Positions 1 through 64,000 of a stretch of DNA of 64,000 nt are shown in pieces. Origin of the DNA: Nitrospiria bacterium. GTDB lineage: Bacteria; Nitrospirota; Nitrospiria; JACQBZ01. The stretch's first letter is position 1. Every line of letters begins with the position of its first letter. Location of the stretch: positions 1 through 64,000 of the forward strand of contig DATKAN010000016.1 in assembly GCA_035498035.1 (NCBI GenBank). The letters are read 5' to 3'. Position numbers and translations under genes: made by a program. The notes beneath the pieces were generated by a model, which saw only the letters and a list, made by a program, of their open reading frames with translations, searched no databases and was not told the DNA's origin.

Positions 1-405
1 GATCTGGCCGGGCTCGATCTCCTTGCCATTCTACGGACCCGCCTGGACGGAAAACAGCAACGGCGCCTGGAAGAGGGCGCGCCGACGCATCTGACCGTTC
101 CGAGCGGATCGCGGCTGCGCCTTGAATACCGGCCGGGGGAATCGCCCGTGCTGTCCGTGAAGCTGCAGGAGATGTTCGGACTGGCCGACACGCCCCGCGT
201 GGCCTTCGGGAAGATTCCCGTGACGCTTCATCTCCTCTCGCCCGCGCGGCGGCCGATTCAAGTCACGCAGGATCTCCGCGGATTCTGGGAGCGGACGTAC
301 GCCGAGGTGAAGAAGGAATTGAAAGGCCGCTATCCCAAGCATCCCTGGCCCGATGACCCGTGGAACGCGCCGCCCACCGCCCGCGCCAAGCCGCGTTCAA
401 GGTGA
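1..405 (+). CDS. hrpB: ATP-dependent helicase HrpB, C-terminal fragment (5' end outside window)
   Basis: The reading frame is open from the first base and ends with TGA at 403-405, so only about the last 134 residues are present. They match the HrpB C-terminal domain: the stretch TPRVAFGKIPVTLHLLSPA, then QVTQDLRGFWERTYAEVKKE and the proline-rich tail YPKHPWPDDPW are typical of that family's C-terminus. HrpB is a DEAH-box helicase of the DExH/RHA type whose physiological role in most bacteria is unclear. Nothing in the fragment is broken; the helicase core lies outside the window. Confidence 0.9.
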   Translation, partial: DLAGLDLLAILRTRLDGKQQRRLEEGAPTHLTVPSGSRLRLEYRPGESPVLSVKLQEMFGLADTPRVAFGKIPVTLHLLSPARRPIQVTQDLRGFWERTYAEVKKELKGRYPKHPWPDDPWNAPPTARAKPRSR

Positions 406-507
406 TCACATCCGTCGCGGAAAGGGACGGGCCGATTCCCTTTCCCGGGCCTCCCCGCTTTAAAGGCCCGACTTACCGAGGCCGACATCCCTGGAATCCG
501 CTTTTTT

Positions 508-537
508 TTGCATTTACCCGCAGGCTCGTGCTATACA
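508..537 (+). promoter_or_regulatory. Predicted sigma-70 promoter for the STAS-like gene
   Basis: TTGCAT at 508-513 and TATACA at 532-537 are separated by 18 bases, and a GGAGG ribosome binding site follows at 551-555 ahead of the ATG at 564. Confidence 0.5.
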
Positions 538-563
538 AAGGGGGTTCGAAGGAGGGCGCCGAC

Positions 564-1004
564 ATGGGCAGAGTCTACCGGATCCTGGATTCCGGCCATA
601 TTCTCGAGGTGTGGGCCGGAAGGATTACGCAGGAGGATCTCCTGGAGGGCGAACGCCGGGAATTGGAGGATCCGAATCTTCCGTCCGCCCCCCGGGTCCT
701 GGTCGATATCACCCGCGCCTCTTTCGATCCTTCGATCCAGGAAAGGGAGCTCGGACAGCTCGTCGATATTTATCTTCATTTCCGCAACAAAATCGCCGGG
801 GCCCGGGTGGCGATTGTGGCGGGAAAAGAATTCGAGAAAGCCAGTCTGTACGGGCGCTTGGCCGGGCGGGAGAAGATTAATGTGATCGTGTTCATCACGA
901 TCAATACCGCCTGTGTATGGCTTGGCGTAAACGAACTGGAGGTTCGGGAATGGGTTAAGCGCACCCAGGCCGAACTCTTGGAATCCCCGCCGCCCGGCGG
1001 GTAG
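564..1004 (+). CDS. Hypothetical protein, possibly STAS/SpoIIAA-like
   Basis: A 146-residue cytosolic protein. The ATG at 564 is chosen because GGAGG sits 8 bases upstream and a promoter-like pair lies just before it; the open frame extends further upstream but overlaps hrpB. The alternating strand/helix pattern, with RVLVDITRASFD near residue 50, RVAIVAGKEFE near residue 90 and a C-terminal CVWLGVNELEVREW segment, resembles SpoIIAA-like STAS proteins that occur as orphans in many environmental bacteria. No catalytic residues are evident. The family assignment comes from the fold-like pattern only and is weak. Confidence 0.6.
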   Translation: MGRVYRILDSGHILEVWAGRITQEDLLEGERRELEDPNLPSAPRVLVDITRASFDPSIQERELGQLVDIYLHFRNKIAGARVAIVAGKEFEKASLYGRLAGREKINVIVFITINTACVWLGVNELEVREWVKRTQAELLESPPPGG

Positions 1005-1028
1005 AAAGAAAGGACGGGAGGTGATTTC

Positions 1029-1466
1029 ATGAAATTCTGGGACCGCGTTAAAAAGGATCTTCAGTCGGCCGTGAAGGAAAGCACGGAACTCTTCAAGGAA
1101 GGCACCTCCGTGCTGTCGACCGAGGCCCGCCGGATGGCCCAAAAGGGCGCGGCGACGATGACGGCCGAAGCGCAAAAGATGATGAAGGAAGGGGTTGCGA
1201 CGGCCAAAAAAGGGGCCGCCTCCGTGACGGCCGAGGCGCAGCGGATGACCAAGGTGGCCAAGCTCCGGGTTCGGCTCATCGGTCTGAACCAGAAAGCCCA
1301 GGACAAATTTACCGAGATCGGAGGGCAGGTCTATGACTCGGCCGTGAAAAACCCGAAGGATCTCCGGCTGAATGAGAAGGCGCGGAAACTCGTTCTGGAG
1401 GCCAAACAGATCGAGGGACAGATCAAGAAACTGAAATCCGAACTTGGCCGGGTTTCAAAAAGATAG
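1029..1466 (+). CDS. Hypothetical all-helical, lysine-rich protein
   Basis: A 145-residue protein with a good ribosome binding site (GGAGGTGATTTC before ATG 1029). It is almost entirely predicted helix, rich in Ala, Lys, Glu and Met. An imperfect internal repeat around ARRMAQKGAATMTAEAQKMM and GAASVTAEAQRM suggests an amphipathic coiled-coil or amphitropic helix. No signal peptide or membrane segment. It starts 24 bases after the STAS-like gene and probably shares its transcript. I do not recognise a named family; stress-type LEA-like or zinc-ribbon-less YtxH-like helical proteins look superficially similar. Confidence 0.6.
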   Translation: MKFWDRVKKDLQSAVKESTELFKEGTSVLSTEARRMAQKGAATMTAEAQKMMKEGVATAKKGAASVTAEAQRMTKVAKLRVRLIGLNQKAQDKFTEIGGQVYDSAVKNPKDLRLNEKARKLVLEAKQIEGQIKKLKSELGRVSKR

Positions 1467-1570
1467 AGCCGGGGTCCGGAGGGGATCCCGGAATGCCATC
1501 CTGAACAGATCGGCGTCATTAAAACCAACCCGCGCCGCGGCCCGGCGCATTGGGAAGAGGAGGAACGAGG

Positions 1571-2269
1571 ATGATTAAGAAACGTTTGGGTGTCGGGGTT
1601 TTTGTATTAATATTTTTCGTGGGGGGATTGACCGCGGCCGCACCGGTCAAGGAAATCGAGGTCACCTGTCCCCTGGACGGAACGAAGTTCAAAACCCCCG
1701 CCAATATGGCCGGCCCCCGTATGGGCGCCCAACTGGATTTGAAACCCCTCGGATATATGGATGTTCCGCCTCGGATTCCCGTATGTCCGAGCAATCACTT
1801 TGTGGTTTATAAAAAGGATTTTACCGATGATGAAAAAGTGCGCTTGAAGAAATTCGTCCTCTCCCCGGAGTATCAAGAAATGGCCAAGGACAACCCGTCC
1901 TATTTTTTGCTGGCAAAAATCTTGGAGTACATGGGTGACACGGACTTTATCGTCGCCAACGCGTATCTACAAGCCTCGTGGCAGGTGGACGACCGTCCCG
2001 ACAAAGAAAAGCAATACATCGATTTAACCCTCCAGCACCTAAAGAAGTTTCTTTCCACAAGCAAGACGAAAGAGGGCCCGGAATGGGTGACAGCCCAAAT
2101 GCTCGCCGGTGAAGCGGAGCGCCGACTCGGACGCTTCGATGAGGCCAAGGCGCGATTCCTTGAAATGAGCAAAATGCCGGTATTTCAGTTAAGCTTTAAC
2201 GCCAAAATCGTCGCCTATCAACTCGATCTCATCTCCAAGAAGGACAGCCAACCTCATGACATTCCGTAA
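1571..2269 (+). CDS. Exported DUF2225-like protein
   Basis: A 232-residue protein with a signal peptide (MIKKRLGVGVFVLIFFVGG, then an Ala-rich cleavage region). The start at 1571 has a strong purine-rich ribosome binding site (GAGGAGGAACGAGG). The mature part begins VTCPLDGTKFKTP and continues to VCPSNHFVVYKKDF; this CP..GT.F opening with a second CP motif followed by helical TPR-like repeats is the layout of DUF2225 proteins. Its only two cysteines could form a disulfide or a metal site. Biochemical function is unknown. It is followed 3 bases later by a secreted phosphoesterase, so the two may be co-expressed. Confidence 0.7.
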   Translation: MIKKRLGVGVFVLIFFVGGLTAAAPVKEIEVTCPLDGTKFKTPANMAGPRMGAQLDLKPLGYMDVPPRIPVCPSNHFVVYKKDFTDDEKVRLKKFVLSPEYQEMAKDNPSYFLLAKILEYMGDTDFIVANAYLQASWQVDDRPDKEKQYIDLTLQHLKKFLSTSKTKEGPEWVTAQMLAGEAERRLGRFDEAKARFLEMSKMPVFQLSFNAKIVAYQLDLISKKDSQPHDIP

Positions 2270-2272
2270 CCC

Positions 2273-3706
2273 ATGATCGTCGCCGAGTCCGGACCCCTGG
2301 TCCGCGCCTCCGCGCGACGGAGCCTGCGTTTCCTCCTGATCGCCGGAATGGTTCTCGCGCTTCAGGCCCGTCCCGGTACGGATGCGGCCGCCTCCCCTTC
2401 CGGGGGCGACCCCGCGGCCTCCGGCCTGAAAAAGATCAACCATGTCGTCGTGATTTACCAGGAGAACTGGAGCTTCGACGGGCTGTACGGAAAGTTCCCC
2501 GGCGCGGACGGCATCGCCCGCGCGGGCGACGCGGCGAAGCAGGTGATGAAAAACGGCCGGCCTTATCGAACGCTGCCGCCGCCGATCGACACGAACCGGA
2601 ATCCTCCGGCCCCCGACCCCCGCTTCCCAAAGGATCTTCCGGTGGCGCCGTTCGACGCGGGCCTGTTCGTCCGGCCCGACGAGAAGACCGGCGACCTGGT
2701 CCACCGCTTCTATCAGGAACAGTACCAGATCAACGGCGGACGGATGAACAAGTTCGTCGCCTGGAGCAATGCGGGGGGGCTCGTCATGAGCGTTTACGAT
2801 CTCAGCGACGGCCCGGAAGGCCAGCTGGCCAAGCGGTTCACAATCGCGGACCGGTTCTTTCATGCCGCGTTCGGCGGGTCTTTCCTGAACCACATCTGGC
2901 TGGTCTGCGCCTGCACCCCCCGATGGCCCGATGCCCCGGCCGCCGAGATCGTTCAATTGGACGAACACGGCGTTCTCAAAAAGGACGGCGCCGTTACGCC
3001 CGACGGATACGCCGTCAATACCGTCTTTCCGCTCAACCGCCCCCATCCCGCCGGCCTTGCCGATCCGAAGAAGCTGTTGCCGCGCCAGACGATGCCGACC
3101 ATCGGGGATCGCTTGAGCGAGAAGGGAATTTCCTGGACCTGGTATTCCGGCGGCTGGAACGACGCGATGGCCGGGAAACCCGATAAATTATTCCAGTACC
3201 ATCATCAGCCGTTCAATTATTTCGCGGCCTACGCGGACGGCACGCCGGCCAAGGCCGAACATCTGCGCGACGTCTCGGACTTCCTCGCCGCCTTGAAGAA
3301 CGGGACCTTGCCCGCGGTATCGTTCGTCAAGCCACTCGGCCCGGAGAACGAGCACCCCGGCTACGCCGACCTTCTGCAGGGCCAGGCCTACGTGAAGCAC
3401 CTTGTGGATTCCATCCGGGGCAGCCCCTACTGGAAGGAGACCGCCGTCGTCATCACGTACGATGAAAACGGCGGGCGCTGGGATCACGTCGCGCCGCCCG
3501 TCGTCGATCGGTGGGGCCCCGGAACGCGCGTCCCGGCGATCATCGTCTCCCCGTACGCCAGGCGGGGCTTCGTGGATCACACGCCCTACGACACGACCTC
3601 GATCTTGAAGTTCATCGAATCCCGCTGGGACCTCAAGCCGCTCGGCCCGCGCGATGCGGAAGCCAACGACCTGCTCAACGCGTTCGACTTCTCCCTAAAA
3701 CCGTAA
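2273..3706 (+). CDS. Secreted phosphoesterase (acid phosphatase / phospholipase C family)
   Basis: A 477-residue protein of the PF04185 phosphoesterase family, which hydrolyses phosphomonoesters or phospholipids. An N-terminal hydrophobic segment (RFLLIAGMVLALQA) ends in an Ala-rich region, consistent with export. The metal-binding motif QENWSFDGLYG lies near residue 62, a conserved FGGSFLNHIWLV segment near residue 203, and the C-terminal TYDENGGRWDHV motif near residue 395. These are the hallmarks of AcpA/phospholipase C-type enzymes. The start at 2273 has no clear Shine-Dalgarno but lies 3 bases after the preceding stop; an ATG at 2348 would cut into the signal peptide. Confidence 0.85.
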   Translation: MIVAESGPLVRASARRSLRFLLIAGMVLALQARPGTDAAASPSGGDPAASGLKKINHVVVIYQENWSFDGLYGKFPGADGIARAGDAAKQVMKNGRPYRTLPPPIDTNRNPPAPDPRFPKDLPVAPFDAGLFVRPDEKTGDLVHRFYQEQYQINGGRMNKFVAWSNAGGLVMSVYDLSDGPEGQLAKRFTIADRFFHAAFGGSFLNHIWLVCACTPRWPDAPAAEIVQLDEHGVLKKDGAVTPDGYAVNTVFPLNRPHPAGLADPKKLLPRQTMPTIGDRLSEKGISWTWYSGGWNDAMAGKPDKLFQYHHQPFNYFAAYADGTPAKAEHLRDVSDFLAALKNGTLPAVSFVKPLGPENEHPGYADLLQGQAYVKHLVDSIRGSPYWKETAVVITYDENGGRWDHVAPPVVDRWGPGTRVPAIIVSPYARRGFVDHTPYDTTSILKFIESRWDLKPLGPRDAEANDLLNAFDFSLKP

Positions 3707-3880
3707 ACCAAAACCATTCGACGGGTGGCCACGGGCGGGGCGCCCCATCCGCCCGCAACGGAAAGGCCAAGGAATCTTCGTGTGGTTCCCCTGCAGCCCT
3801 TTGAAAAACGCTGAGTGAGGACGGATGGGGCTGCCGAAGGACAGGACCCGTCGAATCAACAGGATAAAATAGGAAGTCTA

Positions 3881-3913
3881 CCCAGCGAGCAAAGCTCGCG
3901 TGAGGGGGGCTCA
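3881..3913 (+). repeat. Left arm of dispersed AGCGAGC repeat (family A)
   Basis: CCCAGCGAGCAAAGCTCGCG followed by TGAGGGGGGCTCA matches the left end of the repeats at 12116, 25627 and 51492 (reverse). It contains a short palindrome (GCGAGCAAAGCTCGC) and runs into the stop codon of the next minus-strand gene. The rest of 3707-3880 holds only GC-rich hairpin sequence. Confidence 0.6.
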
Positions 3914-5056
3914 GGCGAAGGGGTTTTCCCGGAAGCGTTTTTGAATTTCTTCGACCCGGCCGGCGTTCTTGATCAGCGCGTCCACGCAGTCCCTGTCGAG
4001 CTGCCTCCCCGCGAGCTGGCGCAGCATCGCGAAGGCCTCCTCGTTGGTCCAGGCCGTTTTGTAAGGGCGGCGGCTGGTGAGGGCGTCGAAGATGTCCGAC
4101 ACGGCGATGATCTTGGACTCGATCGGGATCGCATCGCCCTTCATCCCGTGCGGGTAACCCCGTCCGTCGATCGTCTCATGGTGGTATTCGGCGATGTTTC
4201 GCATCACGTCGATATGCTGAAAGGAATCAAGCCCGAAGTCCTTCAACATGGCGTCGATCATTTGCCGGCCCTTCTGGGTATGCGTCTTCATCGTTTCAAA
4301 TTCATCCTCGGTCAGTCGGGCCGGTTTCCGGAGGATGGCGTCCGGCACGCCGATTTTGCCGATGTCGTGCAGCGGGGCGAACAAGAAAATGTGCTCGATG
4401 AATTCATCGTCGAAACCGTAGCGCTCGGCGAGTTCCTTGGCGATCAGCCGGGCGTAATGGGACATCCGGTCGAGGTGGGCCCCCGTTTCCATGTCCCGGT
4501 GGGCGCTGATGTCACGCGCGGCCTTGACGGTCGCCAGCATGGTCCGAATCGTCATGAGGTCGTTGATGATCGTTAGGGAAACGAGATGGCCGAAAACGTC
4601 CAGGTAATGGAGCACCTCGGGATCGAGGGTGTTTTTCTCGCGGGCGTTGAAGAAGACAAAACCGAAGAAGGTGCCGTTGATGTACATCGGCATTGTGTAG
4701 CTGGAGACGTACCCCTCGGCCGCGATCCGCTGGGTGTGCATCCGTTCCGAGGGGCCGAAGACCGTCAGGTCGTTGATCACGCGCGGCATCCCGGTTTCCA
4801 GGATCTCCAGGAGGGAACGCGACTCGCCCATTTTGGCCTCGTAACGGACCAGCGGGGCTTGCGGACCGCTGCTGTGGCTGAAGGTTTTCAACAGATCGGT
4901 CTTGGCATCGTAAACGGCCACGGCGATGCGGTCGATCATCGGGAACCTGGACTTCAAAACCCGATGAATCGACTCCAGCTTCTCCGAGAGCGTGATGTTT
5001 TTATTGAGTTCCTTTAAGACGTCCTGATGGAAATCCATGGAATGCTCGACCGCCAA
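3911..5056 (-). CDS. GAF/HD-GYP domain cyclic-di-GMP phosphodiesterase
   Basis: A 381-residue cytosolic signalling protein. The N-terminal half (about 20-170) is GAF-like. The C-terminal half is an HD-GYP domain with H230-D231 in HDIGK, the HHE motif and D297-GRGYP (G300-Y301-P302), the residues that bind the metals and c-di-GMP. HD-GYP enzymes hydrolyse c-di-GMP to GMP and lower its level. The GAF part presumably senses a small ligand. The frame opens with TTG at 5056; an ATG at 5038 is the alternative, and neither has a well-placed ribosome binding site. The gene stands alone between repeats and a terminator. Confidence 0.88.
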   Translation of the reverse strand: MAVEHSMDFHQDVLKELNKNITLSEKLESIHRVLKSRFPMIDRIAVAVYDAKTDLLKTFSHSSGPQAPLVRYEAKMGESRSLLEILETGMPRVINDLTVFGPSERMHTQRIAAEGYVSSYTMPMYINGTFFGFVFFNAREKNTLDPEVLHYLDVFGHLVSLTIINDLMTIRTMLATVKAARDISAHRDMETGAHLDRMSHYARLIAKELAERYGFDDEFIEHIFLFAPLHDIGKIGVPDAILRKPARLTEDEFETMKTHTQKGRQMIDAMLKDFGLDSFQHIDVMRNIAEYHHETIDGRGYPHGMKGDAIPIESKIIAVSDIFDALTSRRPYKTAWTNEEAFAMLRQLAGRQLDRDCVDALIKNAGRVEEIQKRFRENPFA

Positions 5057-5143
5057 CTTTTATCATAACGGCCATCCTCCAAGCTGTCAACGATCCGGCC
5101 GAGGTCAACGGCCGCGGAAGACGGATCGGAGCCGGTTTTGCGC

Positions 5144-5183
5144 AAAAAAAAGGGCCCGGGGAAGATTTTCCACCGGGCCCTTT
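5144..5183 (-). terminator. Rho-independent terminator
   Basis: On the minus strand AAAGGGCCCGG pairs with CCGGGCCCTTT around a short loop and is followed by an uninterrupted T run. It lies directly after the stop of the TPR gene at 5206 and ends that transcript. Confidence 0.88.
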
Positions 5184-5205
5184 GGGTCATCGGCCGTTTA
5201 AAGAC

Positions 5206-5631
5206 CTAATACCCTCCGTTCGATTTCTCCATCGGCTTCTCCATCTTTTTCATTTTCTGCAGATGGGCCTTCAGGATCGGAGAGTCGGCGATGGCTTTGT
5301 TGTCGGGGGCCAGCTTGAGCGCCTCATCGAACTCCGCCGTCGCCTCTTTGTGCATGCCGAGTTTGTCCAAGGCGAGTGCGTGGTTGTAGTGGGCCTCGGC
5401 CGATTTTTCGTCGGCCTTGACCGCCTCGCCGAAATGCATCTCGGCGTCCTTCCACACGCCCATGTTGTAATGCTTGATTCCTTCCGAATTATGCCCGGCA
5501 GCCGGTGAAGAGGCGGGAACCTCTAGGGCCGGCTCCGCTTTCTTCTCGGCGGCCTGAATTCCCCGGAACGGAACGAACAGGAATGCCGCCATCAGGAACA
5601 CGGCCATGCCATAATATGCGAACGTACGCAT
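5206..5631 (-). CDS. Exported small TPR protein
   Basis: A 141-residue protein. The start at 5631 is fixed by AAAGGAGG 7 bases upstream. A signal peptide (MRTFAYYGMAVFLMAAFLF) precedes a Lys/Glu/Ala linker and about two TPR units (HYNMGVWKDAEMHFGEAVKA and the following HYNHALALDKLG segment). It is probably a periplasmic scaffold. The closing segment SPILKAHLQKM resembles NEVLKKHLR at the end of the TPR lipoprotein at 60243-60644, so the two look like paralogues. A strong terminator follows. Confidence 0.72.
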   Translation of the reverse strand: MRTFAYYGMAVFLMAAFLFVPFRGIQAAEKKAEPALEVPASSPAAGHNSEGIKHYNMGVWKDAEMHFGEAVKADEKSAEAHYNHALALDKLGMHKEATAEFDEALKLAPDNKAIADSPILKAHLQKMKKMEKPMEKSNGGY

Positions 5632-5757
5632 CGGAATCCTCCTTTCGGTTGTGCCAATGAACGGCCCCTCCGGTCGCCCGGAGGTTCTCTCAATGAATAG
5701 GAAAGCCCAAGCGGCCATGCGATGTCAAGGAAAATGTAGCCGGGGTCTCGCGCGACT

Positions 5758-8700
5758 TCAGGTTCCCGCGGAGGTTCTGGCCTTGGCCCGGTCCGTGGCA
5801 AGGAACATGTACATCGCGGGAACCACGAAGAGCGTGAAGAGAGTACCGATCGCGATGCCGGTCGCGATCACGAGGCCCATGTTGAAGCGACCCACGGCGC
5901 CGGCGCCGGATGCGGTGATCAACGGCAGCACCCCGAGGACCATGGCCGCGGTCGTCATCAGGATCGGCCGGAGACGGATGCCGGCCGCCGTCTCCACGGC
6001 CTCGCGCTTGCCCTTTCCCTCTTGCTGAAGATCGTTGGCGAACTGCACGATCAGGATGCCGTGCTTGCTGATGAGCGCGATCAGCGTCACCAGGCCGACC
6101 TCGGTGTAGATGTTGAGCGTCGCCCCCCCGATCCCGAGGCTGATGAAGATCATCGCCCCGCAGATCGACATCGGCACGCTCACCAGCACGATGAGCGGAT
6201 CACGAAAGCTCTCGAACAGCGCGGCGAGCGCGAGGAAAATGATGATCAGGGCGAAGAAAAACGTCACGACCAGCGCGGTGCTCTCCTGTTTGAACTGCCG
6301 GGACGGACCCCCGTAGTCGATCGCGTACCCCTGAGGAAGGATTTCCTTGGCCTCGGCCTCCAGGGTATCCAGCGCCTGCCCCAGCGTGATGCCGATGGCG
6401 GGAACCGCCGAGAGCATGGCCGAGTTGAGCTGCTGGAAGTGATTCAGAGTCTCCGGCACGACGACGGTCTTGAGACTCACGACGGTCGAGACCGGGACCG
6501 ACGCGCCGCTCGGAGTCGTGATGTAATAGTCCCGGAGGTGCCCGGCATTGAGCCGGTCGCGCTGCATCACCTGCGGAATCACCTTGTAGGACCGCCCGGC
6601 GAGGCTGAAGTAATTGACATAGCCCCCTCCCAGCATCCACCCGAGCGCGTCGCCGATGTTCTGCATCGTCAGCCCCAGCTGGGCCGCTTTATCGCGGTCG
6701 ATTTCCACCGTGGTCTGGGGCTTGTCTATTTTCAGGTCGTTGTCGACAAACATAAACATGCCGCTGGCCCGGGCTTTGTCCATCAGCGCCTCCGACACTT
6801 CGTTCAACCGTTCGTACGAATCGGTCGTGCCGATCACGAACTGGACCGGAAGGCCCCGGCCTCCCCCGGGCAGCGGCGGCCGCTGAAACGCCACCGCGCG
6901 AACGCCGGCGATGTCGCCGAGCTGATTCTGGACCACCGGCTGCATTTCCATCGTGGTGCGTTTGCGCTCGTCCCACGGCTTCATCACCATGCCGGCGATC
7001 CCGGAATTGACCCCGCTGATCCCGTCGAGCTGGAAGACGTGGTCGGTCTCGGGATAAGAGGCGAAGGTTTTATAAACCTCGCGCGTGTAGAGCTGGGTCT
7101 GCTCAAGCGTCGCGTTGGGCGCGGCCGAGACCAGGGAGATGATGACCCCCATATCCTCCTGCGGGGCGAGTTCGCGCTTGGCGTTGGCATAAAGGAAATA
7201 AATGCTGACCAGGATGATCGCGGCAAACACTCCGACGACCGGCAGGGAATCGAGAGCCCCGTGGAGCCGGCGGGCGTAGCCCTTCCGCAACCGCTCAAAC
7301 TGGGTATCGATAAATTTGACGAATCGGGCCTGGCCGCCGCCGTCGTGCCCCTTGAGGAGACGCGAGCACATCATGGGAGAGAGGGTCAGGGCGATGACCG
7401 CCGAAACGGTCACGGCGCCGACCAGCGTGAAGGCGAACTCCGTGAAAAGCGCCCCGGTGAGGCCGCCCATGAACCCGATCGGCACGTAGACCGCGATCAA
7501 GACCACGGTGATGGCGATGATCGGCCCCGCCAGCTCGTACGCCCCGGCGAGGGCCGCCCCCATGGGGGGCATGCCCCCCTCGATATGACGGTGCACGTTT
7601 TCCACCACGATGATCGCGTCGTCCACGACCAGCCCGATGGCCAGGACCAGCGAGAGCAGTGTCAGCAGATTGATCGAGTATCCGAGCACCAGCATGACGA
7701 AAAACGTCCCGATCAACGACAGCGGCATCGCGATCGTCGGAATGATCACCGACCGCAGGGACCCGAGGAAAAGGAAAATGACCACCGTGACGATCAGCAG
7801 GGATTTGATCAGGGTGCTGATCACCTCGTGAATTGAACTGTTCACGTATTTCGTCGCATCGTAGACGATCTTGCCGCCCAGGCCCTCGGGCAACTGCGCC
7901 TGGATCGGAGGAAAGGCCGTGCGAACGCTGTTGATCACGGTCAGGAGATTGGCGGTCGGCGCCACCTTGATGCCGATATAGACGGCCGTCTGGCCGTCGA
8001 AACCCACCGCGGTATCGTAATCATCCGACCCGAGCGTGACGTTCGCGACATCCCCGAGGCGCACAATGGCACCGCCCTGCGATTTGATGGCGAGGTTGCG
8101 GAATTCGTCGACCGAGTGGAGTCCGGTGTCGGCGGTCAGGTCCACGGTCACCATCTGCCCTTTGGTCCGTCCGACCGCGGAGATGAAGTCGTTGGCCGCG
8201 AGCGCGTTGCTCACATCGGCCGCGGTCAAATGGTAGGCCGCCAATTTATCGGGATCGAGCCACGCCCGCAGCGCGAACTGGTGTTTTCCGAGGATCTCGG
8301 CCGTCTGCACGCCATCCACCGTCTGAAGCTTGGGCTGCACCACCCGGATGAGATAATCGGTGATCTGATTGGTCGAAAGCACCGTGCTGTAGAACCCGAT
8401 GTACATCGAATCGATCGTCTCGCCGATGGCGATCGTCAGAACCGGCTGCTGCGTCTCCTTCGGCAGCTGGTTGAGCACCGCGTTGACCTTGGTGTTGATC
8501 TCGGTCAGCGCCTTGTTCGGATCGTAGTTCAGGCGCAGGTTGGCCTGGATCGTGCTGACGCTCTGCGCGCTGGAGGAGGTGAGGTAGTCGATGCCGTTGG
8601 CCTGCGCGATCGAGTTTTCCAGCGGAGTGGTGATGAACCCGGCCACCAACGCCGGGTCGGCCCCCGTGTACGTGGTCGCCACCGTCACCACCGCGTTCTG

Positions 8701-8820
8701 GGTCTCCGGAAACTCTCGCACGGGAAGCAACCCCACGGAGCGCAGCCCCAAAACTAAGATCATGAGGCTGACGACGGTGGCCAGAACGGGCCGATGAATG
8801 AATAAATCGGTAAAGCGCAT
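5758..8820 (-). CDS. RND multidrug efflux permease (AcrB/MexB-type, HAE1 family)
   Basis: A 1020-residue inner-membrane proton/drug antiporter of full family length. It begins MRFTDLFIHRPVLATVVSLM (first membrane helix), has two duplicated halves with large periplasmic loops, and carries the TM4 aspartate pair D400-D401 in LVLAIGLVVDDAIIVVENVH used for proton relay. The C-terminus returns to membrane helices ending near GTLFTLFVVPAMYMFLA. It is the last gene of an outer membrane factor - adaptor - permease operon, 16 bases after the adaptor. Substrate cannot be read from sequence. Confidence 0.95.
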   Translation of the reverse strand: MRFTDLFIHRPVLATVVSLMILVLGLRSVGLLPVREFPETQNAVVTVATTYTGADPALVAGFITTPLENSIAQANGIDYLTSSSAQSVSTIQANLRLNYDPNKALTEINTKVNAVLNQLPKETQQPVLTIAIGETIDSMYIGFYSTVLSTNQITDYLIRVVQPKLQTVDGVQTAEILGKHQFALRAWLDPDKLAAYHLTAADVSNALAANDFISAVGRTKGQMVTVDLTADTGLHSVDEFRNLAIKSQGGAIVRLGDVANVTLGSDDYDTAVGFDGQTAVYIGIKVAPTANLLTVINSVRTAFPPIQAQLPEGLGGKIVYDATKYVNSSIHEVISTLIKSLLIVTVVIFLFLGSLRSVIIPTIAMPLSLIGTFFVMLVLGYSINLLTLLSLVLAIGLVVDDAIIVVENVHRHIEGGMPPMGAALAGAYELAGPIIAITVVLIAVYVPIGFMGGLTGALFTEFAFTLVGAVTVSAVIALTLSPMMCSRLLKGHDGGGQARFVKFIDTQFERLRKGYARRLHGALDSLPVVGVFAAIILVSIYFLYANAKRELAPQEDMGVIISLVSAAPNATLEQTQLYTREVYKTFASYPETDHVFQLDGISGVNSGIAGMVMKPWDERKRTTMEMQPVVQNQLGDIAGVRAVAFQRPPLPGGGRGLPVQFVIGTTDSYERLNEVSEALMDKARASGMFMFVDNDLKIDKPQTTVEIDRDKAAQLGLTMQNIGDALGWMLGGGYVNYFSLAGRSYKVIPQVMQRDRLNAGHLRDYYITTPSGASVPVSTVVSLKTVVVPETLNHFQQLNSAMLSAVPAIGITLGQALDTLEAEAKEILPQGYAIDYGGPSRQFKQESTALVVTFFFALIIIFLALAALFESFRDPLIVLVSVPMSICGAMIFISLGIGGATLNIYTEVGLVTLIALISKHGILIVQFANDLQQEGKGKREAVETAAGIRLRPILMTTAAMVLGVLPLITASGAGAVGRFNMGLVIATGIAIGTLFTLFVVPAMYMFLATDRAKARTSAGT

Positions 8821-8836
8821 CAGAGGGGCTCCCGGG

Positions 8837-9970
8837 TCATTGATCCACCGGCTTGGGCGCGGGGTCGTTGCTGGGCTGGACCGTGTTGTTGATGACCACC
8901 GCGCTTCCGTTCTTCAATTTGAGCTGTCCGCTCGTGGCCACCAGGTCGCCCGGCTTGATCCCCTTTAGGATCGCGACCTGGTCGCCCCGGGTCTCGCCGA
9001 CGGTCACGAAGGTCTGCCGGGCGGTCAGGACCGGTTTTCCATCCGCCCCCTTTCCGCCCTCCTCAATGACGTAAACGCTTTCCCCGTAGGGATTGAAGGT
9101 TACGGAGGTCTGGGGCAGGGTCAGGTACTGCTGGACCCCGCCGGACTGGACCGTCACCGTCGCGTACATGCCCGGCAACAGTTCGTGCTTGGCATTGGCG
9201 ATCGTGGCCTCGATCTGGAGGTTACGGGTATCCGGATCGACCTTGGGGTTGATCGCATTAATCCGTCCTTCAAACGTTCGGCCGGGAATCGCATCGGTCG
9301 TCACCGTCACGGTCAGTCCGATCTTCAATCGCGAGAGGTTCTGCTGGGGAAGGAAAAAATCGACAAAGATCGGATCCAACGATTGAAGTGTGACGATCTT
9401 GTCTCCCGGGTTCACGTACTGTCCGAGATTCACGGCGTTGATGCCGAGCCGCCCTTCAAACATCGCACGGATCGTTTTTTTTTCGACCACGGCCGCCTGC
9501 TGGGCCACCTGGGCTTCTTTGCTCTTGAGATCGGCCGCATCGCCATCCAGCACCGCCTTACTGACCGCCTGAATGGCAAATTGTTCCTTGTCACGCTCGT
9601 AAACGATCCGGGCCAGTTCGGCCGCCGCCTCGAGGGACCGCAACAGCCCGACATCCGCGTCGGCATTGAGCTGGACCAGCACCTGGCCGGCCTTCACCTC
9701 ATCGCCCGACTTGAAACGCACCTCCCGCACCAAACCGCCGATTTCGGTTGTGACGTCCACCCCGTGCACGGCTCGCAGGCTCCCCACCGCGTTTAACTGG
9801 GGCTGCCAGGGTTGGAGCTCGGCCTTCATCGCCGTCACCGTGGCCGGCGGCATTTTCATGGTCGCCATGAACTGTTTGATCATTTTCGCCTTGAAGGCCT
9901 GAAACCCGAAAATGGCGGCAAATAACAAACCGACCACCAACAACATCACCACCATACGCTTGGTCATCAA
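8837..9970 (-). CDS. RND efflux periplasmic adaptor (membrane fusion protein)
   Basis: A 377-residue adaptor linking the inner-membrane pump to the outer-membrane channel. An N-terminal membrane anchor (MVVMLLVVGLLFAAIFGF) is followed by a lipoyl half-motif (VDVTTEIGGLVREVRFKSGD), a helical hairpin, the second lipoyl half (FEGRLGINAVNLGQYVNPGD), then beta-barrel and membrane-proximal domains (LPQTSVTFNPYGESVYVI). It lies 13 bases after the outer membrane factor and 16 before the permease. Confidence 0.93.
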   Translation of the reverse strand: MMTKRMVVMLLVVGLLFAAIFGFQAFKAKMIKQFMATMKMPPATVTAMKAELQPWQPQLNAVGSLRAVHGVDVTTEIGGLVREVRFKSGDEVKAGQVLVQLNADADVGLLRSLEAAAELARIVYERDKEQFAIQAVSKAVLDGDAADLKSKEAQVAQQAAVVEKKTIRAMFEGRLGINAVNLGQYVNPGDKIVTLQSLDPIFVDFFLPQQNLSRLKIGLTVTVTTDAIPGRTFEGRINAINPKVDPDTRNLQIEATIANAKHELLPGMYATVTVQSGGVQQYLTLPQTSVTFNPYGESVYVIEEGGKGADGKPVLTARQTFVTVGETRGDQVAILKGIKPGDLVATSGQLKLKNGSAVVINNTVQPSNDPAPKPVDQ

Positions 9971-9983
9971 AATGTCTCCGTCT

Positions 9984-11456
9984 TCACTGTGTCCGGTTCC
10001 ACCACCCGCCGCCCAGGGCCTGAAACAGGGCCACGGTATCGGAATATCGCCTGGCTTCAGCTTGAATCAGAATGACCTGTGCCAGCCGGTGCTGACGCTG
10101 GGCATCCAGCAACGAGAGAAAATTCACGGCCCCTAAATCGAACTGTTTCTGGGTCATATCGAGCGATTCGCGCGCACTGGCCTCCGCCTCCGACTGAGCC
10201 TTCAGCAGGTCCGCGTCCAGCTCCAGCGCGCGCAGGACATCGGCGACGTTCTGAAAGGCCTCCAAAACCGTTTCACGGTACTGCGCCGCCGCCTGATCGT
10301 ATGCCGCGATGGCGGCGCGCCGCTGGGCGGACAACTGCCCGCCGTGAAAGAGCGGCTGGAGCAATCCGGCCCCCAGCCTCCACACACTCGTGCCGGCGGT
10401 GAAAAGATCGTGGCCCGCGCTCGTCTCCGAACCGTAATTTCCGCTCAATGTGATCTGGGGAAACATCGCCGCGGTGGCGACCCCGATCTGGGCGCTCGCC
10501 TGGTGCAGAAGGGCCTCCGAGGCGAGGACATCGGGCCGTTGACGGACCAGCGAGGACGGCAGGCTGACCGGAAGGTCTTGAGGGAGTTGCAGCCCCTGGA
10601 GTTCAAATTCGGGAAGGACCGCCTCGCTGGGAAGTTGTCCGACCAGCACCGCCAATCGGTGGCGCGTCTGCGCGAGATTCAATTCAAGCGGCGGCAGGGT
10701 GGCCCGCGTCTGTGCAAGTTGTGCCTGCTGTGCGAGCACATCGGAACGCGAGGCCCCGCCCAGCAGGAACTGGCGTTCGACCAGACCGACCTCTTTCTCC
10801 ATCAAGGCGACCATCTCCTGTGTCGTCCGGATCTGGTCCCGCAACGAGGCTTCTTGAATCGCGGTGGTGATGATGTTGGACGTCAAAGCGATATGGGCGC
10901 CCTCCAGCTGATAGCCCTGAAAATCAACCTGGGACCGCAAGGCCTCCAACTCTCGCCGCGCCCCGCCGAACAGATCGAGGGCATAGGAAACGCTCACGGA
11001 TGCATTGTAAAGATTGAAGAGGCTGCCGGGTAAATTGGGCTGGCCGAACGCGGCCCCCGAAATTTTCTGCCGCTGGGCCGAAACATTGCCGTCCACGGCC
11101 GGGACCAGGGCCTCTCCGACCAGGGCGCGTTCGTTCTCCTGCGCCTCCCGCAGCGTGGCCTGCGCGGCGATCAGCGTCGGGCTGCCCGCAAGCGCCTGGC
11201 GGATCATCTGATCGAGCGCCTTGGAGTGAAAGAGGGTCCACCACAGGTCCGGAATATCCCGGCCCGCGAGGAAGCGCTGGGCCTCGCCGGCAATCCCCGA
11301 AGTGGCCGACGTCTTCTCCGGCATCGCCGCGGGGGTATAGTCCTTCGTGGCGGGGGGCTCCGGCCGATGGAAATCCGGGCCGACCGCGCAGCCGGTCAAC
11401 ACCGCGCCGGCGACAACCGAAATGGCCACAATCTTTATTCGCATTGGACGATTCAT
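9984..11456 (-). CDS. RND efflux outer membrane factor, NodT family lipoprotein
   Basis: A 490-residue TolC-like outer-membrane channel. The start at 11456 gives a lipoprotein signal with lipobox LTGC (Cys23), followed by AVGPDFHRPE, the typical NodT opening; ATG 11444 is an alternative start that keeps the signal. Two repeated long helical regions and PQITLSGNYG-type strands form the trans-periplasmic barrel. It is first in the efflux operon, so the three parts of the pump are made together. Confidence 0.93.
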   Translation of the reverse strand: MNRPMRIKIVAISVVAGAVLTGCAVGPDFHRPEPPATKDYTPAAMPEKTSATSGIAGEAQRFLAGRDIPDLWWTLFHSKALDQMIRQALAGSPTLIAAQATLREAQENERALVGEALVPAVDGNVSAQRQKISGAAFGQPNLPGSLFNLYNASVSVSYALDLFGGARRELEALRSQVDFQGYQLEGAHIALTSNIITTAIQEASLRDQIRTTQEMVALMEKEVGLVERQFLLGGASRSDVLAQQAQLAQTRATLPPLELNLAQTRHRLAVLVGQLPSEAVLPEFELQGLQLPQDLPVSLPSSLVRQRPDVLASEALLHQASAQIGVATAAMFPQITLSGNYGSETSAGHDLFTAGTSVWRLGAGLLQPLFHGGQLSAQRRAAIAAYDQAAAQYRETVLEAFQNVADVLRALELDADLLKAQSEAEASARESLDMTQKQFDLGAVNFLSLLDAQRQHRLAQVILIQAEARRYSDTVALFQALGGGWWNRTQ

Positions 11457-11508
11457 CCCCTCGCGATCCAAAACCTTCACCGAATTAAAGCGAAAGCTAA
11501 TCCTTATA

Positions 11509-11538
11509 TCCATACGGCATCCGTTCATTCCCCGTCAA
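11509..11538 (-). promoter_or_regulatory. Predicted sigma-70 promoter of the RND efflux operon
   Basis: On the minus strand TTGACG (11538-11533) and TATGGA (11514-11509) are spaced by 18 bases, giving a leader of about 45 bases before the ATG at 11456. No operator-like palindrome is obvious. Confidence 0.45.
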
Positions 11539-11588
11539 GGATTATTTTTCGGCGGTCGGAGGAAGACTCCAAAACCATTCCCCGTGTC

Positions 11589-11617
11589 TTGTCAAACGTC
11601 GTCCGGCGTGCTATAGT
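11589..11617 (+). promoter_or_regulatory. Predicted sigma-70 promoter of the Nudix gene
   Basis: TTGTCA (11589-11594) and TATAGT (11612-11617) with a 17-base spacer. Transcription would start near 11624, only about 16 bases before the ATG. Confidence 0.65.
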
Positions 11618-11639
11618 GTCCTACCGAATTCCTGAGCCG

Positions 11640-12086
11640 ATGACATCCAGAGGCGCCAGACATCAAATTTCATCCGGTGGCGTGATCTTCCGCCGAGGAA
11701 CCGCCGGGATCGAGATCGCCCTGATCCGGAAAACGCTGAAAAACGGAAAACGGATCTGGTGTCTGCCAAAAGGCTGGGTCGAGCCGGAGGAAAGCCTGGA
11801 AGGGGCGGCCGTCCGAGAGGTTCGCGAAGAAACCGGTCTGGAGGGCGAAATCCGGCGGAAGATCGGCGAAACTTCGTACCAGTTTTACTCCAAAGAGGAT
11901 CGCGCGACGATCGACAAGACCGTTCATTTTTATTTAATGGATTGCCGCGGCGGAGACACGGCGGATCACGACGAAGAAGTCGAGGCCGCCGCGTGGTTTC
12001 CGTTGGAGGAGGCCGAAACGTTGACGGCCTACCCGACCGAAAAAGAAATCGTACAAAAAGCCCGCGACCTTCTCAAAACGGTGTAG
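11640..12086 (+). CDS. Nudix hydrolase
   Basis: A 148-residue protein carrying an intact Nudix box: Gly in GWVEPEE, five residues to Glu, then REVREETGL, matching GX5EX7REUXEEXGU. Such enzymes cleave nucleoside diphosphate-linked substrates (for example Ap4A or oxidised dNTPs) with Mg2+. The opening SSGGVIFRR and the segment WCLPKGWVEPEE resemble the Ap4A hydrolase/MutT-like subgroup. The start at 11640 agrees with the upstream promoter. Substrate is not determinable. Confidence 0.88.
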   Translation: MTSRGARHQISSGGVIFRRGTAGIEIALIRKTLKNGKRIWCLPKGWVEPEESLEGAAVREVREETGLEGEIRRKIGETSYQFYSKEDRATIDKTVHFYLMDCRGGDTADHDEEVEAAAWFPLEEAETLTAYPTEKEIVQKARDLLKTV

Positions 12087-12115
12087 ATGTTCCCGGCCCT
12101 ACTCAAGGGTGTCTG

Positions 12116-12282
12116 CCCAGCGCGCAACGCGCGCGAGAGGGGGAGGCTCCATCCGGCTCCGCCGGTGGAGGGGGCGACGTGAGCCCTGATTCATAGTTCG
12201 GGGTGATTGACCCCAGCGCGCAACGCGCGCGGGAGGGGGAGGCTCCATCCGGCTCCGCCGGTGGAGGGGGCGACGTGAGCCC
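12116..12282 (+). repeat. Tandem pair of 71-bp repeats (family A)
   Basis: Positions 12116-12186 and 12212-12282 are the same 71-bp unit with a single difference (GAGAGG versus GGGAGG), 96 bp apart. Each begins CCCAGCGCGCAACGCGCGCG, contains GGCTCCATCCGGCTCCGCC and ends GGGGGCGACGTGAGCCC. The ends are shared with copies at 3881, 25627 and 51414, while the interior differs between loci. No gene lies within it. Confidence 0.85.
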
Positions 12283-12299
12283 CTAGAATTAGGACCCGG

Positions 12300-13391
12300 A
12301 TGCGGCGACCCGTGATCGAATCCGAACGGCGAGCGCCATCCCCGGTTATGAAGCCGGGGTTAGCGAGCGAAACAAAATTTGGTTTTCTCTGCCCGGATCG
12401 AAGAACCCGCACTTCACCTTGGGCGAAGGATGATGATCGTGGCGAAGGCCGCTATCTGGGTGGCGAAGCCCTCCCCGGATGGAAAGCCGGGGTTCTTCAA
12501 ATCGGAATGGGCCTGGCGATCCTCCTATCAGGGTGTGTTTCGTCTTCAATTCATCAGGAAACCGTAAAAGACCTTGCCGCCGCGCGAAGTGATCTGGACC
12601 GGCTCCGCGACGAAAACACGACATTGAAATCGGAGGTGGCGGCCCGGCAGGCCGTTATTCAAGATCTTCGTCAGCAGCTTAAGGAAGGCGAGAGCAAGGG
12701 GCAGATGCAGTCCCAGGATGTGGACCGACTCGCCAAACGCAACTTGGATCTGGTCGGAGAAGTCGCCAACCTCTCAAGCCAGAACCGGGACCTTTCCCAA
12801 ACCCTCGAGGCCCGAGACCAGGAATTGGAACAGGTCCGAAACCGAATCGCCGGGCTGGAAAACGCCGAGGAAGAGAAGACCACCCGCTTCAAGTCCATGT
12901 ACGATAAGCTGGTCGGCGGGTTTCAAAACGAGATCAAGACAGGAGCGATCGGCGTCACACAGGAGGGGGACAAACTCTCCGTCAACATGGTCGAGACGTC
13001 CTTGTTCAAACCCGGGAGCGCCGAAATTAAACCCATGGGCCTCAAGCTCCTGGACCGGGTCGGCCAGATTTTAAAATTGGAACCCGACCAGCCGATCCGA
13101 ATCGAAGGCTACACCGATAACGTCCCGATCGGATCGCGGCGCTCGGATAAATTCCGGAACAACTGGGAGCTATCCGCCGCCCGGGCCGTCAACGTGGTGC
13201 GGTATCTGTCCGGACCGGTCGGAATTCCGCCTGCGCGCCTGTCCGCCTCGGCTTTTGCGGACAATCATCCCGTCGCCTCCAACCAGACAAAGGAGGGTCG
13301 GGCCCGGAACAGTCGAATCGAAATTGTTGTGCTGCCCACGGACGCGGCTCAAGGGCTTCTGGAACCCAAATCGCAACCCCCTTCTCCATGA
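12300..13391 (+). CDS. OmpA-family peptidoglycan-associated lipoprotein with coiled coil
   Basis: An outer-membrane lipoprotein. Reading from ATG 12300 (AGGA 5 bases upstream) gives 363 residues, but the lipobox LLSGC ends at Cys79 and the residues before it are largely encoded by a palindromic repeat (12340-12501); ATG 12507 would leave only nine residues before the cysteine. After Cys79 comes a long coiled coil (about 85-190), then an OmpA domain with VETSLFKPGSAEIKP, IEGYTDNVPIG and the peptidoglycan-binding NWELSAARAVNVVRYL and GRARNSRIEIVV motifs. It probably anchors the envelope to peptidoglycan. The function is clear; the true start is not. Confidence 0.82.
   Translation: MRRPVIESERRAPSPVMKPGLASETKFGFLCPDRRTRTSPWAKDDDRGEGRYLGGEALPGWKAGVLQIGMGLAILLSGCVSSSIHQETVKDLAAARSDLDRLRDENTTLKSEVAARQAVIQDLRQQLKEGESKGQMQSQDVDRLAKRNLDLVGEVANLSSQNRDLSQTLEARDQELEQVRNRIAGLENAEEEKTTRFKSMYDKLVGGFQNEIKTGAIGVTQEGDKLSVNMVETSLFKPGSAEIKPMGLKLLDRVGQILKLEPDQPIRIEGYTDNVPIGSRRSDKFRNNWELSAARAVNVVRYLSGPVGIPPARLSASAFADNHPVASNQTKEGRARNSRIEIVVLPTDAAQGLLEPKSQPPSP
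12340..12501 (+). repeat. Palindromic repeat element (family B) overlapping the 5' end of the OmpA-like gene
   Basis: It starts with the hairpin CCCCGGTTATGAAGCCGGGG (12340-12359), continues AGCGAGCGAA and CCCGGATCGAAGAACCC, and after about 65 bases ends with a second hairpin CCCCGG...GCCGGGG plus TTCTTCAAA (12473-12501). The same ordered blocks recur on the minus strand at 36036-36110, without the 65-base insert. Confidence 0.7.
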
Positions 13392-13398
13392 GGACACG

Positions 13399-13827
13399 AT
13401 GCCAAACAAACGCCGAAACATAAAAACCGACAGACCGACGAGCAACCGACAGGAAACCCTTCGGAAAATCCTGTTACAGAAAAAAGGAGAGGCGACCCGC
13501 ATCCTGGAAGAACAGATAGGGCATCAATTCAACGATGATCTGCAGAAACGGATCGATCATGTCCTGGACACTGGCGATCAGGCCATGCTGGATATGGCCG
13601 AAGAGCTGGATCTGTCCCTTCTTGAGATGAGGAACAAGAATCTAAGGGCGATCAACGACGCGCTGCAGCGCCTCAGAGAAGGAACATACGGGATTTGTGA
13701 TGGTTGCGCCAGCGAGATTCCAGAAAAACGGTTAATGGTCATGCCGTTCACCCTTTTCTGTGTCGAATGCCAGCAAAAACAGGAAATTCTTGAGAAGATC
13801 GAGAAAGAAGAAGATCGATTCAAGTAA
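13399..13827 (+). CDS. DksA/TraR-family C4 zinc-finger protein
   Basis: A 142-residue protein with an N-terminal coiled coil (about 18-80) and a C-terminal C4 zinc finger formed by CDGC and CVEC, separated by EIPEKRLMVMPFTLF. This matches DksA/TraR proteins, which insert a coiled coil into the RNA polymerase secondary channel and adjust promoter response to ppGpp and starvation. The acidic coiled-coil tip expected of true DksA is not obvious, so it may be a paralogue. The start at 13399 follows TGAGGA by 5 bases; 8 bases separate it from the OmpA-like gene. Confidence 0.85.
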   Translation: MPNKRRNIKTDRPTSNRQETLRKILLQKKGEATRILEEQIGHQFNDDLQKRIDHVLDTGDQAMLDMAEELDLSLLEMRNKNLRAINDALQRLREGTYGICDGCASEIPEKRLMVMPFTLFCVECQQKQEILEKIEKEEDRFK

Positions 13828-13874
13828 AGGGGGAGCTGCCTAGCCCCTACCCGGCCACCGGATGCCCAGATTTT

Positions 13875-14306
13875 ATGAAAAAAATCATTTTTATCGGCCT
13901 GTTCATCGTCTTGGGCTGGCTTGTATTTTCCTATGTCTCGGCCGCTTGGACGCGTGGAGAATTCACCAGGGAGGTCGAATCCCTGCTTGAATCTCCCCGT
14001 GATCTGACCGAAGCGAGCCTGGTGCCGCTGATCCTGAACAAGGCGCAACAGTTTGGGATGGAACTTCGCCCGGAGGATATTCAGATTCGAATCGGGCCCT
14101 CCGACCAAGAAACGCCAACATCCAAGCTCATGAAAAATAAGGGGTTCAATGTAGAAGTACGTCGTCTCACACTGCAGATCCAGTATGGGCAGCCCTTTTT
14201 GGGCAGCACCCGACCGTACACGCTGTATCGGGAACGGATATTTGCAGCCGAGGCCTCCCCTCCAACACCGCCCCCCTCCGTACAGAGCGAAACTCCTGAA
14301 AACTAA
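13875..14306 (+). CDS. Small membrane-anchored hypothetical protein (DUF4845-like layout)
   Basis: A 143-residue protein: one N-terminal membrane segment (IIFIGLFIVLGWLVFSYVSA), then an extracytoplasmic part with a helix and a strand-rich region (EDIQIRIG, VRRLTLQIQYGQPFLG) and a proline-rich tail. The order resembles small DUF4845 proteins, but similarity is only in layout. The ribosome binding site is weak. It lies 47 bases after the zinc-finger gene. Confidence 0.55.
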   Translation: MKKIIFIGLFIVLGWLVFSYVSAAWTRGEFTREVESLLESPRDLTEASLVPLILNKAQQFGMELRPEDIQIRIGPSDQETPTSKLMKNKGFNVEVRRLTLQIQYGQPFLGSTRPYTLYRERIFAAEASPPTPPPSVQSETPEN

Positions 14307-14338
14307 GACTTCGCCAAAAATCCCGGAAAATCAGACCG

Positions 14339-14367
14339 TTGACAATATTTAGGCCTTTCATTACAAT
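14339..14367 (+). promoter_or_regulatory. Strong predicted sigma-70 promoter for the FHA-kinase operon
   Basis: TTGACA (14339-14344) and TACAAT (14362-14367) with a 17-base spacer in locally AT-rich sequence; expected start near 14374, about 22 bases before the ATG at 14396. Confidence 0.75.
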
Positions 14368-14395
14368 AAAATAAAAATGGGATGGTTGCTCTGAA

Positions 14396-15775
14396 ATGTC
14401 CCGAGTTCGGCTTCCACAAACGAAAACTGTTTTTTCTCATCGTCCCTACTCCCCCGGCGTCATCGATTCACTCTTCGAATTGGTGAAGGGCCAGACCGGA
14501 CCTTCCGGCTGGATTCTCCTCGCCGAGGATTCGAAGGTCTTCTTAATTCTCTTCATCTTGCAGAACAGCCCCTACGCCGCCGCACGCCTCTCGGGGGATC
14601 GATTCAACGCATTGAATCTTCGTGACTATTTTCACACGCTGGCCTCGATGGAACAGCCCCATCTCACGCTGCAACTGGCCAACCCCGTGCTATTTAAATG
14701 TTTGTTGGTTACGACGCAGAAACTCCCGACCACCACCGGGACAACCGACCTCGTCAACGTGGAATCGCTCCTTCACCAGATCAAGTCCTCCGAACGTGAA
14801 GTGGTCGTCAGCGAAAAGCGAATGGATGAAATAAACCTCTTTTATTTTCTGAAAGGAAACCTTCAGGAAGCCTTTTTCGCCGATCCCGACTCGGTTTCCA
14901 AAGACAGTACCGGCGAAGATCAGTTCCTCGAATACGCCTACACCGGAAAAAGCGCCGCGCCCGTAACGCTCCAGGCCTATTACGACGTCCAGGTGAAAAT
15001 GGCCGATGACGCGGACCTCCCATGGTCGGAATGGCCCGACGGGATCGTCGCCTATTTTCTAAGGCCCCGGCCGGAACTGGTGTTTCTGGCCGGCGGAGGT
15101 TCGGTGGACAGAAAGACCATCGTTAAGAGCCGGTTCATCCTGGGCCGTCATCAGGATTGCGATCTTGCGATCCCCGACACGATCGCCTCCCGGGAACACG
15201 CGGTCATCCGTGAAGGCCAAGGGAGTTTCATCCTGGAGGATCTCAAGAGCCGGAACGGCACGCTAGTCAACGGCAAAAGGATATCCAGCGTCACCCTCGC
15301 GGACGGCGACGAAATCCGAATCGGCGATTGCCGGATCATGTTCGTCGTGAAGTCTCAGGAGCCGCTGAAGAAGGAAAAGGCCGACCTGTCCCGTCTGGAT
15401 ACCACCACCATGAAACTGGATGAGGCGCTGCTTCAGCAAGCCGCCGCGTCATTCGCCCCCCCAGCCGGGGAAAACGCAAAAACGCCGGTCTTGGGTCTGG
15501 AAATGACGGAAGGCAAAGCCCCCGGTTCCCGCTATTCCCTCCGGGACAAAACCGTCATCGGCCGTAATAAGACGGACATCAACACCCATGATCCAAAGGC
15601 CTCGCGTCACCATGCCGCGATCGAGCGGAGGGAAGACGGCTACCATTTCATCGACCTGAAAAGCACCAACGGCAGTTTCATCAACGGCCTGGAAGTCCGG
15701 ACCAAACGTCTCGCCGCGGGGGACGTCATCCGGATCGGTGATTCGGCGTTCAAGGTGATCGAGGTCGACCCGTGA
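14396..15775 (+). CDS. Tandem FHA-domain protein
   Basis: A 459-residue cytosolic protein. The first ~230 residues are an unidentified regulatory region (DUF4388-like at best). Two forkhead-associated domains follow: FHA1 about 235-310 (LGRHQDC with G250-R251, SREHAVI, SRNGTLVNG) and FHA2 about 375-455 (IGRNKTD with G389-R390, SRHHAAIE, STNGSFINGLEV). FHA domains read phosphothreonine. Its stop overlaps the GTG start of the downstream Ser/Thr kinase (GTGA), so the two are translationally coupled, and the kinase is the likely source of the phosphothreonine it binds. Confidence 0.88.
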   Translation: MSRVRLPQTKTVFSHRPYSPGVIDSLFELVKGQTGPSGWILLAEDSKVFLILFILQNSPYAAARLSGDRFNALNLRDYFHTLASMEQPHLTLQLANPVLFKCLLVTTQKLPTTTGTTDLVNVESLLHQIKSSEREVVVSEKRMDEINLFYFLKGNLQEAFFADPDSVSKDSTGEDQFLEYAYTGKSAAPVTLQAYYDVQVKMADDADLPWSEWPDGIVAYFLRPRPELVFLAGGGSVDRKTIVKSRFILGRHQDCDLAIPDTIASREHAVIREGQGSFILEDLKSRNGTLVNGKRISSVTLADGDEIRIGDCRIMFVVKSQEPLKKEKADLSRLDTTTMKLDEALLQQAAASFAPPAGENAKTPVLGLEMTEGKAPGSRYSLRDKTVIGRNKTDINTHDPKASRHHAAIERREDGYHFIDLKSTNGSFINGLEVRTKRLAAGDVIRIGDSAFKVIEVDP

Positions 15776-18210
15776 CACAACCCTACATCCAGACGATGGA
15801 CCAGGCGCAGATCAAGCCCTACCTCGACCGCCTCAAAGACATGTTCGACGTCGCCCAGGAGACGATTCACAACTTCGATACCACAACCGTCGTAGGACTG
15901 TGCGTCGCGATGCTGGTCATGATCGTGGTCGCTCGAATGCTTCAAAAGCTTTTCAGCGGATCCTCGGGTGAGGAGGGCTCCGGTTCATCCGAAAGCGGTG
16001 CGATCCTGAGGGACGCGAAACGAGCCAAGCGGGAAAAGAATTTCATCCGGGCCGGTGAGCTCTTCGAGATGGCCGGCGATCCGGACGAGGCGATCAATAT
16101 GTATCGGGAAGGACAGGTCTTCGGGCCCCTTGCCCGACTGTACGAGCGTCAGAAAAGCTGGGCCCCCGCGGCCGGGGCCTATGAGATGGCCCGCGACTAT
16201 GAACGGGCCGGGGCGATGTACCAACGGGCCGGAAATTACGCCAAAGCCGCCGAGGTCCTGCTGTCCGGAAATAAAGAACTCATGGCGGCCGAGATTTTTG
16301 AAAAGGCCAGGAACTTCAGCGAAGCGGCCCGTCTGTATGAAAAGACCGGCTATTTTCAGAAAGCGGCGAGTTGTTACGAACGCAGTCGGGCTCACGGAAA
16401 GGCCGCCGATCTCCTTGAAAAATTCTTTCTTCAAGAGAATGTCCGAATCAAGGCGTCCATGCCCACCGCCGATCAGAGGCAACTCGTCAATTCCTATGCC
16501 CAGCAGAGCGGTCGCCTGTACGTCAAGGCCGGCGATGCGGTGCGGGCGGCCCAGATCTTTTCCCTTGGAGGCTATCCCGCCGAGGCAGCGGAGGCCTATC
16601 TCTCGGCCAAGGATTTTCAGAAAGCGGCGGACCTCTACTACCAGGGGAAGCAGTATCTGAAGGCGGCCGAACTGTACAAACAGATCGGAAATACCAAGAA
16701 GGCCTATCTGATCACCGCCGAGATGTACCTCGATGAACGGAACTACCTGGAAGCGGCCCGCCTGTATGAAAAGGCGGAAGACTTTCTCCAGGCCGGCGAC
16801 CTGTATGAGAAAGCCGGCCAGATGAAGAAGGCCGGCGAGATGCTGATGAAGGGGGGCGATTTCGGCCGGGCCAATGAAATCTTCCAATCGAGCGGCGACA
16901 CGCTCCTGGCCGCCCAGGCCCTCGAGAAGTCGAAGCGATTCAAAGAAGCCGCGAAACTTTACCTGCGGGCCGGCGCATATGAAGTGGCCGCCCGCCTCTT
17001 GGACGAAAGCGGCGACTATTACGAAGCCGGGATGATCTTCCATAAACTGGGGCGCATGGAAAACACCGTCGCCTTTTTGCAAAAGGTGGATACCCAGTCG
17101 GAACATTACTACGCCGCTTCCTTGGTGCTGGGTCAGATATTCATGGACCGCGGAATGCTGGACGCGGCCCGTGAACGATACAAGAAACTGATCGGCAAAA
17201 AGGAGATCGGGCCCGACAATCTCGACCCCTATTACAACCTCGCCCTTCTTTACGAAAAGAACCGGGAATATCAAAATGCGCTGCTCTTGTACGAGAAAGT
17301 GCTGGCCGAGAATTACAACTACAAGGACGTCCGGAGCCACATCGATCTGGTGAAAGAAGCCCTTCGGCGGGAACGGGTCTTGACCGAAACCCGAAAAAAT
17401 TCCGAGATCAGCGGCAGCGGGCCGAAGGGGAGGTACAAACTGGTCAAAAAGATCGGACAGGGCGGCATGGGCGTCGTTTACCTGGCCGAGGACACGGTCT
17501 TAAACCGGATCGTCGCCTACAAAGTCCTTCCCCCCAGCGTGAGGGACAATCCGAAGGTCCTTGACAATTTCCTCCAGGAGGCCCGCGTCGCGGCCGCCAT
17601 TAACCATCCGAACATCGTGACCGTTTACGACACCGGCTCCGAAGGCGTCGAGCCCTACATTGTGATGGAGTTCGTGGACGGCATCAGTCTCAAGGAGTTG
17701 ATGGAGAAAAATCCGTCGCTTCCGCTCAAAGAACTCGTTTCCATCGCGGTTCAGCTCTGTCAGGGCCTGGAATACGCGCATAACAAAAATGTGATCCATC
17801 GGGACATCAAACCCGCCAACATCATGATCAACAAAGAGAACACGGTGAAGATCATGGATTTCGGCCTGGCCAAGATCCTCTCCGATTCCGAGATGGAAGG
17901 GACCAGCGTGAAGGGTACGCCGCTGTACATGTCGCCGGAACAGATCCAGGGAAAACGGGTGGATCACCGGACGGATATTTACTCCTTCGGCTGCACCCTC
18001 TACCGCATGGCCGCCGCCCGTCCTCCCTTCATCGACGGCGACGTCTACTACCATCACCTTCATACGCCCCCGGTTCCTCCGCGCACCTTGAACCCGAAGA
18101 TCCCCGAGGCCCTCAACCAGATCATCCTCAAATGCATGGCCAAGGATGCCGACCAGCGGTATCAACGGGCCAAAGAGATCGCGGCCGACCTCGAAGCCAA
18201 GGTGCAATAG
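15772..18210 (+). CDS. Membrane TPR-repeat protein with C-terminal Ser/Thr protein kinase
   Basis: An 812-residue protein starting at GTG 15772 (GAGGT 6 bases upstream). One membrane segment lies at about 37-57. A long array of TPR-like repeats with recurring A.LYEKA/AA.LY motifs spans about 80-540, and a Hanks-type kinase follows at 555-805 with GQGGMGVVYLAED, Lys584 (AYKVL), HRDIKPAN at 676-683, DFG at 696-698 and GTPLYMSPEQ. All catalytic residues are intact. In most bacterial kinases the catalytic domain comes first; here it follows the membrane helix and the repeats. It is coupled to the tandem FHA gene upstream. Confidence 0.92.
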   Translation: MTQPYIQTMDQAQIKPYLDRLKDMFDVAQETIHNFDTTTVVGLCVAMLVMIVVARMLQKLFSGSSGEEGSGSSESGAILRDAKRAKREKNFIRAGELFEMAGDPDEAINMYREGQVFGPLARLYERQKSWAPAAGAYEMARDYERAGAMYQRAGNYAKAAEVLLSGNKELMAAEIFEKARNFSEAARLYEKTGYFQKAASCYERSRAHGKAADLLEKFFLQENVRIKASMPTADQRQLVNSYAQQSGRLYVKAGDAVRAAQIFSLGGYPAEAAEAYLSAKDFQKAADLYYQGKQYLKAAELYKQIGNTKKAYLITAEMYLDERNYLEAARLYEKAEDFLQAGDLYEKAGQMKKAGEMLMKGGDFGRANEIFQSSGDTLLAAQALEKSKRFKEAAKLYLRAGAYEVAARLLDESGDYYEAGMIFHKLGRMENTVAFLQKVDTQSEHYYAASLVLGQIFMDRGMLDAARERYKKLIGKKEIGPDNLDPYYNLALLYEKNREYQNALLLYEKVLAENYNYKDVRSHIDLVKEALRRERVLTETRKNSEISGSGPKGRYKLVKKIGQGGMGVVYLAEDTVLNRIVAYKVLPPSVRDNPKVLDNFLQEARVAAAINHPNIVTVYDTGSEGVEPYIVMEFVDGISLKELMEKNPSLPLKELVSIAVQLCQGLEYAHNKNVIHRDIKPANIMINKENTVKIMDFGLAKILSDSEMEGTSVKGTPLYMSPEQIQGKRVDHRTDIYSFGCTLYRMAAARPPFIDGDVYYHHLHTPPVPPRTLNPKIPEALNQIILKCMAKDADQRYQRAKEIAADLEAKVQ

Positions 18211-18231
18211 CGGTCAGCACTCGATCCTGAA

Positions 18232-18260
18232 TTGACATGCCCCGACCCCTTTGATAAAGT
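18232..18260 (+). promoter_or_regulatory. Predicted sigma-70 promoter, probably giving a leaderless mRNA
   Basis: TTGACA (18232-18237), 17 bases, TAAAGT (18255-18260). The expected start is at about 18267, which is the A of the ATG of the TPR gene, and there is no Shine-Dalgarno. Confidence 0.65.
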
Positions 18261-18266
18261 GCCGGC

Positions 18267-19118
18267 ATGCGTGGCAAACGCGCCTTCGTCATCCTCAGTC
18301 TGTGCGTCTGGTTCGGCTCGATCTCAACAGTATCGTTTGCCGCCGGAGCGGTCGAACCCTCGTTTCGTCAGGCCTTCGCCTCGGAGGATCCCGCCGAGAA
18401 GACCGATCTCTTCCAGAAGATCGCCGCCCAGGAACCGAAATCCATCTACGGCCACTTCGCCAAGGCCTGGCTGGCCGAAAATCGCAATGAACCGAAGACC
18501 GCCATCGGGGAATACACGGCCGCAATCAAACTCAAACCCACCTTCGCGGAGGCTTATTGTGCGCGCGGGATCGTCCTGTTCAATCAAGGTCATGTTCAGG
18601 AAGCCGGAGACGATCTGTTGCGGGCCATCGACCTGAACCCTCGCTTGGCCGAGGCCCACGACGCCGTCGGGGTCATTCTCGACCAGCAGAACCGGTTCGA
18701 AGAGGCCGTCCGTGAATACCAGAAGGCGATCGCGCTGCGGCCCCGGTTTGCGATGGCGCATTACAATCTCGGCGTCGCCTACGCCCATGAAGGACAGGAG
18801 GACCCGGCGCTGGAGGCCTTCGAGAAGGCGGTGAGCCTCAAGCCGGATCTGGCCATCGGATATTTTAACATCGGCAAGATTTATTATAATCGGGGGGAAT
18901 TGGATAAAAGCATCGCCGCCTTCTCCAAGACCATCGAAGCCAATCCGAAACTGGCCGCGGCCCACTACGGTCTGGCCGTCGTCAATGAAGAGGCCGGCCG
19001 GAAGGCGGAGGCGATCAAGCACTATCGTGAATATCTGAAGCTGGCCGGCGATCACCCTTCTCCGGAAACCGAACAGGCCGCCCAGCGCCTCAAGGCGCTT
19101 CTTGGAACGTTTTTTTAG
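18267..19118 (+). CDS. Exported TPR-repeat protein
   Basis: A 283-residue protein with a signal peptide (MRGKRAFVILSLCVWFGSIS, then FAAG) and about six consecutive TPR units from residue 50 to 275 (AIGEYTAAIKLKPTFAEAY, AVREYQKAIALRPRFAMAH, SIAAFSKTIEANPKLAAAH and others). It is probably a periplasmic interaction scaffold. The promoter implies translation from the first base. It lies just upstream of the ECF sigma gene, so read-through may supply sigma factor mRNA. Confidence 0.82.
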   Translation: MRGKRAFVILSLCVWFGSISTVSFAAGAVEPSFRQAFASEDPAEKTDLFQKIAAQEPKSIYGHFAKAWLAENRNEPKTAIGEYTAAIKLKPTFAEAYCARGIVLFNQGHVQEAGDDLLRAIDLNPRLAEAHDAVGVILDQQNRFEEAVREYQKAIALRPRFAMAHYNLGVAYAHEGQEDPALEAFEKAVSLKPDLAIGYFNIGKIYYNRGELDKSIAAFSKTIEANPKLAAAHYGLAVVNEEAGRKAEAIKHYREYLKLAGDHPSPETEQAAQRLKALLGTFF

Positions 19119-19146
19119 GAACCTTTTTCCGGATCGTCCTGTCCAA
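19118..19146 (+). promoter_or_regulatory. Predicted ECF sigma-dependent promoter at the sigma factor gene
   Basis: GGAAC (19118-19122), 18 bases, GTCCAA (19141-19146). It shares GGAAC, the following TTTTTCCGG and the exact spacing with the site at 20731. The -10 element overlaps the ATG at 19146, so an mRNA started here would lack that codon. Confidence 0.5.
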
Positions 19147-19751
19147 TGGATCATGAAGAGAAAAACGACGGGGAGTGGGTTCGAAGGGTCCAACAGGGGG
19201 AGACGGAGGCCTTTGAGGTTTTAGTCCGTCGCCATGAAAAACGGATCTTCAACCTGCTTTATCGTTGGCTGGGGGACTATGACGAAGCCGCCGAAACGGC
19301 CCAGGAGGTCTTTCTCTCGGCCTACCGCTCCATCCGGAGATTTCGAGGCGACTCGAAATTTTCGACATGGCTATACCGGATCGCCATCAATCACGCCAAG
19401 AACCGTCAAAAGAGCCTGGGCGCGTCGCGTCGCCGCACGACGCCGCTGGACTCCGGCGATTCGGACGGAAAGGATGGGGCGGTCGCCGATCTCCCCGATC
19501 CCGGTCCGGATCCAAGTCAGGACGCCGAGCGGATGGAAACCCATGAGCGTGTTCAGCATGGGCTCAGGGACCTGGACGCGGACGGCGCCCTCCTCATTCT
19601 TCTCCACGACCTTCAGGAGGTCGGTTATGAAGAAATGGCCCGGATTCTGGACGTCCCCATGGGAACGGTCAAGTCACGGTTGCACAGGGCCCGTCAGGCC
19701 CTCAAGGCCAGGCTGACTCCCTATTTCAACGCAAGGGAGACGCAAAAATGA
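19146..19751 (+). CDS. ECF-type RNA polymerase sigma factor
   Basis: A 201-residue sigma-70 family ECF factor. Region 2 spans about 18-85 (FEVLVRRHEKRIFNLLYRWL, ETAQEVFLSAYRSI, STWLYRIAINHAKNR) and region 4 about 140-190 (EEMARILDVPMGTVKSRLHR), joined by an acidic linker. There is no ribosome binding site before ATG 19146 and the codon overlaps a predicted ECF promoter, yet no other in-frame start precedes region 2. The stop overlaps the anti-sigma start (ATGA), the usual co-translation arrangement. Confidence 0.92.
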   Translation: MDHEEKNDGEWVRRVQQGETEAFEVLVRRHEKRIFNLLYRWLGDYDEAAETAQEVFLSAYRSIRRFRGDSKFSTWLYRIAINHAKNRQKSLGASRRRTTPLDSGDSDGKDGAVADLPDPGPDPSQDAERMETHERVQHGLRDLDADGALLILLHDLQEVGYEEMARILDVPMGTVKSRLHRARQALKARLTPYFNARETQK

Positions 19752-20683
19752 CGTGCGAGCAGGTTCAGGAAATACTGTCCGATTATTTGGAGGGTTCCCT
19801 CGATCCAGAGACCTCCGGTCTCGTACAGACCCATCTGGCTTCCTGTCCCGATTGCCGGGCGGAGTTCCGGGAACTGGCCGAGGCCAAGCGGGCCGTGGCC
19901 GGCCTCCCGCTGATCGAGCCCCCTCCCGGGTTTTCCCGAATGGTGATGGTCCGGATCCGAGAAGAGGCGGAAAGGCCGAGTGTCTGGAAGCGGCTCTTCC
20001 TTCCGATTCGGATCATGATTCCGATTCACGCGTTGGCGTGGCTCCTGGTCGGCGGGATTGCGGTCTATCTTTATCAAACCTACCGGCCGGTTCAGCCGGT
20101 CGCAGTGAAATCGCTTCCTTCGGTGCCGGAACCGATGCTCGAAAATGGAAAAAACGCACCGTCTTCTTCGCCACCGGGATCAACGGAATCCCACGCCCCT
20201 GCCCCGACGGAACAGGAATTGAAAGGAAATGCAACAGACGAAGTCGCTCGGGCAACTGCAAAGTCTGGAAAAATCGGAGGGGCCGCGGGCGGGATTGCGG
20301 CTGCGCCGCCTCCGGCCAAGGCCTCACCCGACTATAAACTGAGTGTCACGACCCTGAGAAAATATAATGACCAAAAATTGATTTATTTCAAACTCGAAGA
20401 ATTGACCAAACAGATGGGGGGAAAATATATCGGCCCCAGCGAAACCGGCGGGAGCCAGGAACGCGACGCCCTCCCTCATACCGAGACCGTGTTGCTGGTC
20501 ATTCCCGCGAAGCGCTACGACCGATTCAAATCCGAACTGTCCTCGCTCGGGAAAATTGAGGAAGAAACCCGAATGGCTCCATCTTCGCCGGAATCGGCCC
20601 CTCCCTCGGTGCCCCTGTCCCCCGCCGATATCTCTCCATTCCTAAGAATTCAATTGTCCCTCCGTCCGGCTGAAAATCCCTAG
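19748..20683 (+). CDS. Transmembrane anti-sigma factor with zf-HC2 domain
   Basis: A 311-residue inner-membrane protein. The cytosolic N-terminus has the zinc anti-sigma motif H29-x3-C33-x2-C36 (THLASCPDC) that clamps the ECF factor. One membrane helix lies near 95-118 (HALAWLLVGGIAVYLYQ). A Pro/Ser/Ala-rich linker leads to a periplasmic domain of about 95 residues (YKLSVTTLRKYNDQ, TETVLLVIPAKRYDRFKSEL) resembling DUF2275/DUF4349-type sensory domains. Its start overlaps the sigma gene stop. A periplasmic signal probably releases the sigma factor. Confidence 0.85.
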   Translation: MTCEQVQEILSDYLEGSLDPETSGLVQTHLASCPDCRAEFRELAEAKRAVAGLPLIEPPPGFSRMVMVRIREEAERPSVWKRLFLPIRIMIPIHALAWLLVGGIAVYLYQTYRPVQPVAVKSLPSVPEPMLENGKNAPSSSPPGSTESHAPAPTEQELKGNATDEVARATAKSGKIGGAAGGIAAAPPPAKASPDYKLSVTTLRKYNDQKLIYFKLEELTKQMGGKYIGPSETGGSQERDALPHTETVLLVIPAKRYDRFKSELSSLGKIEEETRMAPSSPESAPPSVPLSPADISPFLRIQLSLRPAENP

Positions 20684-20730
20684 CCCCCTTCTCTCCACAA
20701 ACATACGGAAATTCCTTCACATTTGTTCCC

Positions 20731-20759
20731 GGAACATTTTTCCGGCTTCCTCTGTCTAA
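20731..20759 (+). promoter_or_regulatory. Predicted ECF sigma-dependent promoter of the DUF4139 gene
   Basis: GGAACA starting at 20731 and GTCTAA at 20754-20759, with 18 bases after GGAAC, match the sigma-E-type ECF consensus. The downstream ATG is at 20808, allowing a leader of about 42 bases with an AGGAAG ribosome binding site. Confidence 0.72.
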
Positions 20760-20807
20760 TCATTTAAGAATGCGGATTTTGCTCACAACCAACCACGGAG
20801 GAAGACA

Positions 20808-22274
20808 ATGGATAACAAAACCACCTTTAAAGTTTCGGCAGCAGCCGTCTCGGTCGCGGCAATTCTATTTATGTTCACAGAGCGGTCTGGAACTATTCAA
20901 GCGTCAGACCGTCCTGAAAAACCTCATGCCCTCGCCAGCAGTCTAGACGATCAGGAAGAGGTTTCGGTCACCGTTTACAACAGCAATCTCGGACTGGTCA
21001 AAGAGACCCGTCGGATCCGTCTGTCTACTGGTTTGACCGATCTCAAATTTACCGGGGTCGCCGCGCAGATCATGCCCCAGACGGTCCACGTTCAATCCCT
21101 GACCGACCCCGGCGGATTGGAGGTCCTCGAGCAGAATTACCAATACGACCTTCTGACCCCCGAAAAACTGCTCGATAAATTTGTCGGCCGGCAGATCAAG
21201 GTTCTCAAGGACGGGATCGAGATCCCCGTCACGATCCTCAGCACGAACAACGGCCTCGTGTATCGGATGGGAGATCGCATCTTCACCGATCGGGGCGGCT
21301 ATCCGGGACAACTGATCTTTCCCGAAATTCCGGAAAACCTGATCCCCAAACCGACCTTGGTATGGCGCCTGGATAATCGGCTGGACCGTCCCCAAAAAGT
21401 GGAAGCCACCTACCTGACCCAGGGGATCAACTGGAAGGCCGACTACGTGATGGTCCTCGACCCGGAGGATCGCCGCGCGGATCTGACGGGATGGGTCACG
21501 CTCGACAACAAAAGCGGAGCCGGATACCGCAACGCAAAATTGAAGCTGGTGGCCGGCGATGTGAATCGTGTGCTCGATCAGGTCGGATACATGGCCGCCG
21601 GTCGAGCGCTTGAGGAGGTCGCCAACAAGGCCGCCGCGCCCCCGTTCTCGGAGCAGGCCTTTTTTGAATATCATCTCTACACGCTCCAGCGACCGACCAC
21701 GATCAAGGACAACGAGACCAAGCAGGTCACCCTCCTGGCCTCAAACCGGATTCCGGTGACAAAGCGTTTTCTCTACTACGGCGCCCAGAACTACTATCGG
21801 ACCCCGTACGGGGTCCCGGTCTCAAACCAGAAAGTCGGCGTCTATGTCGAGCTCGCCAACAAAACGGAAAACCATTTGGGGATGCCCCTTCCCAAGGGAA
21901 CGGTCCGGGTCTACAAGGCGGACGGCGACGGGAGTCTCCAATTCGTGGGGGAGGATCGAATCGATCATACGCCCAAGGACGAGACGATCAAGATCAAGAT
22001 GGGAGAGGCTTTTGACGTCGTGGCCGAGCGAAAACAGACCGAGTGGAAAAAACTGGCCGACGACCTCTATGAAGTCGCGTTTGAGGTGAGCCTTCGCAAC
22101 CACAAGGATGCCCCGGTCACGGTGAGCGTCATCGAACCTATCCCGGGTGATTGGGAAATTCTACAATCCTCCCATGACTACCGGAAGGTCGAGGCCCACA
22201 CGGCACAGTTCGACATCCCGGTCAATAAAAACGGCGAGACCAAGCTTCAGTATCGCGTGCGGATGAGGTTTTAG
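20808..22274 (+). CDS. Exported DUF4139-like protein, probable ECF regulon member
   Basis: A 488-residue protein with an N-terminal signal segment (VSAAAVSVAAILFMF). The opening EEVSVTVYNSNLGLVKETRR and the later strand-rich half (LANKTENHLGMPLPKGTVRV and the C-terminal VIEPIPGDWEI) are typical of DUF4139 proteins, which are secreted and of unknown function. The ECF promoter immediately upstream makes it a likely target of the neighbouring sigma/anti-sigma pair, suggesting an envelope-stress role. Confidence 0.78.
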   Translation: MDNKTTFKVSAAAVSVAAILFMFTERSGTIQASDRPEKPHALASSLDDQEEVSVTVYNSNLGLVKETRRIRLSTGLTDLKFTGVAAQIMPQTVHVQSLTDPGGLEVLEQNYQYDLLTPEKLLDKFVGRQIKVLKDGIEIPVTILSTNNGLVYRMGDRIFTDRGGYPGQLIFPEIPENLIPKPTLVWRLDNRLDRPQKVEATYLTQGINWKADYVMVLDPEDRRADLTGWVTLDNKSGAGYRNAKLKLVAGDVNRVLDQVGYMAAGRALEEVANKAAAPPFSEQAFFEYHLYTLQRPTTIKDNETKQVTLLASNRIPVTKRFLYYGAQNYYRTPYGVPVSNQKVGVYVELANKTENHLGMPLPKGTVRVYKADGDGSLQFVGEDRIDHTPKDETIKIKMGEAFDVVAERKQTEWKKLADDLYEVAFEVSLRNHKDAPVTVSVIEPIPGDWEILQSSHDYRKVEAHTAQFDIPVNKNGETKLQYRVRMRF

Positions 22275-22298
22275 AACGCGTGGGGCGGCGCGCCCTCT

Positions 22299-22847
22299 CT
22301 ATGAATACAGCGTGACCGACGATCCCTTTCCGGTCGAGGAGGCGCTTTTCTTCTTGGCGCCGGCCGCCTTCGCCGCGGTCCGGACCGTCAGGACCGGACA
22401 GGGCGACAGCCGGACCACCTTCTCGGCCACGCTGCCCAGAAGCAGATGGTCCACGCCCGACCGGCCGTGGGTCCCCATCACGATCAGGTCCGCCTTTATT
22501 CGACGGGCCGCCTTTAGGATTTCGCGATGGGCCACCCCGCTCAACAGGTCCGTCTCAACCGAAACGCCCGCTTTCTGTAAACCCTTGCGGGCCTGATCCA
22601 GCAAGGGCTCGGCGATGGCCTTCAACGCCGAGTAGTGATCCACCACGTTGAAGGTCTCGGTCATGGCATAGGCGTAGGGTTGGATCACGTGGACCAAGCA
22701 CAGGTGGGCCTTGAGCACCCGGGCCATCATGGCCGCGTATTGCACCGCGGGCTCCGATCCTTCGGAAAAATCCGTGGGCACCAGGATTTTTTTGACCGAC
22801 GCCGATCCGCTTCCGCGTTTCACCGAACCTTTCTTCCGTTGGGCCAT
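22299..22847 (-). CDS. Universal stress protein, UspA family
   Basis: A 182-residue single-domain Usp. The start at 22847 follows AGGGAGG. It opens with a basic tail, then KKILVPTDFSEGSEPAVQYA (strand and Asp of the nucleotide fold) and ends with the ATP-binding GTHGRSGVDHLLLGSVAEKV motif (GxxGx9GS), followed by CPVLTVR. The Lys/Ala/Ser C-terminal tail is longer than usual. It sits 75 bases behind a P-type ATPase, the same pairing seen at 47961-51187. Confidence 0.9.
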   Translation of the reverse strand: MAQRKKGSVKRGSGSASVKKILVPTDFSEGSEPAVQYAAMMARVLKAHLCLVHVIQPYAYAMTETFNVVDHYSALKAIAEPLLDQARKGLQKAGVSVETDLLSGVAHREILKAARRIKADLIVMGTHGRSGVDHLLLGSVAEKVVRLSPCPVLTVRTAAKAAGAKKKSASSTGKGSSVTLYS

Positions 22848-22921
22848 GCGGGTCCTCCCTCTCGCGATCATTGACTTCGACGATCCTTCTCCCGGAAGCC
22901 ATTGTGACAAATATTTGAAAC

Positions 22922-25621
22922 TCAGTCAACCTTTTGACCGCTCCCCCATCGTCGCGCCCGGGACTTTCGCAACTCATCCAGGACCAACATCGCCACGGCG
23001 AAGGGGACCACAAAGAGCCAGACGCCCGCCGGAATCGGGGAGGTTCCGAAAATCAGGTTCCCCCACGGGGTATAATCGATCAGCAGGATCAAACCGATCT
23101 CGGACGCGATGCCCCACAGGATGAAGGGGTTGCTGAACAAGCCGAAGGAAAAAACCGACTCGCGGTCGCTCCGGCAGATGAAGACATTCGCGACCTGCAT
23201 GACGATGATCGCACCCAAACAGGCCGTGGTGGCCTGTAAATAAAGCGGATCATTCCAGGCAAGGTCTTCTCCGTATCGCCATCCGCCGCCGTAAAGGACG
23301 AAGAAAAAAGCCGCCAAGCAGGCCGCGGCCTCGATCAACCCCAGAAACAGATAGGCGCGTAAAATCATGGGCCAGTTTAACAACCGCTCCGTTCGAGAGC
23401 GGGGCGGCTTTCGCATGGCCTGCATGTCCGGTCTCTCGGCTCCCAAAGCCAGTGCCGGCACCGTGTCGGTGCCAAGATCGATCGCCAGAATTTGGATCAC
23501 TGTGAGGGGCAGGGGAATACGAAGAAGGACAAATGCTAAATAGGGAACCAGCTCGGCAATGTTATGAGTCAGAATGTAGGTCAGGAACTTCTTGACGTTG
23601 TCATAGACCGCCCGTCCCTCTTCAACGGCAGAGACGATGCTCGCAAAGTTGTCGTCCATCAGGACCATGTCGGAGGCTTCCCGGGCCACGTCCGTGCCCG
23701 TGATTCCCATCGCGATGCCAATATCGGCCATTTTGAGCGCCGGCGCGTCGTTCACGCCGTCCCCCGTCACGGCCACGATCTCTTTTTTGCGCTTCAACGC
23801 GTTGACGATGCGCATCTTCTGATCCGCCCCGACCCGTGCGAAGAGGATTTCCGGAGCATCCATCGCGAGCTGGAGCTCGGTATCGGAAAACCGTCGAAGT
23901 TGATCGCCCGTGATGATCACGGGCGTCGGAGATTTCATCAGCCCGATCTCGCGAGCGACCGCCCGGGCGGTATGGGGATGGTCTCCGGTCACCATGATCA
24001 CCTTGATACCGGCCTCTTCGCATTTTCGAATCGCTCCGGGCACCTCCGGCCGTGGAGGGTCTTCCAGTCCCACCAGTCCGGTCAGGATCATGTCTTCCTC
24101 CAGATGCAGACGATCCAACCCTTCCGAAACGAAACGGTAAGCGAAGGCCAACACCCTCAATCCCTCCGCCGCCATCGCCTCTTCGGCTCGAAGGAACTTT
24201 TCTTTTAATACCGCCGTGAGGGGTTGAACATTCCCATCCTGTTGGACCTGAAGGCATAGCGGGAGAAGCGCTTCAAGCGCCCCTTTGGTATAGAGAACGG
24301 GGCCCTCCGGATTTCGATGGAGCGTGGACAGCCTTTTTCGATCCGAATCAAACGGAATCTCATCCAGACGGGGATATTCTTTTTCGGCGGAAATCGCCTT
24401 TTGGGCCAATCCGACCAGCGCCGTCTCCATGGGATCCCCGAGCAGTTCCTCCCGACCGTTCTTTTCGACCTTCCTGAGGTTGTGGCAGAACATCGCCGTT
24501 TCGAAAAAGGCGCGGTGGCTGTCTTGCAGGGGCGTGGGGCCGTACGCCCTTGCGTCCGTCGGATCATAAAACCGATCATCCAGATAAATCTTTTTCACAT
24601 CCATGCGATTCAAGGTCAACGTGCCCGTCTTGTCGGTGCAGATCACGGTGGCCGAGCCCAGCGTTTCGACCGAGGGAAGGTGGCGGATCAGTGCGTTTCT
24701 TTTGGCCATCCGTTGAGAACCCATCGCCAGGGCCAGGGTGACGGTGGGCAGGAGTCCTTCAGGAACGAGCGCCACGATGATGCCGATCGCAAAAATAAAA
24801 TTTTGCCAGAACACCATACCCAGATAATGTCCGATCAGAAAGAAAACCGCCCCGATGCCCATCGCCTGGATTGCAATCACGCGGCTCAAGCGCGCGATTT
24901 CCTTTTGCAGAGGAGAAACCATTTCACCGACGGTTTGGGTCAGATGGGCGATCTTGCCGAACTCAGTCTGCATCCCCGTGGCAAACACCAGGGCCCGGGC
25001 TTGACCCGAGACCATCGAGGTTCCGGCCAGAAGGATGTTTTTGCTCTGAATCAATTCCTCCCGCTCGCTCGGATGCGCATCCCGCGCCTTTGGAACCGAC
25101 TCCCCGGTGATGGTGGCCGTATTCACCCGCACGCCAAAGCCCTGGATCAACCGGCAGTCGGCGGGGATGAGATCCCCTTCCTCCAGATCGATCACATCCC
25201 CGGGAACCAGTTCCTCCAAGTGCGTCGGTGCCACTTTGCCGTCGTGAAGCACCTTGACTTGACGCGGAAGGAGATTCTGGAGAGCCGCGATCGCCTGCTC
25301 GGCGCGGTATTCCTGCCAGAACGAGAAAAGACCGTTGATCAGGATCACGCCCAGGATCGCAAATCCCAACGTGACCATCCCTTTCCCCGGATCATACCAC
25401 TCGGCTAAAAAAGCCAGTCCCGCGGCCACCCAGAGAATCAGCGCAAAGAAATGGGTAAACCCTTTCAAGAATCGAAAGACAAGCGGCTCGGCCCAGACTT
25501 TCTCGACGCGATTCGGGCCGAACTCCGACCGTCTTCGCCCGGCCTCCGCGACGGAAATCCCTTCCGTACCGCTGTGGAGGCTCTGGAGCGCTTCATCCAC
25601 TGTAAGGTGATGAATCTTCAT
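22922..25621 (-). CDS. P2-type cation-transporting ATPase
   Basis: An 899-residue P-type ATPase of full length: N-terminal cation ATPase domain ([12 protein letters not shown]), actuator with TGES, M4 motif [14 protein letters not shown], phosphorylated D330 in CTDKTGTLT, hinge [22 protein letters not shown], and C-terminal membrane helices. The M4 form PEGLL is like Na/K- or H/K-type (P2C) pumps, unlike the PEGLP of the second ATPase here. The transported ion is uncertain. It starts right after a family A repeat and is followed by a Usp gene. Confidence 0.9.
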
Positions 25622-25626
25622 TGATA

Positions 25627-25808
25627 CCAGCGAGCCAAGCGAGCGAGAGGGGGAGGTCGAAAATTCCCCGTCAGGGGGATTCTCCCCTATTTGCCGTTTA
25701 CGATTTACTCCCCTCGCCGGGGAATTTTAGTAAATCGAGAATGGTAAATCGAAAATAGGGAAAACAGAACCCTCGAAAGACTGAATGGACGGGGCGGCGC
25801 GAGCCCCT
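25627..25808. repeat. Long composite copy of repeat family A with nested inverted repeats
   Basis: The ends are those of family A (CCAGCGAGCCAAGCGAGCGA at 25627 and GGGGCGGCGCGAGCCCCT at the right). Inside, AAAATTCCCCG (25660-25670) pairs with CGGGGAATTTT (25718-25728), CCCTATTT (25685-25692) with AAATAGGG (25753-25760), and CGATTTAC (25701-25708) with GTAAATCG at 25730 and 25744. It fills the gap between hydrogenase and ATPase genes; no gene is seen in it. Confidence 0.75.
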
Positions 25809-25818
25809 ATTATAGAAG

Positions 25819-27108
25819 TCAATCGCGTTCATACGTCATGCGCAGAAAATGGGTGGCGCACGAGATGCACGGATCGTAATTGCGTATGGTTTGCTCGCAC
25901 CGCAGGCCGAGCTCCTCCTTCGGAAGGTTCACGTGGGCCTGGATAAACCGTCGGAGATCGTCCTCGATCATCGTCTGGTTCTGGGACGTCGGCGGGACGA
26001 TCTTGGCCTCCTCAATCACGCCCGCGTCATCCACGCGGTATCGATGATAGAGGGCGCCCCGCGGGGCTTCGGTGCAGCCGTAACCGGTTCCCGCACGGGG
26101 CCGGATCGGAACGGCGGGCCGGTCCGGCCGCTCGTAGCCTTCGATGATCCGGAGCGCCTCGTCGCAGGCCTGGAGGATCTCGATGCTCCGGACGACGATG
26201 CTCCGGAACGGATTTCGGCAGACGGCGGAGAGGCCGGCGGCGCGGGCCGCTTCCCGGGCGACCGGCGAGAGCCGGTCGAAGTTCAGGCTGTAGCGGGCGA
26301 TCGGGCCGACAAGGTAAGCACCCCGGTTCTTCAATCGCGAATGCAGGGCGTGGCTGTGCGGCACCTGTTCCTCGACGAAGCGGTCCTCGTACTCGTGTAC
26401 CGCGATATCCAGGCCCCGGTTCGAGACCAGACGGCCTTCGTTGAACGGATACTCAAGCGGATGGCGAAGCCCGACGAACTCGTAGTCCTGTTCAAACTCC
26501 GGACACGGCAATGCCGCCGTCCACCGAACGGTCTCCAGCGCCGCCTCCCGCGACCAGCGGAGCCGCTCGGCCAGCGGGGCGAGTTCGCGCCGGGTGGGAA
26601 CCTTATAGAAACCTCCGACGCAGACATTGACGGGATGCACCTCCCTTCCGCCCAGGAGACGGAGGATCTCGTTTCCCGTCTGCTTCAGCCGAAGACCCCG
26701 CTCGAGGATCTCCGGATGATCCCTTCCCATCCGGAGTGCGTCGGGATAGCCGAGGAAGTCCGGCGCGTGAAGCAGATAGACATGAAGGGCGTGGCTCTCG
26801 ATCCACTCGCCGCAATAGATCAGACGGCGGAGCGCGCGAAGCGGACCGTCCACCTCGACGCCGAAGGCGTTCTCCATCGCATGCACCGCGCTCATCTGGT
26901 AGGCGACGGGACAGATGCCGCAGATCCGCGCGGTGATGTCCGGGGCCTCCCCGAAGGTCCGACCCCGCAGCAGCGCCTCGAAAAAGCGCGGCGGCTCGAA
27001 GATCTCCAATCGGACCTCCTTGACCGCATCGCCCTTGATCTTTACATAGAGTGCGCCCTCGCCCTCGACCCGGGCGAGATTCTTCACCTTAATCGTTTTT
27101 TCCTTCAT
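25819..27108 (-). CDS. hydA: Group 3b [NiFe] hydrogenase large (alpha) subunit
   Basis: A 429-residue catalytic subunit of a cytosolic NAD(P)-linked hydrogenase/sulfhydrogenase. The Ni-Fe site cysteines are C63 and C66 in RICGICPV and C414 and C417 in DPCISCATH. After His420 only nine residues remain (FLRMTYERD), a short tail for a protease-processed subunit. ATG 27108 overlaps the small-subunit stop by 20 bases and the next start upstream would enter that gene further. It is last in the order beta-gamma-delta-alpha, the arrangement known for group 3b enzymes. Confidence 0.93.
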
Positions 27109-27877
27109 GCGCTTCACTCTCTTTGCGGAAGGCCTCGGCATTGGCGTTGAAGCCGCGGAAGAGCCGCACGAGATCCGGCTCCCCCACCCCGAGGCGGCTC
27201 CACCAACGGCTCAGGGACGCCGTGTTGGGAGTTTCTTTCGGGCCGAAGCAGCCGTAACAACCGCGGTCGTAGGACGGGCAGATCGCGCCGCATCCCGCAT
27301 GGGTCACGGGACCGAGACAGGGCGTGCCGTGCGCCACCATCACGCAGACGTTCCCGCGGAGCTTGCACTCGACGCAGACGCTGTGGGAGGGCGTGTTCGG
27401 CCTGCGGCCGTGCAGGAAGGCGCTGATCACCTCCACCAGCTGGCCCTTGTCGATGGGACAACCCCGGAGCTCGAAATCGACGGCCACGTGATCCGAGATC
27501 GGCGTCGAGGTGGCGAGCGTCCGGATATACTCCGGACGGGCATACACGATCGAGGTAAATTCCCGGACATCCTGAAAATTACGGAGGGCCTGAATGCCGC
27601 CGGCCGTCGCGCAGGCGCCGATCGTAATCAGAAATTTCGAGACCCGCCGGACCTCCCGGATCCGTTCGACGTCTCCCGGTGTCGTAATCGAGCCCTCCAC
27701 CAGCGACAGGTCATAGGGCCCCTTCGCGACCGCCCGCGACGCTTCCAGAAAATGGGCGATCGTGACCCGTCCGGCGATCGTCAGCAACTCGTCCTCGCAA
27801 TCCAGAAGACTCAACTGACACCCGTCGCAGGAGGCGAATTTCCAGACGGCCATTTTCGGTTTGCGGCGGCTCGCCAT
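27089..27877 (-). CDS. hydD: Group 3b [NiFe] hydrogenase small (delta) subunit
   Basis: A 262-residue electron-transfer subunit without a Tat signal, so cytosolic. The proximal cluster ligands are C17 and C20 ([13 protein letters not shown]) with GACATAGG and RGCPIDK; further clusters are bound by the cysteine-rich region [12 protein letters not shown] through [20 protein letters not shown] 27877 follows the gamma-subunit stop immediately; ATG 27889 within the gamma gene is possible. The gene overlaps the large subunit by 20 bases. Confidence 0.92.
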
Positions 27878-27878
27878 T

Positions 27879-28715
27879 TTAAATTTCATCCATCTCGAAC
27901 CAGGTCCGGATCCGGTCATAGCGATACACGGGCCCGTCCTTGCAGATGAACGACGGGCCGAATTGGCAGCGGCCGCAAAATCCGATGGCGCATTTCATGT
28001 TCCGCTCCAGCGAGAGATAGATCCGCTCCGCCGGCAGCCCTTGGGCCAGGAGGTCCCGCGCGGCGCTTTGCATCATCCGCTCGGGACCGCACATCATGAC
28101 AAGGCTCTTGCCGGCGTCGATCCGGACCTGACGGAAGAGATTCGTGACGATGCCGACCTTGTATTTCCATTCCCGGTCCGGATGGTCCGCCGTGAGGTAG
28201 ACCTCCGTATCCGGAAGCTTCCGCCAGGCCCGAAACCGGGCGCGGTAGAGCAGGTCCTTCGGCGTCTTGACCCCGTGGAAGATCTTGAGGCCGCCGTAGC
28301 GGTCGCGCCGATGGGCGACGTAGTTGATCACCGAGACGACGGGGGCGCATCCCAGTCCGCCCGTCACGATCACCACATCCATGTCCCGCGCCTCTTCCAG
28401 GGGCCACCAGCTACCGTAGGGACCCCGAATGCCCACCGTATCCCCCTCCTTCAACCCGACGAGGGCGTCCGTCACCTTTCCGACATCGCGGATCGTGTGA
28501 TCCAGAACCCCGGGCTGGTCCGGGTCCGACACGATCGAGATCGGAACCTCGCCCACCCCGAAGACATAGAGCATGTTGAACTGACCGGGGCGAAACCGGT
28601 AGGCCCGCCGGATCGCCTCATCCCGAATTTTGAGCCGCACGGTATGGACCCGAAGGGCCTCCCGCCGTTTCCCGATCACCTCGGCCGGATAGGGAATCCA
28701 CGGATTCGAATTCAC
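27879..28715 (-). CDS. hydG: Hydrogenase/sulfhydrogenase gamma subunit, FAD/NAD(P)-binding
   Basis: A 278-residue ferredoxin-reductase-type subunit that passes electrons between NAD(P)H and the Fe-S clusters. An FAD-binding barrel ([22 protein letters not shown]) is followed by a nucleotide-binding fold ([30 protein letters not shown]) and a C-terminal [2Fe-2S] site ([10 protein letters not shown]...C) as in dihydroorotate dehydrogenase electron-transfer subunits. The start is GTG 28715, overlapping the beta-subunit stop as GTGA; the open frame further upstream is only a shadow of the beta gene. Confidence 0.9.
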
Positions 28716-29836
28716 TTTTCCGTCTCCCGGATGGCGCGGACCTCCTCGGTGATGTCGATTCCGACGGGGCACCACGTGATGCAGCGCCCGCAGCCCACGC
28801 AGCCTGAGGTGCCGAATTGATCGATCCACGTGGCCAGCTTGTGCGTCATCCATTGGCGGTATCGGGACTTCACGGATGAGCGGACCGTCCCGCCGTGAAC
28901 GTAGGAGAAGTCCATCGTAAAACAGGAATCCCACTTCCGCCATCGTTCGGCGTGTTCGCCCGTCAGGTCCGTGACATCCTCCACCGTGGAACAAAAACAG
29001 GTCGGGCAGGCCAGGGTGCAGTTGGCGCAGGTCAGGCAGCGCGTCGCGACGTCGTTCCATCTTGGGTGCTCATAATTCCGATAGAGCAGCTCCTTGATGC
29101 CGGCCGTATCCATCGTCCGACCCATTTGAGACGCCGTTCGCTCCACGATGCGCTCCGCCGCCGCGCTCTCCTGTCCGGTCGCCTCCGTGCACGGGATCTC
29201 GCGAAGAACTTCGGCGCCGCGCTCGGTGCCGGCCTCCGCCACGAAAAAGTGGCGACCGGCCCGGTCGGGGGGCCGCGCGGGCTCCAACACCTCGGTCAGG
29301 ACCAGATCGAACCCGCCCGTGGCCTTGGGCCCCGTGTTCATCGAGACGCAGAAACAGGTCCCGCCGGCCTGTCCGCAGTTCACCGCGACGATAAAAAGAT
29401 CCTGTCGCTGGATCTGGTAAGCGGAATCCGGGGCGGCCCCGCCGATGAAGACCTTGTCCTGAATTGCGATTGCGTGCAGCTCGCACGAGCGGACCCCGAT
29501 GAACGCCCACTTGGGCGGTTTCTCATCCTCCGGAGTGATCCGAAACCCGTCCCCCTCGCGACGGGCCTGCCAGAGACGGGCGACCGGCGGAAACAAAAAT
29601 TTCTTCCAGGACTGCGGACCGACGGCGTATCCGAAAAGGGCCCCGTCGCTGCGTTTCTTCAGCCGATATCGGCCCCCCTCCTGCTCATCGGTCAACCCGA
29701 CCGGAAGATCGGCCGTCGAGGCCACGGCGTCATAGACGATCGCGCCGTCGCGAAGGGTGGGCCCGACCAGGTTGAAGCCCCGGCGCTTCAAGGCGTCAAA
29801 AAGGAGATCCAGAACATTTCGATCCAGGGTCGGCAT
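28712..29836 (-). CDS. hydB: Hydrogenase/sulfhydrogenase beta subunit, 4Fe-4S
   Basis: A 374-residue iron-sulfur subunit. The N-terminal ~240 residues match the 4Fe-4S dicluster/HydB-like domain (WAFIGVRSCELHAIAIQD, CGQAGGTCFCVSMNTGP), and two ferredoxin clusters follow (CLTCANCTLACPTCFC and CVGCGRCITWCPVGID). It wires the gamma flavoprotein to the small subunit. ATG 29836 lies just after the TGA of the Spy-like gene (3 bases), so it belongs to the same transcript. Confidence 0.92.
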   Translation of the reverse strand: MPTLDRNVLDLLFDALKRRGFNLVGPTLRDGAIVYDAVASTADLPVGLTDEQEGGRYRLKKRSDGALFGYAVGPQSWKKFLFPPVARLWQARREGDGFRITPEDEKPPKWAFIGVRSCELHAIAIQDKVFIGGAAPDSAYQIQRQDLFIVAVNCGQAGGTCFCVSMNTGPKATGGFDLVLTEVLEPARPPDRAGRHFFVAEAGTERGAEVLREIPCTEATGQESAAAERIVERTASQMGRTMDTAGIKELLYRNYEHPRWNDVATRCLTCANCTLACPTCFCSTVEDVTDLTGEHAERWRKWDSCFTMDFSYVHGGTVRSSVKSRYRQWMTHKLATWIDQFGTSGCVGCGRCITWCPVGIDITEEVRAIRETEK

Positions 29837-29839
29837 GGC

Positions 29840-30463
29840 TCAGTGGACCCGGGGATTGTCCGTCCCCGGAGCCGGCGAGCCCCCCCCCGGCATTTGCATT
29901 TTCGGATTCATCAACTTTTCTCCCGGCGATCCCGTCGAGTGGTCCATGCCGTGCCCCGGTTTTCTCATTTCCATCTCTTCGAGTTGTTGGCGCTGATCCG
30001 GCGTCAGAAGCGCCTTGATCTTCTCCCCGAGCGCCAGATGGCTGATCTCCAGCTCAGCCATCGCGTCATATTTTTCCTTCGTTTTGGCCTTCACCTTTTC
30101 CATATTGACCGGATCGGCCATCAGGAGCTCTTCGATTTCCACCCCGGCCATCCGGACCTTTCCAAAAATGGGGATCGCCTCCTTTTGATGCTGAAGCCGG
30201 AGGGTCTGGATCTTCTTCCGCTGGTCCGGGGCCAGGTCCAGATGGTTGATCGCCATCATCATCTGCCGGAAGTCCCTCATTCCGCCGTCCATACCCATCC
30301 CTTCATGATCCCCCATTCCCTCGTGCATGCCTCTTTCCTCATGCATGCCCATTTCATCGCCGTGCTTTTCCTCCCCCGACATCCCGTGCATCTGGGCCGG
30401 GACGACCGACGGGACCAGGGTCAATGCCAATCCGAACACGAACAACAACAATTTCCGATTCAT
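29840..30463 (-). CDS. Periplasmic Spy/CpxP-like Met/His-rich protein
   Basis: A 207-residue exported protein: signal peptide (MNRKLLLFVFGLALTLV, then PAQ), a Met/His/Gly/Glu-rich segment (about 25-60, repeated MHEGMGDHEGMGMDGGM-type units), then a helical LTXXQ-like domain with LDLAPDQRKKIQTLR and ALLTPDQRQQLEEME, and a second Met/His/Pro-rich tail. Spy/CpxP relatives act as chaperones or metal-stress proteins, and the Met/His stretches could bind Cu or Ni. It is joined directly to the hydrogenase operon, an unusual partner that might buffer nickel. Confidence 0.78.
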   Translation of the reverse strand: MNRKLLLFVFGLALTLVPSVVPAQMHGMSGEEKHGDEMGMHEERGMHEGMGDHEGMGMDGGMRDFRQMMMAINHLDLAPDQRKKIQTLRLQHQKEAIPIFGKVRMAGVEIEELLMADPVNMEKVKAKTKEKYDAMAELEISHLALGEKIKALLTPDQRQQLEEMEMRKPGHGMDHSTGSPGEKLMNPKMQMPGGGSPAPGTDNPRVH

Positions 30464-30499
30464 TTTTTTTCTCCTTTGGGATATACCTTTTATGCGAGC

Positions 30500-32215
30500 C
30501 TACCGGCCGGGTCCCTTTCTCAACCGGAGAAGAAACCAGGCCAGCAGGACGACAAACAACGACACCACCAGGGCGCTGAGCGAAAAACCGAGGACCTTCC
30601 TCGTGCCCTCCAGATATAAAAGGCCGATCATTCCGAAGAAGACGGCCGTCAGGACGATTCCCAGAATTCTCAGATCGTTCTGCCGGTCGAATTCCCGCTC
30701 GATCTCCTTCAGGTCGGCCGCATCGAATTTAATTCCGATCTCCCCCCTTTCCAGCTTGGTGAGAACATTCTGAACCCGCTCGGGAAGATCCTGCAGGAAC
30801 CCGACATAGTCCAGGACGTCCGCTTCGAGCGTCTCAAGCGTTTTTGCGGGACTGAACTGTTTCCACATCGCCTTTCTCACAAACGGCTCCAATTCCCGGT
30901 TAAAATCAAATTCCGGGTAGAGGGTCAACCCCATGGATTCGGTCGTCACCAGGGCCTTGCCGAACAACGCCAGGTCTCCCGGAAACCGGATGCCGTTCCG
31001 CGCCCCCCGGTTGATCACACGGAAAAAGGCCCAGGCCACGCTCGGCCGGCGCTCAGAGAAGAAAAATTCGCTCAGGATTCCGGCCACGTCTTTTTCGAAA
31101 CTTCCGACCTCGCTCTTCTCATCGATCAAGGCCATATGGAGGATATGCTTGGTGAATCCGTCGACGTCTTTGTTCACGAACGAGACGAGACAACTCAGGA
31201 GTTCCTTGCGGGTCCTTTGATCGAGGTATCCGACCATCCCGAAATCGTGAAGGCAGAGCCGGCCGTCCGGCATGGCGAAAAAATTTCCGGGATGCGGGTC
31301 GGCATGGAAAAATCCCGATATAAAAAATTGATGAAAGAGGGCGTCCACGCCGATCGAGGCCAATTGCCTGCGGTCCAGTCCGAGGGCCTTGATTTTGTCC
31401 AGGTCATTGGCCTTCACGCCGTGCGAGAACTCCATGGTAAGGACCCGGTGCGTCGTAAAATCCCAGAAGATCTTCGGAATGTAAATCTGCGGGTTTTCCT
31501 TGAAGATAAAGGAAAACCGTTCCGCATTGTGGCCCTCGAGTCCGAAATCGAGTTCCCGGTATGTCCAGTCGGCAAACTCCCGGACCACCCTCACCGGCTG
31601 ATAGACCCGCAGCTCGGGGATAAAACGCTCCGCCAGGCCGGCCAGGTAGTAAAAGATGTGGACATCCTGTTCGATCACCTTCCGGATGCCCGGCCTCTGG
31701 ATCTTGACGGCCACCTCGGTCCCGTCCCACAGCACCGCCCGGTGGACTTGAGCCAGCGAGGCCGCCGCCACGGGCTTCTCCTCGAATGCTTTGAAAACCT
31801 CGTCGGGGAAGCGGCCCGCCTCCTCCTTAAAAATGAGCCGGGCTTCCTCGCCGGGAAAGGTCGCCGCGTCGCTTTGAAATTTGGAAAGCTTCTCGGCCAA
31901 CGCTTCCCCGACCACGTCCGCCCTCAGGCTTAAGACCTGCCCCAGCTTGATAAACGTCGGGCCCAGGCGTTCCAGAACGGACCGGAGAACCTCCGGAGAC
32001 AAAACCGCCCGTCCCGTTTCCGTCCGGATCAGGCGCTCTCCCGGCGGCCGCCGCCTAAGGAAACCCGAGAGCCGGGACCAAAAGGGGATGAGATACTTCA
32101 GCCGGAGCTGTTCGATCAGCAGCCCCCCGCCCGATTCGCTCACCACCGTCAGGATCTTCCGCAGGCGGTTCAGGTCCGAAAGTCCCACTCTGAACGACCG
32201 GGCGTCACGAATCAT
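30500..32215 (-). CDS. ABC1/AarF/UbiB-family atypical kinase
   Basis: A 571-residue protein of the UbiB/AarF family, ATPase-like atypical kinases often linked to quinone or isoprenoid lipid metabolism. Visible hallmarks: the KxGQ motif in FIKLGQVLSLRADVV, the Ala-rich loop AAASLAQVHRA, EVAVKIQRPGI, the catalytic FFHADPHPGNFF and LHDFGMVGYLD. Two C-terminal membrane helices (LGIVLTAVFFGMIGLLYL and LVVSLFVVLLAWFLL). ATG 32215 has GGAG upstream and overlaps the PRPP synthetase stop by 11 bases. Confidence 0.9.
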   Translation of the reverse strand: MIRDARSFRVGLSDLNRLRKILTVVSESGGGLLIEQLRLKYLIPFWSRLSGFLRRRPPGERLIRTETGRAVLSPEVLRSVLERLGPTFIKLGQVLSLRADVVGEALAEKLSKFQSDAATFPGEEARLIFKEEAGRFPDEVFKAFEEKPVAAASLAQVHRAVLWDGTEVAVKIQRPGIRKVIEQDVHIFYYLAGLAERFIPELRVYQPVRVVREFADWTYRELDFGLEGHNAERFSFIFKENPQIYIPKIFWDFTTHRVLTMEFSHGVKANDLDKIKALGLDRRQLASIGVDALFHQFFISGFFHADPHPGNFFAMPDGRLCLHDFGMVGYLDQRTRKELLSCLVSFVNKDVDGFTKHILHMALIDEKSEVGSFEKDVAGILSEFFFSERRPSVAWAFFRVINRGARNGIRFPGDLALFGKALVTTESMGLTLYPEFDFNRELEPFVRKAMWKQFSPAKTLETLEADVLDYVGFLQDLPERVQNVLTKLERGEIGIKFDAADLKEIEREFDRQNDLRILGIVLTAVFFGMIGLLYLEGTRKVLGFSLSALVVSLFVVLLAWFLLRLRKGPGR

Positions 32216-33110
32216 TTGATTCGGACTCCAACATTTTACGCACACCGTCGGCCAATATGGCGGTCAGGTCGATGCCGTTGGTGACATGCGGAACGGTGTC
32301 GCAGGTCACCACCCGCGCGGCCCCAGCCTTCCGGAGATCCTCGTACGCCGGGCCGGCAAATATCGCGTGGATCCCGATGCAGACCGGGGGCGGCAGTCCC
32401 GCCTTCCGGAGCTGTCCGATCGTCTCGATCAGGGTCCGGCCCGTGGCGATGATATCGTCCACCAGCACCGGCGTGTGCTTTCGCCAACGTTGGACTTCGG
32501 AAACCGACACCTCCACCTCGCGGTCGCCGCGGCGAATCTTATCCAACACGAGGTAAGGCGCCCCGGCGCCTTTCGCCGCCTCGGACAGCCATTGGGCGCT
32601 TTCCGTATCGGGTCCGATCAACACCGGTGCTTGAATGTTCGCACGAATCCAATCCGAAATCAACGGGGCGGCATGAACGACGCCGGTCGGAATCGAATAG
32701 ATCTCGTTCAGCGACCCGCGGCGGTGAAGATGCGGGTCGACCGTCACCAGCCAATCGACGAATCCGGAGAGCAGCCGGGCAAAGTAAACCGAGCTGATCC
32801 CCTCCCCCGCTTGAAAGCGGCGGTCCTGCCGCATGTAGGCCAGATACGGAGCGATCAGACCGACCCGGGCCGCGCCCAGGTCCTTTGCGGCCGCCGCCAT
32901 AAAAATCAAGGGCCAAATTTTTTCATCGGGCCGGTCGAGGGTGCCGAATAAGGCCACGGCGCGTCTTTCGACCGGCGTGTCGATTCGCAGATAGGTTTCC
33001 CCGTCGGGAAAGCGGCGTACCGTCATTTTCCCCAATTCCGCATCGAGCCGGCCCGCGAGGGATCCCGCCCGATCGATATGGCCTGGCAACGGCAGGATCA
33101 GCGGTTTCAT
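32205..33110 (-). CDS. prs: Ribose-phosphate pyrophosphokinase (PRPP synthetase)
   Basis: A 301-residue enzyme making PRPP from ribose-5-phosphate and ATP. FPDGETYLRI near the N-terminus, APYLAYMRQDRRF (flexible catalytic loop) and the PRPP-binding VLVDDIIATGRTLIETI are intact. It is shorter and more divergent than the housekeeping bacterial Prs and resembles the archaeal-like form found beside AMP phosphorylases. Its ATG overlaps the phosphorylase stop (ATGA), so the two are coupled; one makes PRPP, the other yields ribose-1-phosphate or ribose-1,5-bisphosphate. Confidence 0.9.
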   Translation of the reverse strand: MKPLILPLPGHIDRAGSLAGRLDAELGKMTVRRFPDGETYLRIDTPVERRAVALFGTLDRPDEKIWPLIFMAAAAKDLGAARVGLIAPYLAYMRQDRRFQAGEGISSVYFARLLSGFVDWLVTVDPHLHRRGSLNEIYSIPTGVVHAAPLISDWIRANIQAPVLIGPDTESAQWLSEAAKGAGAPYLVLDKIRRGDREVEVSVSEVQRWRKHTPVLVDDIIATGRTLIETIGQLRKAGLPPPVCIGIHAIFAGPAYEDLRKAGAARVVTCDTVPHVTNGIDLTAILADGVRKMLESESNDS

Positions 33111-34636
33111 CCGGACTCTTCAATACTCACAATATCGGATTGGCCTTCCACATAGGCCAGGGCATAGTCGAGCTCGCCTTGCGCCTCGGCATGCACCGTG
33201 AACAGCGGCTGGCCTTTATCAACCCGTGTGCCGATCGGCGTGTGCAACTCAAGTCCCGAGGCCAAGTCCTTCGGAGCGCCGGACAACTTCGCGATCCGCG
33301 CCAGGCGGCGGTTGTCGATACTGGCCACGCGGCCGGCACGATCCGCAGCGACGACATGGGTGTGCGGGGCGCGGGGCGGCTCACGCATCCCCCCCTGGGC
33401 CTCGCAGATGGCCTGGAACTTCCGCCAGGCGCGCCCGTCATTGAGAATCGCCTCGGCCTCCGGGCGACCCCGGCCCTCCGGAACACGGGAGGAGAGCTCC
33501 AACACTCGGCCCGCAAGGAGCAAGGACCGCTCGCGCAAATCCTGCGGCGCGTTGCCATCGCACCGCAACACGGAGAGCACATCCCGTGCCTCCAACGCCG
33601 GGCCGAGGCCCCGGCCGACGGGCTGAGAACCGTCGGTGATCGCCACCCGCACCTCCAGGCCGACCGCCAGGCCCACGTCCTCCAGGCGCTTGGCCAGCGC
33701 CCGGGCCGCGTCGAGACTACGGACCTTGGCGGTCGGGCCCACCGGAAGATCGATCACGACGTGGCTCGACCCGGCCGCGACTTTCTTGGACAGGATCGAG
33801 GCCACGAGCTGTCCTTCGCTGTCCAGGTCCAGCGGCCGCTCCACCCGGATCAACACATCGTCCGCCGGGCTCAAACGGACGGCGCCGCCCCAGACGATGC
33901 AGCCCCCCTCCCGCTCCACCACACGACGCATGGGGGCGATATCGAGCGCGACCGGCGCCAGGATCTCCATCGTGTCGGCCGTCCCGGCGGGGGAGGTGAT
34001 CGCCCGGGAGGAAGTCTTCGGAATGATCAAGCCGAACGACGCCACGATCGGGACCACGACAAGCGTGGTGCGGTTTCCGGGGAGGCCGCCGATCGAATGT
34101 TTGTCCATGATCGGCGTTTGGCTCCACTCGATGCGCTGACCCACCCGGATCATCGCGCGCGTGAGCGACGCCGTCTCCTCCAGGTCGAGACGATCCCTGG
34201 CCGCGCAGGCCGTGATGAACGAGGCGAGATGCACATCGGAATATCGTCCCGCCGCGATGTCCCGCACGATCGCGTTCATCGCGTCGTCGCCGAGTCGCTT
34301 CCCATACACCTTCGCGCGCACATGGCCGAGGGATTCCAGGGGGGCCGCGTGCGAGAGGAGGATCCGATCCCCCTCCTTCGCGCCCAGAAGTCTCCAGGCC
34401 GCCTCGGACAGGCCGGCCTCCTCCGGCGCCAGGAGATCGGTCGTCACAATGTTGAGCGTGGCGATGATCGAACGCCCGCCGTGCTCGATTCGGATGCGCG
34501 ACTGGGCTTCAAACCCTTCGGAGCGGCAGACATGACAATCGCTGCGCATATAGATAATCGATTCCTGATAGGTATCGATCCCCAAGCGGCGGAGCCGCAG
34601 TGAATGAAAGGTCCCCGCCCCCCCGGCGTGGGTCAT
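33107..34636 (-). CDS. Thymidine/AMP phosphorylase family protein
   Basis: A 509-residue protein, longer than classical DeoA (~440) and with the extra N-terminal domain of AMP phosphorylases. Phosphorylase signatures include the SQTPIMDKHSIGGLPGNRTT loop (Lys-His-Ser, phosphate binding), ITSPAGTADTMEIL and AAGSSHVVIDLPVGPTAKV. Archaeal AMP phosphorylase converts nucleoside monophosphates plus phosphate to ribose-1,5-bisphosphate and base. The start at 34636 follows an AGGGGGG ribosome binding site. It lies between a beta-CASP nuclease and PRPP synthetase, suggesting salvage of RNA-derived nucleotides. Confidence 0.88.
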   Translation of the reverse strand: MTHAGGAGTFHSLRLRRLGIDTYQESIIYMRSDCHVCRSEGFEAQSRIRIEHGGRSIIATLNIVTTDLLAPEEAGLSEAAWRLLGAKEGDRILLSHAAPLESLGHVRAKVYGKRLGDDAMNAIVRDIAAGRYSDVHLASFITACAARDRLDLEETASLTRAMIRVGQRIEWSQTPIMDKHSIGGLPGNRTTLVVVPIVASFGLIIPKTSSRAITSPAGTADTMEILAPVALDIAPMRRVVEREGGCIVWGGAVRLSPADDVLIRVERPLDLDSEGQLVASILSKKVAAGSSHVVIDLPVGPTAKVRSLDAARALAKRLEDVGLAVGLEVRVAITDGSQPVGRGLGPALEARDVLSVLRCDGNAPQDLRERSLLLAGRVLELSSRVPEGRGRPEAEAILNDGRAWRKFQAICEAQGGMREPPRAPHTHVVAADRAGRVASIDNRRLARIAKLSGAPKDLASGLELHTPIGTRVDKGQPLFTVHAEAQGELDYALAYVEGQSDIVSIEESG

Positions 34637-34661
34637 GACACCCCCCTGACCGTTGAAAAAT

Positions 34662-36020
34662 TCATTTAAGCTCGGCCCGTTCAAGATAGTCCGGAACACG
34701 GCAACGCCAACCCCGCTGCTCCTCGATCCGGTGACGGAGCGCGTCGGCCGCGGGCGGTTCGCCGTGCGTAATAAAGGTTTTGGCCGGCGGCTCATCGAAA
34801 TGACCCAGCCAATCCATGATCTCGGCATAGTCCGCGTGGGCGGACAGACCTTCCAACGCCACCACCTCGGCCCGCACGGGGATATATTCGCCGTGAATCT
34901 TGACCGACGGAGCCCCGTGGGTCATCGCCTCCCCCCGCGTTCCGCCGGCCTGATACCCGACAAACAGAATCGTGTTGCGCGGGTCCGGCGCGAAGGCCTT
35001 GATATGGTGCAGCACGCGGCCCCCGGTCGCCATGCCGCTGGCCGAGATCACGATCATCGGCGGGGGGAATCCGTTCAGCCGCTTGGATTCCTCCACGCTG
35101 TTGACGAAATGAGCGGCGCCGCACATCGCCCGGCATTGGGAAGGGGTCAATTGATGCCCAACGGCGTCGCGGAGGTAGAGGTCCGTCGCCTCGATCGCCA
35201 TGGGACTGTTGAGGTAGACCGGGATGTCCGGGATCGCCCCCTCGGATTTGAGAAGGTGGATGTAATAGAGCACCGACTGCGTGCGGCCGACCGCGAACGA
35301 TGGAATCAATAGCACGCCCCCGCGCTCGACCGTGCGATGGATCACCGCGGCCAGCGCCGCCTTCGGATCGGTCGGGTCGTGAAGGCGATTCCCGTAGGTC
35401 GACTCGATCACCAGATAATCCGTTTTACGGACCGCGGCCGGAGGTTTCATAATCAAATCGTGCGGACGACCCAAATCGCCGGAAAACAGGATGGAGGTGA
35501 TGTTGTTCCTCAGGAGAACAAAGGCCGATCCCAATATATGTCCGGCGGGCAAGAGTCTCACGGTCAGTCCCCCGCCGAGGTCGAGGTCCCGTTCATAATC
35601 GAGGATCGAGAACTGACGAAGCGATTGCAAGGCGTCTTGCCGCGTGTAAAGGGGAAGGGCCGGGGAGTGCTTCGAATATCGATGTTTGTTGGCATGCTCG
35701 GCGTCCTCCTCCTGGAGGAAGCCGCTGTCCGGCAACAGAATCGCGCACAGATCGCGCGTGGCCGGCGTGCCGAGGATCCGGCCCGAAAAACCCTCCTTGA
35801 CCAAAAGGGGGAGATACCCGCTGTGATCCAGATGGGCATGGGTCAGGACGACCGCGTCAATCTCGGCCGGGCTGATAGGCAGGGATTCCCAGTTTCGAAG
35901 CCGCAACTGTTTGAAGCCCTGAAACAGACCGCAATCCACCAGCACCTTCCTGGAACCCGAGACGATCAAATATTTGGAACCGGTCACGGTTCCGGTGGCG
36001 CCTAAAAATGTAATCTCCAT
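34662..36020 (-). CDS. MBL-fold beta-CASP exonuclease-like protein (CPSF73/RNase J type)
   Basis: A 452-residue metallo-beta-lactamase-fold hydrolase. The N-terminal metal site HAHLDHSGYLP, then AGHILGSA, FSGDLGR and the beta-CASP region with IPSFAVGRTQ and SASGMATGGRV; the C-terminal RMMBL part has LEGLSAHADY and FITHGEP. These are the full motifs of bacterial relatives of the mRNA 3'-processing nuclease CPSF73. It is first in a block with AMP phosphorylase and PRPP synthetase, so it may supply nucleotides from RNA. Confidence 0.9.
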   Translation of the reverse strand: MEITFLGATGTVTGSKYLIVSGSRKVLVDCGLFQGFKQLRLRNWESLPISPAEIDAVVLTHAHLDHSGYLPLLVKEGFSGRILGTPATRDLCAILLPDSGFLQEEDAEHANKHRYSKHSPALPLYTRQDALQSLRQFSILDYERDLDLGGGLTVRLLPAGHILGSAFVLLRNNITSILFSGDLGRPHDLIMKPPAAVRKTDYLVIESTYGNRLHDPTDPKAALAAVIHRTVERGGVLLIPSFAVGRTQSVLYYIHLLKSEGAIPDIPVYLNSPMAIEATDLYLRDAVGHQLTPSQCRAMCGAAHFVNSVEESKRLNGFPPPMIVISASGMATGGRVLHHIKAFAPDPRNTILFVGYQAGGTRGEAMTHGAPSVKIHGEYIPVRAEVVALEGLSAHADYAEIMDWLGHFDEPPAKTFITHGEPPAADALRHRIEEQRGWRCRVPDYLERAELK

Positions 36021-36035
36021 GGAGTCGTCTTACCC

Positions 36036-36110
36036 TTTGAAGAACCCCGGCCTTCCAGCCGGGGATCTTCGATCCGGATGGAGAAAGCCCTCGTTTAATT
36101 CGCTCGCTGC
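36036..36110 (-). repeat. Palindromic repeat element (family B), minus-strand copy
   Basis: Read on the minus strand: GCAGCGAGCGAA, about 24 bases, CCGGATCGAAGA, the hairpin CCCCGGCTGGAAGGCCGGGG and TTCTTCAAA. The same blocks in the same order form the element at 12340-12501. The rest of the 176-base gap between hypE and the nuclease gene shows nothing further. Confidence 0.68.
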
Positions 36111-36196
36111 CCCCCCTAACAGACGGGGATTACGCTTGCTACGCGGATTCAAGGGCCTGATGTCCGCCGCGAAATCTTGGCCCGAGACGGCGCCCG

Positions 36197-37264
36197 TCAG
36201 CAAATCCTCGGCAGCGCTTCGCCCGACAGCATATCAACGACCCGTCGGCCCCCGATCCGACTTTTCATGACGACCGTGCCGGGGTGATCGGCCACCACTT
36301 CTCCGATCACGGCGGCCTCTTTTCCGAGCGGATGCCGCCGCATCGCCGCCAGCACGCGTTCGGTCGAATCGGAATCGACAAAGGCGACGAGCTTCCCCTC
36401 GTTCGCGACGTAGAGGGGATCGAGCCCCAGAATCTCGCAGGCGCCTTTCACGTCTTCGCCGACCGAGATCCGGTCTTCCAAAATCGAGAGGCCGACCCGG
36501 GCCGCCTCGGCGATCTCGTTCAACGCGCTGGCCAGGCCCCCGCGGGTGGGGTCGCGAAGCCCATGGATTTCCTGGCTCGCCTTCAGCATCGTCATGACAA
36601 GATCATGGAGCGCGGCCGTGTCGCTTTCGATCCGCGTCTCGAACTCCAGACCATCGCGGACGGACATGACCGCGAGGCCGTGCAGCGCGATCGCCCCGCT
36701 GAGGATGATCCGGTCGCCGGGCTTCACACGCTTCGGACGGATGTCGATGCCGGATTCGATCGTCCCTACCCCCGAGGTGTTGATGAAGATTTTGTCGCCT
36801 TTGCCCCGGTCCACGACTTTGGTATCCCCTGTCACCAGCAGGACACCGGCCTTCCGGGAGGCCGTCTGCATCGAAAGAACGACCCGCCACAAATCCTCCA
36901 TCGGGAACCCTTCCTCGATGATGAAGGCGGCCGAGAGGTAGAGCGGCCGGGCTCCGCACATCGCGAGATCATTCACCGTGCCGTTGACCGCCAGGGCGCC
37001 GATGTCGCCCCCGGGAAAGACGATCGGTTTCACAACATAGGAATCCGTGGTGAACGCCATCCGAACATCCCCGAGCGGAACGACGGCGCCGTCGTGCAGG
37101 GATTCCAGAAATTCGTTCCGGAACGACGGGAGAAACATTTTCTGGATCATCTGCTGGGTGAGCCTTCCCCCGCCGCCGTGGGCCAACAGCACGTTCTTGT
37201 ACTCGGTGACGGGGATCGGACACGATAAATCGATCGTCGGATCAAGGCCCGTTTTTTCGTCCAT
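36197..37264 (-). CDS. hypE: Hydrogenase maturation protein HypE
   Basis: A 355-residue PurM-like enzyme. HypE receives a carbamoyl group on its C-terminal cysteine and dehydrates it to a cyano ligand for the hydrogenase iron. Here the protein ends in PRIC, so Cys355 is intact. AHGGGGRLTQQMI, TTDSYVV and VNGTVNDLAMCGA form the ATP-binding part and HGLRDPTRGGLASALNEIA is conserved. It follows hypD by 41 bases and is the last hyp gene. Confidence 0.96.
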   Translation of the reverse strand: MDEKTGLDPTIDLSCPIPVTEYKNVLLAHGGGGRLTQQMIQKMFLPSFRNEFLESLHDGAVVPLGDVRMAFTTDSYVVKPIVFPGGDIGALAVNGTVNDLAMCGARPLYLSAAFIIEEGFPMEDLWRVVLSMQTASRKAGVLLVTGDTKVVDRGKGDKIFINTSGVGTIESGIDIRPKRVKPGDRIILSGAIALHGLAVMSVRDGLEFETRIESDTAALHDLVMTMLKASQEIHGLRDPTRGGLASALNEIAEAARVGLSILEDRISVGEDVKGACEILGLDPLYVANEGKLVAFVDSDSTERVLAAMRRHPLGKEAAVIGEVVADHPGTVVMKSRIGGRRVVDMLSGEALPRIC

Positions 37265-37305
37265 CGTCGCTCCTTCTCTTCAATCTCAAATGGAAATATT
37301 CCGTT

Positions 37306-38403
37306 TTAGGATTTCAAATCCACCCGGCCGAAATGATAGTACGCCGCGCAGGCCCCTTCCGAAGAGACCATCGGGGCGCCGAGCGGAGATTCGGGCGTGC
37401 ACGGCGCGCCGAAGGCGGGACAGTCCTGCGGCTTCTTCAGGCCCTGGAGCACGAGGCCCGCGATGCAGAGGGGGGATTCCCGGGCCTGGATCTCGTTCAG
37501 ATCGAAACGCGCCTCGGCGTCATAATCCGAATAGGCCCGGTTCAATCGGAACCCGCTCATCGGGATCTCGCCGATGCCGCGCCACCGGCGGTCGGTCGGC
37601 TCGAACACCTCCGTCAAGATGTCTTGGGCCAGGACATTTCCCTCGCGACGAACGGACCGCGCGTACTGATTTTCGACCTCGGCGCGACCAGCTTCAAGCT
37701 GCCGGACAGTCATGGCGATGCCCTGCAGAATGTCCACCGGCTCGAATCCGGTCACGACGATCGGAACGCGATGCCGTTCCGCGATCGGAAGATATTCCCC
37801 GTACCCCATCACCGTGCAGACATGCCCGGCCGCGAGAAATCCCTGCACCCGGTGGTTCGGCGAAGAGAGAAGCGCCTCCATGGCGGGCGGGACCCGCACA
37901 TGGGAGCATAGAATCGAAAAATTCTTCAGACCCAGCCGCCCGGCCTGCCAGACCGCCATCGCATTGGCCGGGGCCGTCGTCTCGAAGCCCACCGCGAAAA
38001 AGACGACCTCCCGGTCGGGGTTCTGTCTGGCGATCTTCAGCGCGTCGAGCGGCGAGTAGACCATGCGCACGTCCCCGCCCTCCGCCTTCACCGTGAGCAG
38101 ATCCCGGCTCGAACCGGGGACGCGGAGCATGTCGCCGAACGAGGTGAAAATGACCTCCGGGCGGGAGGCGACGGCGACGGCCTTGTCGATCATCTCCAGC
38201 GGCGTCACGCAGACGGGACAGCCGGGACCGTGCACCAGGCTGATAGGATCCGGCAGCAGGGATTCGATTCCGTATTTGACGATCGCATGGGTCTGTCCGC
38301 CGCAGATCTCCATGATCGTCCAGGGGCGGGTCGTGATGGCGTGAAGCTGTTCGGAATATTTCCGGGCCAGGGCCCCGTCCCGGAATTCATCGACGAAGCG
38401 CAT
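37306..38403 (-). CDS. hypD: Hydrogenase maturation protein HypD
   Basis: A 365-residue iron-sulfur scaffold that, with HypC, assembles the Fe(CN)2CO group. Conserved cysteines appear in [10 protein letters not shown] (C34), HGPGCPVC (C62, C65) and the C-terminal 4Fe-4S region ([27 protein letters not shown]). The start overlaps the hypC stop by 17 bases, indicating coupled translation of the two partners. Confidence 0.97.
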
Positions 38404-38698
38404 CCGGACCTCCCTCGCCCGCTCGCGGAATTCCCCGAGCCTCCCCCGGCTCCGGAATTTTGAGCTCTTCCAGGGCGCCCTCGGCCTCCCGGAACAGTTC
38501 GAGCGTCTTCATGGCTTCTTCCTGGTTCATCTTGCTGATCGCAAAACCGACATGGACGATCACATAATCGCCGATCGTGGCGTCCGGAATCCATTCCAGA
38601 CAGACCCGCTTCTCTATCCCTCCGAAGCGAACCCGTCCCATGCGGGGCCGGATCCCATCCTCGATCTCCAACACTTGCCCGGGAATCGCCAAACACAT
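38387..38698 (-). CDS. hypC: Hydrogenase assembly chaperone HypC
   Basis: A 103-residue chaperone beginning MCLAIPGQV, with the essential Cys2 that carries the iron group with HypD and hands it to the large subunit. The core ([15 protein letters not shown]) is standard. The C-terminus is about 15-20 residues longer than usual ([18 protein letters not shown]) and this extension covers the start of hypD. Confidence 0.96.
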
Positions 38699-38736
38699 AC
38701 AGCCTCACCCCGCCCGCCGTGCCCGCCGAAGGGTGC

Positions 38737-41070
38737 CTATTCCAACTCAACCGCGGCGACGGCATCCTTCATCGCCCGGGCTTCCCGAAGCGCGATAAAC
38801 GCCTGTCCCAGGGCCAGCCCTCCGTCGTTGGGGGGGACCCTCCGATTCCAGTAGGGACGGAAGCCGGCCGCTTGGAGCCGATGAACGGCCCGCTCGGTCA
38901 GATATTTGTTCTGGAAGCATCCGCCGCTCAGGACGACCCGTTCTTCTCCGAAGCGAGCGGCGAGATCGACGATCATCTCGGCGAGCGTGTTGTGGAATCG
39001 GGCCGAAATCCGCGGGACCGGAACCGTCGACTGGAGGTCTTCGAGAATCGAACGAACCATCGGCTCCCAATCGACGATTCTTAGGGGGGGTTCATGAACC
39101 GCCCCTGCCCCGTCACGAATCTCAAACGGATACCCTTCATCCGTCCGCAGGGTCCCCATCGCGTACTCCAGTTCCATCGCCGCCTGGCCCTCGTAGGCGA
39201 CCTGCTGACGGAGCCCGAGGATCGAAGCCACGGCGTCAAAAAGACGTCCGACGCTGGAGGTCCGCGGCGAATGGATCCCACGGCTAAGCATCCTCCGGAG
39301 CAGTTTCCGTTCGGGAAGGGTCCATGATTGGAAAAAGGACGGATCGTTCCGATCAAACAGCCCTTCCTCCATCATCTCGAATAACAGGCCCGCGGCCGCG
39401 CGCCGGGGCTCCCGGACGGCGGCCGGGCCTCCCGGAAGACGGAACGGCCGAAACGAGGCGACGCGACGATATGGAAGCGCATCGGCCGCAAAAAATTCGC
39501 CGCCCCAGATCGTTCCGTCGTCTCCGTAGCCGGCCCCGTCCCAGGACACGCCGAGGACCGGACCCTCGAGCCCATTTTCGGCCATGCAGGACGCCACGTG
39601 GGCCCGATGATGTTGAACGGCGATGACGGGCTCCGGTTGCCTACGGGCAAATTGGCCGGATAAATAATCCGGATGGAGATCACACACAATCCGTTCCGGC
39701 CGGACCCCGTAGAGCCCCTTCAGGTCCGCGATCCCCTTTTGGAAGGCCTCGTAAGCCTCCGGGGTTTCCAGATCGCCGATATGCTGACTGATAAAAATTT
39801 GCGTTCCCGCCGTCACGGCCACGGTGTTCTTCCGATGCCCTCCGACGGCCAATAGCGAAGGTCCCGGCGCCTCGAGACCCACGGGAAGCGGCGCGTAGCC
39901 GCGGGAGCGCCGGAGAACCTGATCGCCATCCATGAGGATCCGGACCACCGAGTCATCCACCGGTCGGAGGATGGGACGGTCGTGAACAAGGAAGCGATCC
40001 GCGATCCCGCCCAGCCGGTCGACGGCCTCCCGCTCCTCGGTGCAGATCGGCTCGTCCGAGACATTCCCGCTCGTCGCCACAACCGGAAAACCCAGCTCCC
40101 GCATCAACACGTGATGCAGCGGCGTGTAGGGCAGCATGACCCCGAGGTCCGGACAATCGGGGGCGACGGAGGGGGCGATCCGGGATTTCAAATTTGAGCG
40201 TTCACGTTTTCGAAGCAATACAATGGGCGCCTCCGGGGAACGAAGCCGGACCGCCTCCCGATCGGAAACGTCGCATTCTTCCCGAATGCCTTCGAGGAAG
40301 GGGAACATCAGCGCGAAGGGCTTTTCTCCCCGGCGTTTTCGCCCTCGCAAACGACCCACCGCCTCCTCATTTCGGGCATCGGCGAACAGATGAAATCCGC
40401 CGAGCCCCTTGACCGCGACGATCTTCCCCGCGCGGATCGCCGCCGCGGCCCCGACGACGGCTTCGTGATTTCCGGACAGCGGCGCGGCCCTCTCATCCCA
40501 CAACTCCGGATGGGGGCCGCAGATCGGGCAGGCATTGGGCTGGGCGTGGAAGCGCCGGTCGAGCGGGCTCTCATACTCGCCGCGGCAGGCGTCGCACATC
40601 GCGAACTTTTTCATGGTCGTGTTGGCCCGATCGTACGGAAGGGCTTCGATGATCGAATAGCGCGGCCCGCAGCGGGTGCAGTTCGTGAAGGGATAGAGGT
40701 GGCGCCGATTCGTGGGATCAAACAGCTCGGCCAAACAATCCGGGCAGGTGGCGATGTCCGGAAGCACCGGCGCGGTCGGGGCCCCGGAATCGTCGCTGTG
40801 TCGTATCTCAAACCCGGCGTAACCGACGGGATCATGGAAGGACCACTCGAGGCCCTGGATGATTGAGCCGGGCGGTTTCTCTTTTTCGAGGCGGAGGAGG
40901 AAGGCCTCCAGACGGGTCGGGCTTCCTTCCGCCTCGATCAAAACCCCTTGGAGGCCATTGCGGGTCCAACCCGCCAATTTCAACTCCACGGCCAGCCGGT
41001 AGATGAAGGGGCGGAACCCGATTCCCTGAACGGCCCCCCGGATGGAAATTCGCAGGCGTTGTGTCATCAT
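38737..41070 (-). CDS. hypF: Carbamoyltransferase HypF
   Basis: A 777-residue enzyme that makes the carbamoyl precursor of hydrogenase cyanide ligands from carbamoyl phosphate. Domains in order: acylphosphatase (GAVQGIGFRPFIYRLA), paired zinc fingers (CPDC, CTRC, CDAC, CPIC), YrdC-like (GKIVAVKGLGGFHLFADA), and Kae1-like carbamoyltransferase (HHRAHVASCMAENG, SWDGAGYGDDGTIWGGEFF, LSGGCFQN). The start at 41070 overlaps the hypA stop; the frame upstream of it is a hypA shadow. Confidence 0.96.
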   Translation of the reverse strand: MMTQRLRISIRGAVQGIGFRPFIYRLAVELKLAGWTRNGLQGVLIEAEGSPTRLEAFLLRLEKEKPPGSIIQGLEWSFHDPVGYAGFEIRHSDDSGAPTAPVLPDIATCPDCLAELFDPTNRRHLYPFTNCTRCGPRYSIIEALPYDRANTTMKKFAMCDACRGEYESPLDRRFHAQPNACPICGPHPELWDERAAPLSGNHEAVVGAAAAIRAGKIVAVKGLGGFHLFADARNEEAVGRLRGRKRRGEKPFALMFPFLEGIREECDVSDREAVRLRSPEAPIVLLRKRERSNLKSRIAPSVAPDCPDLGVMLPYTPLHHVLMRELGFPVVATSGNVSDEPICTEEREAVDRLGGIADRFLVHDRPILRPVDDSVVRILMDGDQVLRRSRGYAPLPVGLEAPGPSLLAVGGHRKNTVAVTAGTQIFISQHIGDLETPEAYEAFQKGIADLKGLYGVRPERIVCDLHPDYLSGQFARRQPEPVIAVQHHRAHVASCMAENGLEGPVLGVSWDGAGYGDDGTIWGGEFFAADALPYRRVASFRPFRLPGGPAAVREPRRAAAGLLFEMMEEGLFDRNDPSFFQSWTLPERKLLRRMLSRGIHSPRTSSVGRLFDAVASILGLRQQVAYEGQAAMELEYAMGTLRTDEGYPFEIRDGAGAVHEPPLRIVDWEPMVRSILEDLQSTVPVPRISARFHNTLAEMIVDLAARFGEERVVLSGGCFQNKYLTERAVHRLQAAGFRPYWNRRVPPNDGGLALGQAFIALREARAMKDAVAAVELE

Positions 41071-41420
41071 CGTTCCGACTCGAAGAGTTCGACCTCGATC
41101 CCGTACGGCTCGATCCCGGAAATCAATTCGACCCCGGGCCGGCCGCAGTTCGGACCATGGGCCATGAAACGGCCGCCCTCGAAGTCCGCACCGCATTCCA
41201 CGCATCGACCACGAACCGGGACCGTTTCGATCCTGAGCTTCGCCCCCTGAGCGGGCGTTCCTTCGGCGGCCATTTCAAACCAGAGCTCCAGCGATTCGGG
41301 GGCGATCCGGCTGAACTCGCCCAGTCTCAGTGTCACCGATTTTACGGCCCGCCCCCCGCCCGGGGGAAGATGCCGTCGCAGCGTTTCGACGATCCTCCGC
41401 GCCAACGAGAGCTCATGCAT
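41067..41420 (-). CDS. hypA: Hydrogenase nickel insertion protein HypA (altered zinc site)
   Basis: A 117-residue nickel chaperone opening MHELSLARRIVETL, with His2 and Glu3 as nickel ligands. The zinc domain normally has two CxxC pairs: the first is present (CVEC) but the second reads HGPNCG where CPxCG is expected, so one cysteine is replaced by glycine, with a histidine next to it. The codon is GGT, one change from TGT. The end VELISGIEPYGIEVEL is normal. ATG 41420 overlaps the protease stop by 8 bases. Confidence 0.93.
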   Translation of the reverse strand: MHELSLARRIVETLRRHLPPGGGRAVKSVTLRLGEFSRIAPESLELWFEMAAEGTPAQGAKLRIETVPVRGRCVECGADFEGGRFMAHGPNCGRPGVELISGIEPYGIEVELFESER

Positions 41421-41916
41421 GGCGAGCCCCTTTCCGGACGGGTTCCACGCCGAGCGCCCGGAGTTCCTCCGCCAGGACCTCGACCACGCGCGGAAGGGCG
41501 TCCAGGAGTTCGGGGGTGAGGTCCGGTCCGACGCTGTGAGCCTCCTTCGGCTGAACCGCGACGATCCGGGTCGGGGGAAGTTTTCCAAGAAACCGGGCGA
41601 TCGACAGCAGGTCCGCGACGCCCATTTCGTGGGCCGAAAAGACGCCTTCCCGGCGTTCGGGCAGCTCCTCCGGAGAAAGACGGGCGATGGCCCCCGGTGG
41701 CTTTTTCCCGTCCGCGGCGTCCACAATCAGGATATTTCCGGCCCCTTCGAATTCGGACAGGCAGCGAAGACCGGCAACCCCTCCCTCCACCAGTCGGACC
41801 CGGGGCGGAAGTTCATAGGTCTCGGCCAACGTTCGAACGGCGCGAACGCCGATGCCGTCGTCCTGCATCATCGTGTTGCCCACGCCCAGTACGACGATGA
41901 AAGGGGCGCCCGTCAT
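41413..41916 (-). CDS. Hydrogenase maturation protease (HyaD/HybD/HycI family)
   Basis: A 167-residue endopeptidase that trims the large-subunit C-terminus once nickel is in place. It shows VVLGVGNTMMQDDGIGVRAV (D20 in place of the usual acidic nickel ligand), D66 in LIVDAADG and H96 in SAHEMGV, the three metal-sensing positions of the family. It is coupled to nicotinate phosphoribosyltransferase upstream (ATGA) and hypA downstream. Its target here is presumably the alpha subunit at 25819-27108. Confidence 0.92.
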   Translation of the reverse strand: MTGAPFIVVLGVGNTMMQDDGIGVRAVRTLAETYELPPRVRLVEGGVAGLRCLSEFEGAGNILIVDAADGKKPPGAIARLSPEELPERREGVFSAHEMGVADLLSIARFLGKLPPTRIVAVQPKEAHSVGPDLTPELLDALPRVVEVLAEELRALGVEPVRKGARHA

Positions 41917-43265
41917 CGGGCCCGCTCGCGACGCGTCTCGGCGTCCACCTTGTGGGCCAGGGCCGTCAGGGCTTCCGCAATCTTTACGGGATAAGGCGGA
42001 ACCTCTTGAAGCCCGCGGAAGGGCTCGGGCAGGTGCGCCAGCTGGTCGGCGGCGTAGGCGCGCAATTCGGTCAGCGGAGCGGGCGGCTCAAGACGCCGGC
42101 CGGCGCTCATCACCGGATGGATCAACGGCTTCCCCTCCTCCGGGCGATCGTCGAGCGTGAGGAGGTCCTCGCGCATCCGGCCGTCCGGGCCGTAGCGCCG
42201 GAAAACCTGTTTCCGCCCGGGCCACGTGGCCTTTCCCTCCGAGCGCTTGCGCCGCGCGCGCCCGGCGTATTCTTCGAGCTTATAGGCACAATCCAGGTGC
42301 GGCGCGTCGGCCGACGTGACCAGGTCCGAACCGATTCCGTAACCGTCGATCGGGGCCGCGTTCTCGATCAGGCTCCGCAGGCGGGTCTCGCTCAGGTTTC
42401 CGCTGGCGAAGATCGTCACATCGGTCAGACCCCCGTTGTCCAGAATTCGGCGTACCTTCCGCGCATGGTCGCCCAGATCCCCGCTGTCGAGCCGCACGCC
42501 CTTTATCGCGATTCCTTCCGCCTTGAGCCGAGGGGCAAGCGCCACCGCCATCTCGGCCGCCGCCTCCGTGTCGTAGGTATCCAGCAAAAGCATCACGTTG
42601 TCGGGCTGGGCGCGGGCAAAATTGACGAAGGCCTCCTGTTCATCGTCATGGGCCTGGATAAAAGAATGGGCCATGGTCCCGTACGCCGGTATACCGAAGA
42701 GAAACTCCGCCAGGACGGTGGCCGACCCGGAAAATCCGGCGAGGTATGAGGCCCGCGCCGCCATCAACCCGGCCTCCGCGCCGTGGGCCCGCCGCAACCC
42801 GAAATCGACCAGGAGTTTTCCGGGCGCCGCCAGGACGAAGCGCGCCGCCTTGGAAGCGATCAGGGTCTGGAAGTGGAGAAGATTGATCAGGCGGGTTTCG
42901 ACCAATTGCGCCTGCGGAAGCGGCGCGGTCACCCGAAGCATCGGCTCATGCGGAAAGAAGAGGGTCCCTTCCGGCATGGCATGGACATCGCCGGTGAACC
43001 GGAACCGTTCAAGGTGGTCGACAAAGGACCGGCTGAAGCGGCCGCTCCGGGCCAGCCACTCCAGCTCCCGCGGGGTAAAATGAAGCCCCTCGATGTAATC
43101 CAGCGCCTGCTGAAGGCCGGCGGCCATCAGGAAGCCGCGGCCGGGCGGAAGCTTACGAACGAAGAACTCGAAGACGGCCGTCTCTTCCATTCCCCGGTCA
43201 AAGTAACCCTGGAGCATCGTGAGCTGGTAGAGGTCGGTGAGCAGGATGCTGGATTCGGACTCCAT
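41913..43265 (-). CDS. pncB: Nicotinate phosphoribosyltransferase
   Basis: A 450-residue enzyme joining nicotinate and PRPP to nicotinate mononucleotide in NAD salvage. LLTDLYQLTMLQGYF near the start, FRLGR-like segments (LLVDFGLRRAHGAEAGLMAA), GTMAHSFIQAH, LLLDTYDTEAA and GVRLDSGDLGDHA are diagnostic. ATG 43265 is preferred because GAGGA precedes it; ATG 43286 in the same frame is possible. It heads the hyp genes, an odd place for NAD salvage, but it consumes the PRPP that the prs gene in this block makes and NAD(P) is the hydrogenase substrate. Confidence 0.9.
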   Translation of the reverse strand: MESESSILLTDLYQLTMLQGYFDRGMEETAVFEFFVRKLPPGRGFLMAAGLQQALDYIEGLHFTPRELEWLARSGRFSRSFVDHLERFRFTGDVHAMPEGTLFFPHEPMLRVTAPLPQAQLVETRLINLLHFQTLIASKAARFVLAAPGKLLVDFGLRRAHGAEAGLMAARASYLAGFSGSATVLAEFLFGIPAYGTMAHSFIQAHDDEQEAFVNFARAQPDNVMLLLDTYDTEAAAEMAVALAPRLKAEGIAIKGVRLDSGDLGDHARKVRRILDNGGLTDVTIFASGNLSETRLRSLIENAAPIDGYGIGSDLVTSADAPHLDCAYKLEEYAGRARRKRSEGKATWPGRKQVFRRYGPDGRMREDLLTLDDRPEEGKPLIHPVMSAGRRLEPPAPLTELRAYAADQLAHLPEPFRGLQEVPPYPVKIAEALTALAHKVDAETRRERAR

Positions 43266-43368
43266 CGGGCGTTGATCCTCGGCCATGTGTGAAGGGACCC
43301 GATCGGCGGCGTTAAATACCCCGGCCTTGCAACCGGTCCTTGGCCCGCTGCACGGATTCAAGGCCGGA

Positions 43369-45822
43369 CTACTCCGTCAGGCTGTCGTCCGGCGGTTCCA
43401 GGCTCGAAACCCGGAGGGGGCGGGGCCGGTCGGGCTCCATCGCCCGCAATTTTTCATTCATATCGGTCAGGCGCCTCATGACCGCCGCGTTGATGGTTCC
43501 GTCCGGGTATTTCCCGTCCGCTTGCCGTTCACCGGCGGGATGACCGGTTAAGATCTCCATCGCCTCATCCACCGTCGAAGCCGCATACACGTGGAATTGG
43601 CCCGAGGCCACGGCCTCCACGACCCCGTCGTTCAACATCAGGTGCTTGAGGTTCCGGCTGGGAATGATCACGCCTTGGTCCCCCGTCAATCCCAGGGCTT
43701 TGCAGACGGAATAGAAACCTTCGATCTTTTCGTTCACGCCGCCGATCGCCTGAAGCTCGCCCCGCTGATTGACCGAGCCCGTGATCGCGATCCCCTGACG
43801 GAGGGGGATATCGGAAAGGGCGGACAGGAGGGCGATCACTTCGGCCGCCGAGGCGCTATCGCCCTCCACCTCGCCGTAGCTCTGCTCGAAGCAGAGGCTC
43901 GCGGAAAGCGACAGGGGAATTTCCCGGGCATACCGGCCGCCCAGATATCCCGAAAGGATCATCACGCCTTTGTTGTGCGTCCTACCTCCGAGCTTGGCCT
44001 CCCGCTCGATATTGACGATTCCGGAGGATCCCAAAAAGACCCGTGCGGTGATGCGGGAAGGACGTCCGAACGAGAAATCGCCCAGCTCATAAACGGACAG
44101 TCCGTTGACCTGACCCACGACGGTCCCGGAGAGATCCACCATGAGGGTTCCCTCCGTGATCAGCTCCCGGATCTGCTGTTCCAGCAGATTGGATCGATAA
44201 ATTTTTTCTTCCACGGCTTTCTGAACGTGTGGCCGTGAAACACGGGCGGCGCCCTCCGAATGGGCCCAGTGGCTCGACTCCCGGATCAAATCCGTGAGCT
44301 CGCTGAAACGGAGGGAGAGTTTTTTCTGATGATTTGCCCAGCGGGAGGTCTGCTCCAGGAGGGCTCCCACCGCGGTTCGATCGAAATGGAGAAGCCCCTC
44401 TTCCCGGCAAATCCGTCCGACGAAATGAGCGTACTGGAGGGGGGCGTCGGCGTCGCGGGGCCGATCCTGTTCGAAGTCGACCCTCACCTTATAAAGTTTT
44501 CCGAAATCCTCGTCATAGGCATGGAGCAGGTAATAGATCAACGGGTTTCCGATCAGGACTACCCGCAGATGCACCGGGATCGGCTCCGGCTTGATGCCGG
44601 CAGAGGCGATGACGCCGTAGAGTTCGGCAATATCCTCGATCTTGACCTCCCGGTTCTTGATCACCCGCTTGAGCGCGTCCCAGGTAAAGGGGCTCCGGAG
44701 CACATCCAACACGTTCAGAACAAGGAACCCGCCGTTGGCCTGAAGGAGAGAGCCGGCTTTAATGAGGGTAAAATCCGTGTAAAGGGTTCCCAAACGGCCT
44801 TTCTTTTCGATGCGGCCGATCAGGTTGTTGTACGTGGGATTCCCCTCCTCCACCAGGGGCGCGCCCCGAGTTCCGGCGTTGTCCACCACCACGTTGACCG
44901 CGTAACGGGTCATCGATTTCCGCGGGGACTCGATCTCCAGGCCGGGAATCCGAATCGGCGTCTCCTGCTCGGGAAGAAAATCCTTGAAGTTTTCCAGGAC
45001 ATCCTGTTGGACGGCCTGGATGTAGTCCATTACCTTGGGAAAGGCCCGATAATTCTTTCGCACGCTATCGAAGGCATGCTCGGAGGTGAAGTGCGCCGCC
45101 TGACGATCCAGCTCCGCGACCTTCCGGTGCATCTCTTCCCGCAGCGCGCGGAGTTGTTGAACGAAGGTGTGAATATGCTCGTGAAGATCCTTCTGCTTCC
45201 GTTCAATCTCGTCCCGGGTCCGGGCATCCAACGCTTCGAGTTGCTCGGGCTCTATCGGCTTCCCCCGGACGACCGGAACCACCGCCATCCCAAACGGGGT
45301 GCTCTTGATGATGAAGCCGTACTCCCGGGCCTGTTCCTCCAATTGATTCGTGAGGCTGTCACGGGCCTTGGAAAACGTTTCTTCCAATTGCCTCCGTTGA
45401 TCCTCGTACTCCTTGCTCTGGAACACCCGTGAGATCTCAACCTGGAGGGCCCCGATGAGGCGTTCCATGTCCCGCTGGAACTCCCGTCCTTTCCCCGCGG
45501 GCAGGCTCAACACTTTCGGACGATCCGGATCCTGAAAGTTATGGACATAGCACCAATCGTCCGGGGTGGGCTGCGTTTCGGCCACCCGTTTGATCATGGA
45601 CCTTACGATCGTATTCTTTCCCGTCCCCGGAACCCCGGAAACGTATATGTTGTAGCCCCGGTCCTCAATGTGCAGACCGAAGTCGATCGCTCGAACCGCC
45701 CTTTCCTGGCCGATCACGGCGTCTTGCGGGGCCAGTTCTTCCGTGGTCGTGAAGGTGAATTGATCCGGATCCATGCGGGCGCGGAGGGCTTCGGAAGATA
45801 TTTCCAGGCGGTTCAAGGTCAT
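43369..45822 (-). CDS. Lon-like ATP-dependent protease (AAA_32/LonB type)
   Basis: An 817-residue protease. Walker A is GVPGTGKNT (63-71); a long coiled-coil insertion spans about 140-300; the ATPase core resumes with NAGTRGAPLVEEGNPTYNNL; the C-terminal Lon proteolytic domain has catalytic Ser656 in EGDSASAAEV and Lys699 in GGVNEKIEGFY, with the 43-residue spacing seen in Lon. ATG 45822 follows a GAGAGA site and a good promoter. It stands first of the long minus-strand run ending in the hydrogenase. Confidence 0.92.
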   Translation of the reverse strand: MTLNRLEISSEALRARMDPDQFTFTTTEELAPQDAVIGQERAVRAIDFGLHIEDRGYNIYVSGVPGTGKNTIVRSMIKRVAETQPTPDDWCYVHNFQDPDRPKVLSLPAGKGREFQRDMERLIGALQVEISRVFQSKEYEDQRRQLEETFSKARDSLTNQLEEQAREYGFIIKSTPFGMAVVPVVRGKPIEPEQLEALDARTRDEIERKQKDLHEHIHTFVQQLRALREEMHRKVAELDRQAAHFTSEHAFDSVRKNYRAFPKVMDYIQAVQQDVLENFKDFLPEQETPIRIPGLEIESPRKSMTRYAVNVVVDNAGTRGAPLVEEGNPTYNNLIGRIEKKGRLGTLYTDFTLIKAGSLLQANGGFLVLNVLDVLRSPFTWDALKRVIKNREVKIEDIAELYGVIASAGIKPEPIPVHLRVVLIGNPLIYYLLHAYDEDFGKLYKVRVDFEQDRPRDADAPLQYAHFVGRICREEGLLHFDRTAVGALLEQTSRWANHQKKLSLRFSELTDLIRESSHWAHSEGAARVSRPHVQKAVEEKIYRSNLLEQQIRELITEGTLMVDLSGTVVGQVNGLSVYELGDFSFGRPSRITARVFLGSSGIVNIEREAKLGGRTHNKGVMILSGYLGGRYAREIPLSLSASLCFEQSYGEVEGDSASAAEVIALLSALSDIPLRQGIAITGSVNQRGELQAIGGVNEKIEGFYSVCKALGLTGDQGVIIPSRNLKHLMLNDGVVEAVASGQFHVYAASTVDEAMEILTGHPAGERQADGKYPDGTINAAVMRRLTDMNEKLRAMEPDRPRPLRVSSLEPPDDSLTE

Positions 45823-45854
45823 GGCTTCTCTCTCGTGATGGCCGTTGGAAGAGA

Positions 45855-45884
45855 ACTTTATCCGGTTTGCCGGTTCAATGTCAA
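45855..45884 (-). promoter_or_regulatory. Predicted sigma-70 promoter of the Lon-like gene
   Basis: On the minus strand TTGACA (45884-45879), 18 bases, TAAAGT (45860-45855), with about 26 bases to ATG 45822. It could also start the long hyp-hydrogenase transcript. Confidence 0.65.
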
Positions 45885-46460
45885 TGTCCGGGTCCGAAAA
45901 GTCCCACGCGGGAGGCACGGGAATAAAAAAACCGAACCCACCGGCTCTCGTGGAATTCGGTCAATAAAAAGAAGGCATCGTCCCAAACGCTCACCTTTCG
46001 TCCGTCGGCCCGAATACCGACCGGCCGGTTTGCTGCGATCCTTGGGGGCTGTCGCTGCATTCCCATCCCGGTTTTCTCCGGTCCCGTTACGCACCCAACG
46101 GTGCTGCGGACACGTCGAACGTCGACAGGCTTTCTTCGGGGCGGTGCCATTGACCGCGATGCCGTTTTCTGATTGTTGAACCTGAGGCGTTTCTACGAAG
46201 TGGGTGCTCTTTTTTGCCCCCCTCCGTCTCCGACAGGAAAGGGGGAAGGCTCCCCTTCTTCAACTGTTCCCAAAGGTCAACCAATCGTCACTAACACCGC
46301 AGTCCTATTCTTTTTTTCAAAGAGCATCTCCTTTATCCAACTATATAATACGCCTATGAAGGAACAAATGTCAACTCACACGATATTTCAACCTATTGAT
46401 AATACATGAATATACTCAAATAATTTTCATGAACATTTTTTTATTATTAACCCTGGGGTA
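45885..46460. other. Intergenic stretch without a recognised gene
   Basis: About 575 bases between the cytochrome c gene and the Lon promoter. The left part has the local base composition; 46260-46450 is clearly AT-rich (for example ACTATATAATACG near 46340). Short open frames lack ribosome binding sites and recognisable products. No terminator hairpin is seen after the cytochrome stop. Confidence 0.5.
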
Positions 46461-46835
46461 TCAGCTCTTATCCTTCTCGACGCCTTGGCTCAGCGCCCGC
46501 ACATAGGACAACACATCAAGAAATTGCTGTTCCGAGAGCGTTCCTTTCCATGCCGTCATCGCGGTATCCGGATGGCCCTCGCGAATGGCCTTCAGCAGAT
46601 CGGCGTCGGGTTTGCGTCGGCTCTCCGGACTGGCGAAGTTCGGCGCGGGCGGGTTCAGCGACTTTCCCATCGGTCCGTCTCCACGGCCCTGCGGACCGTG
46701 ACAGATCAGACAGTTCTTTTCATAGATCGGTCTCCCCTTCGATGCATCGCCGTCAATCCCGGATGCGGGAAGGATCCAAATTCCAAGCCCCAAGATCAGA
46801 ACGGCGAACAAGATACCGCGAATATTGGACAACAT
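46461..46835 (-). CDS. Class I c-type cytochrome
   Basis: A 124-residue exported monohaem cytochrome. The N-terminal segment ILFAVLILGLGIWIL is a signal/anchor, the haem motif is C42-LI-C45-H46 and the distal ligand is probably Met93 in TAMTAWKGTL; YVRALSQ closes the fold. It resembles small diffusible electron carriers for terminal oxidases. It starts 76 bases after the HPF-like gene, at the end of the stress operon, and has a clear GGAGG site. Confidence 0.88.
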   Translation of the reverse strand: MLSNIRGILFAVLILGLGIWILPASGIDGDASKGRPIYEKNCLICHGPQGRGDGPMGKSLNPPAPNFASPESRRKPDADLLKAIREGHPDTAMTAWKGTLSEQQFLDVLSYVRALSQGVEKDKS

Positions 46836-46911
46836 GATTTATTTCCTCCCTGGCGTATGAAGTCGAGCTCCCGCTTGGCCCCAACCGCGATACGGGTCCA
46901 TCCGTTCGGGA

Positions 46912-47472
46912 TCAGGTCTGGGCTTCTCGACCGCGACGAGCCCGAATCATTTCGACGGTGCTCGCCTGGGGACCTTTTTCTCCCAACTCTTCAACAAACC
47001 GCACTTCCATTCCGATCTTCATCCGGTCGAAGGCATCTTTCAGGACGCTGTTTCGATGAAAATAGATTTCCTGGCCGTCCGGCGCCTCGAGGAACCCATA
47101 CCCCTCCTGCGGAAACAGCTTGCTCACGCGGGCGCGCGTTGCGGACTGGTGGATTTTCACGTCCCCGCGAAGCCGTCGCTCATAATCCTCCAGCTTTCGG
47201 CGAGCCGCGTCGAAGGCGTCTCGAACCGCCACGTAGATATCCTCGTGGGGATGGTGTTTGACCACCAGTTCGGAGCCGTGGACGGTCAGATCGATTTGCA
47301 CTTTATAAAGCATGCCTTGGTGTTGATGCCGGTGGGGATTGTCCACCGTCACCCGACAGCCGATGATGTGATCGGAATATTGATCCAGCTTGGACGCTTT
47401 CTCGCGGATTTCGTTATTAACCGACTCGGATATCGAGGCGTTGCGTACCGTAATCTGAAGTGGAATTTTCAT
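46912..47472 (-). CDS. HPF/RaiA-type ribosome hibernation factor fused to a cold-shock domain
   Basis: A 186-residue protein. Residues about 1-105 are HPF/RaiA-like (PLQITVRNASISESVNNEIR, YKVQIDLTVHG, DIYVAVRDAFDAARRKLEDY), which binds the 30S decoding region of idle ribosomes. Residues about 118-180 form a cold-shock fold (ARVSKLFPQEGYGFLEAPDG, IYFHRNSVL, VRFVEELGEKGPQA) in place of the usual long-HPF dimerisation domain. GGGGGA precedes ATG 47472. It lies 12 bases after the OsmC gene. Confidence 0.88.
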   Translation of the reverse strand: MKIPLQITVRNASISESVNNEIREKASKLDQYSDHIIGCRVTVDNPHRHQHQGMLYKVQIDLTVHGSELVVKHHPHEDIYVAVRDAFDAARRKLEDYERRLRGDVKIHQSATRARVSKLFPQEGYGFLEAPDGQEIYFHRNSVLKDAFDRMKIGMEVRFVEELGEKGPQASTVEMIRARRGREAQT

Positions 47473-47483
47473 CACGCTCCCCC

Positions 47484-47930
47484 TTAATTTTCCCATTTCC
47501 TTGTTTTCGAAGATTCGTTGATCACGACCGAAACCTTGGGAGGATCCGCCAAAGATCGATGGATGGTGCAGCTCTCCAGGACCTTTTGAAGGCGAAGCTT
47601 CATCGCCGCCTCCAGCGGAACCGGGAGATCGACATACGCGATCATGGCCCCGACGCGGTGAGGACCCTCGGCATAGTCCCATTGCGTCCTCACCCTCAGT
47701 CCGTCCGTCGGGATTTTGTGGCGCTGGCAGAAACGCACGGCAAAATACCCGATGCAGCCCCCCAGGGAGGCGACGAACATCTCAACCGGCGTGACCCCAC
47801 GATCCTCCCCGCCTTCCTCCCTCGGCTGATCCAGCATGAGGGTATGGTTCCGAACCTGCACGGTCAGCCGAACACCCCCGACCCAGGAAACGATCAACGA
47901 CTCTTTCTTCAAATCGACCGGTCCTGACAT
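47484..47930 (-). CDS. OsmC-family protein
   Basis: A 148-residue protein of the OsmC/Ohr family, thiol peroxidases that reduce organic peroxides with paired cysteines. One cysteine is in ASLGGCIGYFAVRF and the second in VLESCTIHRSL, the expected positions; DQPREEGGEDRGVTPVEMF is the conserved opening of the domain. It sits between a Usp and an HPF gene in the stress operon, with 31 bases from the Usp stop. Confidence 0.88.
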   Translation of the reverse strand: MSGPVDLKKESLIVSWVGGVRLTVQVRNHTLMLDQPREEGGEDRGVTPVEMFVASLGGCIGYFAVRFCQRHKIPTDGLRVRTQWDYAEGPHRVGAMIAYVDLPVPLEAAMKLRLQKVLESCTIHRSLADPPKVSVVINESSKTRKWEN

Positions 47931-47960
47931 GGTGTTCCACCCCCGGCGAACGGACTTCCG

Positions 47961-48443
47961 TTAAGAGCCTTTCCCTTCTTTTTTGCCCGCCAGCGCCTTC
48001 GGCTTTACCGTAAACACGGGACAGGCGGCCTTTCGCACAACCCGCTCCGCCACGCTCCCCATCAGGACATGTCCCAGTCCCGTGCGCCCGTGCGTTCCGA
48101 GCACGATCATATCGGCCGGAATCTCACCCGCGGTATGGAGAATCTCGAGAAACGGAGTACCCTCCTTCAAGATGGCATGAACTTTTGGCCCCTGATGCCG
48201 GACCCGATCCGCCAGTTTGTTAAGATTTTCATGCTCCGCTTCCCTGACCTCCTGGATCCACTCATGGATTTCCGGCCGAACACCGGGAGACACGCCCGTA
48301 TGGCTGAAAAAAGGCGGTTCGAACACATGAAGCAGATATAAATCCGCGCCGAAGCCCCGCGCCAGATGCACGGCATACTCCAAGGCCTCATTGGAATAAT
48401 CCGAAAAATCGGTCGCCATCAAGATCCGATGAAGTTCGATCAT
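47961..48443 (-). CDS. Universal stress protein, UspA family
   Basis: A 160-residue single-domain Usp: IELHRILMATDFSDYSNEAL opens the fold and GTHGRTGLGHVLMGSVAERV gives the ATP-binding loop (GxxGx9GS), followed by CPVFTVKPK. It begins 35 bases after the P-type ATPase, repeating the ATPase-Usp pairing at 22299-25621. It is expected to respond to energy or oxygen stress; its partner protein is unknown. Confidence 0.92.
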   Translation of the reverse strand: MIELHRILMATDFSDYSNEALEYAVHLARGFGADLYLLHVFEPPFFSHTGVSPGVRPEIHEWIQEVREAEHENLNKLADRVRHQGPKVHAILKEGTPFLEILHTAGEIPADMIVLGTHGRTGLGHVLMGSVAERVVRKAACPVFTVKPKALAGKKEGKGS

Positions 48444-48478
48444 GGTTTTCCCCCCGAGGCTTTTTCAATAAGTCCGAT

Positions 48479-51187
48479 TTAAAGACGGATTCGGGCGGGT
48501 TGCCCGATCCGCCCCCGATAACGATACCATTTTTCTCCCTCCAAAACCAGATAAACGGTCAGGGCCACGCCCAGGCACAGGGCCAGTTCTCCCATCGTCA
48601 ACGCCGTGGTGTGAAAGAACGGCTGCAGGGCGGGGCTGTAGGTGATGGCCAGTTGAAGAACGACGATCACGACCACCGCGCTGACCAGTTTCGGGTTCGA
48701 AAACAAACCGATCGTCCACAGCGCGTTCCGCTCCGAGCGCATGGCCAGCACGCTGAACATCTGAAAAATCGTGAGGACGAAAAAAGCGGCCGTACGCCCG
48801 TGCCCGAGACCCTGCCCGGCCTGAACCCATGCCAATATGCCGAGGGTCCCCGCCCCGGTGATCAAACCCACCCACACAATCTGGGGACCCAGACCCCCGG
48901 TGAACAGGCCCTCCTCCGGATCCCTCGGCGGTCTTTTCATGACATCCCGCTCCGCCGGCTCCACGCCCAGCGCCAGGGCCGGAAGTCCGTCCGTCATGAG
49001 GTTGATCCAGAGAATCTGGACCGGAAGCAACGGGAGCGGCAGGCCGAACAGAATCGCGAAGAACATCGTCATGATCTCGCCGCTGTTGGTGGACAATATA
49101 TACCGGGTGAATTTCCGGATGTTGTCGTAGATGATCCGTCCCTCCTTGACGGCGGAGACAATTGTAGCAAAATTGTCATCCAAAAGCACCATGTCGGAGG
49201 CTTCGCGGGCGGCGTCCGTGCCCCCCCGCCCCATCGCCACGCCGATATCGGCCATCCGCAGGGCCGGGGCGTCGTTCACGCCGTCGCCGGTCATCGCCAC
49301 GACTTCCCCCCTCCTCTTGAGGGCCTGGAGGATCTTTACCTTCTGGTCGGGCGAGACCCGGGCGTATACGGAAACATTGGAAACCAACGGCGCCAAGTCT
49401 TCGGGGGACATGGACTCCAGGTCCTCTCCGGTCAGGACACGATCGTTGGGACCCTGGATTTTCAGATGCCTCGCGACGCTTTCGGCCGTCACACGATGAT
49501 CCCCCGTAATCATGATCGGCCGGATCCCGGCCTCGCGGCAATTCGCCACGGCGGCCAGGACCTCCGGCCGGGGGGGATCCATCATTCCGACCAAACCCAG
49601 GAAGACCATCTCTTCCTCCACATCCTTTAAATTCTCCTCGGAGGGCTCGGTTTCCAAGCCGCGCATCGCGCACGCGAGGATCCGGACGCCGTCCGCGGCC
49701 AGCTCACGGTGGACCTGCACGATTCGATCATGATGACGACGGGTCAGAGGCCTGCGGACCCCGCCTTCCGTGACCGAGACGGCCCGCCGGAGAATTTCTT
49801 CGATGCCTCCTTTGCTGAAGGCGAACAGGCGGCCGGATGGATCCCGGTGGACCGTCGTCATGAGCTTTCGATTTGAATCAAAGGGTTTTTCGGCGATGCG
49901 CGGATATTCCGCCTCAAGCCGGTCCTTCCAGAAACCGGCCTTCGCGGCCGCCGCCAACAGGGCCCCCTCCGTCGGATCTCCCAAAATGATCCAGAGATTC
50001 TCCCGCCGCTCCAGACGGGCGTTGCTGCAAAGGGCGGCGGCCCGGAGCAGCTGAAGAAGCGCCGGTTCGTTTACGGGGTCCAGCCTCTGTCCTTTTTCCT
50101 GAAAATTACCCTCCGGGGCATAATCCGTGCCGGTGATGTTCACCAGGCGCCCTTCGAAATAAACCATCTCGACCGACATGACATTCTGGGTCAAGGTCCC
50201 GGTCTTGTCGGAGCAGATCGCGGTGACGGAGCCCAGCGTTTCCACGGCGGGCAGCTTCCGGATCAGCGCATTGCGGCGGGCCATGGCCTGCGCTCCGATC
50301 GCCAGAACGATCGTCACGACGGCCGGGAGCCCCTCCGGGATCACCGCCACGGCCAGACTGATCGCGGTCAAGAGCATCGTCTCCGTCGGTTCTCCCCGAA
50401 GGAGACCGGCGATGAAAATGACCGCCGTCATGGCCACAGCCGCGCCGGCCAGCCATTTTCCGAGATGGGCCAAACGGAGTTGAAGCGGCGTCTTGCGGTC
50501 TTCCACCCTCTGGAGAAGGCGGGCGATCTTCCCGAGTTCGGTTCCCATCCCCGTTTCGGTCACGACGGCCCAGGCATGGCCCGCGACCACCGATGTACCC
50601 ATAAATACCAAGTTGAGCCGATCCCCCACGGAAAGATCTTTCTTGTGGAGGACCCGGGGGTGCTTGGCGACGGCGACGGACTCCCCGGTCAAATGCGACT
50701 CGTTCAACCTCAATTGCACCGCCTCGATAATCCTCCCGTCGGCCGGAATCCTCTGGCCTTCGTTCAAGGCGATGAGATCTCCCGGAACCAGGTCCCGGGA
50801 TGAAATCTCTTGAAGGGTTCCCCCGCGCCGGACCACCACTTGGGGACGCTCAAGCTTCTTTAAGACATTCAGGGCCCGCTCGGCGCGGTACTCCTGAGCG
50901 AATCCCAGGGAGGCGTTCAACCCGACAATGACAAGAATCATCACCGCATCGGAGATGTCTCCCATCCAAACGGCGATCAGGGCGGCGGCGAAAAGGATGA
51001 GGATCATCACATCCTTCAACTGCCTGGAGAGAATGGGCCAGACGGTCTTCCGGTCCTCTTCCTTTAATTGATTGGACCCGTACTCCCCCAGCCGCCGCTT
51101 CGCTTCGGCAACGGATAAGCCCGCCCGGGAACTGTCCAAGACCCGGAGAACCTCCTCCGCCTCCATCTGGAACCACGGCCGGGCCAT
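48479..51187 (-). CDS. P2A-type (calcium-like) cation-transporting ATPase
   Basis: A 902-residue P-type ATPase: N-terminal cation ATPase domain (WFQMEAEEVLRVL), TGES, M4 motif IPEGLPAVVTIVLA (the PEGLP form of SERCA/PMR1 calcium pumps), phosphorylated D327 in [35 protein letters not shown], and SGEIMTMFFAILFGLPLPLLPVQILWINLMTDG in M5-M6 (Asn and Asp typical of calcium sites). A TTG at 51190 precedes ATG 51187 directly. It follows the zinc-ribbon gene without a gap. Confidence 0.92.
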   Translation of the reverse strand: MARPWFQMEAEEVLRVLDSSRAGLSVAEAKRRLGEYGSNQLKEEDRKTVWPILSRQLKDVMILILFAAALIAVWMGDISDAVMILVIVGLNASLGFAQEYRAERALNVLKKLERPQVVVRRGGTLQEISSRDLVPGDLIALNEGQRIPADGRIIEAVQLRLNESHLTGESVAVAKHPRVLHKKDLSVGDRLNLVFMGTSVVAGHAWAVVTETGMGTELGKIARLLQRVEDRKTPLQLRLAHLGKWLAGAAVAMTAVIFIAGLLRGEPTETMLLTAISLAVAVIPEGLPAVVTIVLAIGAQAMARRNALIRKLPAVETLGSVTAICSDKTGTLTQNVMSVEMVYFEGRLVNITGTDYAPEGNFQEKGQRLDPVNEPALLQLLRAAALCSNARLERRENLWIILGDPTEGALLAAAAKAGFWKDRLEAEYPRIAEKPFDSNRKLMTTVHRDPSGRLFAFSKGGIEEILRRAVSVTEGGVRRPLTRRHHDRIVQVHRELAADGVRILACAMRGLETEPSEENLKDVEEEMVFLGLVGMMDPPRPEVLAAVANCREAGIRPIMITGDHRVTAESVARHLKIQGPNDRVLTGEDLESMSPEDLAPLVSNVSVYARVSPDQKVKILQALKRRGEVVAMTGDGVNDAPALRMADIGVAMGRGGTDAAREASDMVLLDDNFATIVSAVKEGRIIYDNIRKFTRYILSTNSGEIMTMFFAILFGLPLPLLPVQILWINLMTDGLPALALGVEPAERDVMKRPPRDPEEGLFTGGLGPQIVWVGLITGAGTLGILAWVQAGQGLGHGRTAAFFVLTIFQMFSVLAMRSERNALWTIGLFSNPKLVSAVVVIVVLQLAITYSPALQPFFHTTALTMGELALCLGVALTVYLVLEGEKWYRYRGRIGQPARIRL

Positions 51188-51190
51188 CAA

Positions 51191-51397
51191 TCAGCGTTTT
51201 CCTCTCGTTTTCCCGACGGAAACCGTCTCGAGGTCCCTGGCCTCCTTGCGGTTCAGAAGAATCAGGGGATCGACGATTTCCCCGCAATAGACGCAATGCC
51301 ATCCCTCATAGGACCACGGCCCCCCTTCGCTCTCGACATTGACGAACTCCTCAAAGTTCATCTGCCCGCCGCATTTCGGACATTTCATCTTGATCAT
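51191..51397 (-). CDS. Small zinc-ribbon protein
   Basis: A 68-residue protein with two CxxC pairs (CPKCGG near the start, CVYCGE near residue 37), expected to bind one zinc, and a basic C-terminal tail. The segment between has acidic and aromatic residues (ESEGGPWSYEGWHC). It ends just before the P-type ATPase start and is probably co-translated. Function unknown; such ribbons are frequent in stress operons of this sort. Confidence 0.72.
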   Translation of the reverse strand: MIKMKCPKCGGQMNFEEFVNVESEGGPWSYEGWHCVYCGEIVDPLILLNRKEARDLETVSVGKTRGKR

Positions 51398-51413
51398 CCC
51401 CTTCCTGTTTTGT

Positions 51414-51492
51414 GGGGGCTCATCTCGCCGCCTCCGTCCGCCTGGGGCGGCCTTCCCCTCGTGCTCTCCGCCTCCGGCGGATTGCTCGCTGG
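51414..51492 (-). repeat. Minus-strand copy of dispersed repeat family A
   Basis: Read on the minus strand it opens CCAGCGAGCAATCCGCCGG and closes GGCGGCGAGATGAGCCCC, the end sequences of the copies at 12116 and 25627, with a different interior. It separates the Hsp20 and zinc-ribbon genes inside the stress operon. Confidence 0.65.
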
Positions 51493-51507
51493 TAATATCC
51501 CCCCCGT

Positions 51508-51996
51508 TTACTCCACCTTGATCTTTACTTCTTTCCGCTTGGCCTCCTCCGTCTTGGGCAAGCGCACCTCCAATACCCCGTCCTTGAAATTGGCATAGGC
51601 CTTATCGGCCTTCACCTCTTTGGGCAGGTCAATCGTCCGCACGAAACTCCCGTATGAGCGTTCGGAATAATAATACCCTTTCTTTTTAACCTCTTCTTCC
51701 TGTTTCTTCTCACCCTTGATGGTGAGAAGGGTGTCGGAAATATTGATATCCAACTCCTCCTTTTTCATCCCGGGTATCTCGGCCTTGACCACGACGTCGT
51801 CCTTCTCTTCGTATATCTCGATCGCCGGTTCTCGGATCCCGATCTCCCGAAAGCGGTCGGGCCAGTTTAAGCCCCAAAAAGGTCTCCGGAAGAAATCGCC
51901 GAACATGCGCTCGGCCTCCCGCTCCATGCGGCTCAACTCCGTAAAAGGTCTCCAGGGTGTCACCTCCCGCGTCTCTTTCTCTTTTTCCTTCGACAT
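51508..51996 (-). CDS. Hsp20/alpha-crystallin small heat-shock protein
   Basis: A 162-residue ATP-independent chaperone. ATG 51996 follows AAGGAAGGAGG. A charged N-terminus and a PF-W-containing segment (MFGDFFRRPFWGLNWP) precede the alpha-crystallin domain (about 55-150: EPAIEIYEEKDDVVVKAEIP, ISDTLLTIKGEKK, SYGSFVRTIDLPKEV, YANFKDGVLEVRLPK). It lacks a clear C-terminal IxI. It lies in the sigma-54-linked operon between the BCAM0308-family and zinc-ribbon genes. Confidence 0.94.
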   Translation of the reverse strand: MSKEKEKETREVTPWRPFTELSRMEREAERMFGDFFRRPFWGLNWPDRFREIGIREPAIEIYEEKDDVVVKAEIPGMKKEELDINISDTLLTIKGEKKQEEEVKKKGYYYSERSYGSFVRTIDLPKEVKADKAYANFKDGVLEVRLPKTEEAKRKEVKIKVE

Positions 51997-52045
51997 GGCC
52001 GAACCTCCTTCCTTTGTGATAACCATCCAAGGGATGAATGGTCTC

Positions 52046-52534
52046 TTATCGTTCACGTCCCCGATGCCACTTCACCCGGATGAATTTATCATCCCGGGAC
52101 CAATGGTACGTGACATCGCCTTTGTAAGCCCGGTGGATTTCCATACTGACCCGTTGGGCAAAGCGTTCGCTGGTGGTCTGGATCTCCACGGATTTCAGAT
52201 TATCCTTGATCGAAATAATACGCTCGAGGGGATTGACCCTTTTGGCCCGGGCTTCTTCGTTCCGAACCAGGTTCAGAATCTCTTCCCGGTTGGGGGCCAA
52301 GAACTCTCCGCTCAACGTGATGATCCCGCCCGGAAAAGAATCCCGCTTCTTTTGACAGGCCGGACACGTAATGGAACGGGTCTTACGATTTCTGGTCGTG
52401 GCCGGAAGAATTTGCATGGACCAGCGCTTGTGATGAAACACCGCCCCGCAGCTTCGGCAAACGGCCGCTTCCTTCGGTCCCATCAGCGGCAGGTAGGGAT
52501 CCCGATGGACCGGAAGATTTTTTCGAATCGGCAT
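52046..52534 (-). CDS. BCAM0308-family protein
   Basis: A 162-residue protein with two CxxC motifs (CRSCGAVFHHKRW and CPACQKKRDSFPGG), then ITLSGEFLAPNREEILNLVRNEEARA and a C-terminal domain (IQTTSERFAQRVSMEIHRAY, DDKFIRVKW). This matches the family named after BCAM0308 of the low-oxygen-activated locus of Burkholderia cenocepacia. It looks like a zinc-ribbon plus RNA-binding-type fold, function unproven. It follows the YbaK-like gene by 15 bases. Confidence 0.82.
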   Translation of the reverse strand: MPIRKNLPVHRDPYLPLMGPKEAAVCRSCGAVFHHKRWSMQILPATTRNRKTRSITCPACQKKRDSFPGGIITLSGEFLAPNREEILNLVRNEEARAKRVNPLERIISIKDNLKSVEIQTTSERFAQRVSMEIHRAYKGDVTYHWSRDDKFIRVKWHRGRER

Positions 52535-52549
52535 GGCCCCCTCCCTTTA

Positions 52550-53134
52550 TCAAAACCCGCCGGCTCTTTTCGCCGGATCCATGGCGAAGCGATCCCTTAA
52601 CGGGTGAACAAGCCGTTCAAAATCCGAATACCGCATCGCAATCATCTCGTGATGCGTTCCCGATTGAAAGAAAATCTCCGGTTCGAGGGCGAGAGATTCA
52701 TCCACAAAGACCCGGAACTCGTAGAGGGTGCCGAATGGCGGGATGGCCCCCAACTCGCAGTCCGGAAAAAGTTTTTCCAAAACCGCTTCCGTTGCCAGAG
52801 ACACTTGAGCCGCCCCGATCACTTCCGAAAACCGGTCGAGATCAAGCTGACGGTGAGCCGGAAGGACCGCCATGACATACCGGCCGTCGGCCAAAACCAT
52901 CACCGCCTTGGCCACTTTCCGTCCGGAGGTATGGATCGAGGCCGCCAGTTCGGGCGCCGTATAAACCTCGGCGTGTGGGATCACCCGGTACGGAACCTTC
53001 TCCGTCTCGAAAAGCATCTTCAGCCGTTCGGGAGCCGTCGGCCACCCGGAGCGCTCCCTTTTTTTCCCAATCCCCTTGTAGCCTCTCCACCATTCCCTCA
53101 GCTTCATCGCGCTTTTCATCTCAAATGGGAGCAT
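52550..53134 (-). CDS. YbaK/EbsC-family aminoacyl-tRNA deacylase-like protein
   Basis: A 194-residue protein; ATG 53134 has an excellent AGGAGGTG site. After a basic lead of about 35 residues comes the YbaK domain: YRVIPHAEVYTAPELAASIH, GRKVAKAVMVLADGRYVMAV (substrate-site Lys), PDCELGAIPPFGTLYEFRVF and FQSGTHHEMIAMRYSDFERL. The family hydrolyses mischarged tRNAs such as Cys-tRNA(Pro). Its place in a stress operon suggests proofreading under stress. 47 bases separate it from the CBS gene. Confidence 0.87.
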   Translation of the reverse strand: MLPFEMKSAMKLREWWRGYKGIGKKRERSGWPTAPERLKMLFETEKVPYRVIPHAEVYTAPELAASIHTSGRKVAKAVMVLADGRYVMAVLPAHRQLDLDRFSEVIGAAQVSLATEAVLEKLFPDCELGAIPPFGTLYEFRVFVDESLALEPEIFFQSGTHHEMIAMRYSDFERLVHPLRDRFAMDPAKRAGGF

Positions 53135-53181
53135 GACACACCTCCTGACGGGAACCCTTCTCCCACCGCCTCTTGAATTCT

Positions 53182-53619
53182 TCAAGGCCAATATTGGGCG
53201 GTGGACTTGATGAAGCCGAAGAGGATGTCCCGCCGCGCGACGATCCCCACCAGTTTACCGTCCCGGACGACCGGCACCCGGATCAGGTGATCCGCCTCCA
53301 GCAGCCGGATGATCTCGTCCACCGAGGTGTCTTCACGGACAAATTTGACGTCCCGCGTCATGATCTCCTCCGCCCGTACGTCTTTGGGATCCCGGTCCTT
53401 CATGAGGATGCCGAGCAGATCGAATTCGCTTACCAGCCCCACCAGCATTCCTCCGTTCTCCACAACCGGAAGGCTGCCGAAGTTATGTTTGGTCAGCTCG
53501 GAGGCGATGTGCCGGGCCGAATCGGAGGGCCTGCAAAACTTGACGTCCTGCTCCATCAGCAACGAAGCCGGCAGTTTATGAAAATCACGCTTTTCGGTCA
53601 AATATTCTGTGCGTCTCAT
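53182..53619 (-). CDS. Twin CBS-domain protein, first gene of the sigma-54 operon
   Basis: A 145-residue protein made of two CBS motifs (about 20-80: VKFCRPSDSARHIASEL, FGSLPVVENGGMLVGLVSEFDLL; about 85-140: VREDTSVDEIIRLLEADHLI, VPVVRDGKLVGIVARRDIL). CBS pairs bind adenine nucleotides and report energy charge. ATG 53619 follows AGAGGAGGG. A consensus sigma-54 promoter lies 57 bases upstream with two palindromes behind it; open frame beyond this start is not coding. Confidence 0.9.
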   Translation of the reverse strand: MRRTEYLTEKRDFHKLPASLLMEQDVKFCRPSDSARHIASELTKHNFGSLPVVENGGMLVGLVSEFDLLGILMKDRDPKDVRAEEIMTRDVKFVREDTSVDEIIRLLEADHLIRVPVVRDGKLVGIVARRDILFGFIKSTAQYWP

Positions 53620-53675
53620 GACGAACCCTCCTCTTGTATAGCGTTCAAATTTCTCCTCCCCTGTCAATATTTTTA

Positions 53676-53691
53676 AGCAAAGGCCGTGCCA
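53676..53691 (-). promoter_or_regulatory. Consensus sigma-54 promoter of the CBS/stress operon
   Basis: On the minus strand TGGCACGGCCTTTGCT matches the TGGCACG-N4-TTGCW consensus at every position, with GG at -24 and GC at -12. Transcription would begin near 53665, about 46 bases before the CBS ATG. Confidence 0.9.
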
Positions 53692-53805
53692 TTTATCGGG
53701 GGAAAAATGTCGGGGGGACCTCCGCGGACTGCTTTGAAAATAAAGAGAAACGACTCTATTGTCGGAAGCCTTCATCGATCGTCTTGGATCCGGGGGGGAA
53801 CGGAG

Positions 53806-53823
53806 TGTCCAATGGGCTGGACA
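53806..53823. promoter_or_regulatory. Proximal enhancer-like palindrome TGTCCA-N6-TGGACA
   Basis: TGTCCA (53806-53811) and TGGACA (53818-53823) form a perfect inverted repeat, centred about 137 bp upstream of the -12 element of the sigma-54 promoter. It lies between the activator gene and its presumed target. Confidence 0.78.
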
Positions 53824-53873
53824 AGAAAAAAGATTATAAGATTTTTTCCGTCGGATTTTCAAACGGCTTCTGA

Positions 53874-53891
53874 TGTCCATAGAAATGGACA
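53874..53891. promoter_or_regulatory. Distal enhancer-like palindrome TGTCCA-N6-TGGACA
   Basis: A second perfect copy of the motif (53874-53879 and 53886-53891), extended to ATGTCCAT/ATGGACAT. Its centre is 68 bp from the first copy and about 205 bp from the -12 element. Confidence 0.78.
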
Positions 53892-53913
53892 TTTGTCTAT
53901 GCAGCGGCAGGGG

Positions 53914-55290
53914 TTACTCGATGAGGTAATACCGTTTCAATTTGTTGTAGAGCGTGGCCCGGCTGATCCCCAGAAGTTTGGCCGCCCGGGATCGATTGCC
54001 CTTGGCATGACGCACGGCCTCCACGATTTTTTCCTTTTCGACGCTTTCGGTGGCCATCCGGATCGCCTTCGGCAATGCATCCCCCGCTTGTTCGTCCGGG
54101 GGCTCCATAAAAAGGGCCTCGGGGGTAATTTCCGGACCGGGGCTCATCAACACGGCGCGCTCGATCACATTTTCAAGCTCCCTCACATTGCCCGGCCAGG
54201 GTGACTCGATCAGGAGCTTCAGGGTCTTCGGTGAGATTTGCTTCGTTTCAACCCGATTCCGCTCGCAATACTTCATGATGAAATGGTCGGCCAGAAGGGG
54301 GATATCCTCCCTCCGGTGTCGCAGGGCCGGAATCACGATCGGAACGACGGCCAGACGGTAATAGAGATCTTCGCGAAAGGCCTTGTTCTCGACGTTTTTC
54401 TTGAGATCCTTGTTCGTGGCGGCGATGACGCGGACATCCACTTTGATGGTCTTGTTTCCCCCCACCGGCCGGATCTCGCCCTCCTGAAGGACCCGCAACA
54501 ACTTCGATTGGAAGGCCGGGGTGGTATCGCCGATCTCATCCAGCAACAGCGTCCCCCCATCGGCCTCTTCGAAAAGTCCCTTTTTATTGCTGACGGCTCC
54601 GGTAAAGGAACCCCGCACGTGACCGAACAACTCGCTCTCCAAAAGGGTTTCCGGAAGGGCCCCGCAGTCGATGGCCACGAAGGGACGATCGCGTCTCGGA
54701 CTTTGCTGGTGGATCGCGCGGGCGATCAGCTCCTTTCCGGTCCCGGACTCGCCGTAAATTAATACCGTGGTCGGGCTGTCGGCGACCCGGCCGATCAGGC
54801 GGAAGAGGTCCCGCATCGGCTTGCTCCGGCCGATGATGCTGCCCAAGGCGGATTCGGCACCGACCTTTTCCCGCAAACGCTCCACCTCCCGGGTCAGCCG
54901 ATGCAGTTCCAGGGCCTTTTTCACCGTCAGGGTGATTTCATCATTGTTGACCGGCTTGGTCAGATAGTCAAAGGCTCCCTCCTTCATGGCGGAAACGGCC
55001 GAATCGATCGTTCCATGGGCCGTGAGCATGATACCGGGCAGAGCCGGTGCGATCTTCCTCGCCTTCTTTAACAGCTCCAGGCCCCCCAATCCGGTCATCT
55101 TGAGGTCCGAAATGAGAAGGTCAAACCGTTCCGTCTCCAGCTTCTCGACCGCCTCCTCCCCGGAAGAGGCCGTCACGACCTCGTAACCTTCTTTGCCCAG
55201 GATTTTTTTAAAGAGGTCGAGCATGTTGGGCTCGTCATCGACCACCAGAATTCGCTCGGGCGTCGGGGAATCGGGAGGAAACGGAGTCAT
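53914..55290 (-). CDS. NtrC-family sigma-54-dependent response regulator
   Basis: A 458-residue activator. Receiver domain 12-125 with phospho-acceptor Asp62 (LLISDLKM) and DD at 18-19; AAA+ domain about 145-385 with Walker A GESGTGKE (180-187), the sigma-54 contact loop GSFTGA (227-232; GAFTGA in most relatives) and Walker B TLLLDEIG (247-254); C-terminal Fis-type helix-turn-helix (NRSRAAKLLGISRATLYNKL). Its start overlaps the histidine kinase stop (ATGA). Two palindromes and a sigma-54 promoter lie immediately downstream, before the CBS gene. Confidence 0.95.
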   Translation of the reverse strand: MTPFPPDSPTPERILVVDDEPNMLDLFKKILGKEGYEVVTASSGEEAVEKLETERFDLLISDLKMTGLGGLELLKKARKIAPALPGIMLTAHGTIDSAVSAMKEGAFDYLTKPVNNDEITLTVKKALELHRLTREVERLREKVGAESALGSIIGRSKPMRDLFRLIGRVADSPTTVLIYGESGTGKELIARAIHQQSPRRDRPFVAIDCGALPETLLESELFGHVRGSFTGAVSNKKGLFEEADGGTLLLDEIGDTTPAFQSKLLRVLQEGEIRPVGGNKTIKVDVRVIAATNKDLKKNVENKAFREDLYYRLAVVPIVIPALRHRREDIPLLADHFIMKYCERNRVETKQISPKTLKLLIESPWPGNVRELENVIERAVLMSPGPEITPEALFMEPPDEQAGDALPKAIRMATESVEKEKIVEAVRHAKGNRSRAAKLLGISRATLYNKLKRYYLIE

Positions 55291-56891
55291 CGCGCCTGCC
55301 TCCTCGGGTCCGCCGGCAAATACAATGAAAACGTGGTCCCACGGCCCGGCGTGCTCTCGACCGAAATTTTTCCGTGATGGGCCTCCACGATGCTTTTGCA
55401 GATGGACAGGCCCAACCCCATTCCTTTTTTGCTCTTGGTCGTGAAAAAGGGAAGAAAGATCTTGGAGAGATGAGCGGGCTGAATCCCCTGCCCCGTGTCC
55501 GAGACGGTGATGATGACGTCGTCGGGCGGGGCCGGATCGTTGACCGGATCACCGGCCATGGAGTGCGGCCGGGCCGCGATCCCGACGGTCAACTTTCCCC
55601 CGTTCGGCATCGACTCAACGGCGTTGAAAAAAAGATTGACCAGCACCTGGCCAAACTGCTGGGGGTCCGCCCAGATCTTGGGAAGCCCGCCCGGATCCTC
55701 GAACACGGATCGAATGCCGGCCTTGAAGAGCCGGGGGGAAATCATTTCGATATTTTTCCGGACAATCTCCGCCAAATCCGTCTGGGTATGCTGCGGAGGG
55801 GTCTGACGGCCGAAATCCAGGAGATCCTGCATGATTTTCTTGCAGCGTCGCGCCTCTTCCTCGATGATTTTCACGGATTGATACCGGGAATCCTCCGGAT
55901 CCAGCTCCGTCAGCAGGTCCTGAGCAAACCCGATCACGATGCCCAGCGGATTGTTGAATTCATGGGCGAGGGAGGCCGTCACCTCCCCGAAGGAGATCAG
56001 CCGGTCGGAGAGAATCAGTTGCCGTTCCTGATTGATGGACAGATCGCGGAATCGCCGCTCTCTCTTCCGGAGGGACTCCTCCATCTGCTTGTGCTCGGTG
56101 ATGTCGGTCAGTGTGCCCACATAACCCAATATTTCTCCCTTCGGACCGAGTTCCAGTTCCACTTGAGCAAACACCCAGACCGTCTTGCCGTCGGCATGGC
56201 AAAAGCGATGCTCCGACCGAAAGGATTTCCCATCATGGACGGTACGGGACCATTCGGCGAAGACGCGCTCCCGATCGTCGGGGTGCAGGTTCTTCATCCA
56301 ACCTGTGCCCTTCGCCTCGTCGGAGGTCAATCCGACGATATTACACCCCCTCTCGTTCAGGTAGATTCCATTTCCATGGACGTCCGTTCGGAATATCCCC
56401 ACAGGGGATGTTTTGGTCATGGCACGAAAGAGCTCCTCGCTCGCCCGCAGCGCATCCCCCGTTCGCTTACGGTGGGTGATGTCCTGAATGAGGGCGATCA
56501 CGAAGTCTTGCCCTTGGATGCGCACGGGGCTTATGCTGATTTCGACGGGAAACTCGGCCCCGTTCTTGCGACGGCCGGACAATTCAAGTCCGATGCCCAT
56601 CGGCCGCGTCATGGGCTTCGCGGCGTATTCGGCGCGATGAACGGTATGGGCTTCTCGGAAGCGCTGGGGGATCAGAACTTCGATGGGCCTGCCGATCAGT
56701 TCATCCCTGCGGTAGCCGAAGATCTTCGTGGTCTGATCACTGATGAATCCCAGGCGACCCTCCGGGGTGACAATCACGGCGGCGTACGGGAGCGCCGCCA
56801 TGAGCGACGCGAAAAGACTGTCCTTTAGAACGACCGGTTCAATCGATTGAACCGGTCCCTGATCGAAATGATCCGGTTTCGAACTGGGCAT
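55287..56891 (-). CDS. Soluble PAS-PAS sensor histidine kinase
   Basis: A 534-residue cytosolic kinase without membrane segments. PAS1 about 25-140 (YAAVIVTPEGRLGFISDQTT), PAS2 with PAC about 150-268 (WMKNLHPDDRERVFAEW, YVGTLTDITEHKQ), dimerisation domain with phospho-acceptor H310 in ASLAHEFNNPLG, and an ATPase domain about 400-530 (NLFFNAVESMPNGG, VSDTGQGI, GMGLGLSICKSIVEAHHG). PAS1 lacks an obvious haem His. It is the likely partner of the coupled NtrC-type regulator and may sense redox or a cytosolic ligand. Confidence 0.93.
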   Translation of the reverse strand: MPSSKPDHFDQGPVQSIEPVVLKDSLFASLMAALPYAAVIVTPEGRLGFISDQTTKIFGYRRDELIGRPIEVLIPQRFREAHTVHRAEYAAKPMTRPMGIGLELSGRRKNGAEFPVEISISPVRIQGQDFVIALIQDITHRKRTGDALRASEELFRAMTKTSPVGIFRTDVHGNGIYLNERGCNIVGLTSDEAKGTGWMKNLHPDDRERVFAEWSRTVHDGKSFRSEHRFCHADGKTVWVFAQVELELGPKGEILGYVGTLTDITEHKQMEESLRKRERRFRDLSINQERQLILSDRLISFGEVTASLAHEFNNPLGIVIGFAQDLLTELDPEDSRYQSVKIIEEEARRCKKIMQDLLDFGRQTPPQHTQTDLAEIVRKNIEMISPRLFKAGIRSVFEDPGGLPKIWADPQQFGQVLVNLFFNAVESMPNGGKLTVGIAARPHSMAGDPVNDPAPPDDVIITVSDTGQGIQPAHLSKIFLPFFTTKSKKGMGLGLSICKSIVEAHHGKISVESTPGRGTTFSLYLPADPRRQAR

Positions 56892-56918
56892 GAAGAAACC
56901 CTCTAACTCTGTTACCTT

Positions 56919-56947
56919 ATCCTATTCCCAGGGAATTCCATTGTCAA
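56919..56947 (-). promoter_or_regulatory. Predicted sigma-70 promoter of the histidine kinase operon
   Basis: On the minus strand TTGACA (56947-56942), 17 bases, TAGGAT (56924-56919), with about 20 bases to the ATG at 56891. It would supply kinase and NtrC-type regulator independently of the sigma-54 promoter upstream of the receiver gene. Confidence 0.6.
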
Positions 56948-56983
56948 GACAAGCGGCATAGAATGGTCGTGAAGGGAATGGAC

Positions 56984-57352
56984 TTACGGAGGCAGGAGTT
57001 GCCTTCGAATCAACAGCGTTAGTTCGTTGATGTTAAAGGGCTTAACCATATAGTCGGCTGCGCCTTTGAGAAAAGCAAGCGTACGGGTTGACTCGGAAGG
57101 ATAAGCGGTCATCATTATGACCTTGGTATCGGGTCGTAAACTTTTAATCCGCTCCAGGACCGAAAATCCGTCCATCGGTTGCATCCGGATGTCCGCCAGC
57201 ACCAGATCGAACGGCTCCTGTTCAAACCACCCCAGGGCCTGTTTCCCGTCGAACGTCGCTCTGACTTCGTATCCTTCTTTCCCAAGGATTTTGGACAGAA
57301 GGTTCAGGAAATTCTCTTCATCGTCAATGACAAGGATTCTGGGATGACCCAT
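56984..57352 (-). CDS. Single-domain response regulator (CheY-like receiver)
   Basis: A 122-residue receiver with Asp54 (LVLADIRMQ), the acidic pair at 10-11 (LVIDDEENF), Thr in MMTAYP and Lys in MVKPFN. No output domain. ATG 57352 has GGAGGT upstream; a TTG at 57394 is unlikely. It could act as a phosphate sink or relay for the kinase 93 bases downstream. A consensus sigma-54 promoter precedes it, so it may be under control of the neighbouring NtrC-type activator. Confidence 0.92.
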   Translation of the reverse strand: MGHPRILVIDDEENFLNLLSKILGKEGYEVRATFDGKQALGWFEQEPFDLVLADIRMQPMDGFSVLERIKSLRPDTKVIMMTAYPSESTRTLAFLKGAADYMVKPFNINELTLLIRRQLLPP

Positions 57353-57418
57353 GGTTCCGTTTACCTCCGGAGACCTTTTCTTTTGAGTTGTCAAAATTTC
57401 TTTGATAACTTACAAGAA

Positions 57419-57434
57419 AGCAAGACACGTGCCA
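57419..57434 (-). promoter_or_regulatory. Consensus sigma-54 promoter of the receiver gene
   Basis: On the minus strand TGGCACGTGTCTTGCT fits TGGCACG-N4-TTGCW exactly. The expected start near 57408 leaves a leader of about 56 bases. No TGTCCA-N6-TGGACA palindrome is seen in the 100 bases behind it. Confidence 0.88.
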
Positions 57435-57521
57435 TGGACTCCGTTTTTGACGAAGATATATTAATCTGAATTTGAAGGACCGTGGAACAGGGGCTGGAGT
57501 TCGGGCGGTTCAACTGTTATA

Positions 57522-59189
57522 ATGGGCACGACACGGAGAAAATCGATTCCCACACTTCACGGACATCTCACCGGACTCAAGGCCGGACAAACCCGACGCC
57601 TGGAGCATCTATACCGCCGCCGAATCCCCCCCGACAAGGTTGTGACACAGGAGCTCGCACGCGCGCTGACCGAACTGTCCCGCGAGATCGGGCGGCAGAT
57701 CGGTCTGATCATCACCCGACGGGGGGAAATCTACGCCGTGATCGTGGGCGACGACCGCGAGATATTGATCCCGGACCTGTCCAAGTTCCGCGCCGGCCGG
57801 TTCAGGCTTCGGGGCGTCCGCTGCCTCCACACCCATCTCGACGACTCGCCCCTGACCCAGGACGACTTCACCGACTTGGCCCTGCTCCGGCTGGACCTCA
57901 TGGCCGCGATCGGCGTACAGGAAAACGGGCTTCCCGGCCATTGTTATCTCGCCCACCTCCTCCCCCCCAACCCGGAGGGCAAGACCTGGGAGGTTCATCC
58001 GCCCATCTGGACCCATCAGTTGAACCTGGATTGCCAGTCCTTCGTAAATACGATTGAGGAGGAACTGGCCCGGCACCAGACCGCGTATGACGTCAAGGAC
58101 ACGCGGGAGCGGGCGATCCTGGCCAGCGCATCCACGCAGAGCCGGCTCGATCAGGAGGAATCGATGGAGGAATTGGCCGAGCTGGCGCGAACGGATCGGC
58201 TCATAGTCGTGGACACCGTGACCCAACGGCCCAAGACGCTCCATCCGAAATATCTCATGGGGGAGGGAAAGATCAAGGAGCTGATCATGAAGGCCTATCA
58301 GCAAGGGGCCGACCTGCTCGTCTTCGACCAGAACCTCACCCCGCTCCAGACCAAGGCGATCGGCGAGATCACGGAGATGAAGGTGATCGACCGGACCCAA
58401 TTAATCCTGGACATCTTCGCGCGACGCGCGCACAGCCGGGACGGAAAGGTCCAGGTCGAGCTGGCCCAGTTGAAATACCGCCTTCCCCGCCTGTCGGAGC
58501 GGAGCACGGCGCTCTCGAGGCTGACCGGAGGCATCGGAGGACGCGGACCGGGCGAGACGAGGCTGGAAGTGGACCGACGGCGCGCGCGGGACCGGATCAG
58601 CCGCCTGGAGAAGGAACTTCAAACGCTCAGCCGCGCGAGGACGGAGCGGCGGACCTTGCGGGTGAAGAGCGGGGTCCCGATCGTCTCGATCGTGGGATAT
58701 ACCAATGCGGGAAAGTCGACGCTGTTGAACGCCCTGACCCGCAGCGAGGTGCTGACGGACGACCTGCTGTTCGCCACGCTGGACACCGCCAGCCGCCGGC
58801 TGCGCTTCCCCCGCGAACGGGAAGTGATCATCACCGACACGGTCGGCTTCATCCGCGAGCTGCCGGAGGACTTGATGGGCGCCTTCGCGCCGACGCTGGA
58901 CGAGCTGCGGGACGCCCATCTGCTTCTCCACGTCGTGGACATCGGCAATCCCCGCTTCGAGGAGCAGATCGAGGCCGTCGTGAAACTGTTGACGCGGCTC
59001 GGGCTGGATCAAATTCCCCGGCTGGTGGTGTTCAATAAAGAAGACCGGGTCGATCCGCAGATGGTCAAAGACGTCTGCCAGCGCTTTCAGGCCGTCTCGA
59101 TCTCGGCGCTTCATCCCGAGACGCTGCCCAAACTTCTGGCGGTTCTCGAAGACCGGGTCTTCCGGTCAGGACAGGAGGCCCGCTCATGA
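57522..59189 (+). CDS. hflX: GTPase HflX
   Basis: A 555-residue ribosome-associated GTPase that splits stalled or heat-damaged 70S ribosomes. The N-terminal ~170 residues form an extension (RGVRCLHTHLDDSPLTQDDF) found in longer HflX proteins. Then the HflX domain (TLHPKYLMGEGKIKEL, DRTQLILDIFARRAHS, GGIGGRGPGETRLE) and the G domain (GYTNAGKSTL, DTVGFIRELP, NKED). The ATG at 57522 overlaps a TATAAT sequence and has no Shine-Dalgarno; no better in-frame start follows. Confidence 0.94.
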   Translation: MGTTRRKSIPTLHGHLTGLKAGQTRRLEHLYRRRIPPDKVVTQELARALTELSREIGRQIGLIITRRGEIYAVIVGDDREILIPDLSKFRAGRFRLRGVRCLHTHLDDSPLTQDDFTDLALLRLDLMAAIGVQENGLPGHCYLAHLLPPNPEGKTWEVHPPIWTHQLNLDCQSFVNTIEEELARHQTAYDVKDTRERAILASASTQSRLDQEESMEELAELARTDRLIVVDTVTQRPKTLHPKYLMGEGKIKELIMKAYQQGADLLVFDQNLTPLQTKAIGEITEMKVIDRTQLILDIFARRAHSRDGKVQVELAQLKYRLPRLSERSTALSRLTGGIGGRGPGETRLEVDRRRARDRISRLEKELQTLSRARTERRTLRVKSGVPIVSIVGYTNAGKSTLLNALTRSEVLTDDLLFATLDTASRRLRFPREREVIITDTVGFIRELPEDLMGAFAPTLDELRDAHLLLHVVDIGNPRFEEQIEAVVKLLTRLGLDQIPRLVVFNKEDRVDPQMVKDVCQRFQAVSISALHPETLPKLLAVLEDRVFRSGQEARS

Positions 59190-59211
59190 TCCTCGACACC
59201 CGAAAAACCTC

Positions 59212-60246
59212 CTACCATCCCTGGTTTTTCCCAAACAGCACGGCGATCCCGGCCGGCGCTTCGCCCACCGGAAACGTGGCCTGGACCGTGTCGGTTTCCG
59301 TATCGACGACGGCGACCCGTCCCTTGGGCTTCTCCCCGCTTAATGTTACATACGCATATTTTCCATCCGCACGATAGGCGATGCCTCGCGGTCCCGGCCC
59401 GACCGGTATTATTTTTTCAACCTTCCAGTTGTCGAGATCGACCTTGTAGACGGCGGCCGACCCCATGCAGGGAATATAGAGAAAAGGCCGCGTGGGATGA
59501 ACCGGGGCCTCCATCGGGAGTATGCCCACGGGCAGACTCGCCACAACCGTCTTTTGCGCCATATCGATCTTGTGCACCCGGTTCAACCCCACGTCGGTCA
59601 CATACGCCGATTTTCCGTCACCCGTGATTCCCATGGCCATCGGTTTGGCGCCCGGAGGCAACCCGATTCGATCGACTTGATGACGCGCGAGATCGACCCT
59701 CGAAATATCCCCGGTGCGGCGGTTGGGAGTGAGTACGAAGCGTCCGTCCGGCGTGAGGACAAGTCCATGAGGACCCCTTCCTTTCAGCTTCACGGTCTCG
59801 ATCACTTTAAACTCCGGGACCGAAATCACGGAAAGCGTCGAGGCGGCTTCATTGGAAACGTACAGCCGCTCCCCAGCATGATCCGGAACGACATGGACCG
59901 GCTGGTGTCCGGTGACCACGGAGGCGACAAGGGCGTGGGTGTTGACGTCAAAAATCTGAAGCAGGTCGTCCGATTGTTCGGTGAACAGAACGGTCACGTA
60001 GAAATACCGGCCCCGCGGATCGACATTCACGTCATGCGGGCGTTCCCCCGTGGGAACCTCCGCCACGGTGCCGAGCGTGGCGAGATCGATCACCGAGACG
60101 CTGGAGGAGACATTATTGACGACATACAAGCGCTGAAGGGATGAGGAATGGGCTGCCGGGGCCGCGGAGAAAAGGATCCATAAAATAATCCCGGCCCCCG
60201 AGACGATCCTGCGGGTCAAGGGGAAAAAGGGGGGGCGAGGTTTCAC
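59212..60246 (-). CDS. Exported YVTN-type beta-propeller protein
   Basis: A 344-residue protein with a signal peptide (RRIVSGAGIILWILFSAAPA) and about seven repeats of the 40-residue YVTN propeller (RLYVVNNVSSSVSVIDLATL, RFVLTPNRRTGDISRVDLA, SAYVTDVGLNRVHKIDMAQ, YAYVTLSGEKPKGRVAVVD). Such propellers are secreted or surface-bound binding proteins; ligand unknown. Its start overlaps the stop of the TPR lipoprotein upstream (ATGA), so the two probably act together. Confidence 0.86.
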   Translation of the reverse strand: MKPRPPFFPLTRRIVSGAGIILWILFSAAPAAHSSSLQRLYVVNNVSSSVSVIDLATLGTVAEVPTGERPHDVNVDPRGRYFYVTVLFTEQSDDLLQIFDVNTHALVASVVTGHQPVHVVPDHAGERLYVSNEAASTLSVISVPEFKVIETVKLKGRGPHGLVLTPDGRFVLTPNRRTGDISRVDLARHQVDRIGLPPGAKPMAMGITGDGKSAYVTDVGLNRVHKIDMAQKTVVASLPVGILPMEAPVHPTRPFLYIPCMGSAAVYKVDLDNWKVEKIIPVGPGPRGIAYRADGKYAYVTLSGEKPKGRVAVVDTETDTVQATFPVGEAPAGIAVLFGKNQGW

Positions 60247-60644
60247 CGGAGATGCTTCTTCAACACTTCATTATCGCTGATCCGGGGATCGGCGGGGGCG
60301 AGCCGAACCGCCTCCTTAAAATGTTCCGCAGCTTCCTCGTGTCTTCCTTCCTGATCCAAGGCCAGGGCCAGATTGAAATGGGCCGCCGCCAGATCCGGAT
60401 CGGCCTCCAGCGCGCGGCCGAAGTCGGCGGCCGCCTTCTCCCAGTGCTCCCGAAGCAGGTGATCCATTCCGTCCCGATTCCTCGCCGCGGCCGTCGCGTT
60501 CGCGTACCCCTCGGGCGCGGCGATCGCCATCCGGCCTGCCGGACTCTCCGGAAGCCTCGGCGGGGAACGATCCGAGCAGGAGGCGCAGACGAGGAGAACC
60601 ATCACCAGTAGACCGATCCCGATACGGACTTTCCCGCCCCCCAT
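60243..60644 (-). CDS. Small TPR lipoprotein
   Basis: A 133-residue protein with a lipoprotein signal (IGIGLLVMVLLVCASC, lipobox ending in Cys23) and about two TPR units (HWEKAAADFGRALEADPDLA, HFNLALALDQEGRHEEAAEHF). The end NEVLKKHLR resembles SPILKAHLQKM in the exported TPR protein at 5206-5631. It is coupled to the YVTN propeller gene downstream and may be its membrane partner. Confidence 0.78.
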   Translation of the reverse strand: MGGGKVRIGIGLLVMVLLVCASCSDRSPPRLPESPAGRMAIAAPEGYANATAAARNRDGMDHLLREHWEKAAADFGRALEADPDLAAAHFNLALALDQEGRHEEAAEHFKEAVRLAPADPRISDNEVLKKHLR

Positions 60645-60677
60645 CGCCTGCCCTCATCCCAGTCCCTTATCAGGACG

Positions 60678-61112
60678 TTATCGTTCGTCTTCCTGCTCGA
60701 GAAGGCTGAGGCAATACTTAAGCACGTCCTGTTCGGAGAGGATGCCCACCAGCGCGCCATCCCGATCAACGACCGGCAAACCGCCGATCTTGTGCTTGAT
60801 CATCGAGGCGATCGCGTCCTGCACGGAATGATTTTCCCGGATGGTGATGACGTTCAAGGTCATCGCTTCTTCGACCGGCAGTTGCAGGTAGGCATCATCC
60901 CGATCGCTTTTGGAGAGCTTCAGGCTGGGCCGGCCGCCCAACTGTCGCAGATCACGGTCGGAAATGATACCGACCAGCTTGCCGTCCTTGGTGACCGGCA
61001 GCCGTCGGATTTCGTAGCGGGTCATGACCTCGATGGCCTTTCCCACGGTCGCGTCGTGGGCGATCGTAACGGCCTTGGGAGTCATCAATTCGCTGACGGG
61101 CATGCGTTTCAT
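60678..61112 (-). CDS. Twin CBS-domain protein
   Basis: A 144-residue CBS pair protein: VSELMTPKAVTIAHDATVGK, RLPVTKDGKLVGIISDRDLR and VEEAMTLNVITIRENHSVQD, GGLPVVDRDGALVGILSEQDVL. It probably binds adenylates and has no fused effector domain. ATG 61112 follows GAGGA; the frame upstream to 61184 overlaps the promoter region. It is not closely similar to the CBS protein at 53182. Confidence 0.88.
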   Translation of the reverse strand: MKRMPVSELMTPKAVTIAHDATVGKAIEVMTRYEIRRLPVTKDGKLVGIISDRDLRQLGGRPSLKLSKSDRDDAYLQLPVEEAMTLNVITIRENHSVQDAIASMIKHKIGGLPVVDRDGALVGILSEQDVLKYCLSLLEQEDER

Positions 61113-61164
61113 CTTGTCCTCGTGGAAGAATAATCCGTTCAAATCCCGATTGAAAATCGTACGC

Positions 61165-61194
61165 ACTATAGCATGAATCGACACCGGACAACAA
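61165..61194 (-). promoter_or_regulatory. Predicted sigma-70 promoter of the CBS gene
   Basis: On the minus strand TTGTTG (61194-61189), 18 bases, TATAGT (61170-61165). The start near 61158 gives a leader of about 46 bases before ATG 61112. Confidence 0.55.
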
Positions 61195-61203
61195 GGGTTA
61201 CCC

Positions 61204-62463
61204 TCAATCGCCCCCGACGCCCCTGCGGACGACCACGATGCCGGAAGGATCGAGATGGTGCCGGGCGCGGTCCTTTTCCGGATCGTACCCCAAGTGCGTG
61301 CCGGCCTCGAGGTCGTTGTAGCGATCGACGATCGCGCGACGAAGGCGGGACCCCCGCCGAATGCGAACGTAGTCCATCACGATCGAATCCTCGATCACCA
61401 CATCTTCCTCAAGCCACACCTCCCGCCGGATGATCGAATTGCGAACGGTCGAGTTGTTCACGACCGTCCCACCGGCCAGGCTGCTGTTCTCGATCTCGCC
61501 CCGGATGATCTTGGCCACCGGCCCTTGATAATTGCTGGAATAGATGGGCCATTGGGTGTTGAAGGTTTCAAATTTGGCCTCGGCACCGAGGAGGTCCTGA
61601 TGCGCGGCGTAATAAGCCCCGATGGTTCCCACGTCCCGCCAATAACCCCGTTCTTCAAAGGGATGGACGCCCGGAACTTGATTGGACAGAAAATCGTAAG
61701 CGAACACCCTGTGGGTCTTGCTGAGTCGCGGGATCACGTGCCTTCCGAAATCACGTTCGCCGGAACGATGGGCTTCGTTCAGTGCGTTCGTGAGAAGGTC
61801 GGTGGTGAAGAGGTAATTACCCATGGACGCGTAGGCCCGTGTCGGGTCTCCGGGCATCGCCGTCGGACCTTCGGGCTTTTCCTCAAATCCCCGGATCCGG
61901 CCGTCCGAATCGGCCGAGATGATTCCGAACGAGGAGGCCTGGTCGAGCGGGACGGGCAACGCGGCCACGGTCACGTCCGCGCGGCGCTCCAAATGGTACG
62001 CGACCATCTGGCGGATATCCATCCGGTAAATATGATCCGCGCCGAAAACGGCCACGAGGTCGGGATGGTGGCGGTCGATGAGGTTGATGTTCTGATAAAC
62101 CGCGTCGGCGGTTCCCTGAAACCACTCCGGGCCGGTCCGCATCTGGGGCGGCACGACCGCAACAAAGTGACCGGGCAACATGGGAGAAAGGATCCAGGAG
62201 CGGCGGACGTGCTCGATGAGGGATTGGGATTTATACTGAACCAGCAGATAAATGGCGTGAATCTCGGAATTGACCAGACTGCTCAGGACGAAATCGACGA
62301 TCCGGTAGCGTCCTCCGAAGGGGACCGCGGGCTTCGAGCGATCGGCGGTCAACGGATGGAGACGGCGTCCTTCTCCACCGGCCATGACCATGGCCAGGAT
62401 TCTCGGATGCTGCATCGAGGAATCCGAGGCCGGCCGGTCGCTGCTCTTTTTCCCGCGAGGCAT
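61204..62463 (-). CDS. glgC: Glucose-1-phosphate adenylyltransferase
   Basis: A 419-residue enzyme making ADP-glucose for glycogen synthesis. [25 protein letters not shown] is the nucleotide-binding opening (split here as [15 protein letters not shown] and SKPAVPF), [11 protein letters not shown] the catalytic Asp region, [19 protein letters not shown] the glucose-1-phosphate loop with Lys, and the C-terminal left-handed beta-helix ([20 protein letters not shown]). It stands alone under a good promoter; no other glg genes are in the window. Confidence 0.95.
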
Positions 62464-62532
62464 AAAGTCTCCTCACACCCGTTCTCGTCCGAGGGGTTGG
62501 AAACGAAAATAATTCGATGGACCGATGGCGAG

Positions 62533-62561
62533 ATTATAGCGAAAACCGAAAAGAATCTCAA
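62533..62561 (-). promoter_or_regulatory. Predicted sigma-70 promoter of glgC
   Basis: On the minus strand TTGAGA (62561-62556), 17 bases, TATAAT (62538-62533), a full -10 consensus. The leader is about 63 bases. Confidence 0.72.
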
Positions 62562-62606
62562 GGGGCGTCGGGGCGTCAACGCCCCCATCGAAAAAGCTTG
62601 TTCGGA

Positions 62607-63725
62607 TCATCCCAAGGCGAAATTGGGGTAGGGCCATTTCGGCAGCGGGGCCGATTCTTTGACGAGGTAACGCCTCATCCGAATGTCGCAGACCGCGTAG
62701 CCCCAATTGATCAGCCGGCATTGCTCTTCCTCGCTGAAGGAGTTCAAGCGCGTGCGAGTCTTCGCCAGTTCTTTGATGACTTCCGCGGGAATGAGGAGAC
62801 CGCCCGGAAGGTTATACCCCTTGAACTCCGTCATGATCCCCCAATAGGAGCCGTTGCGGTACCCGAATTGGTATTCATAGGCCAGCGCGCGTTTACGAAG
62901 CGCGCGCGCCTGGTTGGCGGTGACGTCGAAGGCCCGGAGCGTCTGGCCGTACCAGTTTGTCCTCGGACCAGGGTTGAGGTCGAAGGGCAGGCCCGCATCG
63001 CTCACAAGAAGGGTCTGATAGCGGTTCCAGACGGTCTCAAGGCCGAGATTGTCATACACCCCGCCGTCGCTGAGAACGAGACGCTTCCGGTAGGCCTCCT
63101 CATCGAAGAGATCGGCCCCCTTGGTCCTTGTGAAGTTCACCGGATTCGCATCGATGACCACGGGCGAGAGATAGGGCGGGTAGGCGCTCGAGGCGGCCAC
63201 GGCCAGCGAAACCCGGAAGTCGGGATTTTTAATCAGCCCGATCCGATAATCCCCCGCGTAGGGTTTGGAGAACCGGAAGTCCACCCCCGTGGCCAGGTTG
63301 GTGGAGTTAAAAACGAACAGCGGGGCATTATTCGTCGGGAGATCCTGAAGGGTTGTTTCCCCGAAAAGATATTTCCGGTACTTTCCCTCCACCGCGTCGC
63401 TGACCCGCTTCCCGGGCCACAGAACCCCTTTCAGGATGGAAGGCGTGTCGACGGAACGCCCGCAAAATTTCCGGAGCGGATTCGTCACCTCCTTGACGAA
63501 GTTGTTGGCGACGCCGTTGGAGAAGTGCAACGTGGTCCATTTGCAGGCCAGCCATCCGGCCGTGATCGAACCGCCCGACACGCTCGAGATCCGGCTCAGT
63601 TTCGGCAGATAACCCAGTTCATTCAAACGCCAGAGCGCCCCGCAGTGAAAGAGGGTCGCGCGAAACCCTCCCCCCGAAAGAGCCAGGCCTATCCCCGCCT
63701 CAACACCTTCGCTCCCGAACGGCAT
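62607..63725 (-). CDS. Patatin-like phospholipase
   Basis: A 372-residue lipid acyl hydrolase. The oxyanion loop is LALSGGGFRA (about 14-23), the nucleophile is Ser50 in ISSVSGGSITAG, and the catalytic Asp is in LSDGGVYDNLG, completing the Ser-Asp dyad. No signal peptide. The frame opens upstream at a GTG (63863), but ATG 63725 is preferred because the promoter at 63799-63826 lies between them. It is transcribed towards glgC. Confidence 0.88.
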   Translation of the reverse strand: MPFGSEGVEAGIGLALSGGGFRATLFHCGALWRLNELGYLPKLSRISSVSGGSITAGWLACKWTTLHFSNGVANNFVKEVTNPLRKFCGRSVDTPSILKGVLWPGKRVSDAVEGKYRKYLFGETTLQDLPTNNAPLFVFNSTNLATGVDFRFSKPYAGDYRIGLIKNPDFRVSLAVAASSAYPPYLSPVVIDANPVNFTRTKGADLFDEEAYRKRLVLSDGGVYDNLGLETVWNRYQTLLVSDAGLPFDLNPGPRTNWYGQTLRAFDVTANQARALRKRALAYEYQFGYRNGSYWGIMTEFKGYNLPGGLLIPAEVIKELAKTRTRLNSFSEEEQCRLINWGYAVCDIRMRRYLVKESAPLPKWPYPNFALG

Positions 63726-63798
63726 CCCTATTTTCTCATCGAATGGGCCGGCGGCCGGAATCAAAAAGGCGACCGACCGATTACAAAGACGATCCGTA

Positions 63799-63826
63799 GT
63801 ATTACCAGAACTCTTTGCGAAGTCAA
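63799..63826 (-). promoter_or_regulatory. Predicted sigma-70 promoter of the patatin-like gene
   Basis: On the minus strand TTGACT (63826-63821), 16 bases, TAATAC (63804-63799) preceded by TGG, an extended -10 pattern. The remaining 63827-64000 is AT-rich and shows no gene. Confidence 0.5.
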
Positions 63827-64000
63827 GACGATTTTGATTTTGAACCTGTGACCGAAACCCCACGTCGGCCGGTCCATCGTGAGCGGCTATCGGAATTTTT
63901 TTATCAATACAACCTCGTATTTATTCTACCCCGACCTAGTATTTTTACGAGTAGATACAGAATCCGCGAATCATTATAATTGAATTCCCCGACAAATTAG

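Follow-up and report, generated by a model that had tools for sequence, protein, structure and literature searches.

The stretch of DNA analysed here (the window; 64,000 nucleotides) raises the question of how a strongly conserved sigma-54 promoter can work without activator sites nearby and, with it, the question of an on-demand receiver that would damp its own pathway. The promoter precedes an orphan CheY-like receiver gene, which is followed by genes for a histidine kinase and an NtrC-type response regulator (Table 1). A preliminary description of the locus had recognised both this promoter and a separate sigma-70 promoter for basal expression of the kinase and activator, and both proposals have held up.

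The sequence TGGCACGTGTCTTGCT, read on the minus strand from 57434 to 57419, matches TGGCACG-N4-TTGCW with 0 mismatches and carries the GG at -24 and the GC at -12 of the TGGCAC-N5-TTGC-type consensus. Its -12 GC lies ~69 bp 5' of the receiver ATG (57352), a start that is backed by the relatives, and from the position of the site a transcript start is predicted near 57408. With up to one mismatch allowed, the window contains 2 matches to the motif versus 0.25 expected, a number reached in 3 of 100 shuffles; the second perfect site is the promoter of the target operon discussed below. Across the whole genome (2.67 Mb in 67 contigs), the motif with 1 mismatch allowed occurs 41 times versus 88 for the reversed control, and because it is not enriched, a consensus match alone is weak proof. 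The promoter is judged real on the conservation of the block. In four genomes, our own and the relatives G001, G002, and G003 (those close relatives that are named are Nitrospirae MAGs from groundwater), the site is invariant at 13 of its 16 columns compared with 22 of 187 elsewhere in the spacer between hflX and the receiver gene. This spacer is otherwise ~12% invariant and has lost nearly all similarity, leaving the site as its only strongly conserved block. A hand estimate from the counts, which takes columns as independent, puts the chance of such conservation at ~1e-9. In another family, represented by G010, G015, and G019, a sigma-54 matrix trained on other promoters, namely those beside activator sites, finds a strong site before the orthologous receiver in G019 (TGGCATATAAATTGCT) and G010 (AGGCATGTCATTTGCA), each with P <0.01 per 200-bp window, and only a weak one in G015 (AGGCACTCATCTTGCA; P ~0.2 per 200-bp window), which points to selection on a site ahead of the same gene. 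The genome encodes one rpoN and ~17 sigma-54 activators. As far as sequence can settle it, these comparisons confirm 57419-57434 as a genuine sigma-54 promoter, evolutionarily kept in related Nitrospirota.

Table 1. Features of the receiver locus and the adjoining gene series (positions are those of the window).
Feature	Position	Strand	Basis
hflX, divergently oriented neighbour, presumably outside the circuit	57522-59189	plus	NCBIfam TIGR03156, 430 bits
Sigma-54 (-24/-12) promoter of receiver gene, TGGCACGTGTCTTGCT	57419-57434	minus	Exact consensus match and conservation
Single-domain CheY-like receiver, 122 aa	56984-57352	minus	Pfam Response_reg, 103 bits
Sigma-70-type basal promoter of kinase and activator, TTGACA-N17-TAGGAT	56919-56947	minus	Sequence and conservation
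PAS-PAS histidine kinase, 534 aa	55287-56891	minus	Pfam PAS, HisKA, HATPase_c
NtrC-type response regulator (receiver, sigma-54 AAA+, Fis HTH), 458 aa	53914-55290	minus	Pfam Sigma54_activat (245 bits), Response_reg, HTH_8
Distal activator site (putative), TGTCCATTTCTATGGACA	53874-53891		Paired sites, conserved distance, four genomes
Proximal activator site (putative), TGTCCAGCCCATTGGACA	53806-53823		Paired sites, conserved distance, four genomes
Sigma-54 promoter of target operon, TGGCACGGCCTTTGCT	53676-53691	minus	Perfect match; conserved in four genomes
CBS-domain protein, first gene of target operon	53182-53619	minus	Pfam CBS
Aminoacyl-tRNA editing domain protein	52550-53134	minus	Pfam tRNA_edit
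BCAM0308 (lxa) family protein	52046-52534	minus	NCBIfam NF040826, 156 bits (cut-off 100)
Hsp20 small heat-shock protein	51508-52056	minus	Pfam HSP20
P-type ATPase	48479-51190	minus	Name from reading the sequence
Universal stress protein	47961-48443	minus	Name from reading the sequence
Hibernation-factor-like protein	near 46912-47600	minus	Name from reading the sequence
Lon-like protease	43369-45918	minus	Name from reading the sequence
Nicotinate-phosphoribosyltransferase-like gene	41913-43361	minus	Name from reading the sequence

The basal promoter of the kinase and activator genes is kept in all seven genomes, including G001 to G003, with minor changes in G010, G019, and G015. Orthologs of the activator are likewise found in all seven, with identities of 68-84% in six genomes where the next best protein reaches ~51%. 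The activator scores below the cut-off of each family model to which it was compared, whether NtrC (452.2 bits, cut-off 558.6), the PEP-CTERM response regulator PrsR (434.2 bits, cut-off 502.6), or AtoC (470 bits, cut-off 714). Elsewhere in the same genome, a sigma-54-like site lies ~140 bp before another activator gene (L023; G000:C28:2084-2099) and suggests autoregulation.

A likely binding site of the linked activator can be defined as TGTCYA-N6-TRGACA, and the window carries a pair of such palindromes of the form TGTCCA-N6-TGGACA. The linked activator probably binds these sites, as they adjoin its gene and the two are present in the same genomes. A search for distant copies of the palindrome had been proposed earlier; carried out as a plain pattern search of eight genomes, it returns 1-4 occurrences per genome, whereas the reversed control gives 0-1. 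Of 40 high-scoring distinct activator sites in the DNA analysed, 29 lie 60-260 bp from a sigma-54 match, compared with 6.7% of random positions, a figure that is optimistic because the matrix was partly built from sites beside sigma-54 promoters. The sites are mostly paired, 65-69 bp apart (about 66), and sit 125-250 bp upstream of their target sigma-54 promoters, at distances of ~130 and 197 or 146 and 215 with few exceptions. A sigma-54 DosR-like regulon was sought in the literature and none was found.

Activator sites are usually located 100-250 bp upstream of sigma-54 promoters, but this is not obligatory. Judged on the sites of the linked activator in seven genomes, the receiver promoter lacks them at this distance, and over a stretch that begins 600 bp upstream and takes in the first 100 bp of the receiver gene, none of the seven has an activator site above threshold. 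This agrees with the preliminary description, which saw no matching palindrome close to the promoter. Its further suggestion that enhancers might lie inside hflX has lost ground, as hflX has neither a scoring site nor a clear excess of codon conservation, and the receiver keeps its site beside other upstream neighbours, which vary between the divergent hflX, corC, and a reductase-like gene. Within the first 15 codons of hflX, 7/9 codons are identical, against ~42% over the part of the gene that four genomes cover; as a sign of an enhancer this is suggestive at best, and translation-start signals explain it equally. Also set aside were TGTCCG at -131 to -166 in hflX, a half-site standing alone with the wrong spacing, and the palindrome-like TGTCCAAAAT..TTGGA 55 bp inside the receiver gene, which is coding and scores 4.6 to 5.8 (-2.2 in G002) when the weakest training site of the activator matrix scores 13.2. 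Conserved among the relatives is an extended -10-like element, TGTTATAAT, that overlaps the annotated hflX ATG (window 57515-57545). Since G003 no longer has this ATG, hflX may actually start at another position.

A pair of activator sites is found downstream of the receiver promoter, at 0.6-3.6 kb in all seven genomes. The distance is ~3.1-3.6 kb with the kinase and activator genes in between, and ~0.6-0.7 kb in G015, where the receiver lies on contig C5 beside a unit made up of the sites and an oxidase gene and the kinase and activator are on C7. From this arrangement, it is the activator's sites that the receiver accompanies, and not obligatorily the kinase and activator genes. The linkage agrees with a shared enhancer lying downstream, and an NtrC enhancer has been documented to act from up to 15 kb (PMC4641369). 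It is no proof of one, because the sites serve the neighbouring target promoter and linkage would be expected anyway. We suggest only tentatively that one site pair serves both the adjacent target promoter and, from 0.6-3.6 kb downstream, the promoter of a feedback receiver in a sigma-54 low-oxygen/dormancy regulon.

The receiver has no output domain and retains its phosphoacceptor Asp, as phosphate-sink single-domain receivers do. Residues D10, D54, and K104 are invariant in the seven orthologs, and in G003 the acidic pocket carries an N in place of D11. Set against 24 activator receivers, the seven form one clade with a support of 100/100, and a phylum-wide search found no orthologs beyond the two families among the genomes sampled. 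Helix 1 is a main kinase-recognition surface of receivers. When 24 activator receivers are compared, helix 1 of the receiver comes closest, in all seven genomes, to that of an ortholog of the linked activator; the set is small, and only two of its members come from our own genome. In G010 and G019 the likeness is modest. Over the whole domain, the best match is often another protein than the ortholog of the linked activator. We propose that the receiver and activator share one kinase as phosphate donor, in which case on-demand synthesis of the receiver would attenuate the signal or send it along a branch.

The best reading of the locus is that of an inducible receiver arm, acting as feedback or as a phosphate sink, in a sigma-54 two-component system with a low-oxygen/dormancy-type regulon. 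We put at about one in two the probability that the promoter serves to bring the orphan receiver, upon induction, into the adjacent two-component system by way of the following circuit. Basal amounts of kinase and activator would be supplied from their own sigma-70 promoter (56947-56919). Once the kinase is active, phosphorylated activator would occupy the paired TGTCCA-N6-TGGACA sites (53806-53891) and from there fire the target promoter at 53691. The same sites, ~3.5 kb downstream of the receiver promoter, would fire that promoter too, most likely by looping, and the receiver, with a first helix like that of the activator, would take phosphate from the same kinase and thereby serve as the feedback or sink arm. 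Read-through from the receiver into the kinase and activator genes may be a side effect. Counting against this circuit are the weak site in G015, the modest helix 1 likeness in G010 and G019, the small comparison set, and the D11N change in G003.

Alternatively, an activator other than the linked one, with its gene at another place in the genome, might fire the sigma-54 promoter, with the receiver bringing a second signal to the kinase/activator pair. Such an activator could be one of the many others in the genome, and the upstream absence of the linked activator's site in seven genomes would be accounted for. However, beyond the site itself only a few bases directly 5' of -24 are conserved in the spacer, which has no further conserved palindrome or block, and a search of the genome for a motif in this flank common to its other sigma-54-like sites found none. 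We regard this alternative as possible but rather doubtful. Far harder to sustain is the view that the match does not function as a promoter at all, having arisen by chance or as the site of another protein. The missing genome-wide enrichment and the missing upstream activator site would fit, but neither chance nor an unrelated site sits easily with 13 of 16 invariant columns in so diverged a spacer, or with the same position being held before orthologous receivers that have different upstream neighbours, and we give this view hardly any weight.

The preliminary description had seen in the gene arrangement a feed-forward loop, in which the promoter mainly raises the kinase and activator by read-through. 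Positive autoregulation of this kind would resemble that of enterobacterial glnALG, the layout of which is a known precedent. Gene order is the same in six of the seven genomes, and no terminator-like site was found between the receiver and the kinase, so read-through itself stands as a possibility. As a conserved purpose it is weakened, because each of the seven genomes has a strong promoter of its own for the kinase and activator and because in G015 the receiver has kept company with the activator's sites while being unlinked from the two genes. Read-through is thus probably not what keeps the arrangement, and we consider it improbable as the main role of the promoter.

We hypothesize that the gene set at 41913-53691, which is predicted to be under a sigma-54 promoter, is of a low-oxygen/dormancy type and controlled by oxygen; some target gene names were taken from reading the translation. 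Hydrogenase-maturation-type genes come after this minus-strand series. In addition to the CBS operon, putative targets of the activator include a phosphoribosyltransferase in our own genome (contig C31), G006, and G010, the BCAM0308 gene itself in G010, G015, and G019, and an Hsp20-like gene and a CBS gene in G010. A ~1650-aa multicopper-oxidase-like protein encoded beside the module is a putative target in G010, G015, and G019. In this other family, the module is kept and the target swapped, with the multicopper-oxidase-like gene in place of the CBS operon (L083, 7924-12831; L085, 6497-11431, reverse; L084). The phosphoribosyltransferase (L086, 5077-5981, G000:C31) is the second putative target in our own genome and has a sigma-54 site and an activator-site pair upstream. 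A similar combination precedes a hydrogenase-type operon in G002 (L189, C30, 4832-4978), ~10 kb downstream of the CBS promoter. Our own genome also has a second BCAM0308-family gene (L166, G000:C52, 4512-4955) without a recognisable activator site.

Little was found in the literature on sigma-54 circuits of Nitrospirota, and the term 'nitrospir' is absent from a broad sigma-54 survey (PMC12316311). The motif match noted at the outset has become a conserved regulatory module in Nitrospirota, with a defined activator-type site and target set.

Among known systems, enterobacterial glnALG combines the sigma-54 promoter glnAp2, an internal sigma-70-type glnL promoter, and NtrB/NtrC. The present locus is alike in its sigma-54 promoter before the first gene, its separate basal promoter for kinase and activator, and its possible read-through. 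It differs in that the first gene encodes a receiver and not glutamine synthetase, in that the promoter of this gene has no upstream activator sites, and in that the activator falls below the NtrC model cut-off. The target set resembles the DosR dormancy regulon of Mycobacterium. There is also a likeness to the low-oxygen-activated locus (lxa) described in Burkholderia cenocepacia (PMC3759415), as the targets here include the BCAM0308 family, Hsp20, CBS, universal stress protein, and phosphoribosyltransferase; the link of the BCAM0308 family to lxa is given by the NCBIfam name of NF040826. Unlike lxa and DosR, control here is predicted to lie with sigma-54 and an NtrC-type activator. Conserved sigma-54 sites without a found activator site (UAS) have a parallel in Desulfovibrio vulgaris, in which 23 sigma-54 operons are of this kind and distant or downstream sites have been proposed (PMC4641369). 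In contrast to those cases, the putative site of the linked activator is defined here, and it lies downstream in every genome examined. Lastly, single-domain receivers such as MrrA are described as phosphate sinks or hubs (PMC5964349). The receiver is similar in standing alone, in its phosphoacceptor residues, and in its predicted association with a kinase, but unlike MrrA-type receivers it belongs to an NtrC-type module and is preceded there by a sigma-54 promoter.
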